IMG/VR virus record: IMGVR_UViG_3300032284_002059
Location: 1 to 41,991 of that record
From: a virus
Strand: one strand, 5' to 3'
DNA: 41,991 nt
Part shown: positions 1-41,991 of the stretch, piece by piece
How positions within the stretch are numbered: position 1 is the stretch's first letter
Layout of the letters: each line of letters opens with the position of its first letter
Program-made: the position numbers and the translations under genes
Notes under the pieces: model-generated
Database searches by the model: none
Told to the model about the DNA's origin: nothing
What the model saw: the letters and a program-made list of their open reading frames with translations, nothing else

Positions 1-86
1 GAGAATGCTACAAAATCTTTAGATGCATCAGATGTAACTGCACCTACAAAGTTTTGATACTTATTAAAATCAACTTTATCAATCAT
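1..86 (-). CDS. N-terminus of the gene after gene 41 (cut by window edge)
   Basis: An ATG overlaps the gene 41 stop codon in an ATGA arrangement, and the frame stays open to the window edge. The 28 visible residues begin MIDKVDFNKYQNFVGAVTSD. In cyanophages a MazG-like nucleotide pyrophosphohydrolase often starts with a similar tyrosine/phenylalanine helix ending in VTS-x-AS, so this is a possible identity from memory only. No catalytic motif is visible because the gene is truncated. The overlap implies translational coupling to the helicase gene and membership of the polymerase/recombinase operon. Confidence 0.6.
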   Translation of the reverse strand, partial: MIDKVDFNKYQNFVGAVTSDASKDFVAF

Positions 87-1465
87 TGGAATTTAAAATT
101 TGCGAATTTTTCTTTTTTGGGCTGTTCTTTATTATTATACTCTTCATCTTGCCCAGAGTCAAGTATGTCCTGTTGAGCACTTTGTTCAACATCAAAGAGA
201 CGCATCTTTGCCCTATCAATACCAAGAACAAATCTCTTGTTCATAGTAGGGTCATTATATCTATTCTTTAACTGTTTGACCATAATCTGACCCATCTGTT
301 CCAAATCCTCTGTACTGATGAGAGCAAACATAAGGTCAGCAGTAGCTGGGAGACCAAAAGATTCACTGGTATCAGTGAGATCGACATCACTATTACCATA
401 GCCACTCCTAGTAGTTTGTGTGGCACTGACAATTGGGACATTGTGTTCAACTGCAAGTCCTCTAAGTTCTTCTGCAATTGCTTTGACATATGAATATGAA
501 TTTACTGAGAAATTACTTTTATACCTAGAAGACCCACAAATATTAAGATAATCAATAAAGATAATATCAGGTCTAAAGGATTTCTTAAGAGCAAGTTCAT
601 TAAGAAGTGCCTTGAAGTGTCCAGAGTGTGCAGATGCAGTTGGGTACTCTTTAATAATCAATGTACCTTGAGTCTTCTTGGAAAGAGTATTTACCTTAGT
701 ATCAAACATATTCTTAGGCAAATCTTGAATATCTTTGATATTTACATTTAGGAGGTTAGCGTCAATCCTTTCTGCAATGCGCTCTTCTGCCATTTCAAGC
801 GTAATGTACAGTACGTTCCGTCCTTGGAGCAGGATGGAGCTAGCCACATGGCACATGAATAGGCTTTTCCCGACGCCAGTACCAGCAAGTGCGATATTGA
901 GAGTTTTAGAAGGGAGACCTCCCTTTGTAATTTTGTTGAAATAATCCAGGTCAAATGGCAGTTTGTCTTCTTTTCTGTGATAAGATTCATATCTTTGTTC
1001 GTAATCCTTTAAGTAATCGTGTCCAATGTTATTATCAAATCCAACTGCAAGTGCTTCTTGAAGAATAGAAGGAATAGAATCTCTTGATTTCTTTTCATCT
1101 TTGCCATCAGCAATCTTAATACTTTCTATAAGTGCAAGATAGATTGCTTTGTCTTTACACCACTTTTCAGTAGTATCAACTAGCCAATTTTTATCTGCTG
1201 TAGAATCATCAAGATTTCCAACATACTCACAAATATTCTTGTAAGTATCTTCCGTAATATCTGTTCTTTTTTCTGTTTCAATTAAAAGAACTTCTTTTGT
1301 GGCAAGGTCATCATAAGCAACAATAAACTTACAAATCTCCTCAAAAACTACTCTCTCATGAATGTTCTCAAAGTATTCAGTTTTAATGAAAGGAAGAACC
1401 TTTCTACAATATTCATTATTAAAAAGTAAATTTCTTAAGATAGTAGTTTCTACTTTTTCCATCAT
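83..1465 (-). CDS. 41: Replicative DNA helicase gp41 (DnaB/RecA-fold)
   Basis: Hexameric 5'-3' helicase that unwinds DNA ahead of the phage polymerase and works with the primase. The 460 residues (T4 gp41 has 475) show an N-terminal helical collar (about 1-150), then a RecA-fold motor. Walker A is AGTGVGKS at about 194-201, Walker B is IIFIDYLN at about 301-308, and a conserved ATQTTRS follows at about 344. Two consecutive ATG codons overlap the uvsX stop. A GGAGG sits directly before the first ATG, so the second (1462) has slightly better spacing. The gene lies downstream of 43 and uvsX, as in T4-like cyanophages. The C-terminus overlaps the next gene by four bases. Confidence 0.96.
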   Translation of the reverse strand: MMEKVETTILRNLLFNNEYCRKVLPFIKTEYFENIHERVVFEEICKFIVAYDDLATKEVLLIETEKRTDITEDTYKNICEYVGNLDDSTADKNWLVDTTEKWCKDKAIYLALIESIKIADGKDEKKSRDSIPSILQEALAVGFDNNIGHDYLKDYEQRYESYHRKEDKLPFDLDYFNKITKGGLPSKTLNIALAGTGVGKSLFMCHVASSILLQGRNVLYITLEMAEERIAERIDANLLNVNIKDIQDLPKNMFDTKVNTLSKKTQGTLIIKEYPTASAHSGHFKALLNELALKKSFRPDIIFIDYLNICGSSRYKSNFSVNSYSYVKAIAEELRGLAVEHNVPIVSATQTTRSGYGNSDVDLTDTSESFGLPATADLMFALISTEDLEQMGQIMVKQLKNRYNDPTMNKRFVLGIDRAKMRLFDVEQSAQQDILDSGQDEEYNNKEQPKKEKFANFKFQ

Positions 1466-2466
1466 CCTCCATAACTAAAGTGTTTTCTTGCAATCTCATC
1501 AAGTGCCTGCATTACTTCTGGGGTAAAGTATTTTTCTGGTTCTGCTAGAATTTGTTTTGCATAGATTTTCTTGCCATCAATTTCATAACGTCCTGCGACA
1601 TTCTTCCAGATTCCCCCAAGCTCACCAAGCTCAAGAAGACCATAGTACTTATCCAAGCCCCGCTCATCATAATACAAACGGACTTCCACATCTTGATTCT
1701 CCTTACTCAAACGTGACTTGGCAGTTTTACATTTAATAATGTTGCCAATGACTTCTGTTCCATCTTTTTCTTTTTTCTTGGATAGATGAATAATAGTAGA
1801 AGCAGCATATTTGAGACCACTACCACCACCCATTTCTTTTGTTGGAACATAAGCACCAATCACATCATAGGTATGATTAGTTACAATCATTGGAATGTTT
1901 GCCTGACCCAGTTTTAAGGTAAGCATTCTGAATGCACCTTTAATCAGTTGGGATTTAGTCATATCCCTTACCTCTTTATCATTCAAGGCATCATTAATCT
2001 CCTTACTGGTTGAGAGCATTCCCAAAGAGTCTAGCACAAACATGCAAGGACTGCGATCCCCTTCAGGTTTCTTCATATACAGATCAACTGCCTTGAGTGC
2101 CTTGCCACGAAAATCTTCTACGGTGACAACATTGACAACAACCAAGCGAGTTGTGTCAACACCTCTCCCCTCCAATAAGGATCGTGTGATTGCAGCTTCA
2201 GTATCGAAGTACAAACAATATCCAGTAGGATTATTATCAAGGAAATTTTTGACCACTGCCAGACTAAAGAAAGTTTTTCCAGTGCTTGTTTCCCCCGCAA
2301 TTGCAGTAATTTTATTACCAGATACCCCACCAAAGATACTCCCACTAACAAGAGCATTAAATATGTGACTACCAGTGTCCACATAAGTTTCAGTTTCGTC
2401 AATCTCTGATGCCAGTTGTGTGTATTCTCCACCAATCTCTTTTACAATATCTTTTAAAAAGTCCAT
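1462..2466 (-). CDS. uvsX: UvsX RecA-like recombinase
   Basis: Strand-exchange protein that forms filaments on ssDNA, loaded by UvsY, and drives recombination-dependent replication. The 334 residues (T4 UvsX is about 390) show Walker A GETSTGKT at 58-65, Walker B MFVLDSLG at about 142-149, and the glycine-rich GGGSGLKYAAS of DNA-binding loop L2 near 220. The shorter length suggests a trimmed C-terminal region compared with T4. It starts three bases after the gene 43 stop and overlaps gene 41, so the three replication proteins are translated in series from one message. Confidence 0.96.
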   Translation of the reverse strand: MDFLKDIVKEIGGEYTQLASEIDETETYVDTGSHIFNALVSGSIFGGVSGNKITAIAGETSTGKTFFSLAVVKNFLDNNPTGYCLYFDTEAAITRSLLEGRGVDTTRLVVVNVVTVEDFRGKALKAVDLYMKKPEGDRSPCMFVLDSLGMLSTSKEINDALNDKEVRDMTKSQLIKGAFRMLTLKLGQANIPMIVTNHTYDVIGAYVPTKEMGGGSGLKYAASTIIHLSKKKEKDGTEVIGNIIKCKTAKSRLSKENQDVEVRLYYDERGLDKYYGLLELGELGGIWKNVAGRYEIDGKKIYAKQILAEPEKYFTPEVMQALDEIARKHFSYGG

Positions 2467-2468
2467 AG

Positions 2469-4961
2469 TTAACTAAAAAATGATTCTAATGTGTTTTTCT
2501 TTTCAGTGCCCCAACCAATACACTGAAGAATAGTCTTTAAAGGTTCAAGAAAACTTTTCTCAAACTGAAGTTCATAATCAATATATTTACCAAGATTTAA
2601 TTCTTTAGGAAACTGTTGAATAAAAGAAATCACATTTTCCCTGATTGGGTTTGCCTTTTTAAGGTAACAGAATTTAATCTTTTCCCCATTATTAATAATA
2701 GGATATTTATTGTCCAAGTTATTCTCCTTGATGTAATGATTATACAGCAGAACTCCCCTAACGTGAATAGGAGTTCCCTTCTCATAAATCATACTATAGG
2801 ACTTATACTTATTGATATTGTTAGCAGATCTTGGGAAAGAAATCTCTTCTGGTGGAAGACTATAAAAATACTTTCTACTTTTATTAATATACTCAATCAT
2901 ATCATCTTCTGTTTTAGTCATGATAATCTTGAATGCTTCTTTAATCATAGACCTACAAGGAGCAGGCGTTGAAGATTTAACTGCTTCCATTCCCATAATC
3001 TTAAGTTTAGGTTCAGAATATCTTACCCCCTCACTATCCCAAACATTAAGAATGTATCTTTTCTTGGCAGTCCAGATACCTCTTTCTGCAATGTTTTCCC
3101 TCTTCATCTGCATCTTTTGAGAATATGCATTCATATAATCTGCAAGTTCTTGGTAGCAACTTTCAATATACTTTTCAAATTCCACCTTACAGATTTTATC
3201 AAGAAAATTGACAATACTTTCTGTGCCCTTTTCCTTTCCTCCAAATATATTTTCTACCAAAGGACCCATATTAAGGTAGATAGAATCAGTATCAGAAGCA
3301 ATTACATAATCTTTATCCTTTGTCTTTAGGATTTTATTAAGATGAGAATTCATTTTATCTTCAATCCAACGAATTGAGACTTGACCAGAAAGCGTAACTG
3401 CCTCTGCATTCTCCAACTTATAATATCTAAAGTACTCATTTCCAACAGCACCATATGCACTATTAAGTTGAATCTTTCTTGCCATTTGGATGTTCTTACA
3501 TCTGGAGATTTCCTTTTCCAATTCTTTGGTAGGAGTTTTCTCATACTGTTGTTGTGCAGCAAGCATCTTCTTTTTATAGATGGTACGATCTTTATAGATC
3601 TTGTCCATCAGTTCTGGAAGGAATCCACGAATATCTTTCCTATACATTGACCCATTTGGACAAACTGCATATGAGAAATCTTCTGGAATTTGGATTTGTT
3701 TTTTGAGAACCTTATCTACAGAAATATTCAGAAATTTATCTTCTACTAAAGTTTCTGGGCTTATGTTGTATTGCATAATCAGGTGGGGGTACAGACTATT
3801 AAGGTCAAAAGAGACTACCCAATCATGCCTACCCACAATAGGATCCTTTACATATGCTCCAGCATACTTCTGATCCTTTTTATTTTGCACCTTAAATGGA
3901 ATTACAATATCCCTTTCTTTCAGATAGTTATAGATGATGGAATCCCACATCCTTACCTGATAGAAAACATCATTATAGTTACTCTTTGAGTCATATGCCA
4001 TAGTAATAGCAAGCTCAATTAGTTTCATCTTGTCTTCCAAACGGTCAACAAGTTCCACGTCCTTAATGTTATATTCCACAAACTTTTGCCAATCTTTAGT
4101 ATAAAACTCCTTAAAAGTATCATACTCACTGTGATCCAACTTTTGCTGTCCAAGTTCTACATTCGCAATATGATCCAACCTATAAGATTCTTGATTTGTA
4201 TAAGTAAATTTTTTATACAAATTCAAATAGTCAAGTACAGTAATACCTGCAATATCATATATCTTATTGGTTCTTCCAATAACAGTTACTTCCCCCTCTG
4301 TAACAATTCCCCAAGGAGATAGTTGCTTTGCAACCTTCTCTCCAAGAACTTTACAAAGACGACCATAAAGATATGGAATATCATAAAAGTCACAATTCCA
4401 TCCAGTAATTACTTCTGGGTGATTATTTTCCCAATAGAACATAAACTGATCTAACAGGTCTGCCTCACCATTACATTGATAATACCTAACCTTTGGATTT
4501 GTATTAATAAATGATTTAACACCCCAAGTAAAAATATTCTTAGTAGTATAATCTTGAATAGAAATACTAAGAAGTTCTTCTTGACAAGATTCTACATCAG
4601 GAAATCCATTCTCAGATGCTACCTCAATATCAATAGTAATCAACTTGATCTTATTGATATCAAACTTTACTTCATTTGGATATGTCTCAGAAATATATTG
4701 ATTAATATATCTGGTATTACCATACAAAGTAAAGTTATCTATATTTTCATATTTACTAATGAAGTCTCTAGTTTCTCTAATGGTTCCAGGTTTAATTTCC
4801 TCAACATAATTTCCCTCAAGAGTTTTATATTTTGTTTTCTTTTTACTGGGAACAAAAAGAGTGGGATAAAAAGGTTCCCTATTCTTAAAATGCTCACCAT
4901 TATCAAAACCTCTGGAAAGTATTTCATTTCCAACAAGAACTACATTAGTATAATATTTCAT
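2469..4961 (-). CDS. 43: Family B DNA polymerase gp43
   Basis: Replicative polymerase with 3'-5' proofreading. Exonuclease motifs are clear: DIE with D111 and E113 (Exo I), WNCDFYDIPYL with D191 (Exo II) and YNIKDVELVD with D301 (Exo III). Polymerase motifs are SFDLNSLYP (motif A, D386), KIQLNSAYGAVGN (motif B, about 496-508) and ASDTDSIY (motif C, D557 and D559). It has 830 residues against about 898 in T4, and it is not split or interrupted by an intein. The C-terminus ends LESFFS, the kind of hydrophobic tail that docks on the gp45 clamp. The ATG overlaps the upstream stop as ATGA. Confidence 0.98.
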   Translation of the reverse strand: MKYYTNVVLVGNEILSRGFDNGEHFKNREPFYPTLFVPSKKKTKYKTLEGNYVEEIKPGTIRETRDFISKYENIDNFTLYGNTRYINQYISETYPNEVKFDINKIKLITIDIEVASENGFPDVESCQEELLSISIQDYTTKNIFTWGVKSFINTNPKVRYYQCNGEADLLDQFMFYWENNHPEVITGWNCDFYDIPYLYGRLCKVLGEKVAKQLSPWGIVTEGEVTVIGRTNKIYDIAGITVLDYLNLYKKFTYTNQESYRLDHIANVELGQQKLDHSEYDTFKEFYTKDWQKFVEYNIKDVELVDRLEDKMKLIELAITMAYDSKSNYNDVFYQVRMWDSIIYNYLKERDIVIPFKVQNKKDQKYAGAYVKDPIVGRHDWVVSFDLNSLYPHLIMQYNISPETLVEDKFLNISVDKVLKKQIQIPEDFSYAVCPNGSMYRKDIRGFLPELMDKIYKDRTIYKKKMLAAQQQYEKTPTKELEKEISRCKNIQMARKIQLNSAYGAVGNEYFRYYKLENAEAVTLSGQVSIRWIEDKMNSHLNKILKTKDKDYVIASDTDSIYLNMGPLVENIFGGKEKGTESIVNFLDKICKVEFEKYIESCYQELADYMNAYSQKMQMKRENIAERGIWTAKKRYILNVWDSEGVRYSEPKLKIMGMEAVKSSTPAPCRSMIKEAFKIIMTKTEDDMIEYINKSRKYFYSLPPEEISFPRSANNINKYKSYSMIYEKGTPIHVRGVLLYNHYIKENNLDNKYPIINNGEKIKFCYLKKANPIRENVISFIQQFPKELNLGKYIDYELQFEKSFLEPLKTILQCIGWGTEKKNTLESFFS

Positions 4962-5221
4962 TTAATAGTTTTTAAGTAAAGTTCAATTTGATCTGGTTTT
5001 GGATCAACAATAGTAAAGATAGAATCAGAATGAATCATAAGTTCTCGTTGGTCAGTAAAAACTGGCCACTTTTTCATATCATATGTTGTAGCATCTGATA
5101 CAAACATTTGACAAGGATTGACCAATCTACAATCTGGACCCCCCAACTCAGTTTCTACTTCATGCACTTCTGTAACTAGAATAGCATCATTCTTTAGAAT
5201 CAGTATTTTCAGATTTTCCAT
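4958..5221 (-). CDS. Small Sm-like barrel protein, copy C
   Basis: A protein of 87 residues with no T4 namesake. Its plan matches two other genes in the window (stops at 5187 and 13436): an opening hydrophobic strand (ILILKNDAILVTEVHEV), a variable loop, the turn RLVNP, then a conserved WP or PW pair and a final strand IFTIVDPKPDQIELYL. This short five-strand layout with a conserved xNP turn is what an Sm/LSm-like barrel would give, but the fold is inferred by eye. The gene overlaps its upstream relative by 35 bases and the polymerase start by four, so it is coupled to gene 43. Confidence 0.85.
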   Translation of the reverse strand: MENLKILILKNDAILVTEVHEVETELGGPDCRLVNPCQMFVSDATTYDMKKWPVFTDQRELMIHSDSIFTIVDPKPDQIELYLKTIK

Positions 5222-5492
5222 TTAAGTTCTCCAAATAAGAATTTTTAACTTCATCAAGGGGCTCAAGGATAGAAACTACCCAATCGCAAGGAATTGGAAC
5301 AGTTTTGTTCTTAGAAAGTGCAGCATAAGGATAAAAAGAAACCCCTGCAGGAATATCAGAATTTCCATCTTCCAATCTAACAAGATAAGGATTTTCTAGA
5401 AGATATCCTACAACTTTATCCCCAGAAAGCATTTCCTTTACATCAGCAACAACGTCTTCATAAGATTTTAAAATCAAAAGTTTGACAGACAT
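5187..5492 (-). CDS. Small Sm-like barrel protein, copy B
   Basis: A protein of 101 residues and first gene of the polymerase operon. The longest frame begins at a TTG (5507), but the ATG at 5492, nine bases after a GAGG, gives the start MSVKLLILKSYEDVVADVKE. It shares with its neighbour and with the gene ending at 13436 the order strand, xLENP turn, a proline/aromatic pair (FYPY), then VVSILEPLDEVKNSYL. The C-terminal 10-15 residues are polar and probably disordered. A sigma70-like promoter lies just upstream. The function is unknown; RNA binding or ring formation is only a guess from the supposed fold. Confidence 0.85.
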   Translation of the reverse strand: MSVKLLILKSYEDVVADVKEMLSGDKVVGYLLENPYLVRLEDGNSDIPAGVSFYPYAALSKNKTVPIPCDWVVSILEPLDEVKNSYLENLNGKSENTDSKE

Positions 5493-5515
5493 AATTTTAT
5501 ACCTCAATAATTTAT

Positions 5516-5543
5516 TTTATAAAGTGTTTGATGTCATCATCAA
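5516..5543 (-). promoter_or_regulatory. Sigma70-like promoter of the polymerase operon
   Basis: On the minus strand TTGATG (5538-5543) and TATAAA (5516-5521) are separated by 16 bases. This lies 24 bases before the ATG at 5492 and downstream of the terminator at 5593-5632, where a fresh start is needed for gene 43, uvsX and 41. It is a two-hexamer match found by eye. Confidence 0.45.
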
Positions 5544-5592
5544 TCATAACCATCCTACCACCATCTTTGAGTTTTAGCAAGGTCCCATTACG

Positions 5593-5632
5593 CAAAAAAG
5601 AGGGGGATGGATGGTCTTAGTCATCCTCCCCC
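5593..5632 (-). terminator. Rho-independent terminator after the hsp20 unit
   Basis: Read on the minus strand, GGGGGAGGATG pairs with CATCCATCCCCC (11 pairs with one bulged base) around an eight-base loop and is followed by TCTTTTTT. It separates the hsp20 unit from the polymerase operon. Confidence 0.85.
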
Positions 5633-5635
5633 AGC

Positions 5636-5661
5636 GGCAACGATAGTCAATAGTATTTATC
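5636..5661 (-). repeat. Promoter-like direct repeat, copy A
   Basis: Minus-strand GATAAATACTATTGA followed by CTATCGTTGCC. It shares 14 of its first 15 bases, and the following GTTGCC, with the copy at 6293-6314. The GATAAATA core (5654-5661) is one mismatch from the T4 late promoter TATAAATA. This copy overlaps the stop of the 39-residue gene and lies directly before a terminator. Confidence 0.6.
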
Positions 5662-5779
5662 ACTCACGCTTTCTTTTAAATGCACAAACCTTTTTTCCAG
5701 GTGCCATTTTATAATCTACGGTTTTACCATAACAATTAATCTTTGGTTTTTGGGGTTTGGTTCCAAAATCACCCTGCAT
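5660..5779 (-). CDS. Small basic protein of 39 residues
   Basis: Short frame starting at an ATG inside the last codons of hsp20 and ending in TGA before the terminator. The sequence MQGDFGTKPQKPKINCYGKT continues with two further basic stretches and one more cysteine, giving a strongly basic peptide with Cys16 and a second Cys near 33. The coupled start, fitting between hsp20 and the terminator, and the lack of other content in this stretch support it as a real gene. No family is recognised. Nucleic-acid binding is plausible from charge only. Confidence 0.6.
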   Translation of the reverse strand: MQGDFGTKPQKPKINCYGKTVDYKMAPGKKVCAFKRKRE

Positions 5780-6248
5780 TTCCTGGACTATCTGCATAAA
5801 CTCCTGAAATGACTTCATATACTTTCCTCTTCTGATGCTCTGGAATAACTCTATTTAGTTTAATAGTAAGTAATCCATCCTCAAAGGCAACATCACCTAC
5901 AACTACATCATCTGATAAAGTCCAAGAGCGAGTAAATGCCCTCTTTGCCAATCCTTTGTATATGTATTCACTATCAGAATTACTAACTTTCTTTGCTTCT
6001 ACAAAAAGTTTGTTCCATTCTGTAGTAACTTCAATATCTTCTTTTTTATATCCAGCAAGTGCAATTTCCAATCTAAAATCAACATTACTTTCTTTGACTA
6101 GATTGTATGGGGGATAGTTAGTATGAGATTCAAAAGCAGTATCAAATCTCTTAAACCATTCATCCATTCCAATGCTATTTTTTTGTATATCTAACAAATA
6201 CTTTGCAGTTTGTGGTACTGTCATAGTAAATGAACTTGTTCCAAACAT
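5769..6248 (-). CDS. hsp20: Small heat shock protein Hsp20 (alpha-crystallin type)
   Basis: ATP-independent chaperone that holds unfolding proteins; in T4-like marine phages it is thought to help during infection or virion assembly. The 159 residues have a short N-terminal arm and an alpha-crystallin domain from about 53 to 145: FRLEIALAGYKKEDIEV, then FTRSWTLSDDV, then the hallmark AFEDGLLTIKLNRVIPE. A strong AAGGAGG lies six bases before the ATG. It stands alone between two terminators with the 39-residue gene, and two copies of a promoter-like repeat flank the pair. Hsp20 genes are common in cyanophages and absent from T4. Confidence 0.95.
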   Translation of the reverse strand: MFGTSSFTMTVPQTAKYLLDIQKNSIGMDEWFKRFDTAFESHTNYPPYNLVKESNVDFRLEIALAGYKKEDIEVTTEWNKLFVEAKKVSNSDSEYIYKGLAKRAFTRSWTLSDDVVVGDVAFEDGLLTIKLNRVIPEHQKRKVYEVISGVYADSPGNAG

Positions 6249-6292
6249 AATAGACCTCCTTAAAGCGTCTGTAAGTGAATGATGTCCCCTAA

Positions 6293-6314
6293 GGCAACAT
6301 CAATAGTATATATC
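6293..6314 (-). repeat. Promoter-like direct repeat, copy B, before hsp20
   Basis: Minus-strand GATATATACTATTGATGTTGCC, nearly identical to the copy at 5636-5661. It lies between the regA terminator and the hsp20 ribosome site. TATACT or the GATATATA block could act as a -10 element for hsp20, with no convincing -35. Confidence 0.6.
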
Positions 6315-6323
6315 TACAGATAC

Positions 6324-6347
6324 AAAAAAAGGGAGTGTAGAACTCCC
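6324..6347 (-). terminator. Rho-independent terminator after regA
   Basis: Minus-strand GGGAGT, five-base loop TCTAC, ACTCCC, then seven T residues, eight bases past the regA stop. It marks the end of the long 55-47-46-45-44-62-regA operon. Confidence 0.88.
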
Positions 6348-6354
6348 TATAGTT

Positions 6355-6795
6355 TTATTCAGTTATTTCTACTTTCTTCTTTTTGGCACCAATATTATAT
6401 TTGGTCTCAAGAATCCAATCATCTTTGTCCTTATAAGAAAGAACTTTAATTTGATTCAAGGGTGCAATATCTTGAATTTTTGATGCATCATTGACTGTAA
6501 CCAAACCCCAATCAGCAATCAATTGGGCAATTCTATTACGTCTTTGAATATCATTCACTGTAATATTAGCGTGCTTGCCATCAAGTGCAAACAACTCCTT
6601 AAAATGAACAAGATAATATCTACCTTGCTTATGAAGGATATGACAAGATTGATAGATTTTCTTTTCTTTACGAGATGCCACACCAATTCTGGTGAGTGTT
6701 TCTCTAACCTTAAGAAAATCATCAGGTTCATTTAGGGTAACTTCTACCATTTGGTCTGGGGACCAATTCACTTCAGGCTCATTAACAACGCTCAT
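6355..6795 (-). CDS. regA: RegA translational repressor
   Basis: Site-specific mRNA-binding protein that represses translation of early phage messages by covering their initiation regions. The 146 residues (T4 RegA has 122) contain the family pattern MVEVTLNEPDDFLKVRETLTRIG, then IYQSCHILHKQGRYYLVHFKELFALDGK, then RRNRIAQLIADWGL. The N-terminus is about ten residues longer than in T4, and the tail ends in a lysine-rich stretch. It overlaps the gene 62 stop as ATGA and is last in the clamp-loader operon, as in T4 (45-44-62-regA). Confidence 0.94.
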   Translation of the reverse strand: MSVVNEPEVNWSPDQMVEVTLNEPDDFLKVRETLTRIGVASRKEKKIYQSCHILHKQGRYYLVHFKELFALDGKHANITVNDIQRRNRIAQLIADWGLVTVNDASKIQDIAPLNQIKVLSYKDKDDWILETKYNIGAKKKKVEITE

Positions 6796-7178
6796 TTTTT
6801 TCCTCCAGTTTCAAGTTTTTGTTTAATAAAATTAAGTTGTTCATCTGACAGAATTCTCAAAGCTTGTTTTGCTTTCTCATTACTATAACCATAGTAAGAT
6901 TTAACTACTTCAATATCTTTGATTTTTTCTTGCCTTAACCAAGGAGAGAATCTCTTCTTTTTCCTGATAATATTTATAAGAAAATCATATTGCAGTTTTT
7001 TGTCTAATGAGGAATACTTATTCATTTCATTAGCATACATTAAACAATCAATATGTCCAGATAAACACCTATTAATAATATAGGGAGCATAATCTGCTAT
7101 GGAAGAAAGGTCTTCTTCCATAATATTTTTTTTAGTTTGGTTGATTGAGTTTAACCAATCCTTTAATTCAATTTTCAT
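6792..7178 (-). CDS. 62: Clamp loader small subunit gp62
   Basis: Partner of gp44 in the sliding-clamp loader. The reading frame is open further upstream (to 7289), but the ATG at 7178 gives the family-like start MKIELKDWLNSINQTKKNIM. It also overlaps the stop of the preceding 52-residue gene, so it was preferred. The 128 residues are shorter than T4 gp62 (187). Recognisable segments are YAPYIINRCLSGHIDCLMYANEMN, DKKLQYDFLINIIRKKKRFSPW and VKSYYGYSNEKAKQAL, typical of cyanophage gp62. It is followed by regA with a four-base overlap. Confidence 0.93.
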   Translation of the reverse strand: MKIELKDWLNSINQTKKNIMEEDLSSIADYAPYIINRCLSGHIDCLMYANEMNKYSSLDKKLQYDFLINIIRKKKRFSPWLRQEKIKDIEVVKSYYGYSNEKAKQALRILSDEQLNFIKQKLETGGKK

Positions 7179-7326
7179 TCTTATAGGTTGGAGGATGAAA
7201 ATTACAATACTCATTAAATACAATCTTGCATTCTTTATGAGTAAGCTTACAATATTCTGCTGCTTTTGGAAGATTCCATTTAGCAACAAAAAGCATTTCC
7301 ATTGCTTCCCTAGTTTCAGGTCTCAT
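7168..7326 (-). CDS. 52-residue protein between genes 44 and 62
   Basis: Small frame whose ATG lies inside the last codons of gene 44 (stop at 7323) and whose TGA overlaps the gene 62 start. The coupling on both sides supports a real gene. The protein begins MRPETREAMEMLFVAKWNLP and continues with a second helix containing AAEYC-x-LTHKEC. The pattern of a helix, KAAEYCKLTH and another helix looks like a compact helix-turn-helix, which would fit a DNA-binding accessory of the clamp loader. That is inference; T4 has no equivalent gene here. Confidence 0.75.
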   Translation of the reverse strand: MRPETREAMEMLFVAKWNLPKAAEYCKLTHKECKIVFNEYCNFHPPTYKNEN

Positions 7327-8273
7327 TTGAAAGTACACTCCACCATAATTTCAGTTAATGCTGCCAAAAGATTAATTTCCTGATCTGCACAAAATGCCAT
7401 TTGATATTGATATTTAGCAATAATCAGAACTGCTGCTGGAATAGATTGTGGAGTAAGCCAACTATAACAAGCATCATAAATCCTACGAAGAATTACAGAT
7501 GCATCATTATCCAAGTTAGATACAACCCATTTCCTAACTTCCGAAAAGTTTTTACTTTTGAGGTTTGGAATCAAATCATTTACTGCAACATCAGAAAAAG
7601 ATGCAAGAACACCAGTATCTATTTCTCCACCAACAGAATACCTTTGACATTCATTTAATACTCTTCTCCAGTCTGGGAAGTGTTTATTGATAAGTTCTGC
7701 AAGGACTTTTTGATCATATTTGATGCCCTCTTCATCCAAGATGTTTTGTATACGCTTGAAGAAGGATCCTGCCAACTGGGACTTTTCATTCCCTTTGATT
7801 GAGAATTCAACCACTGCACATCTTGAGTGAAGGGGTTCAATGATTTTGTTTTTGTAGTTACATGTAAAGATGAATCTACAGTTTTTATGAAACGTCTCAA
7901 TATTAGCCCGTAGTAAGAGTTGAACATCGTTTCCTGTGTTATCTGCCTCATCAATAATGATGACTTTGTGTTTACCAGTTCCTTGAAGCGAAACAGTCGA
8001 AGCAAAGTTCTTTGCTTGGTTCCGTACTGTGTCCAAAAATCTTCCTTCGTCAGATCCGTTAATGACATAAAAATCTACTCCCAATTCATTACATAGTGCT
8101 TTTGCTACTGTAGTTTTTCCAATTCCTGGAGGACCACAAAGAAGCAAATTTGGGATTTCACCTTTATCTAAAAAGTCATTAAAAGTTTTTTTAATACTTT
8201 CTGTCAAGATACAATCTTCAATTGTCTTTGGGCGATACTTTTCAACCCACAAAAATTCATCACGCATATTCAT
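7323..8273 (-). CDS. 44: Clamp loader ATPase large subunit gp44
   Basis: AAA+ ATPase that opens the gp45 ring and loads it on primed DNA. The 316 residues (T4 319) carry Walker A GPPGIGKT at 47-54, Walker B VIIIDEAD at 104-111, the arginine-finger SRC motif at about 150-152 and an N-terminal WVEKYRPKTIEDCIL. The first ATG (8273) overlaps the upstream stop; a second ATG two codons later (8267) is equally possible. It sits in the conserved order 45, 44, 62, regA, but with one extra gene on each side compared with T4. Confidence 0.97.
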   Translation of the reverse strand: MNMRDEFLWVEKYRPKTIEDCILTESIKKTFNDFLDKGEIPNLLLCGPPGIGKTTVAKALCNELGVDFYVINGSDEGRFLDTVRNQAKNFASTVSLQGTGKHKVIIIDEADNTGNDVQLLLRANIETFHKNCRFIFTCNYKNKIIEPLHSRCAVVEFSIKGNEKSQLAGSFFKRIQNILDEEGIKYDQKVLAELINKHFPDWRRVLNECQRYSVGGEIDTGVLASFSDVAVNDLIPNLKSKNFSEVRKWVVSNLDNDASVILRRIYDACYSWLTPQSIPAAVLIIAKYQYQMAFCADQEINLLAALTEIMVECTFK

Positions 8274-8799
8274 AAATCCATTTTGGCATTCTATCAGGAA
8301 TTTTTAGGTAATTGTCCTTTACCCAAGGTTTAGAAGCAATATACATTTTGTAGGCAGTGAATGTATCAATACTTTCATCAAGTTTGTATTCTTCTGGCAT
8401 TGCCCTTGTGAATTCTACCACATTGTTGTAGATGTTAAGACTTTTACCGGAGTTATCAAGAAAGATAACTTCTGCTGCTTGAATACCATCAAAGCAACCG
8501 TGAACTTTACCATAACGATGCAGATACTCATTACACAGAGCATAACCGTGCCTAATCAACCAAGCAAGGTTCTCGTGGGATTTTGCTGCCCATTGAGTAC
8601 AGGGATGATTACGAAAAGCACCTTTCTCTGTACTATAAGGAGTTCCATCTTTTTTAGGAATGGTTCCCCAATCATAATACCACTTGGAGTAGATGACAGA
8701 AATCATCTGACAGGTCTCCAAGGGCATTTTCACAATATGTTTGTCGGGAAGTGCCACAGCAGAAAGAACTGGGCATTGATCATTCACAAATATATTCAT
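8260..8799 (-). CDS. Conserved phage protein of unknown function
   Basis: A protein of 179 residues that belongs, from memory, to a family seen in many unrelated phages. Typical landmarks are MNIFVNDQCPVLSAVALPDK followed by H-IVKMPLETCQM, then NHPCTQWA, then WLIRHGYALCNEYLHRYGKVHGC. The conserved Asp-Lys-His, His-Pro-Cys and Tyr-Gly-Lys-x-His clusters look like an active site. Weak resemblance to pyrimidine-dimer glycosylase-type folds has been suggested for such proteins, but no catalytic assignment is possible here. It lies between the clamp (45) and clamp loader (44) genes, where T4 has nothing, and is coupled to gene 44 by a 14-base overlap. Confidence 0.85.
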   Translation of the reverse strand: MNIFVNDQCPVLSAVALPDKHIVKMPLETCQMISVIYSKWYYDWGTIPKKDGTPYSTEKGAFRNHPCTQWAAKSHENLAWLIRHGYALCNEYLHRYGKVHGCFDGIQAAEVIFLDNSGKSLNIYNNVVEFTRAMPEEYKLDESIDTFTAYKMYIASKPWVKDNYLKIPDRMPKWIYEYA

Positions 8800-8815
8800 A
8801 ATATAAAAAATAAAA

Positions 8816-9481
8816 TTAGTTAAAAGTACTGTCTGGCTCTAATGCCACAAAGTATAGCAGATTGTACTTCTCATTGGTAAATTTTGCAACATTCTTTTTA
8901 GAAATTACAACATCATAAGAACCAGGAACAATTTTAATATTTTCAACCTTAAAGTTAAAAACAAATTCAGAATCAGTTTCTCCAACTACAAGAGAGTATT
9001 CATTAGAGGTGTCATTATTTTTATCTCTAACAACTAAACGAATAACACCAGCATTTCCAATTACTGATAGATCAGTAAGACCATATACCCCAGATGCTTT
9101 AAGAAGTTGATTTAATTGAGAATGTTCCAACTGAAAACAAATATCTTCAGTAGGAAGTTCCATAGTTTTATCTGGAGGAGAAACAATCACTTCAGGGTCT
9201 GCATAAAAATATTTTACTCTACGCTTACCTTCTTTAATTGTAATATAAGAGTCATTACTAAAATCCAAATCTGGATCTTTGTGAAGACTCAACCCACTAA
9301 GGAATTGGTTCAAATCATAGATTGCAATATCTTTTGGGAATTCTTCTTCTACTTCTGCTTGTGCAAAAATATTCTTCATTACAGAAATGGTTTTAATTTT
9401 AGATCCTGCTTTAATAAGAATAGATTGATTAATTGAAGAAAAGTTCTTCAGGATATTAATAGTATTTTCAGAAAGTTTCAT
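8816..9481 (-). CDS. 45: Sliding clamp gp45
   Basis: Trimeric ring that holds the polymerase on DNA and also activates late transcription by contacting gp55. The 221 residues (T4 228) show the clamp pattern: MKLSENTINILKNFSSINQS at the start, AIYDLNQFLSGLSL near 55, then VIVSPPDKTMELP, and the C-terminal strand YDVVISKKNVAKFTN before YFVALEPDSTFN. The start overlaps the stop of the upstream gene. It lies upstream of 44 and 62 as in T4, with one gene of unknown function between 45 and 44. Confidence 0.94.
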   Translation of the reverse strand: MKLSENTINILKNFSSINQSILIKAGSKIKTISVMKNIFAQAEVEEEFPKDIAIYDLNQFLSGLSLHKDPDLDFSNDSYITIKEGKRRVKYFYADPEVIVSPPDKTMELPTEDICFQLEHSQLNQLLKASGVYGLTDLSVIGNAGVIRLVVRDKNNDTSNEYSLVVGETDSEFVFNFKVENIKIVPGSYDVVISKKNVAKFTNEKYNLLYFVALEPDSTFN

Positions 9482-9786
9482 TTAAATTCACCCAATCCAT
9501 TTTCAACACGACTATAATGCTTATCAAAATGAAGCAATAGCATAGCATAGTGAATTACTTTGAGCAAATCACGTTTGTTACGACCATTCTTCTGCCCATA
9601 CCTGGACCCATACTTGAGAATATTGACTTGACAAAAGTCTGGAGCAAGACCTTTAGATGCTGCCAAATCAATTGTTTGAATATCTTCATATCCCTCTTCA
9701 CTACCCACATAATGGCTTCCATATGTACTTAGAACATATTCCCCAATATCTTTGAGAATTTGTTCTTCATTGTACTTCCATTTCAT
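9478..9786 (-). CDS. DUF3310-like small protein
   Basis: A protein of 102 residues. The C-terminal half has a pattern close to DUF3310 proteins: DFCQVNILKYGSRYGQKNGR followed by DLLKVIHYAMLLL, that is a helix with N-x-x-KY-x-x-R-x-G-x-K-x-G and then DL-x-K. DUF3310 proteins are common in phages, often next to nucleotide metabolism or replication genes, and their role is unknown. The N-terminal half (KYNEEQILKDIGEYVLSTYG) is helical. It overlaps gene 45 by four bases and has its own promoter-like sequence upstream. Confidence 0.8.
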   Translation of the reverse strand: MKWKYNEEQILKDIGEYVLSTYGSHYVGSEEGYEDIQTIDLAASKGLAPDFCQVNILKYGSRYGQKNGRNKRDLLKVIHYAMLLLHFDKHYSRVENGLGEFK

Positions 9787-9810
9787 AATTTATGATCAGA
9801 CTACTTAAAG

Positions 9811-9839
9811 ATATTAGCAGTTAATTGGTCAAGAGTCAA
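9811..9839 (-). promoter_or_regulatory. Internal sigma70-like promoter before gene 45
   Basis: Minus-strand TTGACT (9834-9839), a 17-base spacer and TAATAT (9811-9816) preceded by TGC, an extended -10. It overlaps the 3' end of gene 46 and lies 25 bases before the ATG at 9786. It would supply extra clamp and clamp-loader message. Confidence 0.45.
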
Positions 9840-11547
9840 CCATAACACCAAATCCTTTTTGCTTTTGAAACCTAATAGTCCTATCAAACTTATCAAATAA
9901 ATCATCTACCTTATGAGAAATAACAAATGTATTAGAATCACTAATAACATATTTAATAATTTTGGTAAAATAATCAGTTCCAGATTCATCCAAAGAACTA
10001 TCAAACACTTCATCCAAAATCAATAGATTTGTATTGATGGAATTTTTAAGTTTAGCAACTTCCCTCCAAGTAAACAATAATGCCAAATCAATTCTCATCT
10101 TTTCTCCTTCACTAAAAGATGAATATGAAAAATCTTCATAAATTGGATTTAGAGATTTTTCGTTAAATTCTTCATCTAAAGTAAAGTTTACTGGAAATTC
10201 CATTATTTCCAAAAACTTATTTAAGTTATGATTAATGACTGGAAGGTATTTTTTAATAATTTTAGTTTTTGCTCCATCATCTTTTAAGAGCAAATGAATA
10301 AACTCATAGTTTGAAAGGTCTTCTTTTTTATCAGACATTTCAGTTTGTAGGGTTTCCAAACTTTCCTGCAATGAACTTAATTTATTGTATTCAACATTAG
10401 TATCTTTGTTTCTGCAGATAAGTGTTTGAATTTCGTTATGTAAGTTTTTGACTTGTTTTGTAAGTTCAGAAATTTTAATATTGTTGATATTAATTTCATT
10501 ATTGAGTTTGGTAATTTTTTTTGAGATTTCTAAAAATTTAAGTTCATTATTCTGTTCTTCTTGAATGGTCAATTCAAGTTCATCACATGCAGATTTAAGT
10601 TCAGAAGATTTTTTATCAATATCTACAATTTTATTTAACCTAAATTTTTCATCCAAATCTTGAGTACAAGTAGGACAAACAAGATTATCTTTAAAAAATT
10701 TCTGCTCTTCTAAAATATTGGAGGTCTTCTGGAATAGTTTTACTTTTAAATTCTCCAGTTTTTTTAGTTTTGTTGAAGAATTTGAAAAAGTTTCCAATTT
10801 TTCCTGATTAACATTAACATCATTTAAGCTAATAATATTTTCTTCATTTAAAGTTTTTATTACATCCTCAATGGATTGTTTTTTATTTTCTTTTTCTTCT
10901 ATATCCGCAGAGTTTCTTTTCTCAAGTTCTCTAATAAGCATCTCTTGAGATTGAATTTTATCTTCTACATTTTCCTTTTTGTAAGAATAATCTCTAATCT
11001 CATCCTTCAACTCTTTAATTTTAAACTTGGAAATATCATTCATAGAAGAAAATACTTTAATATCAAGCAAATCTTCCACAACTTCTCTTCTATGTTGAGA
11101 AGATAGTTGCATAAATGGCACAAAATTAGAAGATCCTAAAACTACAATTTGAGTAAAGGATTTATAATTAAGTTTTAATATTGATTGCTCCAACCATTTT
11201 TGTTGATCATTAGCAGATGCAAGTTGATCTAATAATTTATTATTTTTATAAATTTCAAATATTGTTGGTTTAATTCCCCTAATCAATTTCCAATTATTTT
11301 TACCTATACTAAACTCAATTTCAACAACACATTCTTTTTCGTTGATGCTATTGATTAATTGACTTTTGCTAATTTTTCTAAAAGGTTTATTGAATAATAC
11401 AAAAGTCAATGCATCCAACATGGTACTTTTTCCAGAACCATTGTGTCCTATAATAAGAGTAGATTTTGTAGTATTTAATTTAATTTCAGTAAATTGATTT
11501 CCTGATGATAGGAAGTTTTTAAATTTTAGAGTTTTGAACTTTAACAT
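9829..11547 (-). CDS. 46: Recombination nuclease subunit gp46 (SbcC/Rad50-like)
   Basis: ATPase subunit of the gp46/gp47 complex that processes DNA ends for recombination-dependent replication and host DNA breakdown. The 572 residues carry Walker A GHNGSGKS at 34-41, a long coiled coil (about 170-430) with the zinc-hook CPTC near 290, the ABC signature FSEGEKMR near 478 and Walker B LLILDEVFD near 510. It overlaps the DUF3110-like gene by 29 bases. Length is close to T4 gp46 (560). Confidence 0.97.
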   Translation of the reverse strand: MLKFKTLKFKNFLSSGNQFTEIKLNTTKSTLIIGHNGSGKSTMLDALTFVLFNKPFRKISKSQLINSINEKECVVEIEFSIGKNNWKLIRGIKPTIFEIYKNNKLLDQLASANDQQKWLEQSILKLNYKSFTQIVVLGSSNFVPFMQLSSQHRREVVEDLLDIKVFSSMNDISKFKIKELKDEIRDYSYKKENVEDKIQSQEMLIRELEKRNSADIEEKENKKQSIEDVIKTLNEENIISLNDVNVNQEKLETFSNSSTKLKKLENLKVKLFQKTSNILEEQKFFKDNLVCPTCTQDLDEKFRLNKIVDIDKKSSELKSACDELELTIQEEQNNELKFLEISKKITKLNNEININNIKISELTKQVKNLHNEIQTLICRNKDTNVEYNKLSSLQESLETLQTEMSDKKEDLSNYEFIHLLLKDDGAKTKIIKKYLPVINHNLNKFLEIMEFPVNFTLDEEFNEKSLNPIYEDFSYSSFSEGEKMRIDLALLFTWREVAKLKNSINTNLLILDEVFDSSLDESGTDYFTKIIKYVISDSNTFVISHKVDDLFDKFDRTIRFQKQKGFGVMVDS

Positions 11548-11800
11548 AATCAGGAGGAATCACAATATCATCTGAGGTTATTATAGCATATTGATAGTTT
11601 AAATGGTCACAAGCCATGAAAGCAACTTTAGCATCAACTTCAGTTACTTCCATGTCAGGATACTCAAGTTCTTCTAGCATATTTGAATATCTAATAGCGT
11701 CATCTTCTTCTTCAAAAATATAGAGAATTTTTTCTCCATATTTATTCTCTATTGCATATGCACCTTCTGATTCATATCCCGAAACTGTTAGTATATACAT
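11519..11800 (-). CDS. DUF3110-like protein
   Basis: A protein of 93 residues matching the DUF3110 pattern of cyanobacteria and their phages: MYILTVSGYESEGAYAIENK, then ILYIFEEEDDAIRYSNMLEE, LEYPDMEVTEVD, and a C-terminal PPDYVK. The family looks like a small ferredoxin-like alpha/beta domain; its function is unknown. It is wedged between genes 47 and 46, which are close neighbours in T4-like phages, and overlaps gene 46. Because the family is mainly cyanobacterial, it is the best hint in this window for a cyanobacterial host. Confidence 0.85.
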   Translation of the reverse strand: MYILTVSGYESEGAYAIENKYGEKILYIFEEEDDAIRYSNMLEELEYPDMEVTEVDAKVAFMACDHLNYQYAIITSDDIVIPPDYVKVQNSKI

Positions 11801-11802
11801 TG

Positions 11803-12834
11803 CTATAATTGAAATGATTCTTGGTAAATTGAATAAATCAAATCTTTAATTCTATTCTTATTTAACTTAATTTCAGATTCATCAACATACCTTTTTAACA
11901 ATGTTAGGGTATCTTCATTTTCTACTACATCATCAGCATCAAAATCAGAATTAATCTGTATATTTTCAATAATTTTTAGTTCATAAGGTTCAGTTTTAAT
12001 AAGATTATCTAAAAACTTTTCGTACTTTTTTTGATTTATTTTATTTTTAACTACTAACTTTACAATACTGCCTTCATACACAGATAAATCTTCTTCTATA
12101 TTATTTTCATCATAGTTACATATCTTAAACATTTCATATGGATTATCAATTTCCACTAATTCATTTGTATCAGTATCAAAGATAGTAAATCCTCTTTGAT
12201 CATTATAATCATTCCAATACAGTTGATAAGGATTCCCTAAGTAAAATATTTTACCATCATTATTTCTTGTATGATAGTGTCCAGAAAATACTTTATCAAA
12301 CTTATCAAATGCTGCTTTGTCCATTCCATGTTCCTGTAGGGTGCTTTTATTCACATAGAACCCACCTAGTTCTAAGTGTCCCATAGCAACCCTTGCAGGG
12401 GTGTTTCTGATTGCCTCAAGGGTTTCCTGTTCACTCTCTGGTGTTATCCATGGAATGAAAAATATATCTTGACCTCCAATACTTACAGTAGAAGGTTTAT
12501 CGTATATTTTAATATTTTTATATTCATTCAACAGCAACATAGGACTGTTGAGTTTTGTAGTATTCTTATAAAAAATATCGTGATTACCCAAGATTACATG
12601 AACATTATATTTTTTTAAAGGTTCAAGAATAACTCTTTTAGTCCAATCAATACTCCAATAATCAGTAGATTTTCTATTATCAAACATATCACCCATATGG
12701 ATGACTGTATCAATTTTATATTTTTTTAAAGTTGGAAAAAATACTTCTTTGTAAAACTTTTCAAAATACTCATGGAAAACTTTATTTCCTTTGCGAAAAT
12801 TATAATGAGTATCTGTAATAATTGCGATTTGCAT
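11803..12834 (-). CDS. 47: Recombination nuclease subunit gp47 (SbcD/Mre11-like)
   Basis: Metallophosphoesterase nuclease that pairs with gp46. The 343 residues (T4 339) show all phosphoesterase motifs: ITDTHYN (D8, H10), HMGDMFDNR (D49), LGNHD (N84, H85), MGHLEL (H153) and FSGHYHTR (H186, H188). The C-terminal third is charged and probably contacts the gp46 coiled-coil base. The start shares one base with the gene 55 stop (TAATG). No truncation or frameshift is seen. Confidence 0.97.
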   Translation of the reverse strand: MQIAIITDTHYNFRKGNKVFHEYFEKFYKEVFFPTLKKYKIDTVIHMGDMFDNRKSTDYWSIDWTKRVILEPLKKYNVHVILGNHDIFYKNTTKLNSPMLLLNEYKNIKIYDKPSTVSIGGQDIFFIPWITPESEQETLEAIRNTPARVAMGHLELGGFYVNKSTLQEHGMDKAAFDKFDKVFSGHYHTRNNDGKIFYLGNPYQLYWNDYNDQRGFTIFDTDTNELVEIDNPYEMFKICNYDENNIEEDLSVYEGSIVKLVVKNKINQKKYEKFLDNLIKTEPYELKIIENIQINSDFDADDVVENEDTLTLLKRYVDESEIKLNKNRIKDLIYSIYQESFQL

Positions 12835-13322
12835 TATTGGAATCTATAGTTAATACTATCTTTGATGCCATTCATATCAGAATATTCTCCACCTATACTT
12901 GAAACATCTGCAGTGAAGACTTCATCAAATCCAGACCTTTCAATAATTTTAGATTTAATTTCTAACTGTTTCTTTTCTTTAGCAATTCTTCTTAAGAATG
13001 CATAATAAACAATTTGAGTAAAGTATGCAAAAGGATTAGTTCTTTCTATATCAAAGTTATGAATGTATTGAACACAATTTTCAATACCATCACAAATCAT
13101 ATCGTCCTTAAACATATAATTTACGAAGTTGGGTTTGTATGCTAAATGATTGGCAATACGCAAAAAACAATCCCCAAGATAATTACTAATTCTTGGTTTA
13201 GGAAGACCCAATTCTTTTGCTTCATTTACTTTTTTATTGTAAACAACAAGTGCCTGATAGAACTCCTTATTGTTTACATAGTGCTCTGATTTCTTTTTTC
13301 CCTTTGACATTAATGTATACAT
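12834..13322 (-). CDS. 55: Late-transcription sigma factor gp55
   Basis: Directs host RNA polymerase to phage late promoters (TATAAATA), assisted by the gp45 clamp. The 162 residues (T4 185) include the gp55 core PRISNYLGDCFLRIANHLAY, then DDMICDGIENCVQYIHNFD and NPFAYFTQIVYYAFLRRIAK, corresponding to sigma region 2. The first ATG (13322) is used here; an internal ATG four codons later (13310, MSKGKKKSEHYV) resembles the usual start and is an alternative. The C-terminus ends in INYRFQ, which may hold the clamp-binding tail. Its own sigma70-like promoter lies upstream, and late promoter elements lie before several head and tail genes of this window. Confidence 0.95.
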   Translation of the reverse strand: MYTLMSKGKKKSEHYVNNKEFYQALVVYNKKVNEAKELGLPKPRISNYLGDCFLRIANHLAYKPNFVNYMFKDDMICDGIENCVQYIHNFDIERTNPFAYFTQIVYYAFLRRIAKEKKQLEIKSKIIERSGFDEVFTADVSSIGGEYSDMNGIKDSINYRFQ

Positions 13323-13352
13323 TAAATTTACTTGTCATCATTAGTTAACCTT

Positions 13353-13382
13353 ATTATAGCACCCTTAGCAAGGGGTTGACAA
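13353..13382 (-). promoter_or_regulatory. Sigma70-like promoter of gene 55 operon
   Basis: Minus-strand TTGTCA (13377-13382), an 18-base spacer and perfect TATAAT (13353-13358), with a TGC extended -10. The -10 lies 30 bases before the gene 55 ATG in the only clear gap of this part. The spacer holds a small inverted repeat, CCCTT-GCT-AAGGG, which could bind a regulator. Confidence 0.7.
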
Positions 13383-13435
13383 GTTATATATATTTGAGTA
13401 GGATAACTCTGTGGGGTTTCAAGGGTAGGTTCGAG

Positions 13436-13813
13436 TTAATTACTATTATAAAGTTTTTCAAGTACTTTACGAGCATCATCAACCTTAGAAAGAAATCCCA
13501 TAGATTTCTCTAAAGATACTTGAGGAGAATCATTTGAGTATTTTTTATAAATTTCAATAACAAACTCATCAGAGACTTCTGTCATAGTTATTACTTTATT
13601 CATATCAATAATATAAATGTCATCATCTGGGATTTTCATCCAAGGTTTTACTTTATATCCAATTATTTTGTTTTGTTTAGATACAATAGGGTCAATTATA
13701 ACAGGATTTTCTAATATAAGTAACATTCTGTCTTCTTCTGGAGAAGAACAGACCATAGCAAATATTTCTTCACCTGATACTAATTTAATTGAAGCATAAA
13801 ATTCTTCTTCCAT
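13436..13813 (-). CDS. Small Sm-like barrel protein, copy A
   Basis: A protein of 125 residues and the longest of three related proteins in the window. It begins with an Sm1-like strand pair (ASIKLVSGEEIFAMVCSSPE), followed by LLILENPVII, then GYKVKPWM, IYIIDMNKVITMTEVSDEFV and a helical tail of about 40 residues missing from the other two. The order of strands, the xLENP turn and the PW pair match the genes ending at 5187 and 4958. It overlaps the uvsW stop, so it is coupled to the helicase. The function is unknown. Confidence 0.87.
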   Translation of the reverse strand: MEEEFYASIKLVSGEEIFAMVCSSPEEDRMLLILENPVIIDPIVSKQNKIIGYKVKPWMKIPDDDIYIIDMNKVITMTEVSDEFVIEIYKKYSNDSPQVSLEKSMGFLSKVDDARKVLEKLYNSN

Positions 13814-15276
13814 TATTTTTTTAAGTTAATTGTGATAATTTCATAATCAAAGTTTTCTTCGTTATAAATTTTAATTCTTTCCACTAAGTGATTAAGAGTA
13901 TAATTTCTTTTTCCGTTGTGAGTAATGTCGTCAGCAATATCATATAAAGTAGCAGATACTTTATCTTTACCTTTTCTGAGGACTCTACCTATTGATTGGA
14001 GATTTCTTATTCTTGATTTACTTGGACTAGAAAACACAATATTATGAAGATTTCTAATATTAATGCCAGTGCTAAAAGTTCCATAAGAAGCTACTATGAT
14101 TGCATCAGATTCTTCTTCTGTAATCTTTCTAACCAATTCTCTTTCTTCGGTGTCCACTCCACCATGAATAAAAAAGACTTTTCTATTTTTATCTCCATCC
14201 TTATTTATAAGTTCATAAAGAGGTTCACCATGGGTAGAAACCCTATTAAAAAGAACCAAAGTATTGCCTTTTAGATCTAATGTTAAATTTTTAATAAACT
14301 TATTTCTTTGTTCATGAGTGATTAAATATTGAACCTCTTCTTCATAGTTTTCAAAAAGCTGTCCTTCATGTTTCATAAGAAGGACTTTAATATTCAATTT
14401 AGAAAGATATCCTTTTTTAATTAACTCATCAGTTTTAATGAGTTTGTATGTAGGACCAAATAATCCCTCAAGAACTAATTTATGAGTTTGAGAACCATCC
14501 AATGTTCCAGTAAATCCAAATCTATACTTTGCATCATGTAGTTTGGACATAATGGCTATTAATGATTTAGACTTAAACTGATGGGCTTCATCGCCAATCA
14601 CCACATCAAAGTTCTCAAAATATTTTTTATCTAACTTGTAAATAGACTGCCAAGTAGATATAGTAACCTGTTTATCGGACATTCTCTCACTGCCCCCATA
14701 GACCCTGTGACAGTAGTTGTTAGAGTCCCATCCATAGTCCTCAAAGTCCTTGTACATCTGCTCTACAAGGGATGTGGTGGGCACTATAAGAAGGGTATTC
14801 TTTCCAAGTTCAGTAAAGTATCTAACCACAGAATAAATCATCAAAGATTTACCTGATGCTGTAGGAGATAGTAAAAGTTTACGTTGATATTTTAATGCAT
14901 CATGGACACCTTGAATTTGATAATCTCTTGGCTCATGAGAACATATACTTTTCATATAATCCTTTACTCCTTCCATAGAAATGGTATCATCCATCTCTCC
15001 AGGAAGACCATAATATTTGTTATCTTTAAACTCAAACTTATAATTATGATTATCACAAAATGAAATAATTTTGTCTAATAATCCAATATAGATTTCTCCT
15101 GTTTGAGTATTAAATAGACGTATTTTTCCATCCCAATGCTTACTCCTGTATTGAGGCATAAACTTTGCACCAGGAACATCAAATGTAAATTGATCACTCA
15201 ACTCATACATGATATGAGCTTCGCATTCAATTTTTAAATAAATTTCATTTTTCTTTGATATGATTAAATCTGACAT
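13813..15276 (-). CDS. uvsW: UvsW DNA/RNA helicase
   Basis: Superfamily 2 helicase that unwinds R-loops and branched DNA, shifting replication from origin-dependent to recombination-dependent mode. The 487 residues show an N-terminal UvsW-type domain with FDVPGAKFMPQYRSKHWDGK, then Walker A SPTASGKS at 137-144, DEAH at 229-232, FTGT at 255-258 and motif VI QSIGRVLRKGK near 437. The length is close to T4 UvsW. It follows uvsY after one base, as in other T4-like cyanophages. Confidence 0.96.
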   Translation of the reverse strand: MSDLIISKKNEIYLKIECEAHIMYELSDQFTFDVPGAKFMPQYRSKHWDGKIRLFNTQTGEIYIGLLDKIISFCDNHNYKFEFKDNKYYGLPGEMDDTISMEGVKDYMKSICSHEPRDYQIQGVHDALKYQRKLLLSPTASGKSLMIYSVVRYFTELGKNTLLIVPTTSLVEQMYKDFEDYGWDSNNYCHRVYGGSERMSDKQVTISTWQSIYKLDKKYFENFDVVIGDEAHQFKSKSLIAIMSKLHDAKYRFGFTGTLDGSQTHKLVLEGLFGPTYKLIKTDELIKKGYLSKLNIKVLLMKHEGQLFENYEEEVQYLITHEQRNKFIKNLTLDLKGNTLVLFNRVSTHGEPLYELINKDGDKNRKVFFIHGGVDTEERELVRKITEEESDAIIVASYGTFSTGINIRNLHNIVFSSPSKSRIRNLQSIGRVLRKGKDKVSATLYDIADDITHNGKRNYTLNHLVERIKIYNEENFDYEIITINLKK

Positions 15277-15277
15277 A

Positions 15278-15709
15278 TTACATTCCAGATTGGAACTTTA
15301 AAAACTCTATTGAATTTTTAATTTGGTAAGTTCTATTAGAAATCATTTTTATAATTTCTTCAAGATATTTTAAAATTGTATCATAATATTCAATTTTTAT
15401 AAAGATTTCTGATAGTTGCTCATCAGCTTCAATATGCCTTTGCATTCCTTCCTTATCCCTCACCTTATATGGAAATGGTTCTTCCTTATAAACATCTGGG
15501 TCAGATTTGCCAGCATAAAAGTTATATCTTTCTAGTTTTTTATTTTTGTATTGAAGTTCTGATTTTTTTCTTAATAAAGAAAAGTTATTATAATATTCAT
15601 AATATTTTGCATGTAGTGATGCTATTTTTAAAGATTCATTATGCAAATCATCAATATTAATTTCTGAATCTTTTTTCCACATTAATTGTATTTCATCAAG
15701 AGAAATCAT
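15278..15709 (-). CDS. uvsY: UvsY recombination mediator
   Basis: Helps UvsX displace ssDNA-binding protein and form filaments. The 143 residues (T4 UvsY has 137) align by eye along their length: SLDEIQLMWKKDSEINIDDL at the start, KYYEYYNNFSLLRKKSELQY in the middle, the conserved YYAGK/FYAGK-type element (NFYAGKSDPDVY), and the C-terminal IKNSIEFLKFQSGM that matches T4 IKHIQDMRAFEAGK. It starts within the stop of the tube-like gene (ATGA) and is followed by uvsW. Confidence 0.92.
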   Translation of the reverse strand: MISLDEIQLMWKKDSEINIDDLHNESLKIASLHAKYYEYYNNFSLLRKKSELQYKNKKLERYNFYAGKSDPDVYKEEPFPYKVRDKEGMQRHIEADEQLSEIFIKIEYYDTILKYLEEIIKMISNRTYQIKNSIEFLKFQSGM

Positions 15710-16269
15710 AAAGTCTGTCCTGTTGGGCTAATTATTCTATAGTAAGTATATTTGAATGTAACTTCTGCTGTAAAGTATCTAATATCTTCTACTGTGGCAT
15801 CAAAATCTAAGGCAGAAAGATAAACAGGATATAATCCAGTGAATATTACTTGTGCTTGTGTATTTAAGTTGCTATTTAAAACCTGAAGAGTTCCATCAGA
15901 CCTTTCATAAAAATCACCCTTCAATGATGGTGAATTATAAGTTTGTGAATTATCTTTAAGTTCTTTGTATTGTTCTAAACTATATGGAAATCCTAAACCA
16001 GTCATCCAATTATGAACTTCCATATAGTTTTCCATATTCTCATCAACCAGGAATCTTAATTTAAAATCCTCAAATGACATCTTATCGCCAGGAATATCAA
16101 TATTTTTTCCATAGCGAGTTTGAAGTGCAGACCCTAAAGTAATTCCTGGAATTCCTGCAAAATTAGAAAAGAAATCTACTTTGGGAGCTTTATTTAAATT
16201 AAATTTAAATCCAGCAGGAGATAAAAAATTTCTATTTGTTGGTTGATTATTCCAAGTATTTGTTGCCAT
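15706..16269 (-). CDS. Tail-tube-fold structural protein (gp3/gp19-like)
   Basis: A protein of 187 residues. NFLSPAGFKFNLNKAPKVDF, then a stretch of IPGI and LGSAL, then DIPGDKMSFEDFKLRFLVDE and a helix with NWMTGLGFP follow the same order as T4 gp19, where the matching region is the PGD-x-x-F-x-x-W strand pair before a helix. The tube-like fold is therefore likely. In T4-like cyanophages the gene between 23 and uvsY is commonly labelled gp3 (tail completion), so a tail-terminator or tube-cap role is plausible. It lies just downstream of the gene 23 terminator. Confidence 0.8.
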   Translation of the reverse strand: MATNTWNNQPTNRNFLSPAGFKFNLNKAPKVDFFSNFAGIPGITLGSALQTRYGKNIDIPGDKMSFEDFKLRFLVDENMENYMEVHNWMTGLGFPYSLEQYKELKDNSQTYNSPSLKGDFYERSDGTLQVLNSNLNTQAQVIFTGLYPVYLSALDFDATVEDIRYFTAEVTFKYTYYRIISPTGQTL

Positions 16270-16291
16270 TTTTTGAACTATTTATTGCCAT

Positions 16292-16316
16292 AAAAAAAGA
16301 CCCCTTGTGGGGGGTC
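16292..16316 (-). terminator. Rho-independent terminator after gene 23
   Basis: Minus-strand GACCCC, six-base loop, GGGGTC, then seven T residues, about 22 bases past the gene 23 stop. It should end the highly expressed capsid message. Confidence 0.9.
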
Positions 16317-16338
16317 TTGATAAGATATGAAACAGAAC

Positions 16339-17769
16339 TCACATGAGGTTCTTGATAGCCACTCTTCTGTAGTATCTGTTTGCATTTTGCTTGATAGCAC
16401 CCAAGTCTTGGGTAGTACCATTTGCAAATGGGTTGGAAACCATACCATATCTGGTCTTGAAGCCAATTTTAGGCTGGAAGGTGTCCTGACCAACTGCACG
16501 AACCATCTGGAGAGGAACGTAAGGGCAGTAGAACAGACCTGCATCATAAGGGTTAGTTCCCTTATAACCTACAACATAATACTGGTTTGCAGACAGGTTG
16601 GCAGAATATGGGTCAATATAGACCTTGAACTTGCCATTGAGGATACCAGCAAAAGTATTGCCAGTGTCATCAACATTCAGGTTAGCATTCAGGGCTGGGG
16701 TATAATCAAGGATTCCTGCCATGGTCAGTGCTGAAGCAACATCAGAAGAGCACAGGATGGTGTTACCCTTTCCTCTACGAGTTCTGAATGCAATAGCATT
16801 AGCATCTCTTTCGATCTGGAACAGAAGTCCTTTGAACTTCTCAACAGACCATCTACCATTTGAGTCAACATCAAGGTCAAAAGTACCAGCAGTTGCAGTA
16901 TTGACTTGAGCACCAGGCTCAGCAATCTTGTAGATGGTTCTAATAACTTCTCTGTTGATTTCAGCAAGAATTTCTGAAGACAGAATGTTTGCTAACTCAG
17001 CTTCAGCATCAAGACCATGAATAGCCTTGAGGTCTTGTGCCAGTTCCAGGGTGTACTCAGCTTTGAGTGCTCTTGTCTTTGCAGTAACTGAGAGCTTCTC
17101 AATGCTGAATGCCATCTGGTTGAACTGATGATTATCATCAGCACCAAGATTTTCAGCATCAGAGGTTCCCATTGCCTGGCCAACTCTGTACTCTCTGCCA
17201 GTTGCACCAGCAGCATTCAGGTCAGCAGGATTGTTACCAGCAGCAAGTCCACCACCAGCAAAGCCAGTAGTACCAAAACCTACAGAAGCACCATCATCAG
17301 AACCACCGGTGTAATCACCAGTAGTAGTGTTGTAACCTGAATCTTGACCGGAATATGCAGTATCAACTTCATTGAAGAAGGTCTCTTGACCAAGTTGATT
17401 TACATAACGGCTTCTCATTGCAAAGATCAGTCCAGTAGGACCATTCATTGGCTGAACACCAGCCAGATCATATGCAACCAGATTAGGCATTGAACGTCTG
17501 ATCAGTGAGATCAGAACTGGGTCGAAACCTGCTACTGGACCAGATGCACCAGCACCACCAGAGAATCCAGCACCACCACCATTATAGCCAGAGTAGGTGT
17601 TGACATTGGGGGTCTCTGTGAGGAATCCTCTTTCCTCACTTAAAAATCTTTCTTGGTTTTCTAACAGAACAGCGGTAACAGCCTTCTTGTAGGGATCTTT
17701 GATCTCATCAAGTCCTGTTGCCTCTAGGAGAGGCTTCCACTTGTTCTGCAATTGTTCTGAAAGGAACAT
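16339..17769 (-). CDS. 23: Major capsid protein gp23
   Basis: Forms the hexamers of the head. The 476 residues (T4 521) start with LQNKWKPLLEATGLDEIKDP, matching the gp23 pro-region, and then SLIRRSMPNLVAYDLAGVQP followed by MNGPTGLIFAMRSRY, a signature of the family. FLTE at 49-52 matches the T4 FLTE maturation site, so gp21 probably cuts after E52. The C-terminus has GFKTRYGMVSNPF. A late promoter element lies 48 bases upstream, GGAG precedes the ATG, and a strong terminator follows. Confidence 0.98.
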   Translation of the reverse strand: MFLSEQLQNKWKPLLEATGLDEIKDPYKKAVTAVLLENQERFLSEERGFLTETPNVNTYSGYNGGGAGFSGGAGASGPVAGFDPVLISLIRRSMPNLVAYDLAGVQPMNGPTGLIFAMRSRYVNQLGQETFFNEVDTAYSGQDSGYNTTTGDYTGGSDDGASVGFGTTGFAGGGLAAGNNPADLNAAGATGREYRVGQAMGTSDAENLGADDNHQFNQMAFSIEKLSVTAKTRALKAEYTLELAQDLKAIHGLDAEAELANILSSEILAEINREVIRTIYKIAEPGAQVNTATAGTFDLDVDSNGRWSVEKFKGLLFQIERDANAIAFRTRRGKGNTILCSSDVASALTMAGILDYTPALNANLNVDDTGNTFAGILNGKFKVYIDPYSANLSANQYYVVGYKGTNPYDAGLFYCPYVPLQMVRAVGQDTFQPKIGFKTRYGMVSNPFANGTTQDLGAIKQNANRYYRRVAIKNLM

Positions 17770-17816
17770 TGCTTTTTCTCCGTGTTTTGTCTTGTTTAAG
17801 TGTTTTTAGCTACAAA

Positions 17817-17824
17817 TATTTATT
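17817..17824 (-). promoter_or_regulatory. Late promoter element before gene 23
   Basis: Minus-strand AATAAATA, one mismatch from the T4 late consensus TATAAATA, about 48 bases before the gene 23 ATG in the gap after gene 22. Confidence 0.6.
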
Positions 17825-17836
17825 ATATAATAGATT

Positions 17837-19081
17837 TCACTTTGAGAATTTTGAAGCTGCTCTGAGATAAGAATTCATGGCATTGCCATAATCTTCTTCT
17901 GTCTGCTCAGTTAAAATTTCTCCTCTAGAAAATCCTGAATTTCTTGGGAAATATGATTCCTTCAGTGTATTCAGTTTTTCACGATAGTCTGCTTCACTTT
18001 CAAACTCAACACTTTCAGCAAGACTTGCAAGCTTTTCCTTCTGAGTTAAAGCTAACCCTTCAGTTACATCATTTAAGATGGTATCACTTACAGCTTCACT
18101 AAGTCTTTGATTTAACTGAACATTTCTTTCGATTTGTTCATTGAGTTTGTACTCCATTTCATCTAGTCTTTCGACCATGCTCTCTAGCACATTATATTTA
18201 TCTTCAGGGATTTCTACATAATGATCTTCAAAAAGTGACTTAAGTCCAGTCATAAATGACTCAGAGAGTTCTGACTTAAGGCCAGTTTCAATCTGAAGAG
18301 CGTTTTCTTCAACCCACTCTTCAGAAACATACTCAAGGTAAGCATCAACTCTTGAGGTTAATTCTTCCTTGATAGCATCTACTTCTCTAACAAGTTTAGT
18401 ATTAAACTTGTTTTCCATAGATTCTTTGATATCTGCAATCTTAGATCTTACTGCAGATTCAAAAATAAGAGTTGCTTTATTTCTAAAATCTTCAGAAAGA
18501 TTTTGGTCTCCAACTAATGCAGTAACATCTTCTGAGAAGTTAAATTCAAACTCCTCATCCATTTCATCATCTTCCTCATCATCTTCTTCATCATCTTCTT
18601 CTTTCTTTTTCTTCTTCTTACCAGACTCTTCTTCCTCCTCATCATCTTCTTCTTTCATCTTACGGGCTTCTTCCATTTTCTTTTTGCCCATTTTCTTCTT
18701 ACCAGACTCTTCTTCCTCCTCATCATCTTCTTCATCTGCTTCTTCTAGCAGATCTTCATTGTACTCATAATCTTCACCATAGCTTGCTTGCTTGCCTACA
18801 ATCTTTGCAGGCATGGCATCAGCAGCTTTGGCTCCCCTATTGACTACATTTCTTACTGCCTTAAGGGTTGCACCAGGAGTCTTAAGTTTGTTGGAATCTC
18901 CAAGTGGGGAATTTTCTCCTGTTGGAGTAGGTCCACCAAGATCTTCCCAAGAACCAGATTGTCCTTCTACCTTAGCATCAAGCTTAGGCATTGACTCTGC
19001 AGGTCTTGCACCTTTGTTAACAGCGGTGACTGATTTTTTAGTAGATACTTCCATTTCTTGTAAATTGCTACCAGCGCTCAT
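17837..19081 (-). CDS. 22: Prohead core scaffold protein gp22
   Basis: Major internal scaffold of the prohead, removed by gp21 protease. The 414 residues are longer than T4 gp22 (269) because of a highly acidic stretch (about 100-180) of Asp/Glu runs broken by lysine clusters, encoded by a 41-base direct repeat. The N-terminal part holds two similar segments, AVNKGARPAESMP and VVNRGAKAADAMP. The C-terminal 230 residues are helical and coiled-coil rich, as in gp22. It lies between gp21 and gp23 as expected, with a perfect late promoter 48 bases before the ATG. Confidence 0.94.
   Translation of the reverse strand: MSAGSNLQEMEVSTKKSVTAVNKGARPAESMPKLDAKVEGQSGSWEDLGGPTPTGENSPLGDSNKLKTPGATLKAVRNVVNRGAKAADAMPAKIVGKQASYGEDYEYNEDLLEEADEEDDEEEEESGKKKMGKKKMEEARKMKEEDDEEEEESGKKKKKKEEDDEEDDEEDDEMDEEFEFNFSEDVTALVGDQNLSEDFRNKATLIFESAVRSKIADIKESMENKFNTKLVREVDAIKEELTSRVDAYLEYVSEEWVEENALQIETGLKSELSESFMTGLKSLFEDHYVEIPEDKYNVLESMVERLDEMEYKLNEQIERNVQLNQRLSEAVSDTILNDVTEGLALTQKEKLASLAESVEFESEADYREKLNTLKESYFPRNSGFSRGEILTEQTEEDYGNAMNSYLRAASKFSK
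18612..18652. repeat. 41-base direct repeat in gene 22, copy 1
   Basis: Identical to 18693-18733, offset by 81 bases (27 codons, in frame). It encodes part of the acidic run followed by a lysine cluster. Confidence 0.85.
18693..18733. repeat. 41-base direct repeat in gene 22, copy 2
   Basis: Second copy of the in-frame repeat in the acidic region of the scaffold gene. The spacing of 81 bases keeps the reading frame, so unequal exchange would only change protein length. Confidence 0.85.
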
Positions 19082-19129
19082 TTGTATTCTCCGAATAAAA
19101 TCTTTTGTTTTTTAATTTATTCCTATATT

Positions 19130-19137
19130 TATTTATA
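19130..19137 (-). promoter_or_regulatory. Late promoter element before gene 22
   Basis: Minus-strand TATAAATA, a perfect match to the T4 late consensus, just after the gene 21 stop and 48 bases before the gene 22 ATG. Confidence 0.75.
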
Positions 19138-19139
19138 AT

Positions 19140-19790
19140 TTAAAGATTTAAAAGATAATCATTCAAAAGTTTGAGTTTTCTTTGTTCAGTTAATTTTTTT
19201 TGTTTTGCATAAGACTCAACTTTTACTTTGGCAACTTCTGCTGCTTTTTCCTTAAGAATGCCACCTTCCCACACCCATTCCTTACCTTCCATAATCCCTT
19301 GAACAAAGGCATCGGGGGCAGAAGGGTCTGCTACAATATCTGCAGCAGTTGCTAACATAAAGTCATCTGAAACATATTTGACTCCATTTCTTTCAATGAG
19401 GGAACCAATTCCCCTAGATGAAACTCCCAACTTTACGCCTTCTCCAAGAAGAGACTTTGCAATATTACCCATTGGGGTATCAAGAATTTTTGCTTTACCT
19501 ACAAAGTTATGTCCCTCAGAACGAAGATCAGTAATCATATGAGAAACTCTATCCAGATTTACAGTGGGACCATCTGGGTGTCCAAGCTCGCCAAGAGCAC
19601 GACCATTCATAATGAATGTATCATTATATCTCTTAACTTCTCTTTCTAGGATTTGGAATGGATAGCATCTACCATTTCTGTTAGTTACTTCAGCTTGAAG
19701 AAATGGTCCTGTAATATACAGGGTTTGTTTACCATTTTTTTCTTCTGTAATAATTTCTACTGATTCTATTTCTTCTGTGATGAGTTTCAT
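19140..19790 (-). CDS. 21: Prohead maturation protease gp21
   Basis: Serine protease that digests the scaffold and trims gp23 before DNA packaging. The 216 residues (T4 212) show LGELGHPDGPTVNLDRVSH with the likely catalytic His71, and GEGVKLGVSSRGIGSL with the likely catalytic Ser124 or Ser125, followed by an acidic pair at about 142-143. This order fits the T4 prohead protease family. The long C-terminal helix, rich in lysine, may anchor the protease in the core before self-cleavage. Confidence 0.96.
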   Translation of the reverse strand: MKLITEEIESVEIITEEKNGKQTLYITGPFLQAEVTNRNGRCYPFQILEREVKRYNDTFIMNGRALGELGHPDGPTVNLDRVSHMITDLRSEGHNFVGKAKILDTPMGNIAKSLLGEGVKLGVSSRGIGSLIERNGVKYVSDDFMLATAADIVADPSAPDAFVQGIMEGKEWVWEGGILKEKAAEVAKVKVESYAKQKKLTEQRKLKLLNDYLLNL

Positions 19791-19794
19791 TTGT

Positions 19795-20352
19795 TTATGC
19801 CTGTGATGCTATTTGGACTTCTGAAATGTGTAATGCTCCAGTTCCACCAGATGCTCCTGGAGAGGTATCAGTATATCCAGATATTTTAATACTTCTTGCA
19901 GCAGTTGCATTAGTAACTGCAACACCAATAATTGAAGTACTGTTAAATGCAATTGTAAGAGTACTTGTTCCAGTAAGAGGATTTTCTGAAATTGCTGTTA
20001 TTACCTTATGTGTAGTATTAATACCTGAAGGATATGCATTTTCAATTGTTAAACAATCTCCAACCACAAAAGGATTTCCATAATTTTGCCCAAAAGAAAT
20101 TATGGTTGAAGTTCCTGTTGTAATACCAGAAATTTTTTGTCTTGCAACCCTTTCTTTTATAATTTCAGATTTATTTGCAGGAATATATAATGAATTTAAT
20201 GTTGCTGCTGGATTTGTTCCTATAGCAACATTGCAATCTTTATTTGGTGTTAATCTAAGATAACCACTTTGGAGGGCAATAGCAACACTAGTTGTAATAC
20301 CTGTGGTATTAATACCAAGAGTTGCTACTTCTTGTACAATTTTTAATGCCAT
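19795..20352 (-). CDS. Unknown virion-type protein between gp67 and gp21
   Basis: A protein of 185 residues. The frame can be extended one codon to a TTG, but the ATG at 20352 overlaps the upstream stop and was chosen. The sequence is rich in Thr, Ser, Ile and Gly, with alternating short strands such as GYLRLTPNKDCNVAIGTNPA and TLNSLYIPANKSEIIKERVA, giving an all-beta look like a decoration or jelly-roll protein. Its site among the head genes and downstream of a late promoter supports a structural role. No family is recognised. Confidence 0.82.
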   Translation of the reverse strand: MALKIVQEVATLGINTTGITTSVAIALQSGYLRLTPNKDCNVAIGTNPAATLNSLYIPANKSEIIKERVARQKISGITTGTSTIISFGQNYGNPFVVGDCLTIENAYPSGINTTHKVITAISENPLTGTSTLTIAFNSTSIIGVAVTNATAARSIKISGYTDTSPGASGGTGALHISEVQIASQA

Positions 20353-20531
20353 CAATCTTCCTCTGATTCTTGATATTCTTGATCACCAAACACCACTTGT
20401 GCCACTGCAGGTCTCAGGTCATTAATTTTTTCTGCTGATTTGGTATAAAGAATTTCTTTAATTTTATCAGATACCTGTTCTGCAGAATTGCCAACCATTA
20501 AAATATCCAACAAATCATTACTAGGATCCAT
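20352..20531 (-). CDS. 67: Prohead core protein gp67-like
   Basis: A 59-residue acidic peptide starting MDPSNDLLDILMVGNSAEQV. It is followed by a helix with IKEILYTKSAEKIN, and ends in QESEED. The N-terminal MD-x-SN-x-x-LDIL and the helix before an acidic tail match the gp67 of T4-like cyanophages, a minor core protein that helps set head shape. The stop and the next ATG share one base. A perfect late promoter lies 26 bases before the start. Confidence 0.8.
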   Translation of the reverse strand: MDPSNDLLDILMVGNSAEQVSDKIKEILYTKSAEKINDLRPAVAQVVFGDQEYQESEED

Positions 20532-20556
20532 AAAAATTCCTCAAAGTTTATAAAAG

Positions 20557-20564
20557 TATTTATA
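20557..20564 (-). promoter_or_regulatory. Late promoter element before gene 67
   Basis: Minus-strand TATAAATA, perfect T4 late consensus, overlapping the gene 20 stop codon and 26 bases before the gene 67 ATG. It would drive 67, the unknown gene and 21. Confidence 0.75.
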
Positions 20565-22248
20565 TCTCTGCTGCTTTAGTGTTTATCTTGGTTGCGGACT
20601 GTGCTTGGGCATCAGTTGCTGCTCCTTGTGCCTCCAATCCAGGTTCCATAGGAATTTGTCCAAGCATAGTAGCCATAGTGGCTGGATCTGTAGGTAGAAT
20701 TGGTGATCCATCTGGTCCCATTGGAGGATATTTTTTGGGGTCAACATAGTCGCCTCTTTTAATTTCTTCCTTAATGAGTTTATCTTGATCTACAATCTCC
20801 TGATCAGTTTGTCTTAAGATTTTCCTTCTTACATAATCTTTGGAATAATATGTACCAATATATGGTTGAACTGCTGCTATGAGATTGAGTCTTTCACTCA
20901 TTAACTCACTTTCTTTAAGTTCTGCAAAATGTCCATCATAGAGATAATCATATTGAATATGCTCACTCATTTTATCCCAGTCTTCTGGGGTAACAATATT
21001 TTTAAGAATCAATTGTGTTCTAAGCATATCGTGGAAGAGTTGGCTAAATCTCTTTCTCAATCTTCCTACAAACTTACCAAACATCAACTCATCTCTTAAA
21101 ATTTCAGATGAACGTCCTAAATTAAATCCACCATCAGATGCTGTTCTAGATTCTGGAACATTTAATGCCCTGAAAAGTTTCTTTTGGAAATACTGAACAT
21201 CTGCCAGTTCTCCTAGATTTTGTCCACCAGGAAGAGTAGTAATTTCTGTACCACGACCACCTTCTCTACGAGGAAGCCAGAAATCTTCCATCATACTCAT
21301 AAACTTACGATCATCACGCATTTCACCTGTAGATGCATCATAAACAAGTTTATTTCTATACCTATTCATAACATCACGCAGGTATTGTTCTGCCTTGACT
21401 TTAGGAAGATTGCCTACATCAATATAAAAAATTCTTCTTTCTGGAGCACGAGAAATTCTATAGATAACCAAAGCATCCTCAATCATTCTTAATTGATTAA
21501 GTGCTTTAATTGCCTTATGTAAATATGATAATGTAAGTTGTCTATTTCTATCTACAAGACCTGATGTACAAAAAGTAATTGCATCTTTTGCAATTTGGAT
21601 TCCTTTATTACTGCCTGCAGATTTTTGAATTACTGTTGATGGGTAATAAACAAAATACTCATCAATTTCAGGTTCTACAAAAGCTCCTGCATTATTTACA
21701 TCTGCTGTATATGACCTGTTTAATTCATTCCCTTTATTTTTTTCAACCCTCATAAACCTAACTTTGAGGGGGTCCACATATCTAATATCTTGAATACCAG
21801 CATCAGGCTTCTTAATATCAATCACTTTGTGGTACATTAATCTACCATCAACATACCAATTCTTAAAGATTTCATGGGCTTTTTTATCAAAGTCCATCAA
21901 ATCTTTAATGTATTTAAATTCTTCTCTAATGATTTTCTTTAGTCCATCACTTGCATTAAGATTACTTAATTCAATTTCAACAGGAGAATCATTAAGATCA
22001 CTAACAATAGCTTCATTGACAACATTTTCAATGGCACTATCACATTCTGGGTGAAGTGCCATTTCACGATATCTTTTGATCAGATCATACTCATTTCTAA
22101 ATACACCTTCAATATCAACATATTGTCCATAAAAACCACTAGTTATATAATAATCAACCCCGTCCTCATTATTTTGAGCGACGGGGGATATTGCACTTTT
22201 AGGTAAAGACTCACCATCTTCAATAGAAAATCCAAAAAGTTTTGGCAT
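20560..22248 (-). CDS. 20: Portal protein gp20
   Basis: Dodecameric portal that nucleates head assembly and forms the DNA channel. The 562 residues (T4 524) carry the usual gp20 landmarks: LIKRYREMALHPECDSAIEN near 60, YVDGRLMYHKVID near 132, IRYVDPLKVRF near 155, APERRIFYIDVGNLPK near 268 (the region used for cyanophage gp20 surveys) and EGGRGTEITTLPGGQNLGEL near 334. The C-terminus is rich in Pro, Ala and Gln, and probably flexible. No clear late promoter lies directly upstream, so it may be read through from gene 18 and 19. Confidence 0.97.
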   Translation of the reverse strand: MPKLFGFSIEDGESLPKSAISPVAQNNEDGVDYYITSGFYGQYVDIEGVFRNEYDLIKRYREMALHPECDSAIENVVNEAIVSDLNDSPVEIELSNLNASDGLKKIIREEFKYIKDLMDFDKKAHEIFKNWYVDGRLMYHKVIDIKKPDAGIQDIRYVDPLKVRFMRVEKNKGNELNRSYTADVNNAGAFVEPEIDEYFVYYPSTVIQKSAGSNKGIQIAKDAITFCTSGLVDRNRQLTLSYLHKAIKALNQLRMIEDALVIYRISRAPERRIFYIDVGNLPKVKAEQYLRDVMNRYRNKLVYDASTGEMRDDRKFMSMMEDFWLPRREGGRGTEITTLPGGQNLGELADVQYFQKKLFRALNVPESRTASDGGFNLGRSSEILRDELMFGKFVGRLRKRFSQLFHDMLRTQLILKNIVTPEDWDKMSEHIQYDYLYDGHFAELKESELMSERLNLIAAVQPYIGTYYSKDYVRRKILRQTDQEIVDQDKLIKEEIKRGDYVDPKKYPPMGPDGSPILPTDPATMATMLGQIPMEPGLEAQGAATDAQAQSATKINTKAAEI

Positions 22249-22273
22249 AGTATAATATTAAACTGTAAACTAT

Positions 22274-22924
22274 TTAGATGATATCTGAAGTGTTATTTCC
22301 AGTAAATGCTTCCCAGTATTGAATCTGGAGATCTACTGTAAATTCTTCAATTTCATTTTCATTATTATAAGAAAGATCAATAGCAGACACACTAGTTGGG
22401 AATGCTCCCTTAACAACGTACTTTCTTAAAGTATCAATACTATTAGTATTTGTTACATTAGGAGCAACACCAGGACCTCTTGAGAGTTGAACTACATTCA
22501 TATCTGCCATATATTCTGATGGGTTTATAGTACCAGATCCATCAGAAGTCTTGACAATATAATTGATCCATTTTTCAAAGAAACTTCTCCATTTGAAGTC
22601 TGTATCATTAAGAATTGTGATTGTCCAAGTATCAAAGGTTCTATCTCCAGCAATCTTAAGAGTTCTACCTCTAAAAGGTACTGGAATTTCTGTAAGAGTT
22701 GATGCTGGCATACCTGCTGCCTTAATAAGCATCAGATCACCTTCATCAAAGGTAACTCCCAATTGAGAAAATACTGAATTTGTTGCTCCAGTACTTGTTG
22801 CTGTTGTTCCTGGAAGACCTCCTTGTTCTGCTCCAAAACTTACTTCAAATAAGTTACTGCGAGCACCACCACCTTTAAGCTTAGTCTTAAAGGCATCAAT
22901 AGTTCTTTGTTGAAAAGTAGACAT
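22274..22924 (-). CDS. 19: Tail tube protein gp19
   Basis: Forms the inner tube of the contractile tail. The 216 residues (T4 163) show the family pattern: RSNLFEVSFG near 22, IKAAGMPASTLTEIPVPFRG followed by RTLKIAGDRTFDTWTITILN, then a helix FKWRSFFEKWINYI. The extra length lies mostly in the C-terminal half and in a loop near 35-50. AGGAGAAA precedes the ATG. The gene follows the sheath gene closely, as in T4. Confidence 0.96.
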   Translation of the reverse strand: MSTFQQRTIDAFKTKLKGGGARSNLFEVSFGAEQGGLPGTTATSTGATNSVFSQLGVTFDEGDLMLIKAAGMPASTLTEIPVPFRGRTLKIAGDRTFDTWTITILNDTDFKWRSFFEKWINYIVKTSDGSGTINPSEYMADMNVVQLSRGPGVAPNVTNTNSIDTLRKYVVKGAFPTSVSAIDLSYNNENEIEEFTVDLQIQYWEAFTGNNTSDII

Positions 22925-22944
22925 TTCTGTTTCTCCTAATTAAT

Positions 22945-25104
22945 TTAAACTGTACCTACGACTGTTTCAAATGAAACCCCAGTTCTTGTAGCAACAAAGG
23001 TTAATCCAATGAAATTGATGGATCTTGCTGGTTTCACATAGATATCAGCAATAAACTCATTTCTATCAATTACATCAGGAGTATTATTTGTATCATCACA
23101 AACTAGGAGGAAATCAGTAATTCCTCTTTTAATTTGAACATCTCTTAAATATGGTTCAACAATGTTAATAAAGTTTGCTCTTGTAGTTGAATCATTAAAC
23201 TCAAACAGTTGAGCATCTGCTGCACTTTTGATTGCCTGCTCAATTGTAATGAAGAGTCTTCTAACATTGATTCTATCAAAAGCAGATTGATAAGAAAGTG
23301 CAGTTTTGTCTCCAAAAAGAATAATACCAGAACCTGGAGATGAAATCACAGGATTGATTCTTTGTGAATAAAGTTGGTCCCTATCATTTTGACCTGGATT
23401 GTATGCAAGTTTGATTGGGAACTTTAAAGAACCTCTGGTCTTACCTGCTGGTGAGTACCAGGGGAACTGGTCAATATCAGTTCTTGCACAAAGACCAGCA
23501 ATATCAGCAGAACAAGGAATGTAAACAAACTGTTGATTAAATCTATCATAAATGTACTGATACCCACTATCAAATACTGCATAAGATGAAGAAGTCAGTG
23601 GGGAGAAGAATGAAAGAACATTTGCAAGTTGAGTTGCAGAATTTGTTACATTAACAACTGCATCTCTATTGGGAGAAATGAATGCAACACAATCCTTTCT
23701 ACTATCTGCAATGCTAATTAGGGCATTTGCCTTTGCTTGCTCTTCTTCTTTGCCCAATGCAGTACTTCCTTGTAGGATGAAGTTAAGTGGAACTTCAGTA
23801 GCATTTGCAAGTTTATCATAAGCATTTGAAATATCAGTCAGAGTTACTTGGAATCCTCCAATGTTATTGGTTCCACTGTAATCTTGACCACCAGTTAAAT
23901 CATAAGAAACATTTCCTATTGAGTTAAAAGTTACTCCTTCAGCAGGAACGCCCCAAACACCATTTGTGATATTTTGTGGAGTAAATGCTGAAGAGAACTT
24001 AACTGAAACAGGTGAAGTACCCCAATAAGCATCTGCACTATCTCCAACAGATGCACCTGCATAAATGTAACTTGAATTTGCTGCAATATAATCTTTATAA
24101 TAAACTTTTTGTGAAGGTGAAATTGTAGTATCTAATGCTTTAGAAAGGTTGAGAAACTTTTCTAAAAGTGATTGTGGATTGCCAGAAACATTACCTACTT
24201 TTTTACTATCAACAACTACAATGTGGAATGCATCATTTTTACCACCTCTTCCTGTTACATAATCATTAGTTCTTGGTTTAGTGGCAATACTTCTCCAAGC
24301 AACTGTAGTATAATCTCCCTTTGCAATATCTAAAACATTTTGTGTATTATACCAGTCAGTAACAGATGTTGGAGTTAGTGTATCTGTTGTGTCCCCTTGA
24401 GAATTAATAATATTTAATGATGATGTAGTAAAGGAATAAATTCCATTTTCTGTATATTCTTGAGGAGTTTCTGTTGCTCCAGAAACTACAGAAGTAATCT
24501 TCACATAAATGCTAGATGCTCCAACTCCAGTAACAATTCCTTTGAGGAATCCTGATGCTGTAGAAGTTGTTCCAATTCCGGGAACAATACCAGAAAGTGC
24601 TTGAGTTACTCCATAACCTACAGAAACATTTGCTGTAGATACTCCAGATAAAGTTTGATCTGCAAAGTTATCAATTACACAAACTTTGAGACCTTCTGCC
24701 CAATATCCAGAGTTTTTTGCTACCCAATAATAATTTGAACTTGAATAATAATTTTGATTATAATCATCATAGTTATCAATTGCTACTGTGGTAGTACCAA
24801 CACCAACACCAGCATTTGAATTAAGTAAGTTTGTTCCACCACATCTAACAACCTTTAAACTTCCGCCATATGAAAGAAAGTTGGATGCAGAATACCAAGA
24901 TTCATAATGGTAATCATTTGTTGATGGCTTTCCAAATACTGTTACTAAATCATTTTCATTAGAAATAGTAACTACTTGATTTACTGGTCCTTTTGCAAAG
25001 GGTGCAGCAATACCAGCAGATAATGAAGTGGTATTATTAATACCTCCTCTGGTCAAATCTACTTCTCTTACCTTAATCCCTGGAGATGCTAAGCTTAAAG
25101 CCAT
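22945..25104 (-). CDS. 18: Tail sheath protein gp18
   Basis: Contractile sheath subunit. The 719 residues (T4 659) begin with SLASPGIKVREVDLTRGGIN and continue to APFAKGPVNQVVTISNENDL, the usual sheath start. The conserved C-terminal core includes FPWYSPAGKTRG, LAYNPGQNDRDQLY, INPVISSPGSGIILFGDKTA and NVRRLFITIEQAIK. The middle (about 130-450) is the variable protruding domain, rich in Gly, Ser and Thr. A perfect late promoter stands 40 bases upstream of the ATG and GAGGAG precedes it. Confidence 0.97.
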   Translation of the reverse strand: MALSLASPGIKVREVDLTRGGINNTTSLSAGIAAPFAKGPVNQVVTISNENDLVTVFGKPSTNDYHYESWYSASNFLSYGGSLKVVRCGGTNLLNSNAGVGVGTTTVAIDNYDDYNQNYYSSSNYYWVAKNSGYWAEGLKVCVIDNFADQTLSGVSTANVSVGYGVTQALSGIVPGIGTTSTASGFLKGIVTGVGASSIYVKITSVVSGATETPQEYTENGIYSFTTSSLNIINSQGDTTDTLTPTSVTDWYNTQNVLDIAKGDYTTVAWRSIATKPRTNDYVTGRGGKNDAFHIVVVDSKKVGNVSGNPQSLLEKFLNLSKALDTTISPSQKVYYKDYIAANSSYIYAGASVGDSADAYWGTSPVSVKFSSAFTPQNITNGVWGVPAEGVTFNSIGNVSYDLTGGQDYSGTNNIGGFQVTLTDISNAYDKLANATEVPLNFILQGSTALGKEEEQAKANALISIADSRKDCVAFISPNRDAVVNVTNSATQLANVLSFFSPLTSSSYAVFDSGYQYIYDRFNQQFVYIPCSADIAGLCARTDIDQFPWYSPAGKTRGSLKFPIKLAYNPGQNDRDQLYSQRINPVISSPGSGIILFGDKTALSYQSAFDRINVRRLFITIEQAIKSAADAQLFEFNDSTTRANFINIVEPYLRDVQIKRGITDFLLVCDDTNNTPDVIDRNEFIADIYVKPARSINFIGLTFVATRTGVSFETVVGTV

Positions 25105-25143
25105 TTTAACTCCTCTAGTACTTCATGTTTTTTTCTCTAAAAG

Positions 25144-25151
25144 TATTTATA
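25144..25151 (-). promoter_or_regulatory. Late promoter element before gene 18
   Basis: Minus-strand TATAAATA, perfect late consensus, in the gap between genes 17 and 18, 40 bases before the gene 18 ATG. Confidence 0.75.
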
Positions 25152-25162
25152 ATTTTCTCCTT

Positions 25163-26809
25163 TTATCTGTACTCCCACATGTATGAACGATCTCCATACT
25201 CATCTACCTTCCAAATATCACCATCTTCATCTACTATAGGTTCATCTTCTATCCCAGTAAGAACAAATCCAAATGGAGCCATGTCTTGTTCTATTTGATT
25301 TTTTTGTTCTTCATATAATCTTTTTCTAACATCTTGCTCAGTGAGTTCTTTAAAATAATCCTGTGCAACTAACCAAGCATAGATTACCAAGCACATTGCC
25401 AAGTCGTCATTACATCCTTCTTCAGCTTCAAATGAATTACTTTTTTGAATAAATGTGGTAAGTTCACTAATAATTTCATAGTCACTAAAAATTAATTTAT
25501 CTTCCTCAATCATAGTTTTGAGGTTTAAACATCCAACTTTTTTGACAGTTTTTGACATTTTAATTCCAAGCTGGGTTTTCTTGCCAGAAAATCCTTGACC
25601 AACAATTTGCCCAGCTCTTCCTCTCATAGAACACATTAATAAATTTTGATACTCCAAATCATATTGTAAAATTGATGCTACCTGATCTCCAACATCATTT
25701 ACTTCGCATAGAATAAATGCACTATTGTATGCTTTTGCCACATCATAAATTACATTTGGAAATAGCATAGGTTTGATTTCATTATTTCTATATTTTGCAA
25801 CAATTTTGTGGGGAAATGTTGTTATATCAAATACTACAAATGCTGAGTAATCAATACCCACTCCTCGTGCAACATCCACTGTGAGCACATAATCTTTATC
25901 TAATGAGGCATCTTCATAAACATCTAATCCTTTGCTTTGCTTGATTGGATTGTCATATATTAAACTCTTAAGTTTGCTTGGAGATATTAAAGTATCTACT
26001 GATCCTAAAAATTCACATTCAAATTCAATTTTAAATTGCTGAGCTGAAGTATTTGCAATAGTTTGTTCTTTCCACTTTGAATCTCTTCCTGGAACTTCTG
26101 ACCAGTGAACCTCAGTTGGAATATATTGATTTTTGCCCTTTTCTGCATCATGCCATAAACGATAAAAATGATTCATCCCGTGTGGGGTTGAAACTATGAT
26201 AACTTTTGTGGATTGTCCTGAAGAAATTGTTGGATATACTGATGCAAAGAAGTCATCTGCAAGGTGATTTTGAACGAATGCAAATTCATCCAAGAAAATA
26301 ATATTATAAGAACCTCCTCTAACTGCTGAGGCTGATGTAGAAGCAGCAAGAATCTTTGAGCCATTCTCCAGTTCCATAGAACCCTTGTTCCAGGCTAGAA
26401 TGCCCTGCTGAAGCCATTTGGGAAGGTTTTCATAGGCAGTTTGCAATCTGTTTAACAAATCCCTTGCAGTAGATGCTTTGTTGGCTAGAATTGCAATATT
26501 GACATTATCATTAAAAATTGCATAATGAAGCAAATATGATACAACAGTTGTAGATTTGCCTGTTTGACGAGGCATCTTACAAATATTAAATCTATTATTA
26601 TGGAAATTTTTAATTAATTTTTCTTGGAAAATATATGGTTTAAATGGTTGAAGACCATGATCCAAAGTTACAATCTTAACATAATTTTTGGCAAAATATA
26701 CTGGATTTTTTTTACACTTTATAAATTCATTAATTTGATCCTCAGTAAACTCAATAGAGGTATTTGCCTTTTTTAAAAGGGGATTACCTAAGTAAATATT
26801 ATCAGCCAT
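25163..26809 (-). CDS. 17: Terminase large subunit gp17
   Basis: Packaging motor with ATPase and nuclease domains. The 548 residues (T4 610) show Walker A PRQTGKST at 80-87, Walker B IIFLDEFAF at about 170-178 and the coupling motif VSTPHG near 207. The nuclease domain has D312 (LTVDVARG), E369 (LCEVND) and D468/D469 (GCNDDLAM). It ends with a Tyr/Trp-rich tail. In T4 gene 16 overlaps gene 17; here a 1.5-kb gene stands between them. Confidence 0.97.
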   Translation of the reverse strand: MADNIYLGNPLLKKANTSIEFTEDQINEFIKCKKNPVYFAKNYVKIVTLDHGLQPFKPYIFQEKLIKNFHNNRFNICKMPRQTGKSTTVVSYLLHYAIFNDNVNIAILANKASTARDLLNRLQTAYENLPKWLQQGILAWNKGSMELENGSKILAASTSASAVRGGSYNIIFLDEFAFVQNHLADDFFASVYPTISSGQSTKVIIVSTPHGMNHFYRLWHDAEKGKNQYIPTEVHWSEVPGRDSKWKEQTIANTSAQQFKIEFECEFLGSVDTLISPSKLKSLIYDNPIKQSKGLDVYEDASLDKDYVLTVDVARGVGIDYSAFVVFDITTFPHKIVAKYRNNEIKPMLFPNVIYDVAKAYNSAFILCEVNDVGDQVASILQYDLEYQNLLMCSMRGRAGQIVGQGFSGKKTQLGIKMSKTVKKVGCLNLKTMIEEDKLIFSDYEIISELTTFIQKSNSFEAEEGCNDDLAMCLVIYAWLVAQDYFKELTEQDVRKRLYEEQKNQIEQDMAPFGFVLTGIEDEPIVDEDGDIWKVDEYGDRSYMWEYR

Positions 26810-26826
26810 AATAATTTCCTATTATA

Positions 26827-28314
26827 TCAGCAATTCCACTTTCTCAAAGATAATGCTTTTCTTGTTGGTCTTCCTTTTTCATCTTTCATAGGACCAGGCA
26901 TTCCACCCATACGGGCACAGAATGATTTTCTACGATTTGCTGACTTTGATCCTGGTTTTAATTCTGATGGTGGTGTAGTAACCGCAAGAGAAAGATGAGA
27001 ACCTGGATGTTCTTTGCGATAAGAAGCAATTCCTTTTTTGTTCAATCCTCCCTCAGGATTCTTTCCCTCTTTTCTTTGCCATGCAGCACTTTCAGAAACA
27101 GATTTTTTTCTTCTATTAATTTCTTTCTGAATTCTTTTTAACATAAACTGATTAGCTGGAGATGATTGGTCCATAGAACTAAATTGTTTGTGTGCTGCAG
27201 ATAATTGATCATCTGTTTGACGACCCATTTTTGCATCTTCTGCAAGTTGCATAAACTCAGAAAAAGTAAGGGAAGCATCTTCTGCAGCAACACAGTTTGG
27301 AACTTCTTTACCCCCCTTCATTTTTGTGGGTGGCTTTCCTACTTTCTTACCAGTCCAACACTTACTTGCACCAACATTTTGTCTTGCTTGTTTTAAATCT
27401 TCTGAAATTTGTTCTCCAAGTTCTCCAAGTGCCTTTGCTTTACGAACTTTTTTTGATCTTAACTTACCACCAGGATAGTTTCTTTCATCATTACCCTCAA
27501 AATCGGGATCTACATTAGCACGATGTCTTGCTGCTCTTTCTGGAGATGCTGATGGTTTGTGAATACCTGATCTGCGTCCAGGTGCAATTTTTTCTGCTGC
27601 TCTTTTTTGACTTCTGTTAACTTTACTACGTTGTACCTTGAAGTCCTTTAAAGTCATACCTTCTTCCATATGCTCTTCATCAATATCAAGAGTTTTTGGA
27701 TATCCTTTTTCTCCTGGTTTTTTGGGTGGTTTACCTGCTTTTTTGCGAGCATTAATGTTGTCCCATAATCCTCTTTTTTCATTTATAGAATCTTCATTTA
27801 CTTTACTTTCGCCACTATCAAGATAATCTGCAGCAGTATCTAAGTAATCTGATGCTTTAGTAATTTTTGACTGAATCCAAGCTTCAATATTTCCTTCTCC
27901 TTTCATTTTCTGTTGCAATCTTTTAATTGCACTTATAGCAGTTTTTAATTCAGATCTTGCCATAGAATACTCATGATCTTTTTCTTCTGGCATATTTGCT
28001 GGATGCACTGTAGCAATAGAAAACTTTTTCCACATTTCAGGTCCAAACTTACATTCCTGTTGGGTTTCTGATTTTCTACAAAGATTACAATATCTTTTTC
28101 CTTCTAATCCCATTTTAGAGTTTTCTACAGATTCTTTCATAGCTTTAATCCAAGTATCTGGGGTTTTGTTGTGTTTTTTTACAAAATTGTTGTGAAGTTC
28201 TTTCGCAGTCATATTATATTTTTTCATAATAACTCTCATCAAATGATCAATAGAATCATAAGAAGTATTGGTAAGTTTTTTTAATCCAATTTCAAGTTCT
28301 TTAACTGCCTGCAT
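26827..28314 (-). CDS. Modular basic protein between terminase genes (DUF6321-like C-terminus)
   Basis: A protein of 495 residues, very rich in Lys, Arg and Gly. Modules seen in order: an N-terminal helical part (1-65) with LHNNFVKKHNKTPDTWIKAM; a Cys cluster (C76, C79, C88); a helical pair (112-170); a GLWDNINARKKAGKPPKKPG element (182-201) like short modules in many DNA viruses; a basic linker; KCWTGKKVGKPPTKMKGGKE (318-337) flanked by cysteines; and a C-terminal module (410-495) with AAWQRKEGKNPEGGLNKKG and KSFCARMGGMPGPMKDEKGR, recalled as DUF6321. No enzyme motif is seen. DNA binding or packaging into the head is a guess. It overlaps the gp16 stop. Confidence 0.85.
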   Translation of the reverse strand: MQAVKELEIGLKKLTNTSYDSIDHLMRVIMKKYNMTAKELHNNFVKKHNKTPDTWIKAMKESVENSKMGLEGKRYCNLCRKSETQQECKFGPEMWKKFSIATVHPANMPEEKDHEYSMARSELKTAISAIKRLQQKMKGEGNIEAWIQSKITKASDYLDTAADYLDSGESKVNEDSINEKRGLWDNINARKKAGKPPKKPGEKGYPKTLDIDEEHMEEGMTLKDFKVQRSKVNRSQKRAAEKIAPGRRSGIHKPSASPERAARHRANVDPDFEGNDERNYPGGKLRSKKVRKAKALGELGEQISEDLKQARQNVGASKCWTGKKVGKPPTKMKGGKEVPNCVAAEDASLTFSEFMQLAEDAKMGRQTDDQLSAAHKQFSSMDQSSPANQFMLKRIQKEINRRKKSVSESAAWQRKEGKNPEGGLNKKGIASYRKEHPGSHLSLAVTTPPSELKPGSKSANRRKSFCARMGGMPGPMKDEKGRPTRKALSLRKWNC

Positions 28315-28736
28315 TAAACTTCAGTTTCTTCTACATTATTTAGAAGACCTTGTTTTATAAGTTTGGACAATTCTGCAGTTGATCCTACAAAAAGTGAATT
28401 ATTAACTGTTGTTGGACCTTTTTGGGGAGCATCCAATTCTCTCATTTTCTTTTGAAGATCAATTAGTTTATCTGTGGTATCTGCAACAGATTTAATTAAT
28501 TGACCTGCAACTTCAAATGCTCTTGGATGTCCAGATTCTTGGGCAATCTCTAATATGCCATCAACTGCTTCTTGACCCTTAGAGATTAAACTATAAAGTT
28601 GTCCTCTACTGTATTCATAATCCTTTTGAGGATCATTTGGAGCATTGACTGGAGTAATGTCGATAGGATCTGTTATAGGGACAATAGATGTCTCTATATT
28701 TAATGATTCTTCTATCTTAGAAAATTTCTTTGCCAT
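28314..28736 (-). CDS. 16: Terminase small subunit gp16
   Basis: Regulates the packaging ATPase and recognises DNA for packaging. The 140 residues (T4 164) show the gp16 core: SRGQLYSLISKGQEAVDGIL, AQESGHPRAFEVAGQLIKSV, TTDKLIDLQKKMRELDAP and the C-terminal NNSLFVGSTAELSKLIKQGL, all typical of T4-like gp16. The central helices form the oligomerising coiled coil. Its stop shares one base with the start of the modular gene, which separates it from gene 17. Confidence 0.94.
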   Translation of the reverse strand: MAKKFSKIEESLNIETSIVPITDPIDITPVNAPNDPQKDYEYSRGQLYSLISKGQEAVDGILEIAQESGHPRAFEVAGQLIKSVADTTDKLIDLQKKMRELDAPQKGPTTVNNSLFVGSTAELSKLIKQGLLNNVEETEV

Positions 28737-28739
28737 ACA

Positions 28740-29591
28740 CTATATATCAACGTCAATTCCTTGACTGCTACTGTAAGTTTTAAAATCTTGGAATTCTGCA
28801 AATTCTTCATTAAATCCAAAGTCATCTCCATATGGAATTAATGGATCATCTGCAGAATCAACATGCCCATCCTGATTGTAATCTTGAAGTGCTTTAGGTG
28901 TTGCAGTATATCTAACTTCTCTCTTTGCACTCACTAAAGCATCAGTTGCATAATCAACTTGTACCTTCTTAATAAGACCTTGACTATTCTCTGGTATTTC
29001 ACTAAACAAGTAAGTTTTTGCTGTGAAGTTTAAAGTATAAATTATACTTCTTCTTGTAGAATAGTCACCTTCATAATCATCTCTAAATCCAATTCTATTT
29101 AAAATGATTGGAATATCTCTTGTCTCATTAATTTCTGGAATTAAATTTGCAGTAACAGTAAATGCTGGTTGAAAAAATGGAAGAATTTGTTCAACAATTT
29201 GAAGTGCATCATCTTGAATTTTTGCAATAATATTTAATTCAAATGAAATGTTGTAAGGGACTGGGGTGAAAATATTGTTTATAATTTTATTATCTACTGT
29301 TCTTGGAACTTTAAATGTTTGAATGATTGAAGATTTTCTTTGAGAATCATAATCAATAGAATTCATTTCAAATGACATTCTTGGTAATGTAATTGCAATT
29401 TTTCTATCACCTGCTGCTTGTTGTTCAAGTCTTGCTAAGAATTTCTGCATAGGTCCATAAGAAAATGGAACTTTCAATGAGGAGATTGGAGTTCCATTTT
29501 CATCAAATCTTCTTATTTCAATATTATTAAATAATGTTCCAAAAGCAGTTACAGTTTTTGATATTCCTTTATGATAAAAATAATTAAACAT
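28740..29591 (-). CDS. 15: Tail terminator / sheath stabiliser gp15, with an EF-hand-like loop
   Basis: Hexameric ring that closes the upper end of the tail and joins the head neck. The 283 residues (T4 272) start MFNYFYHKGISKTVTAFGTL, matching T4 MFGYFYNSSFRRYATLMGDL, and include DDALQIVEQILPFFQPAF and the strand pair STRRSIIYTLNFTAKTYLF. Residues 237-248 read DYNQDGHVDSAD, a full EF-hand/dockerin calcium loop, which is unexpected for this family. It lies in the neck order 13-14-15. Confidence 0.95.
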   Translation of the reverse strand: MFNYFYHKGISKTVTAFGTLFNNIEIRRFDENGTPISSLKVPFSYGPMQKFLARLEQQAAGDRKIAITLPRMSFEMNSIDYDSQRKSSIIQTFKVPRTVDNKIINNIFTPVPYNISFELNIIAKIQDDALQIVEQILPFFQPAFTVTANLIPEINETRDIPIILNRIGFRDDYEGDYSTRRSIIYTLNFTAKTYLFSEIPENSQGLIKKVQVDYATDALVSAKREVRYTATPKALQDYNQDGHVDSADDPLIPYGDDFGFNEEFAEFQDFKTYSSSQGIDVDI

Positions 29592-29618
29592 TTTAAATAC
29601 TCTTTATTTTATTTTATT

Positions 29619-30992
29619 TTAAACTTCACCAAATGGATTAACTTCAGTGAATACTAAAATATTATCTGATTCCTCTTGTATGACTGCATTTTCATCATAT
29701 GCAGAATTAAGTTGGAATGTATCGTATTTAGACAATATGTAAATTGAACTTGATGCAGCACCTACAATTACATCTCCTACCACAAAATCAGTTCCCATAC
29801 CAGCAACCATAAGTTGGTTGGTTTCTGCATCCCATCTTTTAACAATACCAACAGCATTTGATAATGAACCAGTTACTTGTTCCTCAAATATAAAATTGCC
29901 ATAAGAAATACTAGAACCTGCTCCAATTGTAATTGTAGGTGCTACAGTGTATCCAATACCAGCATTTTCAATTCTAATAGTAGATATTTCTCCAGAACCA
30001 TTTAAAAATGCTCTGGCAATTGCAGTTGTTCCTCCAGAAACTGGAGGTGAGAATGTAACAGAAGGTTCTGAGGTATATCCTTGTCCTGGATATGATAATA
30101 CAATAGGACCAACGCTTCCAGAGGTTCCTAATCCAACTTTAACTACCGCTCCATATCCATTTCCCCCAAAGAAATTTATAGCAGGGGGATTTCCGTTACT
30201 ATATCCAGATCCTGGATTTTCTAAATAAACTTTTTCTAAACTTAAAGAGGAAAGTAATCCTCTTTTACTTGTCATTATCCCTACCGCTGTTGCTTTAACA
30301 CCTCCAAGTGGAGATGTAACAACCAATGTTGGGGCAGAAGAATATCTATATCCACCATCAATAACTTCAATTGTTTGAATTGCTCCATTGACTAAACTGG
30401 TATAAGCAGTAGCAGTTGCTCCTAGTCCAGAAAGAGATAATATGGCATCATAGCCAAGATCTTTAACAGCTCTATCAACTTCATCTATAGTAGTTTCAAT
30501 TTCATCATCTTCTAGCTCATATACTTCGCATCTTAATTCATAAACATAATTTTTTTGAAGTTGATAAAATGGTTTTCTATTTTCTACATATTTGATTTCC
30601 ATTACACTGTCTGATAATGGAATATAAAGTAAATCACCTTCATTAGGTCTTAATGGATTAACTCCACCAATACCTTTCATCAACTCTCCTACATATGTTT
30701 CAAAACGTTCTTTTGAAATAATCAATGTCATTTCATCAGTAACTTTAACCCCAAACTTACTCATCAATACACTATTTGGATCAAATCCTTCATAATTAAC
30801 CAAATATGCTTCTATTGGGAATGCAGATTTAAATTTAGAATAAAGTACATCTTTAATTATTTTTCCTTGAGATACTATTTGTCTTGGCAAATAGTATACT
30901 TCTATTCCATAAGTTTTTAATTGTTCATTAATTAAATCTTGAACAAGGTTTTGTTCGCCTGATGTTCCTTGGATGAAAAATGGATTTAACAT
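29619..30992 (-). CDS. 14: Neck protein gp14 with a four-repeat insert
   Basis: Neck protein that with gp13 joins head and tail. Residues 1-170 match T4 gp14 by eye: VYYLPRQIV, AYLVNYEGFD, MSKFGVKVTDEMTLIISKER, PNEGDLLYIPLSDSVMEIKY and KPFYQLQKNYVYEL. The protein has 457 residues against 256 in T4. The extra part (about 190-356) holds four repeats of about 36-50 residues, each ending in G-x-G-Y-x-x-x-P-x-hydrophobic. The tail ends with NILVFTEVNPFGEV, matching T4 SPFDNDF-type ends only loosely. Confidence 0.93.
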   Translation of the reverse strand: MLNPFFIQGTSGEQNLVQDLINEQLKTYGIEVYYLPRQIVSQGKIIKDVLYSKFKSAFPIEAYLVNYEGFDPNSVLMSKFGVKVTDEMTLIISKERFETYVGELMKGIGGVNPLRPNEGDLLYIPLSDSVMEIKYVENRKPFYQLQKNYVYELRCEVYELEDDEIETTIDEVDRAVKDLGYDAILSLSGLGATATAYTSLVNGAIQTIEVIDGGYRYSSAPTLVVTSPLGGVKATAVGIMTSKRGLLSSLSLEKVYLENPGSGYSNGNPPAINFFGGNGYGAVVKVGLGTSGSVGPIVLSYPGQGYTSEPSVTFSPPVSGGTTAIARAFLNGSGEISTIRIENAGIGYTVAPTITIGAGSSISYGNFIFEEQVTGSLSNAVGIVKRWDAETNQLMVAGMGTDFVVGDVIVGAASSSIYILSKYDTFQLNSAYDENAVIQEESDNILVFTEVNPFGEV

Positions 30993-30993
30993 A

Positions 30994-31824
30994 TTATCCT
31001 ATCATATCGAATGGAGCAGTTTCATATTCACTTATCATTCTCAATCTAATTGCTTCTAATTCTCTTACTGCATCATCATAAATTTGTCTTCCATTTAATT
31101 CAATACCACCAGGAAGTTTAACTCCTTGGAATTTGATTAAGTTTTGCCCCCACTGCTTTTTAACTAAAGATGTAAAATACATTTTTAGGAATGAATCATT
31201 ATATACTTTAGTAAAATCATTTGGATCAAGTATTCTGTAACATTCCATAATAAGATAGTTGCCAACAGTTACTGTGTCCCAACTCATATCAATATAAAGT
31301 CTATTTTGTCTTTTATTAAATCTAATTTGTCTTTGTGGATTAACAATCCAATCAATATCTTCAAGATATCTTTTAGTTGTGTAATAATTTACAAGTTCAG
31401 TTGAACTAAACCAATAAACATCATTTAAGAATAATTGATAATTAACATTAAATAAATTTCCACTAATAGTTCTATTATCAATTTTAAATACTTTTTCAAT
31501 ACCAATAACTGTGTCTGGTACTTGAATATAGTTAGAGTTTTCTTCCCAATTAAAAGTTCCAACAGGAGAAGTTGCTGTGGTTATACCAACTCCACTATTG
31601 TAGCCTGCTCCTTTAGATCTTCCTCTTGCAATATCATCATCAGTTAATTTATATTTAAGAAACATTTTTTCAACGCCATCAAAATGTCTCTCATTAAAAT
31701 ATTGCAAAGCGTCATCTAATCTATCATCAAGTTGCTCATCTGCAACGTTGATTTCTAAAACTGGAGCACCAAGTTGCCTTAAAGCATAATCTTTTAATTC
31801 TTGTCTTGATGCTGGTTTTGCCAT
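30994..31824 (-). CDS. 13: Neck protein gp13
   Basis: Neck protein that completes the head and binds gp14. The 276 residues (T4 309) include ASRQELKDYALRQLGAPVLE, LDDRLDDALQYFNERHFDGV, TVIGIEKVF near 95, and the strong segment NQLYIDMSWD/NRLYIDMSWDTVTVGNYLIM with the C-terminal GGIELNGRQIYDDAVRELEA. These are landmarks of T4-like gp13. It is followed by gp14 after one base. Confidence 0.94.
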   Translation of the reverse strand: MAKPASRQELKDYALRQLGAPVLEINVADEQLDDRLDDALQYFNERHFDGVEKMFLKYKLTDDDIARGRSKGAGYNSGVGITTATSPVGTFNWEENSNYIQVPDTVIGIEKVFKIDNRTISGNLFNVNYQLFLNDVYWFSSTELVNYYTTKRYLEDIDWIVNPQRQIRFNKRQNRLYIDMSWDTVTVGNYLIMECYRILDPNDFTKVYNDSFLKMYFTSLVKKQWGQNLIKFQGVKLPGGIELNGRQIYDDAVRELEAIRLRMISEYETAPFDMIG

Positions 31825-31838
31825 TATTCCAATACTTT

Positions 31839-32024
31839 TTAACTATTTAGATTATCTATCATTAAACTTGATATTGCTTCTTCTTGTTTCATATAAAGTT
31901 TTATATAACATTTGCAAAGATTTCTCATTAAATCTATATTTGTGCATGTATCAAGTTCTCTTGATATTTTTTCAAACTCAAATAATTTAGAAATAGTTTC
32001 AAGTTTTAATTCATCTGGATCCAT
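31839..32024 (-). CDS. Small helical protein (61 residues)
   Basis: ATG overlaps the stop of the 76-residue gene by 14 bases. The sequence MDPDELKLETISKLFEFEKI continues into a helix with SRELD, then a second helix with two cysteines (RNLCKCYIKLYMKQ). Similar short proteins occur at this place in T4-like cyanophages. It is probably a two-helix hairpin; the function is unknown. Confidence 0.8.
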   Translation of the reverse strand: MDPDELKLETISKLFEFEKISRELDTCTNIDLMRNLCKCYIKLYMKQEEAISSLMIDNLNS

Positions 32025-32241
32025 TAGTCATATTCCTCAATAATTGTTTGATTTCTTCTATAGAAGATTTTACTTCACTCAGATCAGATTCTATAGTATT
32101 GATTCTTTGCTGTTCAAGTTCCTTTCTTCTCTTAATTGAAGTATAGTTGTCTAATGCAATTTGATCTGTATTAATAATTGCATTAGACTTCATATCCCTT
32201 AATAAATTGGGATGTCCTTCAACTTTTGCATAATGTTCCAT
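32011..32241 (-). CDS. Small coiled-coil protein (76 residues)
   Basis: Begins MEHYAKVEGHPNLLRDMKSN followed by AIINTDQIALDNY, a short conserved head recalled from cyanophage genomes. It then forms a coiled coil (about 38-70) with many Glu, Lys and Arg. The start shares one base with the stop of the 2136-residue gene. A role as adaptor between baseplate and neck genes is possible but unproven. Confidence 0.82.
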   Translation of the reverse strand: MEHYAKVEGHPNLLRDMKSNAIINTDQIALDNYTSIKRRKELEQQRINTIESDLSEVKSSIEEIKQLLRNMTNGSR

Positions 32242-35200
32242 TATTTTACTGCGATTACTCTCAATTCTTTAATCAGTGGAGAATATGCTTGATTAGTACT
32301 TGTTCCTATAATTTTGATAGCAAAGCCTGTAAATGATTGAAGATTGTCAATAGTAAATGAATAGTCCAAGTATTCATTATTTAAGCTACTTCTAACATTT
32401 GCATCAGATCTTCCATCATTATTTGCAAAATTAATAATATGTCCATTGATGTCCAAATTATCATACCCTGGGAACAGTTGCCAAATTTGATCAACATCTG
32501 GTGTATTGGGAACAAATAATTTATAAAGAACTCTGATGTCTGAAGAAACATTTCTATATGCAGTTAATAAAACTTTCAAAGAGTTTGCACTTTGTTGTAA
32601 ATCAACTCTATTGGAAACATAGATAAATGCATTTGGATCTTGAGAATTGGAATTTACTCTATTGTCAGAGACATAAGAACTCAATCCAACTGGTTGATTG
32701 ATATTATAAATTTCTCCTATGACATAATTTTGAGTAAGGTCAACAATTGGGGACAAGTTAGCATCACTGGTTGATAAATTAAGATCTAAAGTAAATGATC
32801 TATTATTTGTAAATTGAGTTGCATTTAAGTACTCAAGTTCATTAATTCTTGAGGGAATCATTCTTGGTGCATCAAAGACATTTGTACTTCCAATACCAAT
32901 AGATTGGAATGCCTGATCAACATAAGACAATTCAGATCCATCAACACTAGTTGATGAAATTGTTCTTACACTGGAAGAAACTTGAGTTCCATCAAATGTA
33001 GTTACCAAATCATCATTAAATTTAATAGAGCTAAATTGAATATTTTTAGAAGAATATACATTGCTTCCACCACCAGATTTTGTTGCAGCAAAAGAAGTAC
33101 CTGCTCCAATCTGAACATAATAAGTATCTAATGTTGGCTTTGGATTTGTTAAAATATCAAATTGAGTATTAATTCTGTATAATGATACATTATCAAATTC
33201 ATACTTATAAACTAAATCTCCAACACTATGTGGAATTGGAGAAGTTCCATAAACTCCCCTTGTGATATTTGAAAGTTGATTGTTTCCAAAAGAAGTATAT
33301 TTGATAATTTCATTTCCAATTTGAATGTATCCTGGATTAGTTCCACTAACTGATGTTCCTTCAAATGTTGCAAATATAGAAGTACTAGCAACACTTATTG
33401 GGCTAGTAGATGTATTGCCATAAGAAACTGTTAATTGGCTTGGAAGAGTATCAGAAATTGCACCAGAAATTTCTACTTTATTGTTTGCAGAATACATGCC
33501 ATGATTGGGATGATTAACTAATAAATGGTATCCGTCATTAGGTCCAGGACCTGCTGTAGAAATTGCTACTATTGGATTATTTTCAAGTAAATTTTCAAAA
33601 ACTGATGTGGTATTACTTGAATTGTAGAATCTTACAGTACCACCAGCAGTATCAAAACTTGCTTTATTTAAAGTAAATTTCAAATCTTCTAATGGACTTG
33701 GAACCCAAGTAGTTCCATTTTGAGATTTAAATAAAGTTCCTAAAGAAGGCTGTCTAGTAATAAAGATTTTATTAACTGCTGGAAGATTGACTGTTGAAAT
33801 ATCTTCTCCTCCCAATTCAGAAACCCAAACTTGATACTCATTTGAATCTGCGGTTAAAACTATAGCATATTCATTTCCACCAGGAAGTCTTGTTAGTGTA
33901 TCAAAGGTAAATCTAGTTGCAACACTAGCATCAGCACTTGTACTAATTCCAGCAGGTAATAATGTTTTTCTTAATCCTGGAATTATCTTATCGGGACCTC
34001 CAGGTGTGCCATTAACAACTTCTCTAATCTCTAAAGTAATTGGAAGTGTAGTATCTTTGCTGTAGAAATATACATCTACAGATGTTGGTACAATGCCATT
34101 TTGTTCAGTAACATTAAAGGTCTCTGCTACTGGATCCCAATACACAATTGTACGATTTTCTACAGCAGTTCCTTTTGATGTAAAGATTGATGAGGCAGAG
34201 CTGTCTGGCAGTTCTCCTGGAACTTTTGGCGAAGATTGATATACATTTAAATCAACAGAAGATGTTCCAGTTCTAAATGCATCATACTCATTTACCCAAA
34301 TACTTCCCAATAAACTACCATCTTCATTAGAAATTAATCTAATATCGGAAACAGTAGCAGTTGCATAACTAGTGTTGCCAACCAATGAATATCCAGTTTT
34401 TATTCCTCCCCAAAATCCACTAATTTCTTTTCTGCTTAATGTTGAGATATCAATATTTAAAATAGTAGATTGAGTTCCATATTGAGTTGATAGGCCAACT
34501 GATGGATTATAAGGATTTTTGCTATAAACCAAAGATGGAGCATCTACTGGACCAAATTTATGATTTGGAACACATACTTTAAATGTGCAAGAAACATTTC
34601 CATTAGAATTTAATACCTTTACGGTTTCTCCAACTTGGAAAGTTCCAGTTACATTAGTAATTTCTAATAATTTAGGGAATACTAATGAATTCGTAGTATT
34701 GGAAGTTAAATCTCTGCCATCAAAAAGTAATTTAAATCTAGTATTTGGCTTTATTCTAACTGCAGTAAAATCAATATTTCTAGTTCTGGTATAAGGAATA
34801 TTGCTTACAATTGCTGAATTGTAAGTTTGTCCCATTCTATCTGTACTATGAATGCGCTCAGTGGTTGAGAATGTAGTTGTCCAAGTATCTTTAGATGGAT
34901 TTAATTCTAAAATGCCCTGCCAAGTTATAATATTAAAAGGATTTATATTGACAACTTTACTTGCAAAAGGCTGTGTAAATTGTGCTACTTCAGAATAATT
35001 TAAAGATAATTTTGTTCCAGTAATTTTTACATTATTGGAATTAGTATCAGATATGTTTATATTGGATATATTTGTATTATTATCAGTGGAATAGAGTGAA
35101 AGATTTATTCTCTCTTCATTTTTAGTTGCACTTAAAGTTTTATCTGATACAAGTGCATTATATGCAGCATCATTAACATTAGAAATATCATAATTATTAA

Positions 35201-38200
35201 ATTCATCAACAAAAAATCCAGATTTAAATCTATTCAATCCATTAGTATCTTCAATTAGTAGATTTTTTGTAGAAGATTCTAATAATGAAAGTGTGGTATA
35301 ATATTCAAGATTAGAAACTCTGGTGTCAATATTTCTAATATCTGACATAGTATATCTTCTATGGTCAGCCAAAATAATCTTTACATCAGTAGAAATATTA
35401 TAAACATAAGGACCACTGATAATGGTGGCTACATCCAAAACTTCAGTAGAAATTGTTGGCTCTACTGGAGTTTCACTTGGATCACCTAATATCAAATTAA
35501 ATGTACCATCTGCTGTTAATGTAAGTTTGTCAATTCTTGGTAAGTAAAAATCGTAATCAAATACAAAATTTTCATTTGATTTTAAGATTTGTGTTGCATT
35601 AAAACCTGAAGTATAGAAATACCTTGAGGTAAAATCAAATGGACTTAGAGTAGATGGAGTATAACTGGTAACTTTTGGTCTAATATCAATAATATCAGTA
35701 TTTCTAATTCCATCAAATACTGCAAGTTTATTTTTATCTAAAGTGCTAGGATAACTATTAACAGTAATTAAATCTCCATTATCTGTAGAATTGTAAGTAA
35801 AATTGTCAAAGAAAATGGTCAATCTTCCTGAAGGTTGCTTTCCAGAGTCTTTTTTAATTAATCTTCCAAAATCATAAAAATGTTTTCTTTGTCCATTATC
35901 TAAAGTATAGTTGTTTATGATATTTGAATCGCCAGCATTTACTGAAGAAATGGTTGCAATATATCCAGTTTCAGAAAATGTTACAGTTTCATTTAAAGAA
36001 AATTTATTACTATTTTTGTAAATTAAGTAAATTTGAGATGTTGTCTTTTTCTGTGCATAAATTGCAACTGCTCCAGAATTAGATCCAACTAAAACTTCAC
36101 CAATTGTTAAATCATCAGTAATTCCATTTGCACTATTGAGTCCAGTTATAGTGATCCAAGGTAAATTTGGATTTGAAGTTGTAGAAGATTCAAATACCCC
36201 ATGAACCTGAATAATATCAGATGTATTTAAACTAATCTGATCATCTTCAACTCTTACACCATATACACTTGTATATGCTAATCCTGCATTATTTGAAGGA
36301 TTATATTTTGTATTTGTAATTGTAACTGAATTGCATCTTACAAGTTTTTTAGATTTTGCAGTTACACTAGATTTAATTTGAGTTGTAATAACCTTACAAG
36401 GTCCCGATGTTGCACTCAATCCAGTAAATTGAGCACTCTTACCTCCTCCAGAAATAACCAAAGTTGCTGTATCAAGATTTTCTACAGATCCGTCAGCATT
36501 TACTACAACATATCTTTGTGGGTAATAATCTGTATAAACATAATTAGTTCCAGAAAGGCTTGGTAATGTTAATGTAGTTGATGATTTAGAAACTGATCCA
36601 TATTCGACTTTTACATAAATGTTAGAGTTTAAGAAATCAACATTTGAAATATCATTATTGTTCAATTGAGCAAACAGAGAAGAATCTCCTGTTTGAGTAA
36701 TTTTTGGTCTAATTACAGAAATATTTTGTAAATTAGTGCCAATTCCCAAATTACCAGTACATACATTAGTTACTGTAGATACACCTGCAATAGTTATTGA
36801 ATTTTGATTTGTATTAATTGCACTAATTTTTGCATAAACATTAGAACTAAATCCAACTTGAATATACTTGATTATATCATTTACTCTTAAATTGGAAGCA
36901 AATGATGCTCCATTATTTGAAGTAATAGTTCCAGTTGATTCGTTTGATGATAAAGTAAATGGTCCAGTTAAAGATGATTCTTTAGATAGAACAACATCTG
37001 CAGTGAATCCTGCAGATGAAACTGATTTGATATCATCTATTGAATAATTTGTAACTGTTCCAATTGAAATTGTAGAACCAATTCCATTTACAGTTAAAGT
37101 TTCTGTTTGGATAAATGTTCCAGAAACTTGATATAATTTTATTGTTGGCGAAGAAGATACTTGGACATAACCAGAAGCACCACTATTTTTACCTTGAATA
37201 TAATCCCCAACATTAATTGTTGATATATCAGAATCTGTGATTAAATTGCTATATGTTTGAATATCAAACAAACGTAAATCAAATTGAGTAGAAGGATCTT
37301 GATATGATGTAAGATGGGATTCAAAATCATAAACCCTTGCTACACCAATCTGATTTCCAACTTGAGCCCCATTTAATAGCCTAATATCATAAAGAGGAAT
37401 AGTAACATCTGTAGTTAATCCAATATTAGGAGCACCTGTTATGTTATTGACCTTTAATACATTGCCAGCATAAAAACTAGATGATGATGATTTTACATGT
37501 TTAGTAGTTCTTGGCTTAGGAAAACTTTTTAAGTTTATTCCAGTTGGAACTTCATATCCCTTTACATATGCTTTACCTGGAGAAACTTTAATAACTCCAG
37601 TATTTGTAGAAGGAATTATAGAATTTCCAGTATTTTGTCCTTGCGAATATAATCCTTTATTACCAAGATTATCATTTAAAGATTCTAATGCTTCTACAGA
37701 AAATGGATTAACATAATAATTTCCAGATTCATCAAATGTTCTTCTTGCTAAAATATCAGTTATAAAAGAACTATCTGTAGTATTAGCAATTTTTTGTAGT
37801 ACACCATTATCAACTCTAAACAGTTCAATAAAGTTTTCATCATTAAAATCATTTAAAGATTTTTTAGTTAATGATAATACAATTTTAAATCTATCTGCTC
37901 CAGGAGCTGCATAATTTGAAAATCCTTGAGCATTATCGTATAATGAGGAATCTTGATTTGCTCCAATAATTTGCTCGCTAATATTAAGACCAACTCTATA
38001 TGAAGGAGTATTTGAATATTGATCTAAGATAATTTTATCTTTTGTTACATTTGTCAAATATCCTCTGACAAAATATACACCATCGTCAATTTTTGCTGCA
38101 GAAGCTACAGAAGTTGCTGCTCTATCTACAGGAGCAATTAATTTTGCTACAGTAGTTCCACTTAAAATTGAACCATTAGAAAGTTGAATATTTTCATTCA

Positions 38201-38651
38201 CTACTAACTCTTCACCATCTACAAATACTTTTGTATTAAAATCAGATGAAGAACTTTGATATTTTACATAAAATGTAGTATTAGATCTTGTAGAATCTAC
38301 TTTTGCAAGTACTTTTTCAACTTTTGCAGTTATATTAGATGTTTTTCCAGTTAATGTAGTTCCTACTAAACTTTGAAAATAATCTTCAACAACAGTCCCT
38401 TTGTAAGTATATTCTACTTCTACTGCATAAAAAGAAGAATCATAGGCAAAACCGCCAGGAACTACAACAGAATTCTTTTTAAAGAATGCACTTCCTAATT
38501 TTTCAATTTGATTTTGAAGAATTGATTGGAGAGTAGTTAATTCTCTTGACTGTACAGTAACTCCAGGCTTAAAAAGGACTTTATAAAAGTTCTTTGAGTC
38601 ACTAAAATCATCATAATATGGATTTTTATTTAAATTAGTACTTTGGGACAT
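32241..38651 (-). CDS. Giant DUF4815-type baseplate/fibre protein
   Basis: A protein of 2136 residues in the place where T4 has genes 9 to 12. The N-terminus NPYYDDFSDSKNFYKVLFKP and GVTVQSRELTTLQSILQNQI are hallmarks of DUF4815 proteins of marine T4-like phages; this domain seems to run to about residue 500. Most of the rest is Ser/Thr/Asn-rich beta structure. Near 1720 a segment with GYIQIGNEIIKYTSFGN followed by ITRGVYGT and HSVGD resembles repeats of other phage fibres. The C-terminus ends in a short strand-rich domain. It is probably a baseplate-attached fibre or wedge protein for host contact. The reading frame is intact over 6.4 kb. Confidence 0.88.
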   Translation of the reverse strand: MSQSTNLNKNPYYDDFSDSKNFYKVLFKPGVTVQSRELTTLQSILQNQIEKLGSAFFKKNSVVVPGGFAYDSSFYAVEVEYTYKGTVVEDYFQSLVGTTLTGKTSNITAKVEKVLAKVDSTRSNTTFYVKYQSSSSDFNTKVFVDGEELVVNENIQLSNGSILSGTTVAKLIAPVDRAATSVASAAKIDDGVYFVRGYLTNVTKDKIILDQYSNTPSYRVGLNISEQIIGANQDSSLYDNAQGFSNYAAPGADRFKIVLSLTKKSLNDFNDENFIELFRVDNGVLQKIANTTDSSFITDILARRTFDESGNYYVNPFSVEALESLNDNLGNKGLYSQGQNTGNSIIPSTNTGVIKVSPGKAYVKGYEVPTGINLKSFPKPRTTKHVKSSSSSFYAGNVLKVNNITGAPNIGLTTDVTIPLYDIRLLNGAQVGNQIGVARVYDFESHLTSYQDPSTQFDLRLFDIQTYSNLITDSDISTINVGDYIQGKNSGASGYVQVSSSPTIKLYQVSGTFIQTETLTVNGIGSTISIGTVTNYSIDDIKSVSSAGFTADVVLSKESSLTGPFTLSSNESTGTITSNNGASFASNLRVNDIIKYIQVGFSSNVYAKISAINTNQNSITIAGVSTVTNVCTGNLGIGTNLQNISVIRPKITQTGDSSLFAQLNNNDISNVDFLNSNIYVKVEYGSVSKSSTTLTLPSLSGTNYVYTDYYPQRYVVVNADGSVENLDTATLVISGGGKSAQFTGLSATSGPCKVITTQIKSSVTAKSKKLVRCNSVTITNTKYNPSNNAGLAYTSVYGVRVEDDQISLNTSDIIQVHGVFESSTTSNPNLPWITITGLNSANGITDDLTIGEVLVGSNSGAVAIYAQKKTTSQIYLIYKNSNKFSLNETVTFSETGYIATISSVNAGDSNIINNYTLDNGQRKHFYDFGRLIKKDSGKQPSGRLTIFFDNFTYNSTDNGDLITVNSYPSTLDKNKLAVFDGIRNTDIIDIRPKVTSYTPSTLSPFDFTSRYFYTSGFNATQILKSNENFVFDYDFYLPRIDKLTLTADGTFNLILGDPSETPVEPTISTEVLDVATIISGPYVYNISTDVKIILADHRRYTMSDIRNIDTRVSNLEYYTTLSLLESSTKNLLIEDTNGLNRFKSGFFVDEFNNYDISNVNDAAYNALVSDKTLSATKNEERINLSLYSTDNNTNISNINISDTNSNNVKITGTKLSLNYSEVAQFTQPFASKVVNINPFNIITWQGILELNPSKDTWTTTFSTTERIHSTDRMGQTYNSAIVSNIPYTRTRNIDFTAVRIKPNTRFKLLFDGRDLTSNTTNSLVFPKLLEITNVTGTFQVGETVKVLNSNGNVSCTFKVCVPNHKFGPVDAPSLVYSKNPYNPSVGLSTQYGTQSTILNIDISTLSRKEISGFWGGIKTGYSLVGNTSYATATVSDIRLISNEDGSLLGSIWVNEYDAFRTGTSSVDLNVYQSSPKVPGELPDSSASSIFTSKGTAVENRTIVYWDPVAETFNVTEQNGIVPTSVDVYFYSKDTTLPITLEIREVVNGTPGGPDKIIPGLRKTLLPAGISTSADASVATRFTFDTLTRLPGGNEYAIVLTADSNEYQVWVSELGGEDISTVNLPAVNKIFITRQPSLGTLFKSQNGTTWVPSPLEDLKFTLNKASFDTAGGTVRFYNSSNTTSVFENLLENNPIVAISTAGPGPNDGYHLLVNHPNHGMYSANNKVEISGAISDTLPSQLTVSYGNTSTSPISVASTSIFATFEGTSVSGTNPGYIQIGNEIIKYTSFGNNQLSNITRGVYGTSPIPHSVGDLVYKYEFDNVSLYRINTQFDILTNPKPTLDTYYVQIGAGTSFAATKSGGGSNVYSSKNIQFSSIKFNDDLVTTFDGTQVSSSVRTISSTSVDGSELSYVDQAFQSIGIGSTNVFDAPRMIPSRINELEYLNATQFTNNRSFTLDLNLSTSDANLSPIVDLTQNYVIGEIYNINQPVGLSSYVSDNRVNSNSQDPNAFIYVSNRVDLQQSANSLKVLLTAYRNVSSDIRVLYKLFVPNTPDVDQIWQLFPGYDNLDINGHIINFANNDGRSDANVRSSLNNEYLDYSFTIDNLQSFTGFAIKIIGTSTNQAYSPLIKELRVIAVK

Positions 38652-38655
38652 TTCT

Positions 38656-40206
38656 TTAGAATTCTAAAATAATTTTGATGTCTTCTCTTTGCTGTGATGA
38701 TCTAGTAACAGAAGGTCTATTATCAACATAAACGATCTCACCACTCTTTGTATTTATGTCTGGAGATGAAAGCCCATTGTAAAATGATTGGCCCAAATAA
38801 TAAGTGACCATACCAACATCAACACTATTTGCTCCATTGGTTAATGAAGTATCTATAACATAAGTACTATTTCCAATTTTTATTGGACTGGTATCAAAAG
38901 GGGGTAAATTATAATTTGCACTTGTTTGAATGCCACTATTGGAAATGTGATAATCAAAAACTTGTTTAGATCCAGAATTGTATAAATCAATATTATTAAC
39001 TCTTGGTTGCATATATTTTAAAATTTTAGTGGTAGAATCATAACTGACCACATTACCTATAGCCCCAGTATTAGCTTGAGTAATAACTGAATCTAGTGGC
39101 TCTATTAGGTCACTAGTTAATCTCATTGCATAAAGTCCAGATCCTGTATTTGATGTAAATGAAGAGGCACTTCCATCTGAAGTTAATCCTTCAATAATAC
39201 CAACTCTAGAAAATTGATTTCCTACAATAAAATCTGGATTTGTGGAATCATTTTCAATTCTACTATAAATTAAAACTCTAAATGCTCCTAATTCAGTATA
39301 AACATTAGAACCATGACCACCTGGAGGTGTAATTATAACATTAAATATTGCTTTTGCTCCCCCAATAGGAGCAAGAATTGAATCCAAATCTAAAGTGGCA
39401 AAAGTATATCCTTTTCCTCCATCAGTAACAGTAACATTAATTGGCTTTCCTTGTTCGTCAAATACTACAGATGCTTTAGCATTTCCAGTACCATCAGAAG
39501 AGGTTCCATCCCCTTTAATTGGAACATTTGATAAAGTTCCAAAATAATTATAATTTTGTTGAGACTCTATTAAAATTGTTTCAATTTTTCCATTTATAGA
39601 ATTATCTCTAACTCTTGATATTTCTGAATTGGTTGTGGTTTCCCAATTATTGGGAACACTTATATAATTTGTAGAGTCAAATTTTAAAACATCTCCTGGA
39701 GATAATGTATATAAGTATTTCCACATATACCCATCAGATTCCAATCTTGGAGACAAATCTGTATGCAAAGGCTCTTGGGTTGATGGTACTCCTTTATTTC
39801 CAAGTGCAGGAACTGCACCATTATTAATACAGATATAAACTCTATACTGACTATTCATTACATAGTAAGAAGAATCATATAATCTTGTAGAGTTTGTTAC
39901 TGGAGTTAAATTATTAATGCTATAATCATGTCTGTACATTTCATACTTATTTCCACTAGTCCAAATAATTTTAGGAATTACTCTAATAGCATCAGAACTT
40001 GTTATTTTCTTTACTCCTAAAATAGTATCTTTGTATGAATTTAAATATAATTCATCGTCAATGGGAACTTCTGGGTAAGTTTCCCAATCTGGATAGTATG
40101 ATGTAGCATTAGGGAATCCAATAAAAGTATAATAATTTTTATTGGCAACATCGTTAATAAAATTAGAACAATTTATTAACCTTAATTTATCTGTTACTAT
40201 TGCCAT
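38656..40206 (-). CDS. 8: Baseplate wedge protein gp8-like
   Basis: Structural part of the baseplate wedge. The N-terminal part resembles T4 gp8: YYTFIGFPNATSYYPDWETY, SYKDTILGVKKI, YRVYICINNGAVP and the strong SDGYMWKYLYTLSPGDVLKF. The C-terminal EIVYVDNRPSVTRSSQQRED and IKIILEF match T4 EMIYMENRPPIIMAMDQTEE and INILFTF. It has 516 residues against 334 in T4; the extra region (about 205-400) holds two repeats of the G-x-G-Y type also found in gp14. A late promoter-like element lies 20 bases upstream. Confidence 0.9.
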   Translation of the reverse strand: MAIVTDKLRLINCSNFINDVANKNYYTFIGFPNATSYYPDWETYPEVPIDDELYLNSYKDTILGVKKITSSDAIRVIPKIIWTSGNKYEMYRHDYSINNLTPVTNSTRLYDSSYYVMNSQYRVYICINNGAVPALGNKGVPSTQEPLHTDLSPRLESDGYMWKYLYTLSPGDVLKFDSTNYISVPNNWETTTNSEISRVRDNSINGKIETILIESQQNYNYFGTLSNVPIKGDGTSSDGTGNAKASVVFDEQGKPINVTVTDGGKGYTFATLDLDSILAPIGGAKAIFNVIITPPGGHGSNVYTELGAFRVLIYSRIENDSTNPDFIVGNQFSRVGIIEGLTSDGSASSFTSNTGSGLYAMRLTSDLIEPLDSVITQANTGAIGNVVSYDSTTKILKYMQPRVNNIDLYNSGSKQVFDYHISNSGIQTSANYNLPPFDTSPIKIGNSTYVIDTSLTNGANSVDVGMVTYYLGQSFYNGLSSPDINTKSGEIVYVDNRPSVTRSSQQREDIKIILEF

Positions 40207-40225
40207 TTTAATTCCTATTTTATCT

Positions 40226-40233
40226 TATTTATT
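40226..40233 (-). promoter_or_regulatory. Late promoter-like element before gene 8
   Basis: Minus-strand AATAAATA, one mismatch from the late consensus, at the end of the upstream gene and 20 bases before the gene 8 ATG. Confidence 0.45.
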
Positions 40234-41991
40234 ATGATTTTCTGTAGAAAGAAAGTGTGGCAGTGTTAATTCCATCTGGAGATGTTGAATAATCAGTAGA
40301 ACCTATTCCAACATAACCTACACCTATAGAAACAACTGTTACACCTGTTCCTACATAATCTCCTTCCACATAATCTCCTATTAATATACCAGTGGTATTT
40401 AATCCTATAATACTGGTGCTAATGCCATTAAATGTGCCAAGATAATCTACAACTTTTGTAAATGAAGTTATTCCCGATAACTGTTCATATCTTCCTTTAC
40501 TTACATAAGTTCCGTCAATAATTAAATCTTGCTTTTGTGGAGTCCATGTAACAGATCTTAATTGAGAAGAATTTTTTGATAATCCAATATCAGAATAAAC
40601 TTCAGTCCTTAATGTGTCAGAATTAATAAGCTCTTTAATAATTCTTGGATTTTCTTGCACTGGAGGGGGATTAAAAATATCTTGATGTAATTGTAAAGAA
40701 TCTCCTTCCTTTAATTTTGCAATATTTGATGCAATATATGTATCATTATAATACCCTTTATAAAAATAAAGTTTTAAGCTACTTCCTGTTGGAATTGCCT
40801 CTGTAAAAGTTATTTTTGAACCACTATTGAATGTATAAGAAACTCCAGGTATTTGCAAAATATCATTAATAAAAACCAATAAATTTTCTTGCAAATCTAT
40901 TTCATATTGAGAATCTGCATCTAAACTAATTCTTTGGCCATTTTTTAATAAAGTAAATGTTTTTCTAGTTCCATTTATTTTATCTGACAAATCATCAAGA
41001 TTTTCTAATATTCCTACATTCCAGGCAGAAAATGCATCTTTGTTGGTCTCATTAATTTTAATATGAATTTTATCATCATTAATTTGAGTTCCTACTCCAG
41101 AAGTTCCTACAGGAACTAATATTTCTCCCACTTTGTAATTGTATCCAAAATTGGTAAATTTAAAGTCTTTTATAGTTCCATCAGGTCCAACACTAAACGA
41201 AACAGAAGCTCCAATACCAGCAGAAGACCCAGTTAATGGCAGATTAGAATATGATGTAAGTGGTTGATAATTTATTCCTGAAGTAGTTCCATATGAAACT
41301 ATAATTCCTCCTCTGGGAAGCCCTCTAACGTTAACATCATACCCTTTTGATGAGGTCAATCCTGCAACTACAGAACCACTAAAAATTACATTAGTTTGAG
41401 TTCCACCAATTTCAGCATAATTAAATTCTTCTCCAAATCCTGGGTATTGAAATACATCATTAACCAATAATATTCCATTATCACTTGATATTCCAACAGT
41501 ACTGATTCCTGAATTTTTTAATTCAAATGAACTAGCAATTCCTGTAAATTGATTTGAAATATCATCAAATACAACATTTCCATCATAATTTGACTTTAAA
41601 AATACTCTTCCATTAAATGGATTTTCTTGAATTGGGTAATAATAAGTAATTAGAAAATCGCTAATTGCAAATTCATTATTTGAAAAATTATTTAATACAA
41701 CTTTATTACCATTTACAGAATCTAAATAATTTTTGGCAAAACTAAAATTGTTACTGGTATTTTTTATAATATAATAGTATGTTTGATTTGGAATATCTTT
41801 TGGAGGATTTGGCCAAGTCAAAAAGACTAAATCTCCAGTATTTAATTTATCTGTGAGTAATGTAAAACTGCTATTTTCAAAAATAATATTTGTCTCCAAA
41901 ACATTATAGCTTAAAGATCCAGAATCTAAAGGAGCTTCATCAAAATAAATTACATCTTTAATGATATTATAACTTCCAGATAAAATATCTA
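40232..41991 (-). CDS. Baseplate protein in the gp7 position, 5' end outside window
   Basis: The frame is open to the window edge (586 residues visible), and the methionine at 41899 would be an internal TTG, so the gene is cut at its 5' end. The visible part is rich in Gly, Ser, Thr and Ile. It holds one G-x-G-Y-like repeat (GASVSFSVGPDGTIKDFKFT, then NFGYNYKVGEILVP), the element GSKITFTEAIPTGSSLKLYF near the middle, and SSQLRSVTWTPQKQDLIIDG near the end, all familiar from baseplate proteins of marine T4-like phages. Standing directly upstream of gene 8, it is most likely the gp7-type wedge protein. Confidence 0.75.
   Translation of the reverse strand, partial: DILSGSYNIIKDVIYFDEAPLDSGSLSYNVLETNIIFENSSFTLLTDKLNTGDLVFLTWPNPPKDIPNQTYYYIIKNTSNNFSFAKNYLDSVNGNKVVLNNFSNNEFAISDFLITYYYPIQENPFNGRVFLKSNYDGNVVFDDISNQFTGIASSFELKNSGISTVGISSDNGILLVNDVFQYPGFGEEFNYAEIGGTQTNVIFSGSVVAGLTSSKGYDVNVRGLPRGGIIVSYGTTSGINYQPLTSYSNLPLTGSSAGIGASVSFSVGPDGTIKDFKFTNFGYNYKVGEILVPVGTSGVGTQINDDKIHIKINETNKDAFSAWNVGILENLDDLSDKINGTRKTFTLLKNGQRISLDADSQYEIDLQENLLVFINDILQIPGVSYTFNSGSKITFTEAIPTGSSLKLYFYKGYYNDTYIASNIAKLKEGDSLQLHQDIFNPPPVQENPRIIKELINSDTLRTEVYSDIGLSKNSSQLRSVTWTPQKQDLIIDGTYVSKGRYEQLSGITSFTKVVDYLGTFNGISTSIIGLNTTGILIGDYVEGDYVGTGVTVVSIGVGYVGIGSTDYSTSPDGINTATLSFYRKS

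Follow-up and report, generated by a model that had tools for sequence, protein, structure and literature searches.

A modular basic protein encoded between the terminase genes of a T4-type phage: a candidate internal head protein

Results and Discussion

Organization of the locus

The window analyzed here is the whole stretch of 41,991 nucleotides comprising positions 1 to 41,991 of the IMG/VR virus record IMGVR_UViG_3300032284_002059. The genes of gp13-15 and gp18-20 are found as neighbors and, together with a gp21-type prohead protease, a gp22-type scaffold and the major capsid protein, identify the window as the head-tail block of a T4-type phage. The isolates nearest to its gp17 are cyanomyoviruses (83% identity), and the source phage is T4-type and Kyanoviridae-like. 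The features considered are listed in Table 1.

The gene under study runs from 28314 to 26827 with an ATG start and 495 codons. Its first base overlaps the stop of gp16, which lies upstream, while gp17 lies downstream, both assigned by PHROG and Pfam. An earlier note, prepared from the DNA letters, had described a 495-residue protein of high charge separating the terminase subunits; it is found as described, on the minus strand. With 101 K+R versus 64 D+E, it stands out in the window as the one large protein of strongly basic character, the other listed open reading frames being nowhere near its net charge. As a separate observation, the gp14-type neck protein (29619-30992) bears a long extension at its C-terminus, for which the matches are repeat regions in structural proteins of the virion, those of baseplate and fibre included (PHROGs 701, 5342 and 708).

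Table 1. Features of the window discussed in the text
Feature	Position	Strand	Evidence
gp22-type head scaffold, core bound by T4 internal proteins	17837..19081	-	PHROG 237 6e-96
gp21-type prohead protease, enzyme expected to process a T4-like tag	19140..19790	-	PHROG 207 9e-83
gp17, terminase large subunit	25163..26809	-	PHROG 2 2e-74; Pfam Terminase_6N/6C
Mosaic basic protein, 495 aa, net +37, orthologue at T4-GC 119 locus	26827..28314	-	Same locus in S-SM1, Syn9 gp114, S-E7, S-SRM01, S-CREM2, S-SCSM1
DUF6321, aa 408-495, conserved R461, C466, W493, C495	26830..27093	-	Pfam PF19846 2e-23; alignments; AlphaFold pLDDT 86
M7, aa 360-404, predicted helical linker	27103..27237	-	Predicted structure
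Capsid-targeting-like motif TFSEFMQLAE, aa 350-359, candidate prohead-protease site L357-A358-E359	27238..27267	-	T4 IPII/IPIII MKTYQEFIAEA
M6, aa 316-345, KCWTGKK..KGGKEVPNC, second K/G motif	27280..27369	-	Also in virion proteins S-SCSM1_29, S-CREM2 ORF160, S-SZBM1_139
M5, aa 214-308, low confidence, ends KKVRKAKALGELGE	27391..27675	-	25 relatives; pLDDT <50 for aa 244-286
M4, aa 178-212, RGLWDNINARKKAGKPPKKPGEKGYPKT, first K/G motif	27679..27783	-	44 relatives
M3, aa 111-170, two-helix block, AWxQSKIT motif	27805..27984	-	59 relatives by iterated profile; alignment
M2, aa 70-101, Cys cluster C76/C79/C88	28012..28107	-	42% identity with S-SCSM1_29, a virion protein, across 45 aa (E 2e-8); blocks' mean pLDDT 83-93
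M1, aa 1-61	28132..28314	-	Predicted helical; AlphaFold helices at low confidence; also S-CREM2 ORF137 aa 175-235, pairwise BLASTP E 6e-7
gp16, terminase small subunit	28314..28736	-	PHROG 445 3e-53

Modules and predicted structure

At least four small modules had been proposed for this protein, with a Cys cluster, two lysine/glycine motifs and a DUF6321-like end. All of these were recovered, and iterated profiles, combined with alignments, bring the number of modules to about eight. The Cys cluster has the spacing C76-x2-C79-x8-C88 and M2 is a possible small metal-binding fold. The two K/G motifs read GKPPKKPGEKGYPKT and GKKVGKPPTKMKGGKEVPNC. M1 is shared with S-CREM2 ORF137, itself a virion protein, and M5 occurs twice in S-SZBM1_194. 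The iterated profile search of the collected loci returned no relative of M7. The DUF6321 match covers residues 417-493 with 83.2 bits against a cut-off of 28.5 and extends over the full length of the profile (1-72/72); Pfam gives no function for this family, which represents one of the modules only.

The AlphaFold model of the full-length protein shows small, separate folds with flexible linkers between them (mean pLDDT 71, pTM 0.27). A fold search with this model was set aside, since such a pTM makes it meaningless. The fold search with the DUF6321 model alone yielded no PDB match and a profile search of the PDB sequences gave none of note. PADLOC, NCBIfam and the plasmid collection gave no match, and none of the papers searched names DUF6321. 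In uncultured phages, DUF6321-like folds were also seen joined to other proteins, one with an AAA domain and one with a ferritin/Dps domain (BFVD A0A6J5R4H4 and A0A6J5N5R9).

The gp16-gp17 interval in related phages

In T4, gp16 (96194-96688) overlaps gp17 (96672-98504), and the contrast drawn in the earlier note is therefore correct. The separation is nevertheless not peculiar to this phage: a gap of 626-3980 bp is present in 53/53 IMG/VR loci, most of them with DUF6321 in it, and separation of the two genes is ordinary, indeed the rule in this family. The interval was listed as a hot spot by Sullivan et al. 2010, crediting Millard et al. 2009 (PMC3037559). Its recurrent element is a DUF6321 protein, found in S-SM1 (S-SM1_115, T4-GC 119), Syn9 (gp114), S-E7 and S-SRM01; the S-PM2 interval contains none. 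The mosaic protein is matched by 512 phage records, chiefly of cyanophages and mostly over the DUF6321 end.

Like the members of T4-GC 119 (S-SM1_115, Syn9 gp114 and the 'structural protein' of S-E7), the mosaic gene lies between gp16 and gp17, right after gp16 or, in some phages, one small gene later, and encodes a basic protein with a CW module and a C-terminal DUF6321. The N-terminal modules differ, the window protein being devoid of the DWF/PCA and DACYHKV modules. Module sets also vary among relatives with 90-92% identity in gp16 and gp17, and the dN/dS values of 0.09-0.20 in the shared modules indicate purifying selection. The two observations together describe a working gene with shuffled modules; a broken fusion limited to this strain, an eventuality raised in the earlier note, is ruled out by these dN/dS values.

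Three further observations concern the same families. A mosaic DUF6321 homologue located between gp16 and gp17 (L092:3176-5245) seems to contain an intein, in the form of a Hint-like stretch (Pfam Hint at 3.6e-4, which is below cut-off) inserted in the DACYTKVKSRYSVWPSAYA/SGALVKC module. In the T7-like cyanopodovirus S-CBP4, a stand-alone untagged DUF6321 protein (L260:8953-9204) is encoded between the scaffold and major capsid genes. In many loci the mosaic gene is followed by a member of a second tagged family, with proteins of about 105 aa (MKSYKQFLSESINIAGDFNG...; L004:4247-4561, L036:4759-5073, S-SZBM1_191 and S-SCSM1_30); its members were not detected in S-SZBM1 virions and bear no virion label in S-SCSM1.

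Presence of orthologues in virions

The association with virions is well supported by two cultured cyanophages. S-CREM2 ORF137, encoded between gp16 and gp17, combines DUF6321 with M1 and was identified in particles by mass spectrometry with 4 unique peptides and a coverage of 4.1%; ORF136, located in the same interval, was identified with 8 unique peptides (PMC10665884 Table 3). S-SCSM1_29 (SSCSM1_29), also lying between gp16 and gp17, combines DUF6321, M2 and M6 and is labeled 'virion protein' in its record. By count, 48 proteins are so labeled in that record, as compared to the 45 proteins detected by MS in the corresponding paper, and the labels are accordingly taken as MS-based with slight uncertainty. 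Other module-bearing virion proteins are S-CREM2 ORF160, S-SZBM1_139 and S-SCSM1_93, so that 5/7 module-bearing proteins are found in virions across the three proteomed genomes (S-CREM2, S-SZBM1 and S-SCSM1). The earlier note had set absence from virions, together with a lack of DNA binding, against its own proposal; orthologues are present in the virions of S-CREM2 and S-SCSM1.

The strongest contrary fact is the virion proteomics of S-SZBM1, where the DUF6321 protein (192), the mosaic protein (194) and the tagged 105-aa protein (191) were not detected. S-SZBM1_190, an MS-detected protein of the same interval, was considered as an orthologue and rejected, as it is slightly acidic, lacks DUF6321 and shares no module. 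In the Syn9 record gp114 lacks the structural flag that other proteins bear, and the annotation of S-SM1_115 reads 'hypothetical'. ORF137 of S-CREM2 is acidic (net -20); basicity is therefore not universal among the orthologues. Virion MS does not distinguish internal from external positions, and carry-over was allowed for by the authors of the proteomes.

A capsid-targeting-like motif

T4 IPII and IPIII start with MKTYQEFIAEA and IPI with MKTFKEF. Work covered by a review (PMC9026906) showed that the initial 10 residues of IPIII are enough for entry into the head, positions 4 and 7 serving targeting and positions 8 and 10 processing. Comparable strings accompany DUF6321, at the N-terminus of some stand-alone proteins (MKTFNQFIAEEAW, MKSFKQFLEESAAW, MITFKEYISEAG) and internally, just before the domain, in fused proteins (TYSQFMTEVAAW); a further internal string is TFSQFMTEVAAW. 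The mosaic protein itself begins with MQAVKELEIGLKK and its motif is internal. Residues F351, F354 and M355 fit T4 positions 4, 7 and 8; position 10 is L instead of E, and L-A-E occurs two residues later. Close relatives with TFSQFMTE display a full fit to the T4 tag positions.

The motif precedes DUF6321 in 35/62 proteins from loci with T4-like genes versus 4/49 elsewhere, and it is present in 32/76 ORFs of the gp16-gp17 interval versus 2/341 flanking ORFs in the 53 loci; as many of these counts are made over related sequences, p values overstate their independence. The whole genomes of S-CREM2, S-SZBM1 and S-SCSM1 were then scanned for N-terminal tags with the T4 spacing. The first regular expression required S/T/N before the aromatic residue, missed the tags of the SAM lyase and of the kinase and was replaced by a positional version. 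Four tagged proteins were found in S-CREM2 (SAM hydrolase, APH-like kinase, ORF136 and cytidylyltransferase), all four in virions. Three were found in S-SZBM1, where the cytidylyltransferase is in virions and 191 and 192, from the gp16-gp17 interval, were not detected, and three in S-SCSM1, where the NMNAT and ORF31 are in virions and ORF30 is not. The 10 tags compare with about 0.6 expected from shuffled N-termini. Across the three genomes 7/10 tagged proteins are virion proteins versus 123/611 others (Fisher p=0.001), with S-CREM2 being partly a training case, as the pattern was widened once after seeing its SAM hydrolase and kinase, and with the independent support being smaller than the p value suggests, since the cytidylyltransferase and NMNAT are homologues of one family.

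The S-AdoMet lyase domain shows that one and the same cargo occurs with the tag in both N-terminal and internal position. In S-SZBM1_194 this domain directly follows TYREFIAEG. Of 80 IMG/VR relatives of this stretch, 77 were readable and 75 of these have the motif ahead of the lyase (73 internal and 2 N-terminal), a frequency biased upward since the loci were retrieved with a tag-containing query. Mosaic proteins of the S-SZBM1_194 type resemble the window protein in locus, in M5 and in the internal tag directly before a C-terminal cargo domain; their cargo is, however, the lyase domain (PF23780) and not DUF6321.

Proposed role and alternative explanations

With orthologues detected in particles of two cultured cyanophages and a sequence resembling the T4 head-loading tag, the mosaic protein is probably a cargo delivered with the DNA. 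We propose, with a probability of roughly 60%, that the product of the mosaic gene is an internal head protein of modular build in a T4-type phage, working like T4 IPI-III and Alt. Small basic modules and a constant C-terminal DUF6321 would be assembled into one protein, which the capsid-targeting-like element would bring into the prohead core. The gp21-type protease might then cut it inside the prohead, putatively at L357-A358-E359, and the product would stay amid the packaged DNA and travel with the genome into the cell, where it may perform a task in the host. Its charge suggests possible DNA binding, for which the fold searches gave no supporting match. The earlier note had considered a protein ejected with DNA: with regard to a presence in particles this is supported by the orthologues and by the motif, and ejection itself is probable. 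What is new is the functional link formed by the virion orthologues and the tag-like motif, the gp16-gp17 hot spot being already known.

The likeness to T4 IPI, IPII, IPIII and Alt comprises a basic or neutral character, a short [FY]xxF[IL]xE tag, a candidate prohead-protease site, a variable and dispensable cargo, and the presence of gp21 and gp22 in the same genome. Unlike these proteins, the window protein has an internal tag (N-terminal in some relatives) and a body made of modules with DUF6321. Its net charge agrees with the basic proteins of the T4 CTS class, whose tag is N-terminal; given the internal tag and the lack of detected homology, with no IPI-III or Alt family among the Pfam and PHROG matches, it is not filed in the T4 internal-protein class. 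The inner-body ejection proteins of phiKZ and SPN3US are located within the head and cut after Glu by a gp21-related protease (PMC9026906); they belong to a different phage group, and the likeness to the window protein lies in its proposed location and cleavage.

Among the alternatives, an external virion component, such as a head decoration or a neck or tail accessory whose modules are exchanged like fibre domains, is unlikely. Fibre proteins and beta-rich proteins of the virion are indeed encoded in the interval (S-SCSM1_26-28 and 31, S-SZBM1_195), and the S-E7 member of T4-GC 119 bears a structural annotation; the high positive charge, the beads-on-a-string model with disordered stretches, a structure predicted to be mostly helical and a targeting-like motif of the kind typical for core proteins speak against an outer position. 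Slightly less likely again is an unpackaged late intracellular protein, for instance an effector or inhibitor directed at the host, the detections being carry-over. The S-SZBM1 result, the unflagged Syn9 and S-SM1 proteins, the low S-CREM2 coverage and the stand-alone forms of other phages, mostly devoid of the motif, would agree with it. It is opposed by the presence in two independent virion preparations, by the modules common to several other virion proteins and by the association of the motif with virion proteins.

The least likely explanation is a DNA-binding terminase or packaging accessory acting with gp16 and gp17, found in virions as a residue. The position of the gene, overlapping the gp16 stop, and the strong positive charge are in its favor, and the earlier note's suggestion of a link to packaging comes from the gene neighborhood. 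This known hypervariable insertion site (PMC3037559) also holds fibre, decoration and metabolic genes, so that the neighborhood says little on packaging. The S-PM2 interval manages without a DUF6321 protein, a podovirus carries one beside its scaffold and capsid genes, and ORF137 was detected in S-CREM2 virions whereas the terminase subunits were not.

An extension of the internal head protein proposal, offered tentatively and doubtful as yet, is that the tag constitutes an exchangeable cassette in cyanophages and their relatives. Tag-plus-cargo units (DUF6321, SAM lyase, cytidylyltransferase/NMNAT and APH-like kinase) would exist either alone or fused, with basic modules in front of them. When fused, their internal tag would also provide a prohead-protease site freeing the cargo inside the head, and mosaic proteins such as that of the window would hence be polyproteins that are packaged and reach the cell together with the genome. 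T4-like cyanophages rank among the most common viruses of the ocean, and cytidylyltransferases, kinases and SAM hydrolases recur in their particles by an unexplained entry route. If true, a T4-type loading tag would explain the entry of these enzymes, delivered proteins would become predictable from sequence, and DUF6321 with its companion modules, present in hundreds of sequenced marine phages, would receive a first testable role. In the literature search, 'capsid targeting sequence' and 'cyanophage' occurred together only in one T4 review.

Two additional observations were made on tagged proteins. A T4-CTS-like string (MKNFSSFLTEA, MRSFLTFLTEA, MKKFSAFLTEA, MRFRQFIIEA or MKSFLQFLKEA) stands at the start of most cyanophage cytidylyltransferase/NMNAT proteins (T4-GC 190), a group with repeated reports from virions; the members include L169:24608-25468 and homologues in L177, L178 and L179, S-SZBM1_140 and S-SCSM1_91. 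S-CREM2 contains a virion-detected accessory cluster (L167:3837-13331) encoding a SAM lyase, a Cas9-annotated nuclease, a kinase and small proteins, in which ORFs 6, 13, 14 and 15 all display tag-like N-termini.
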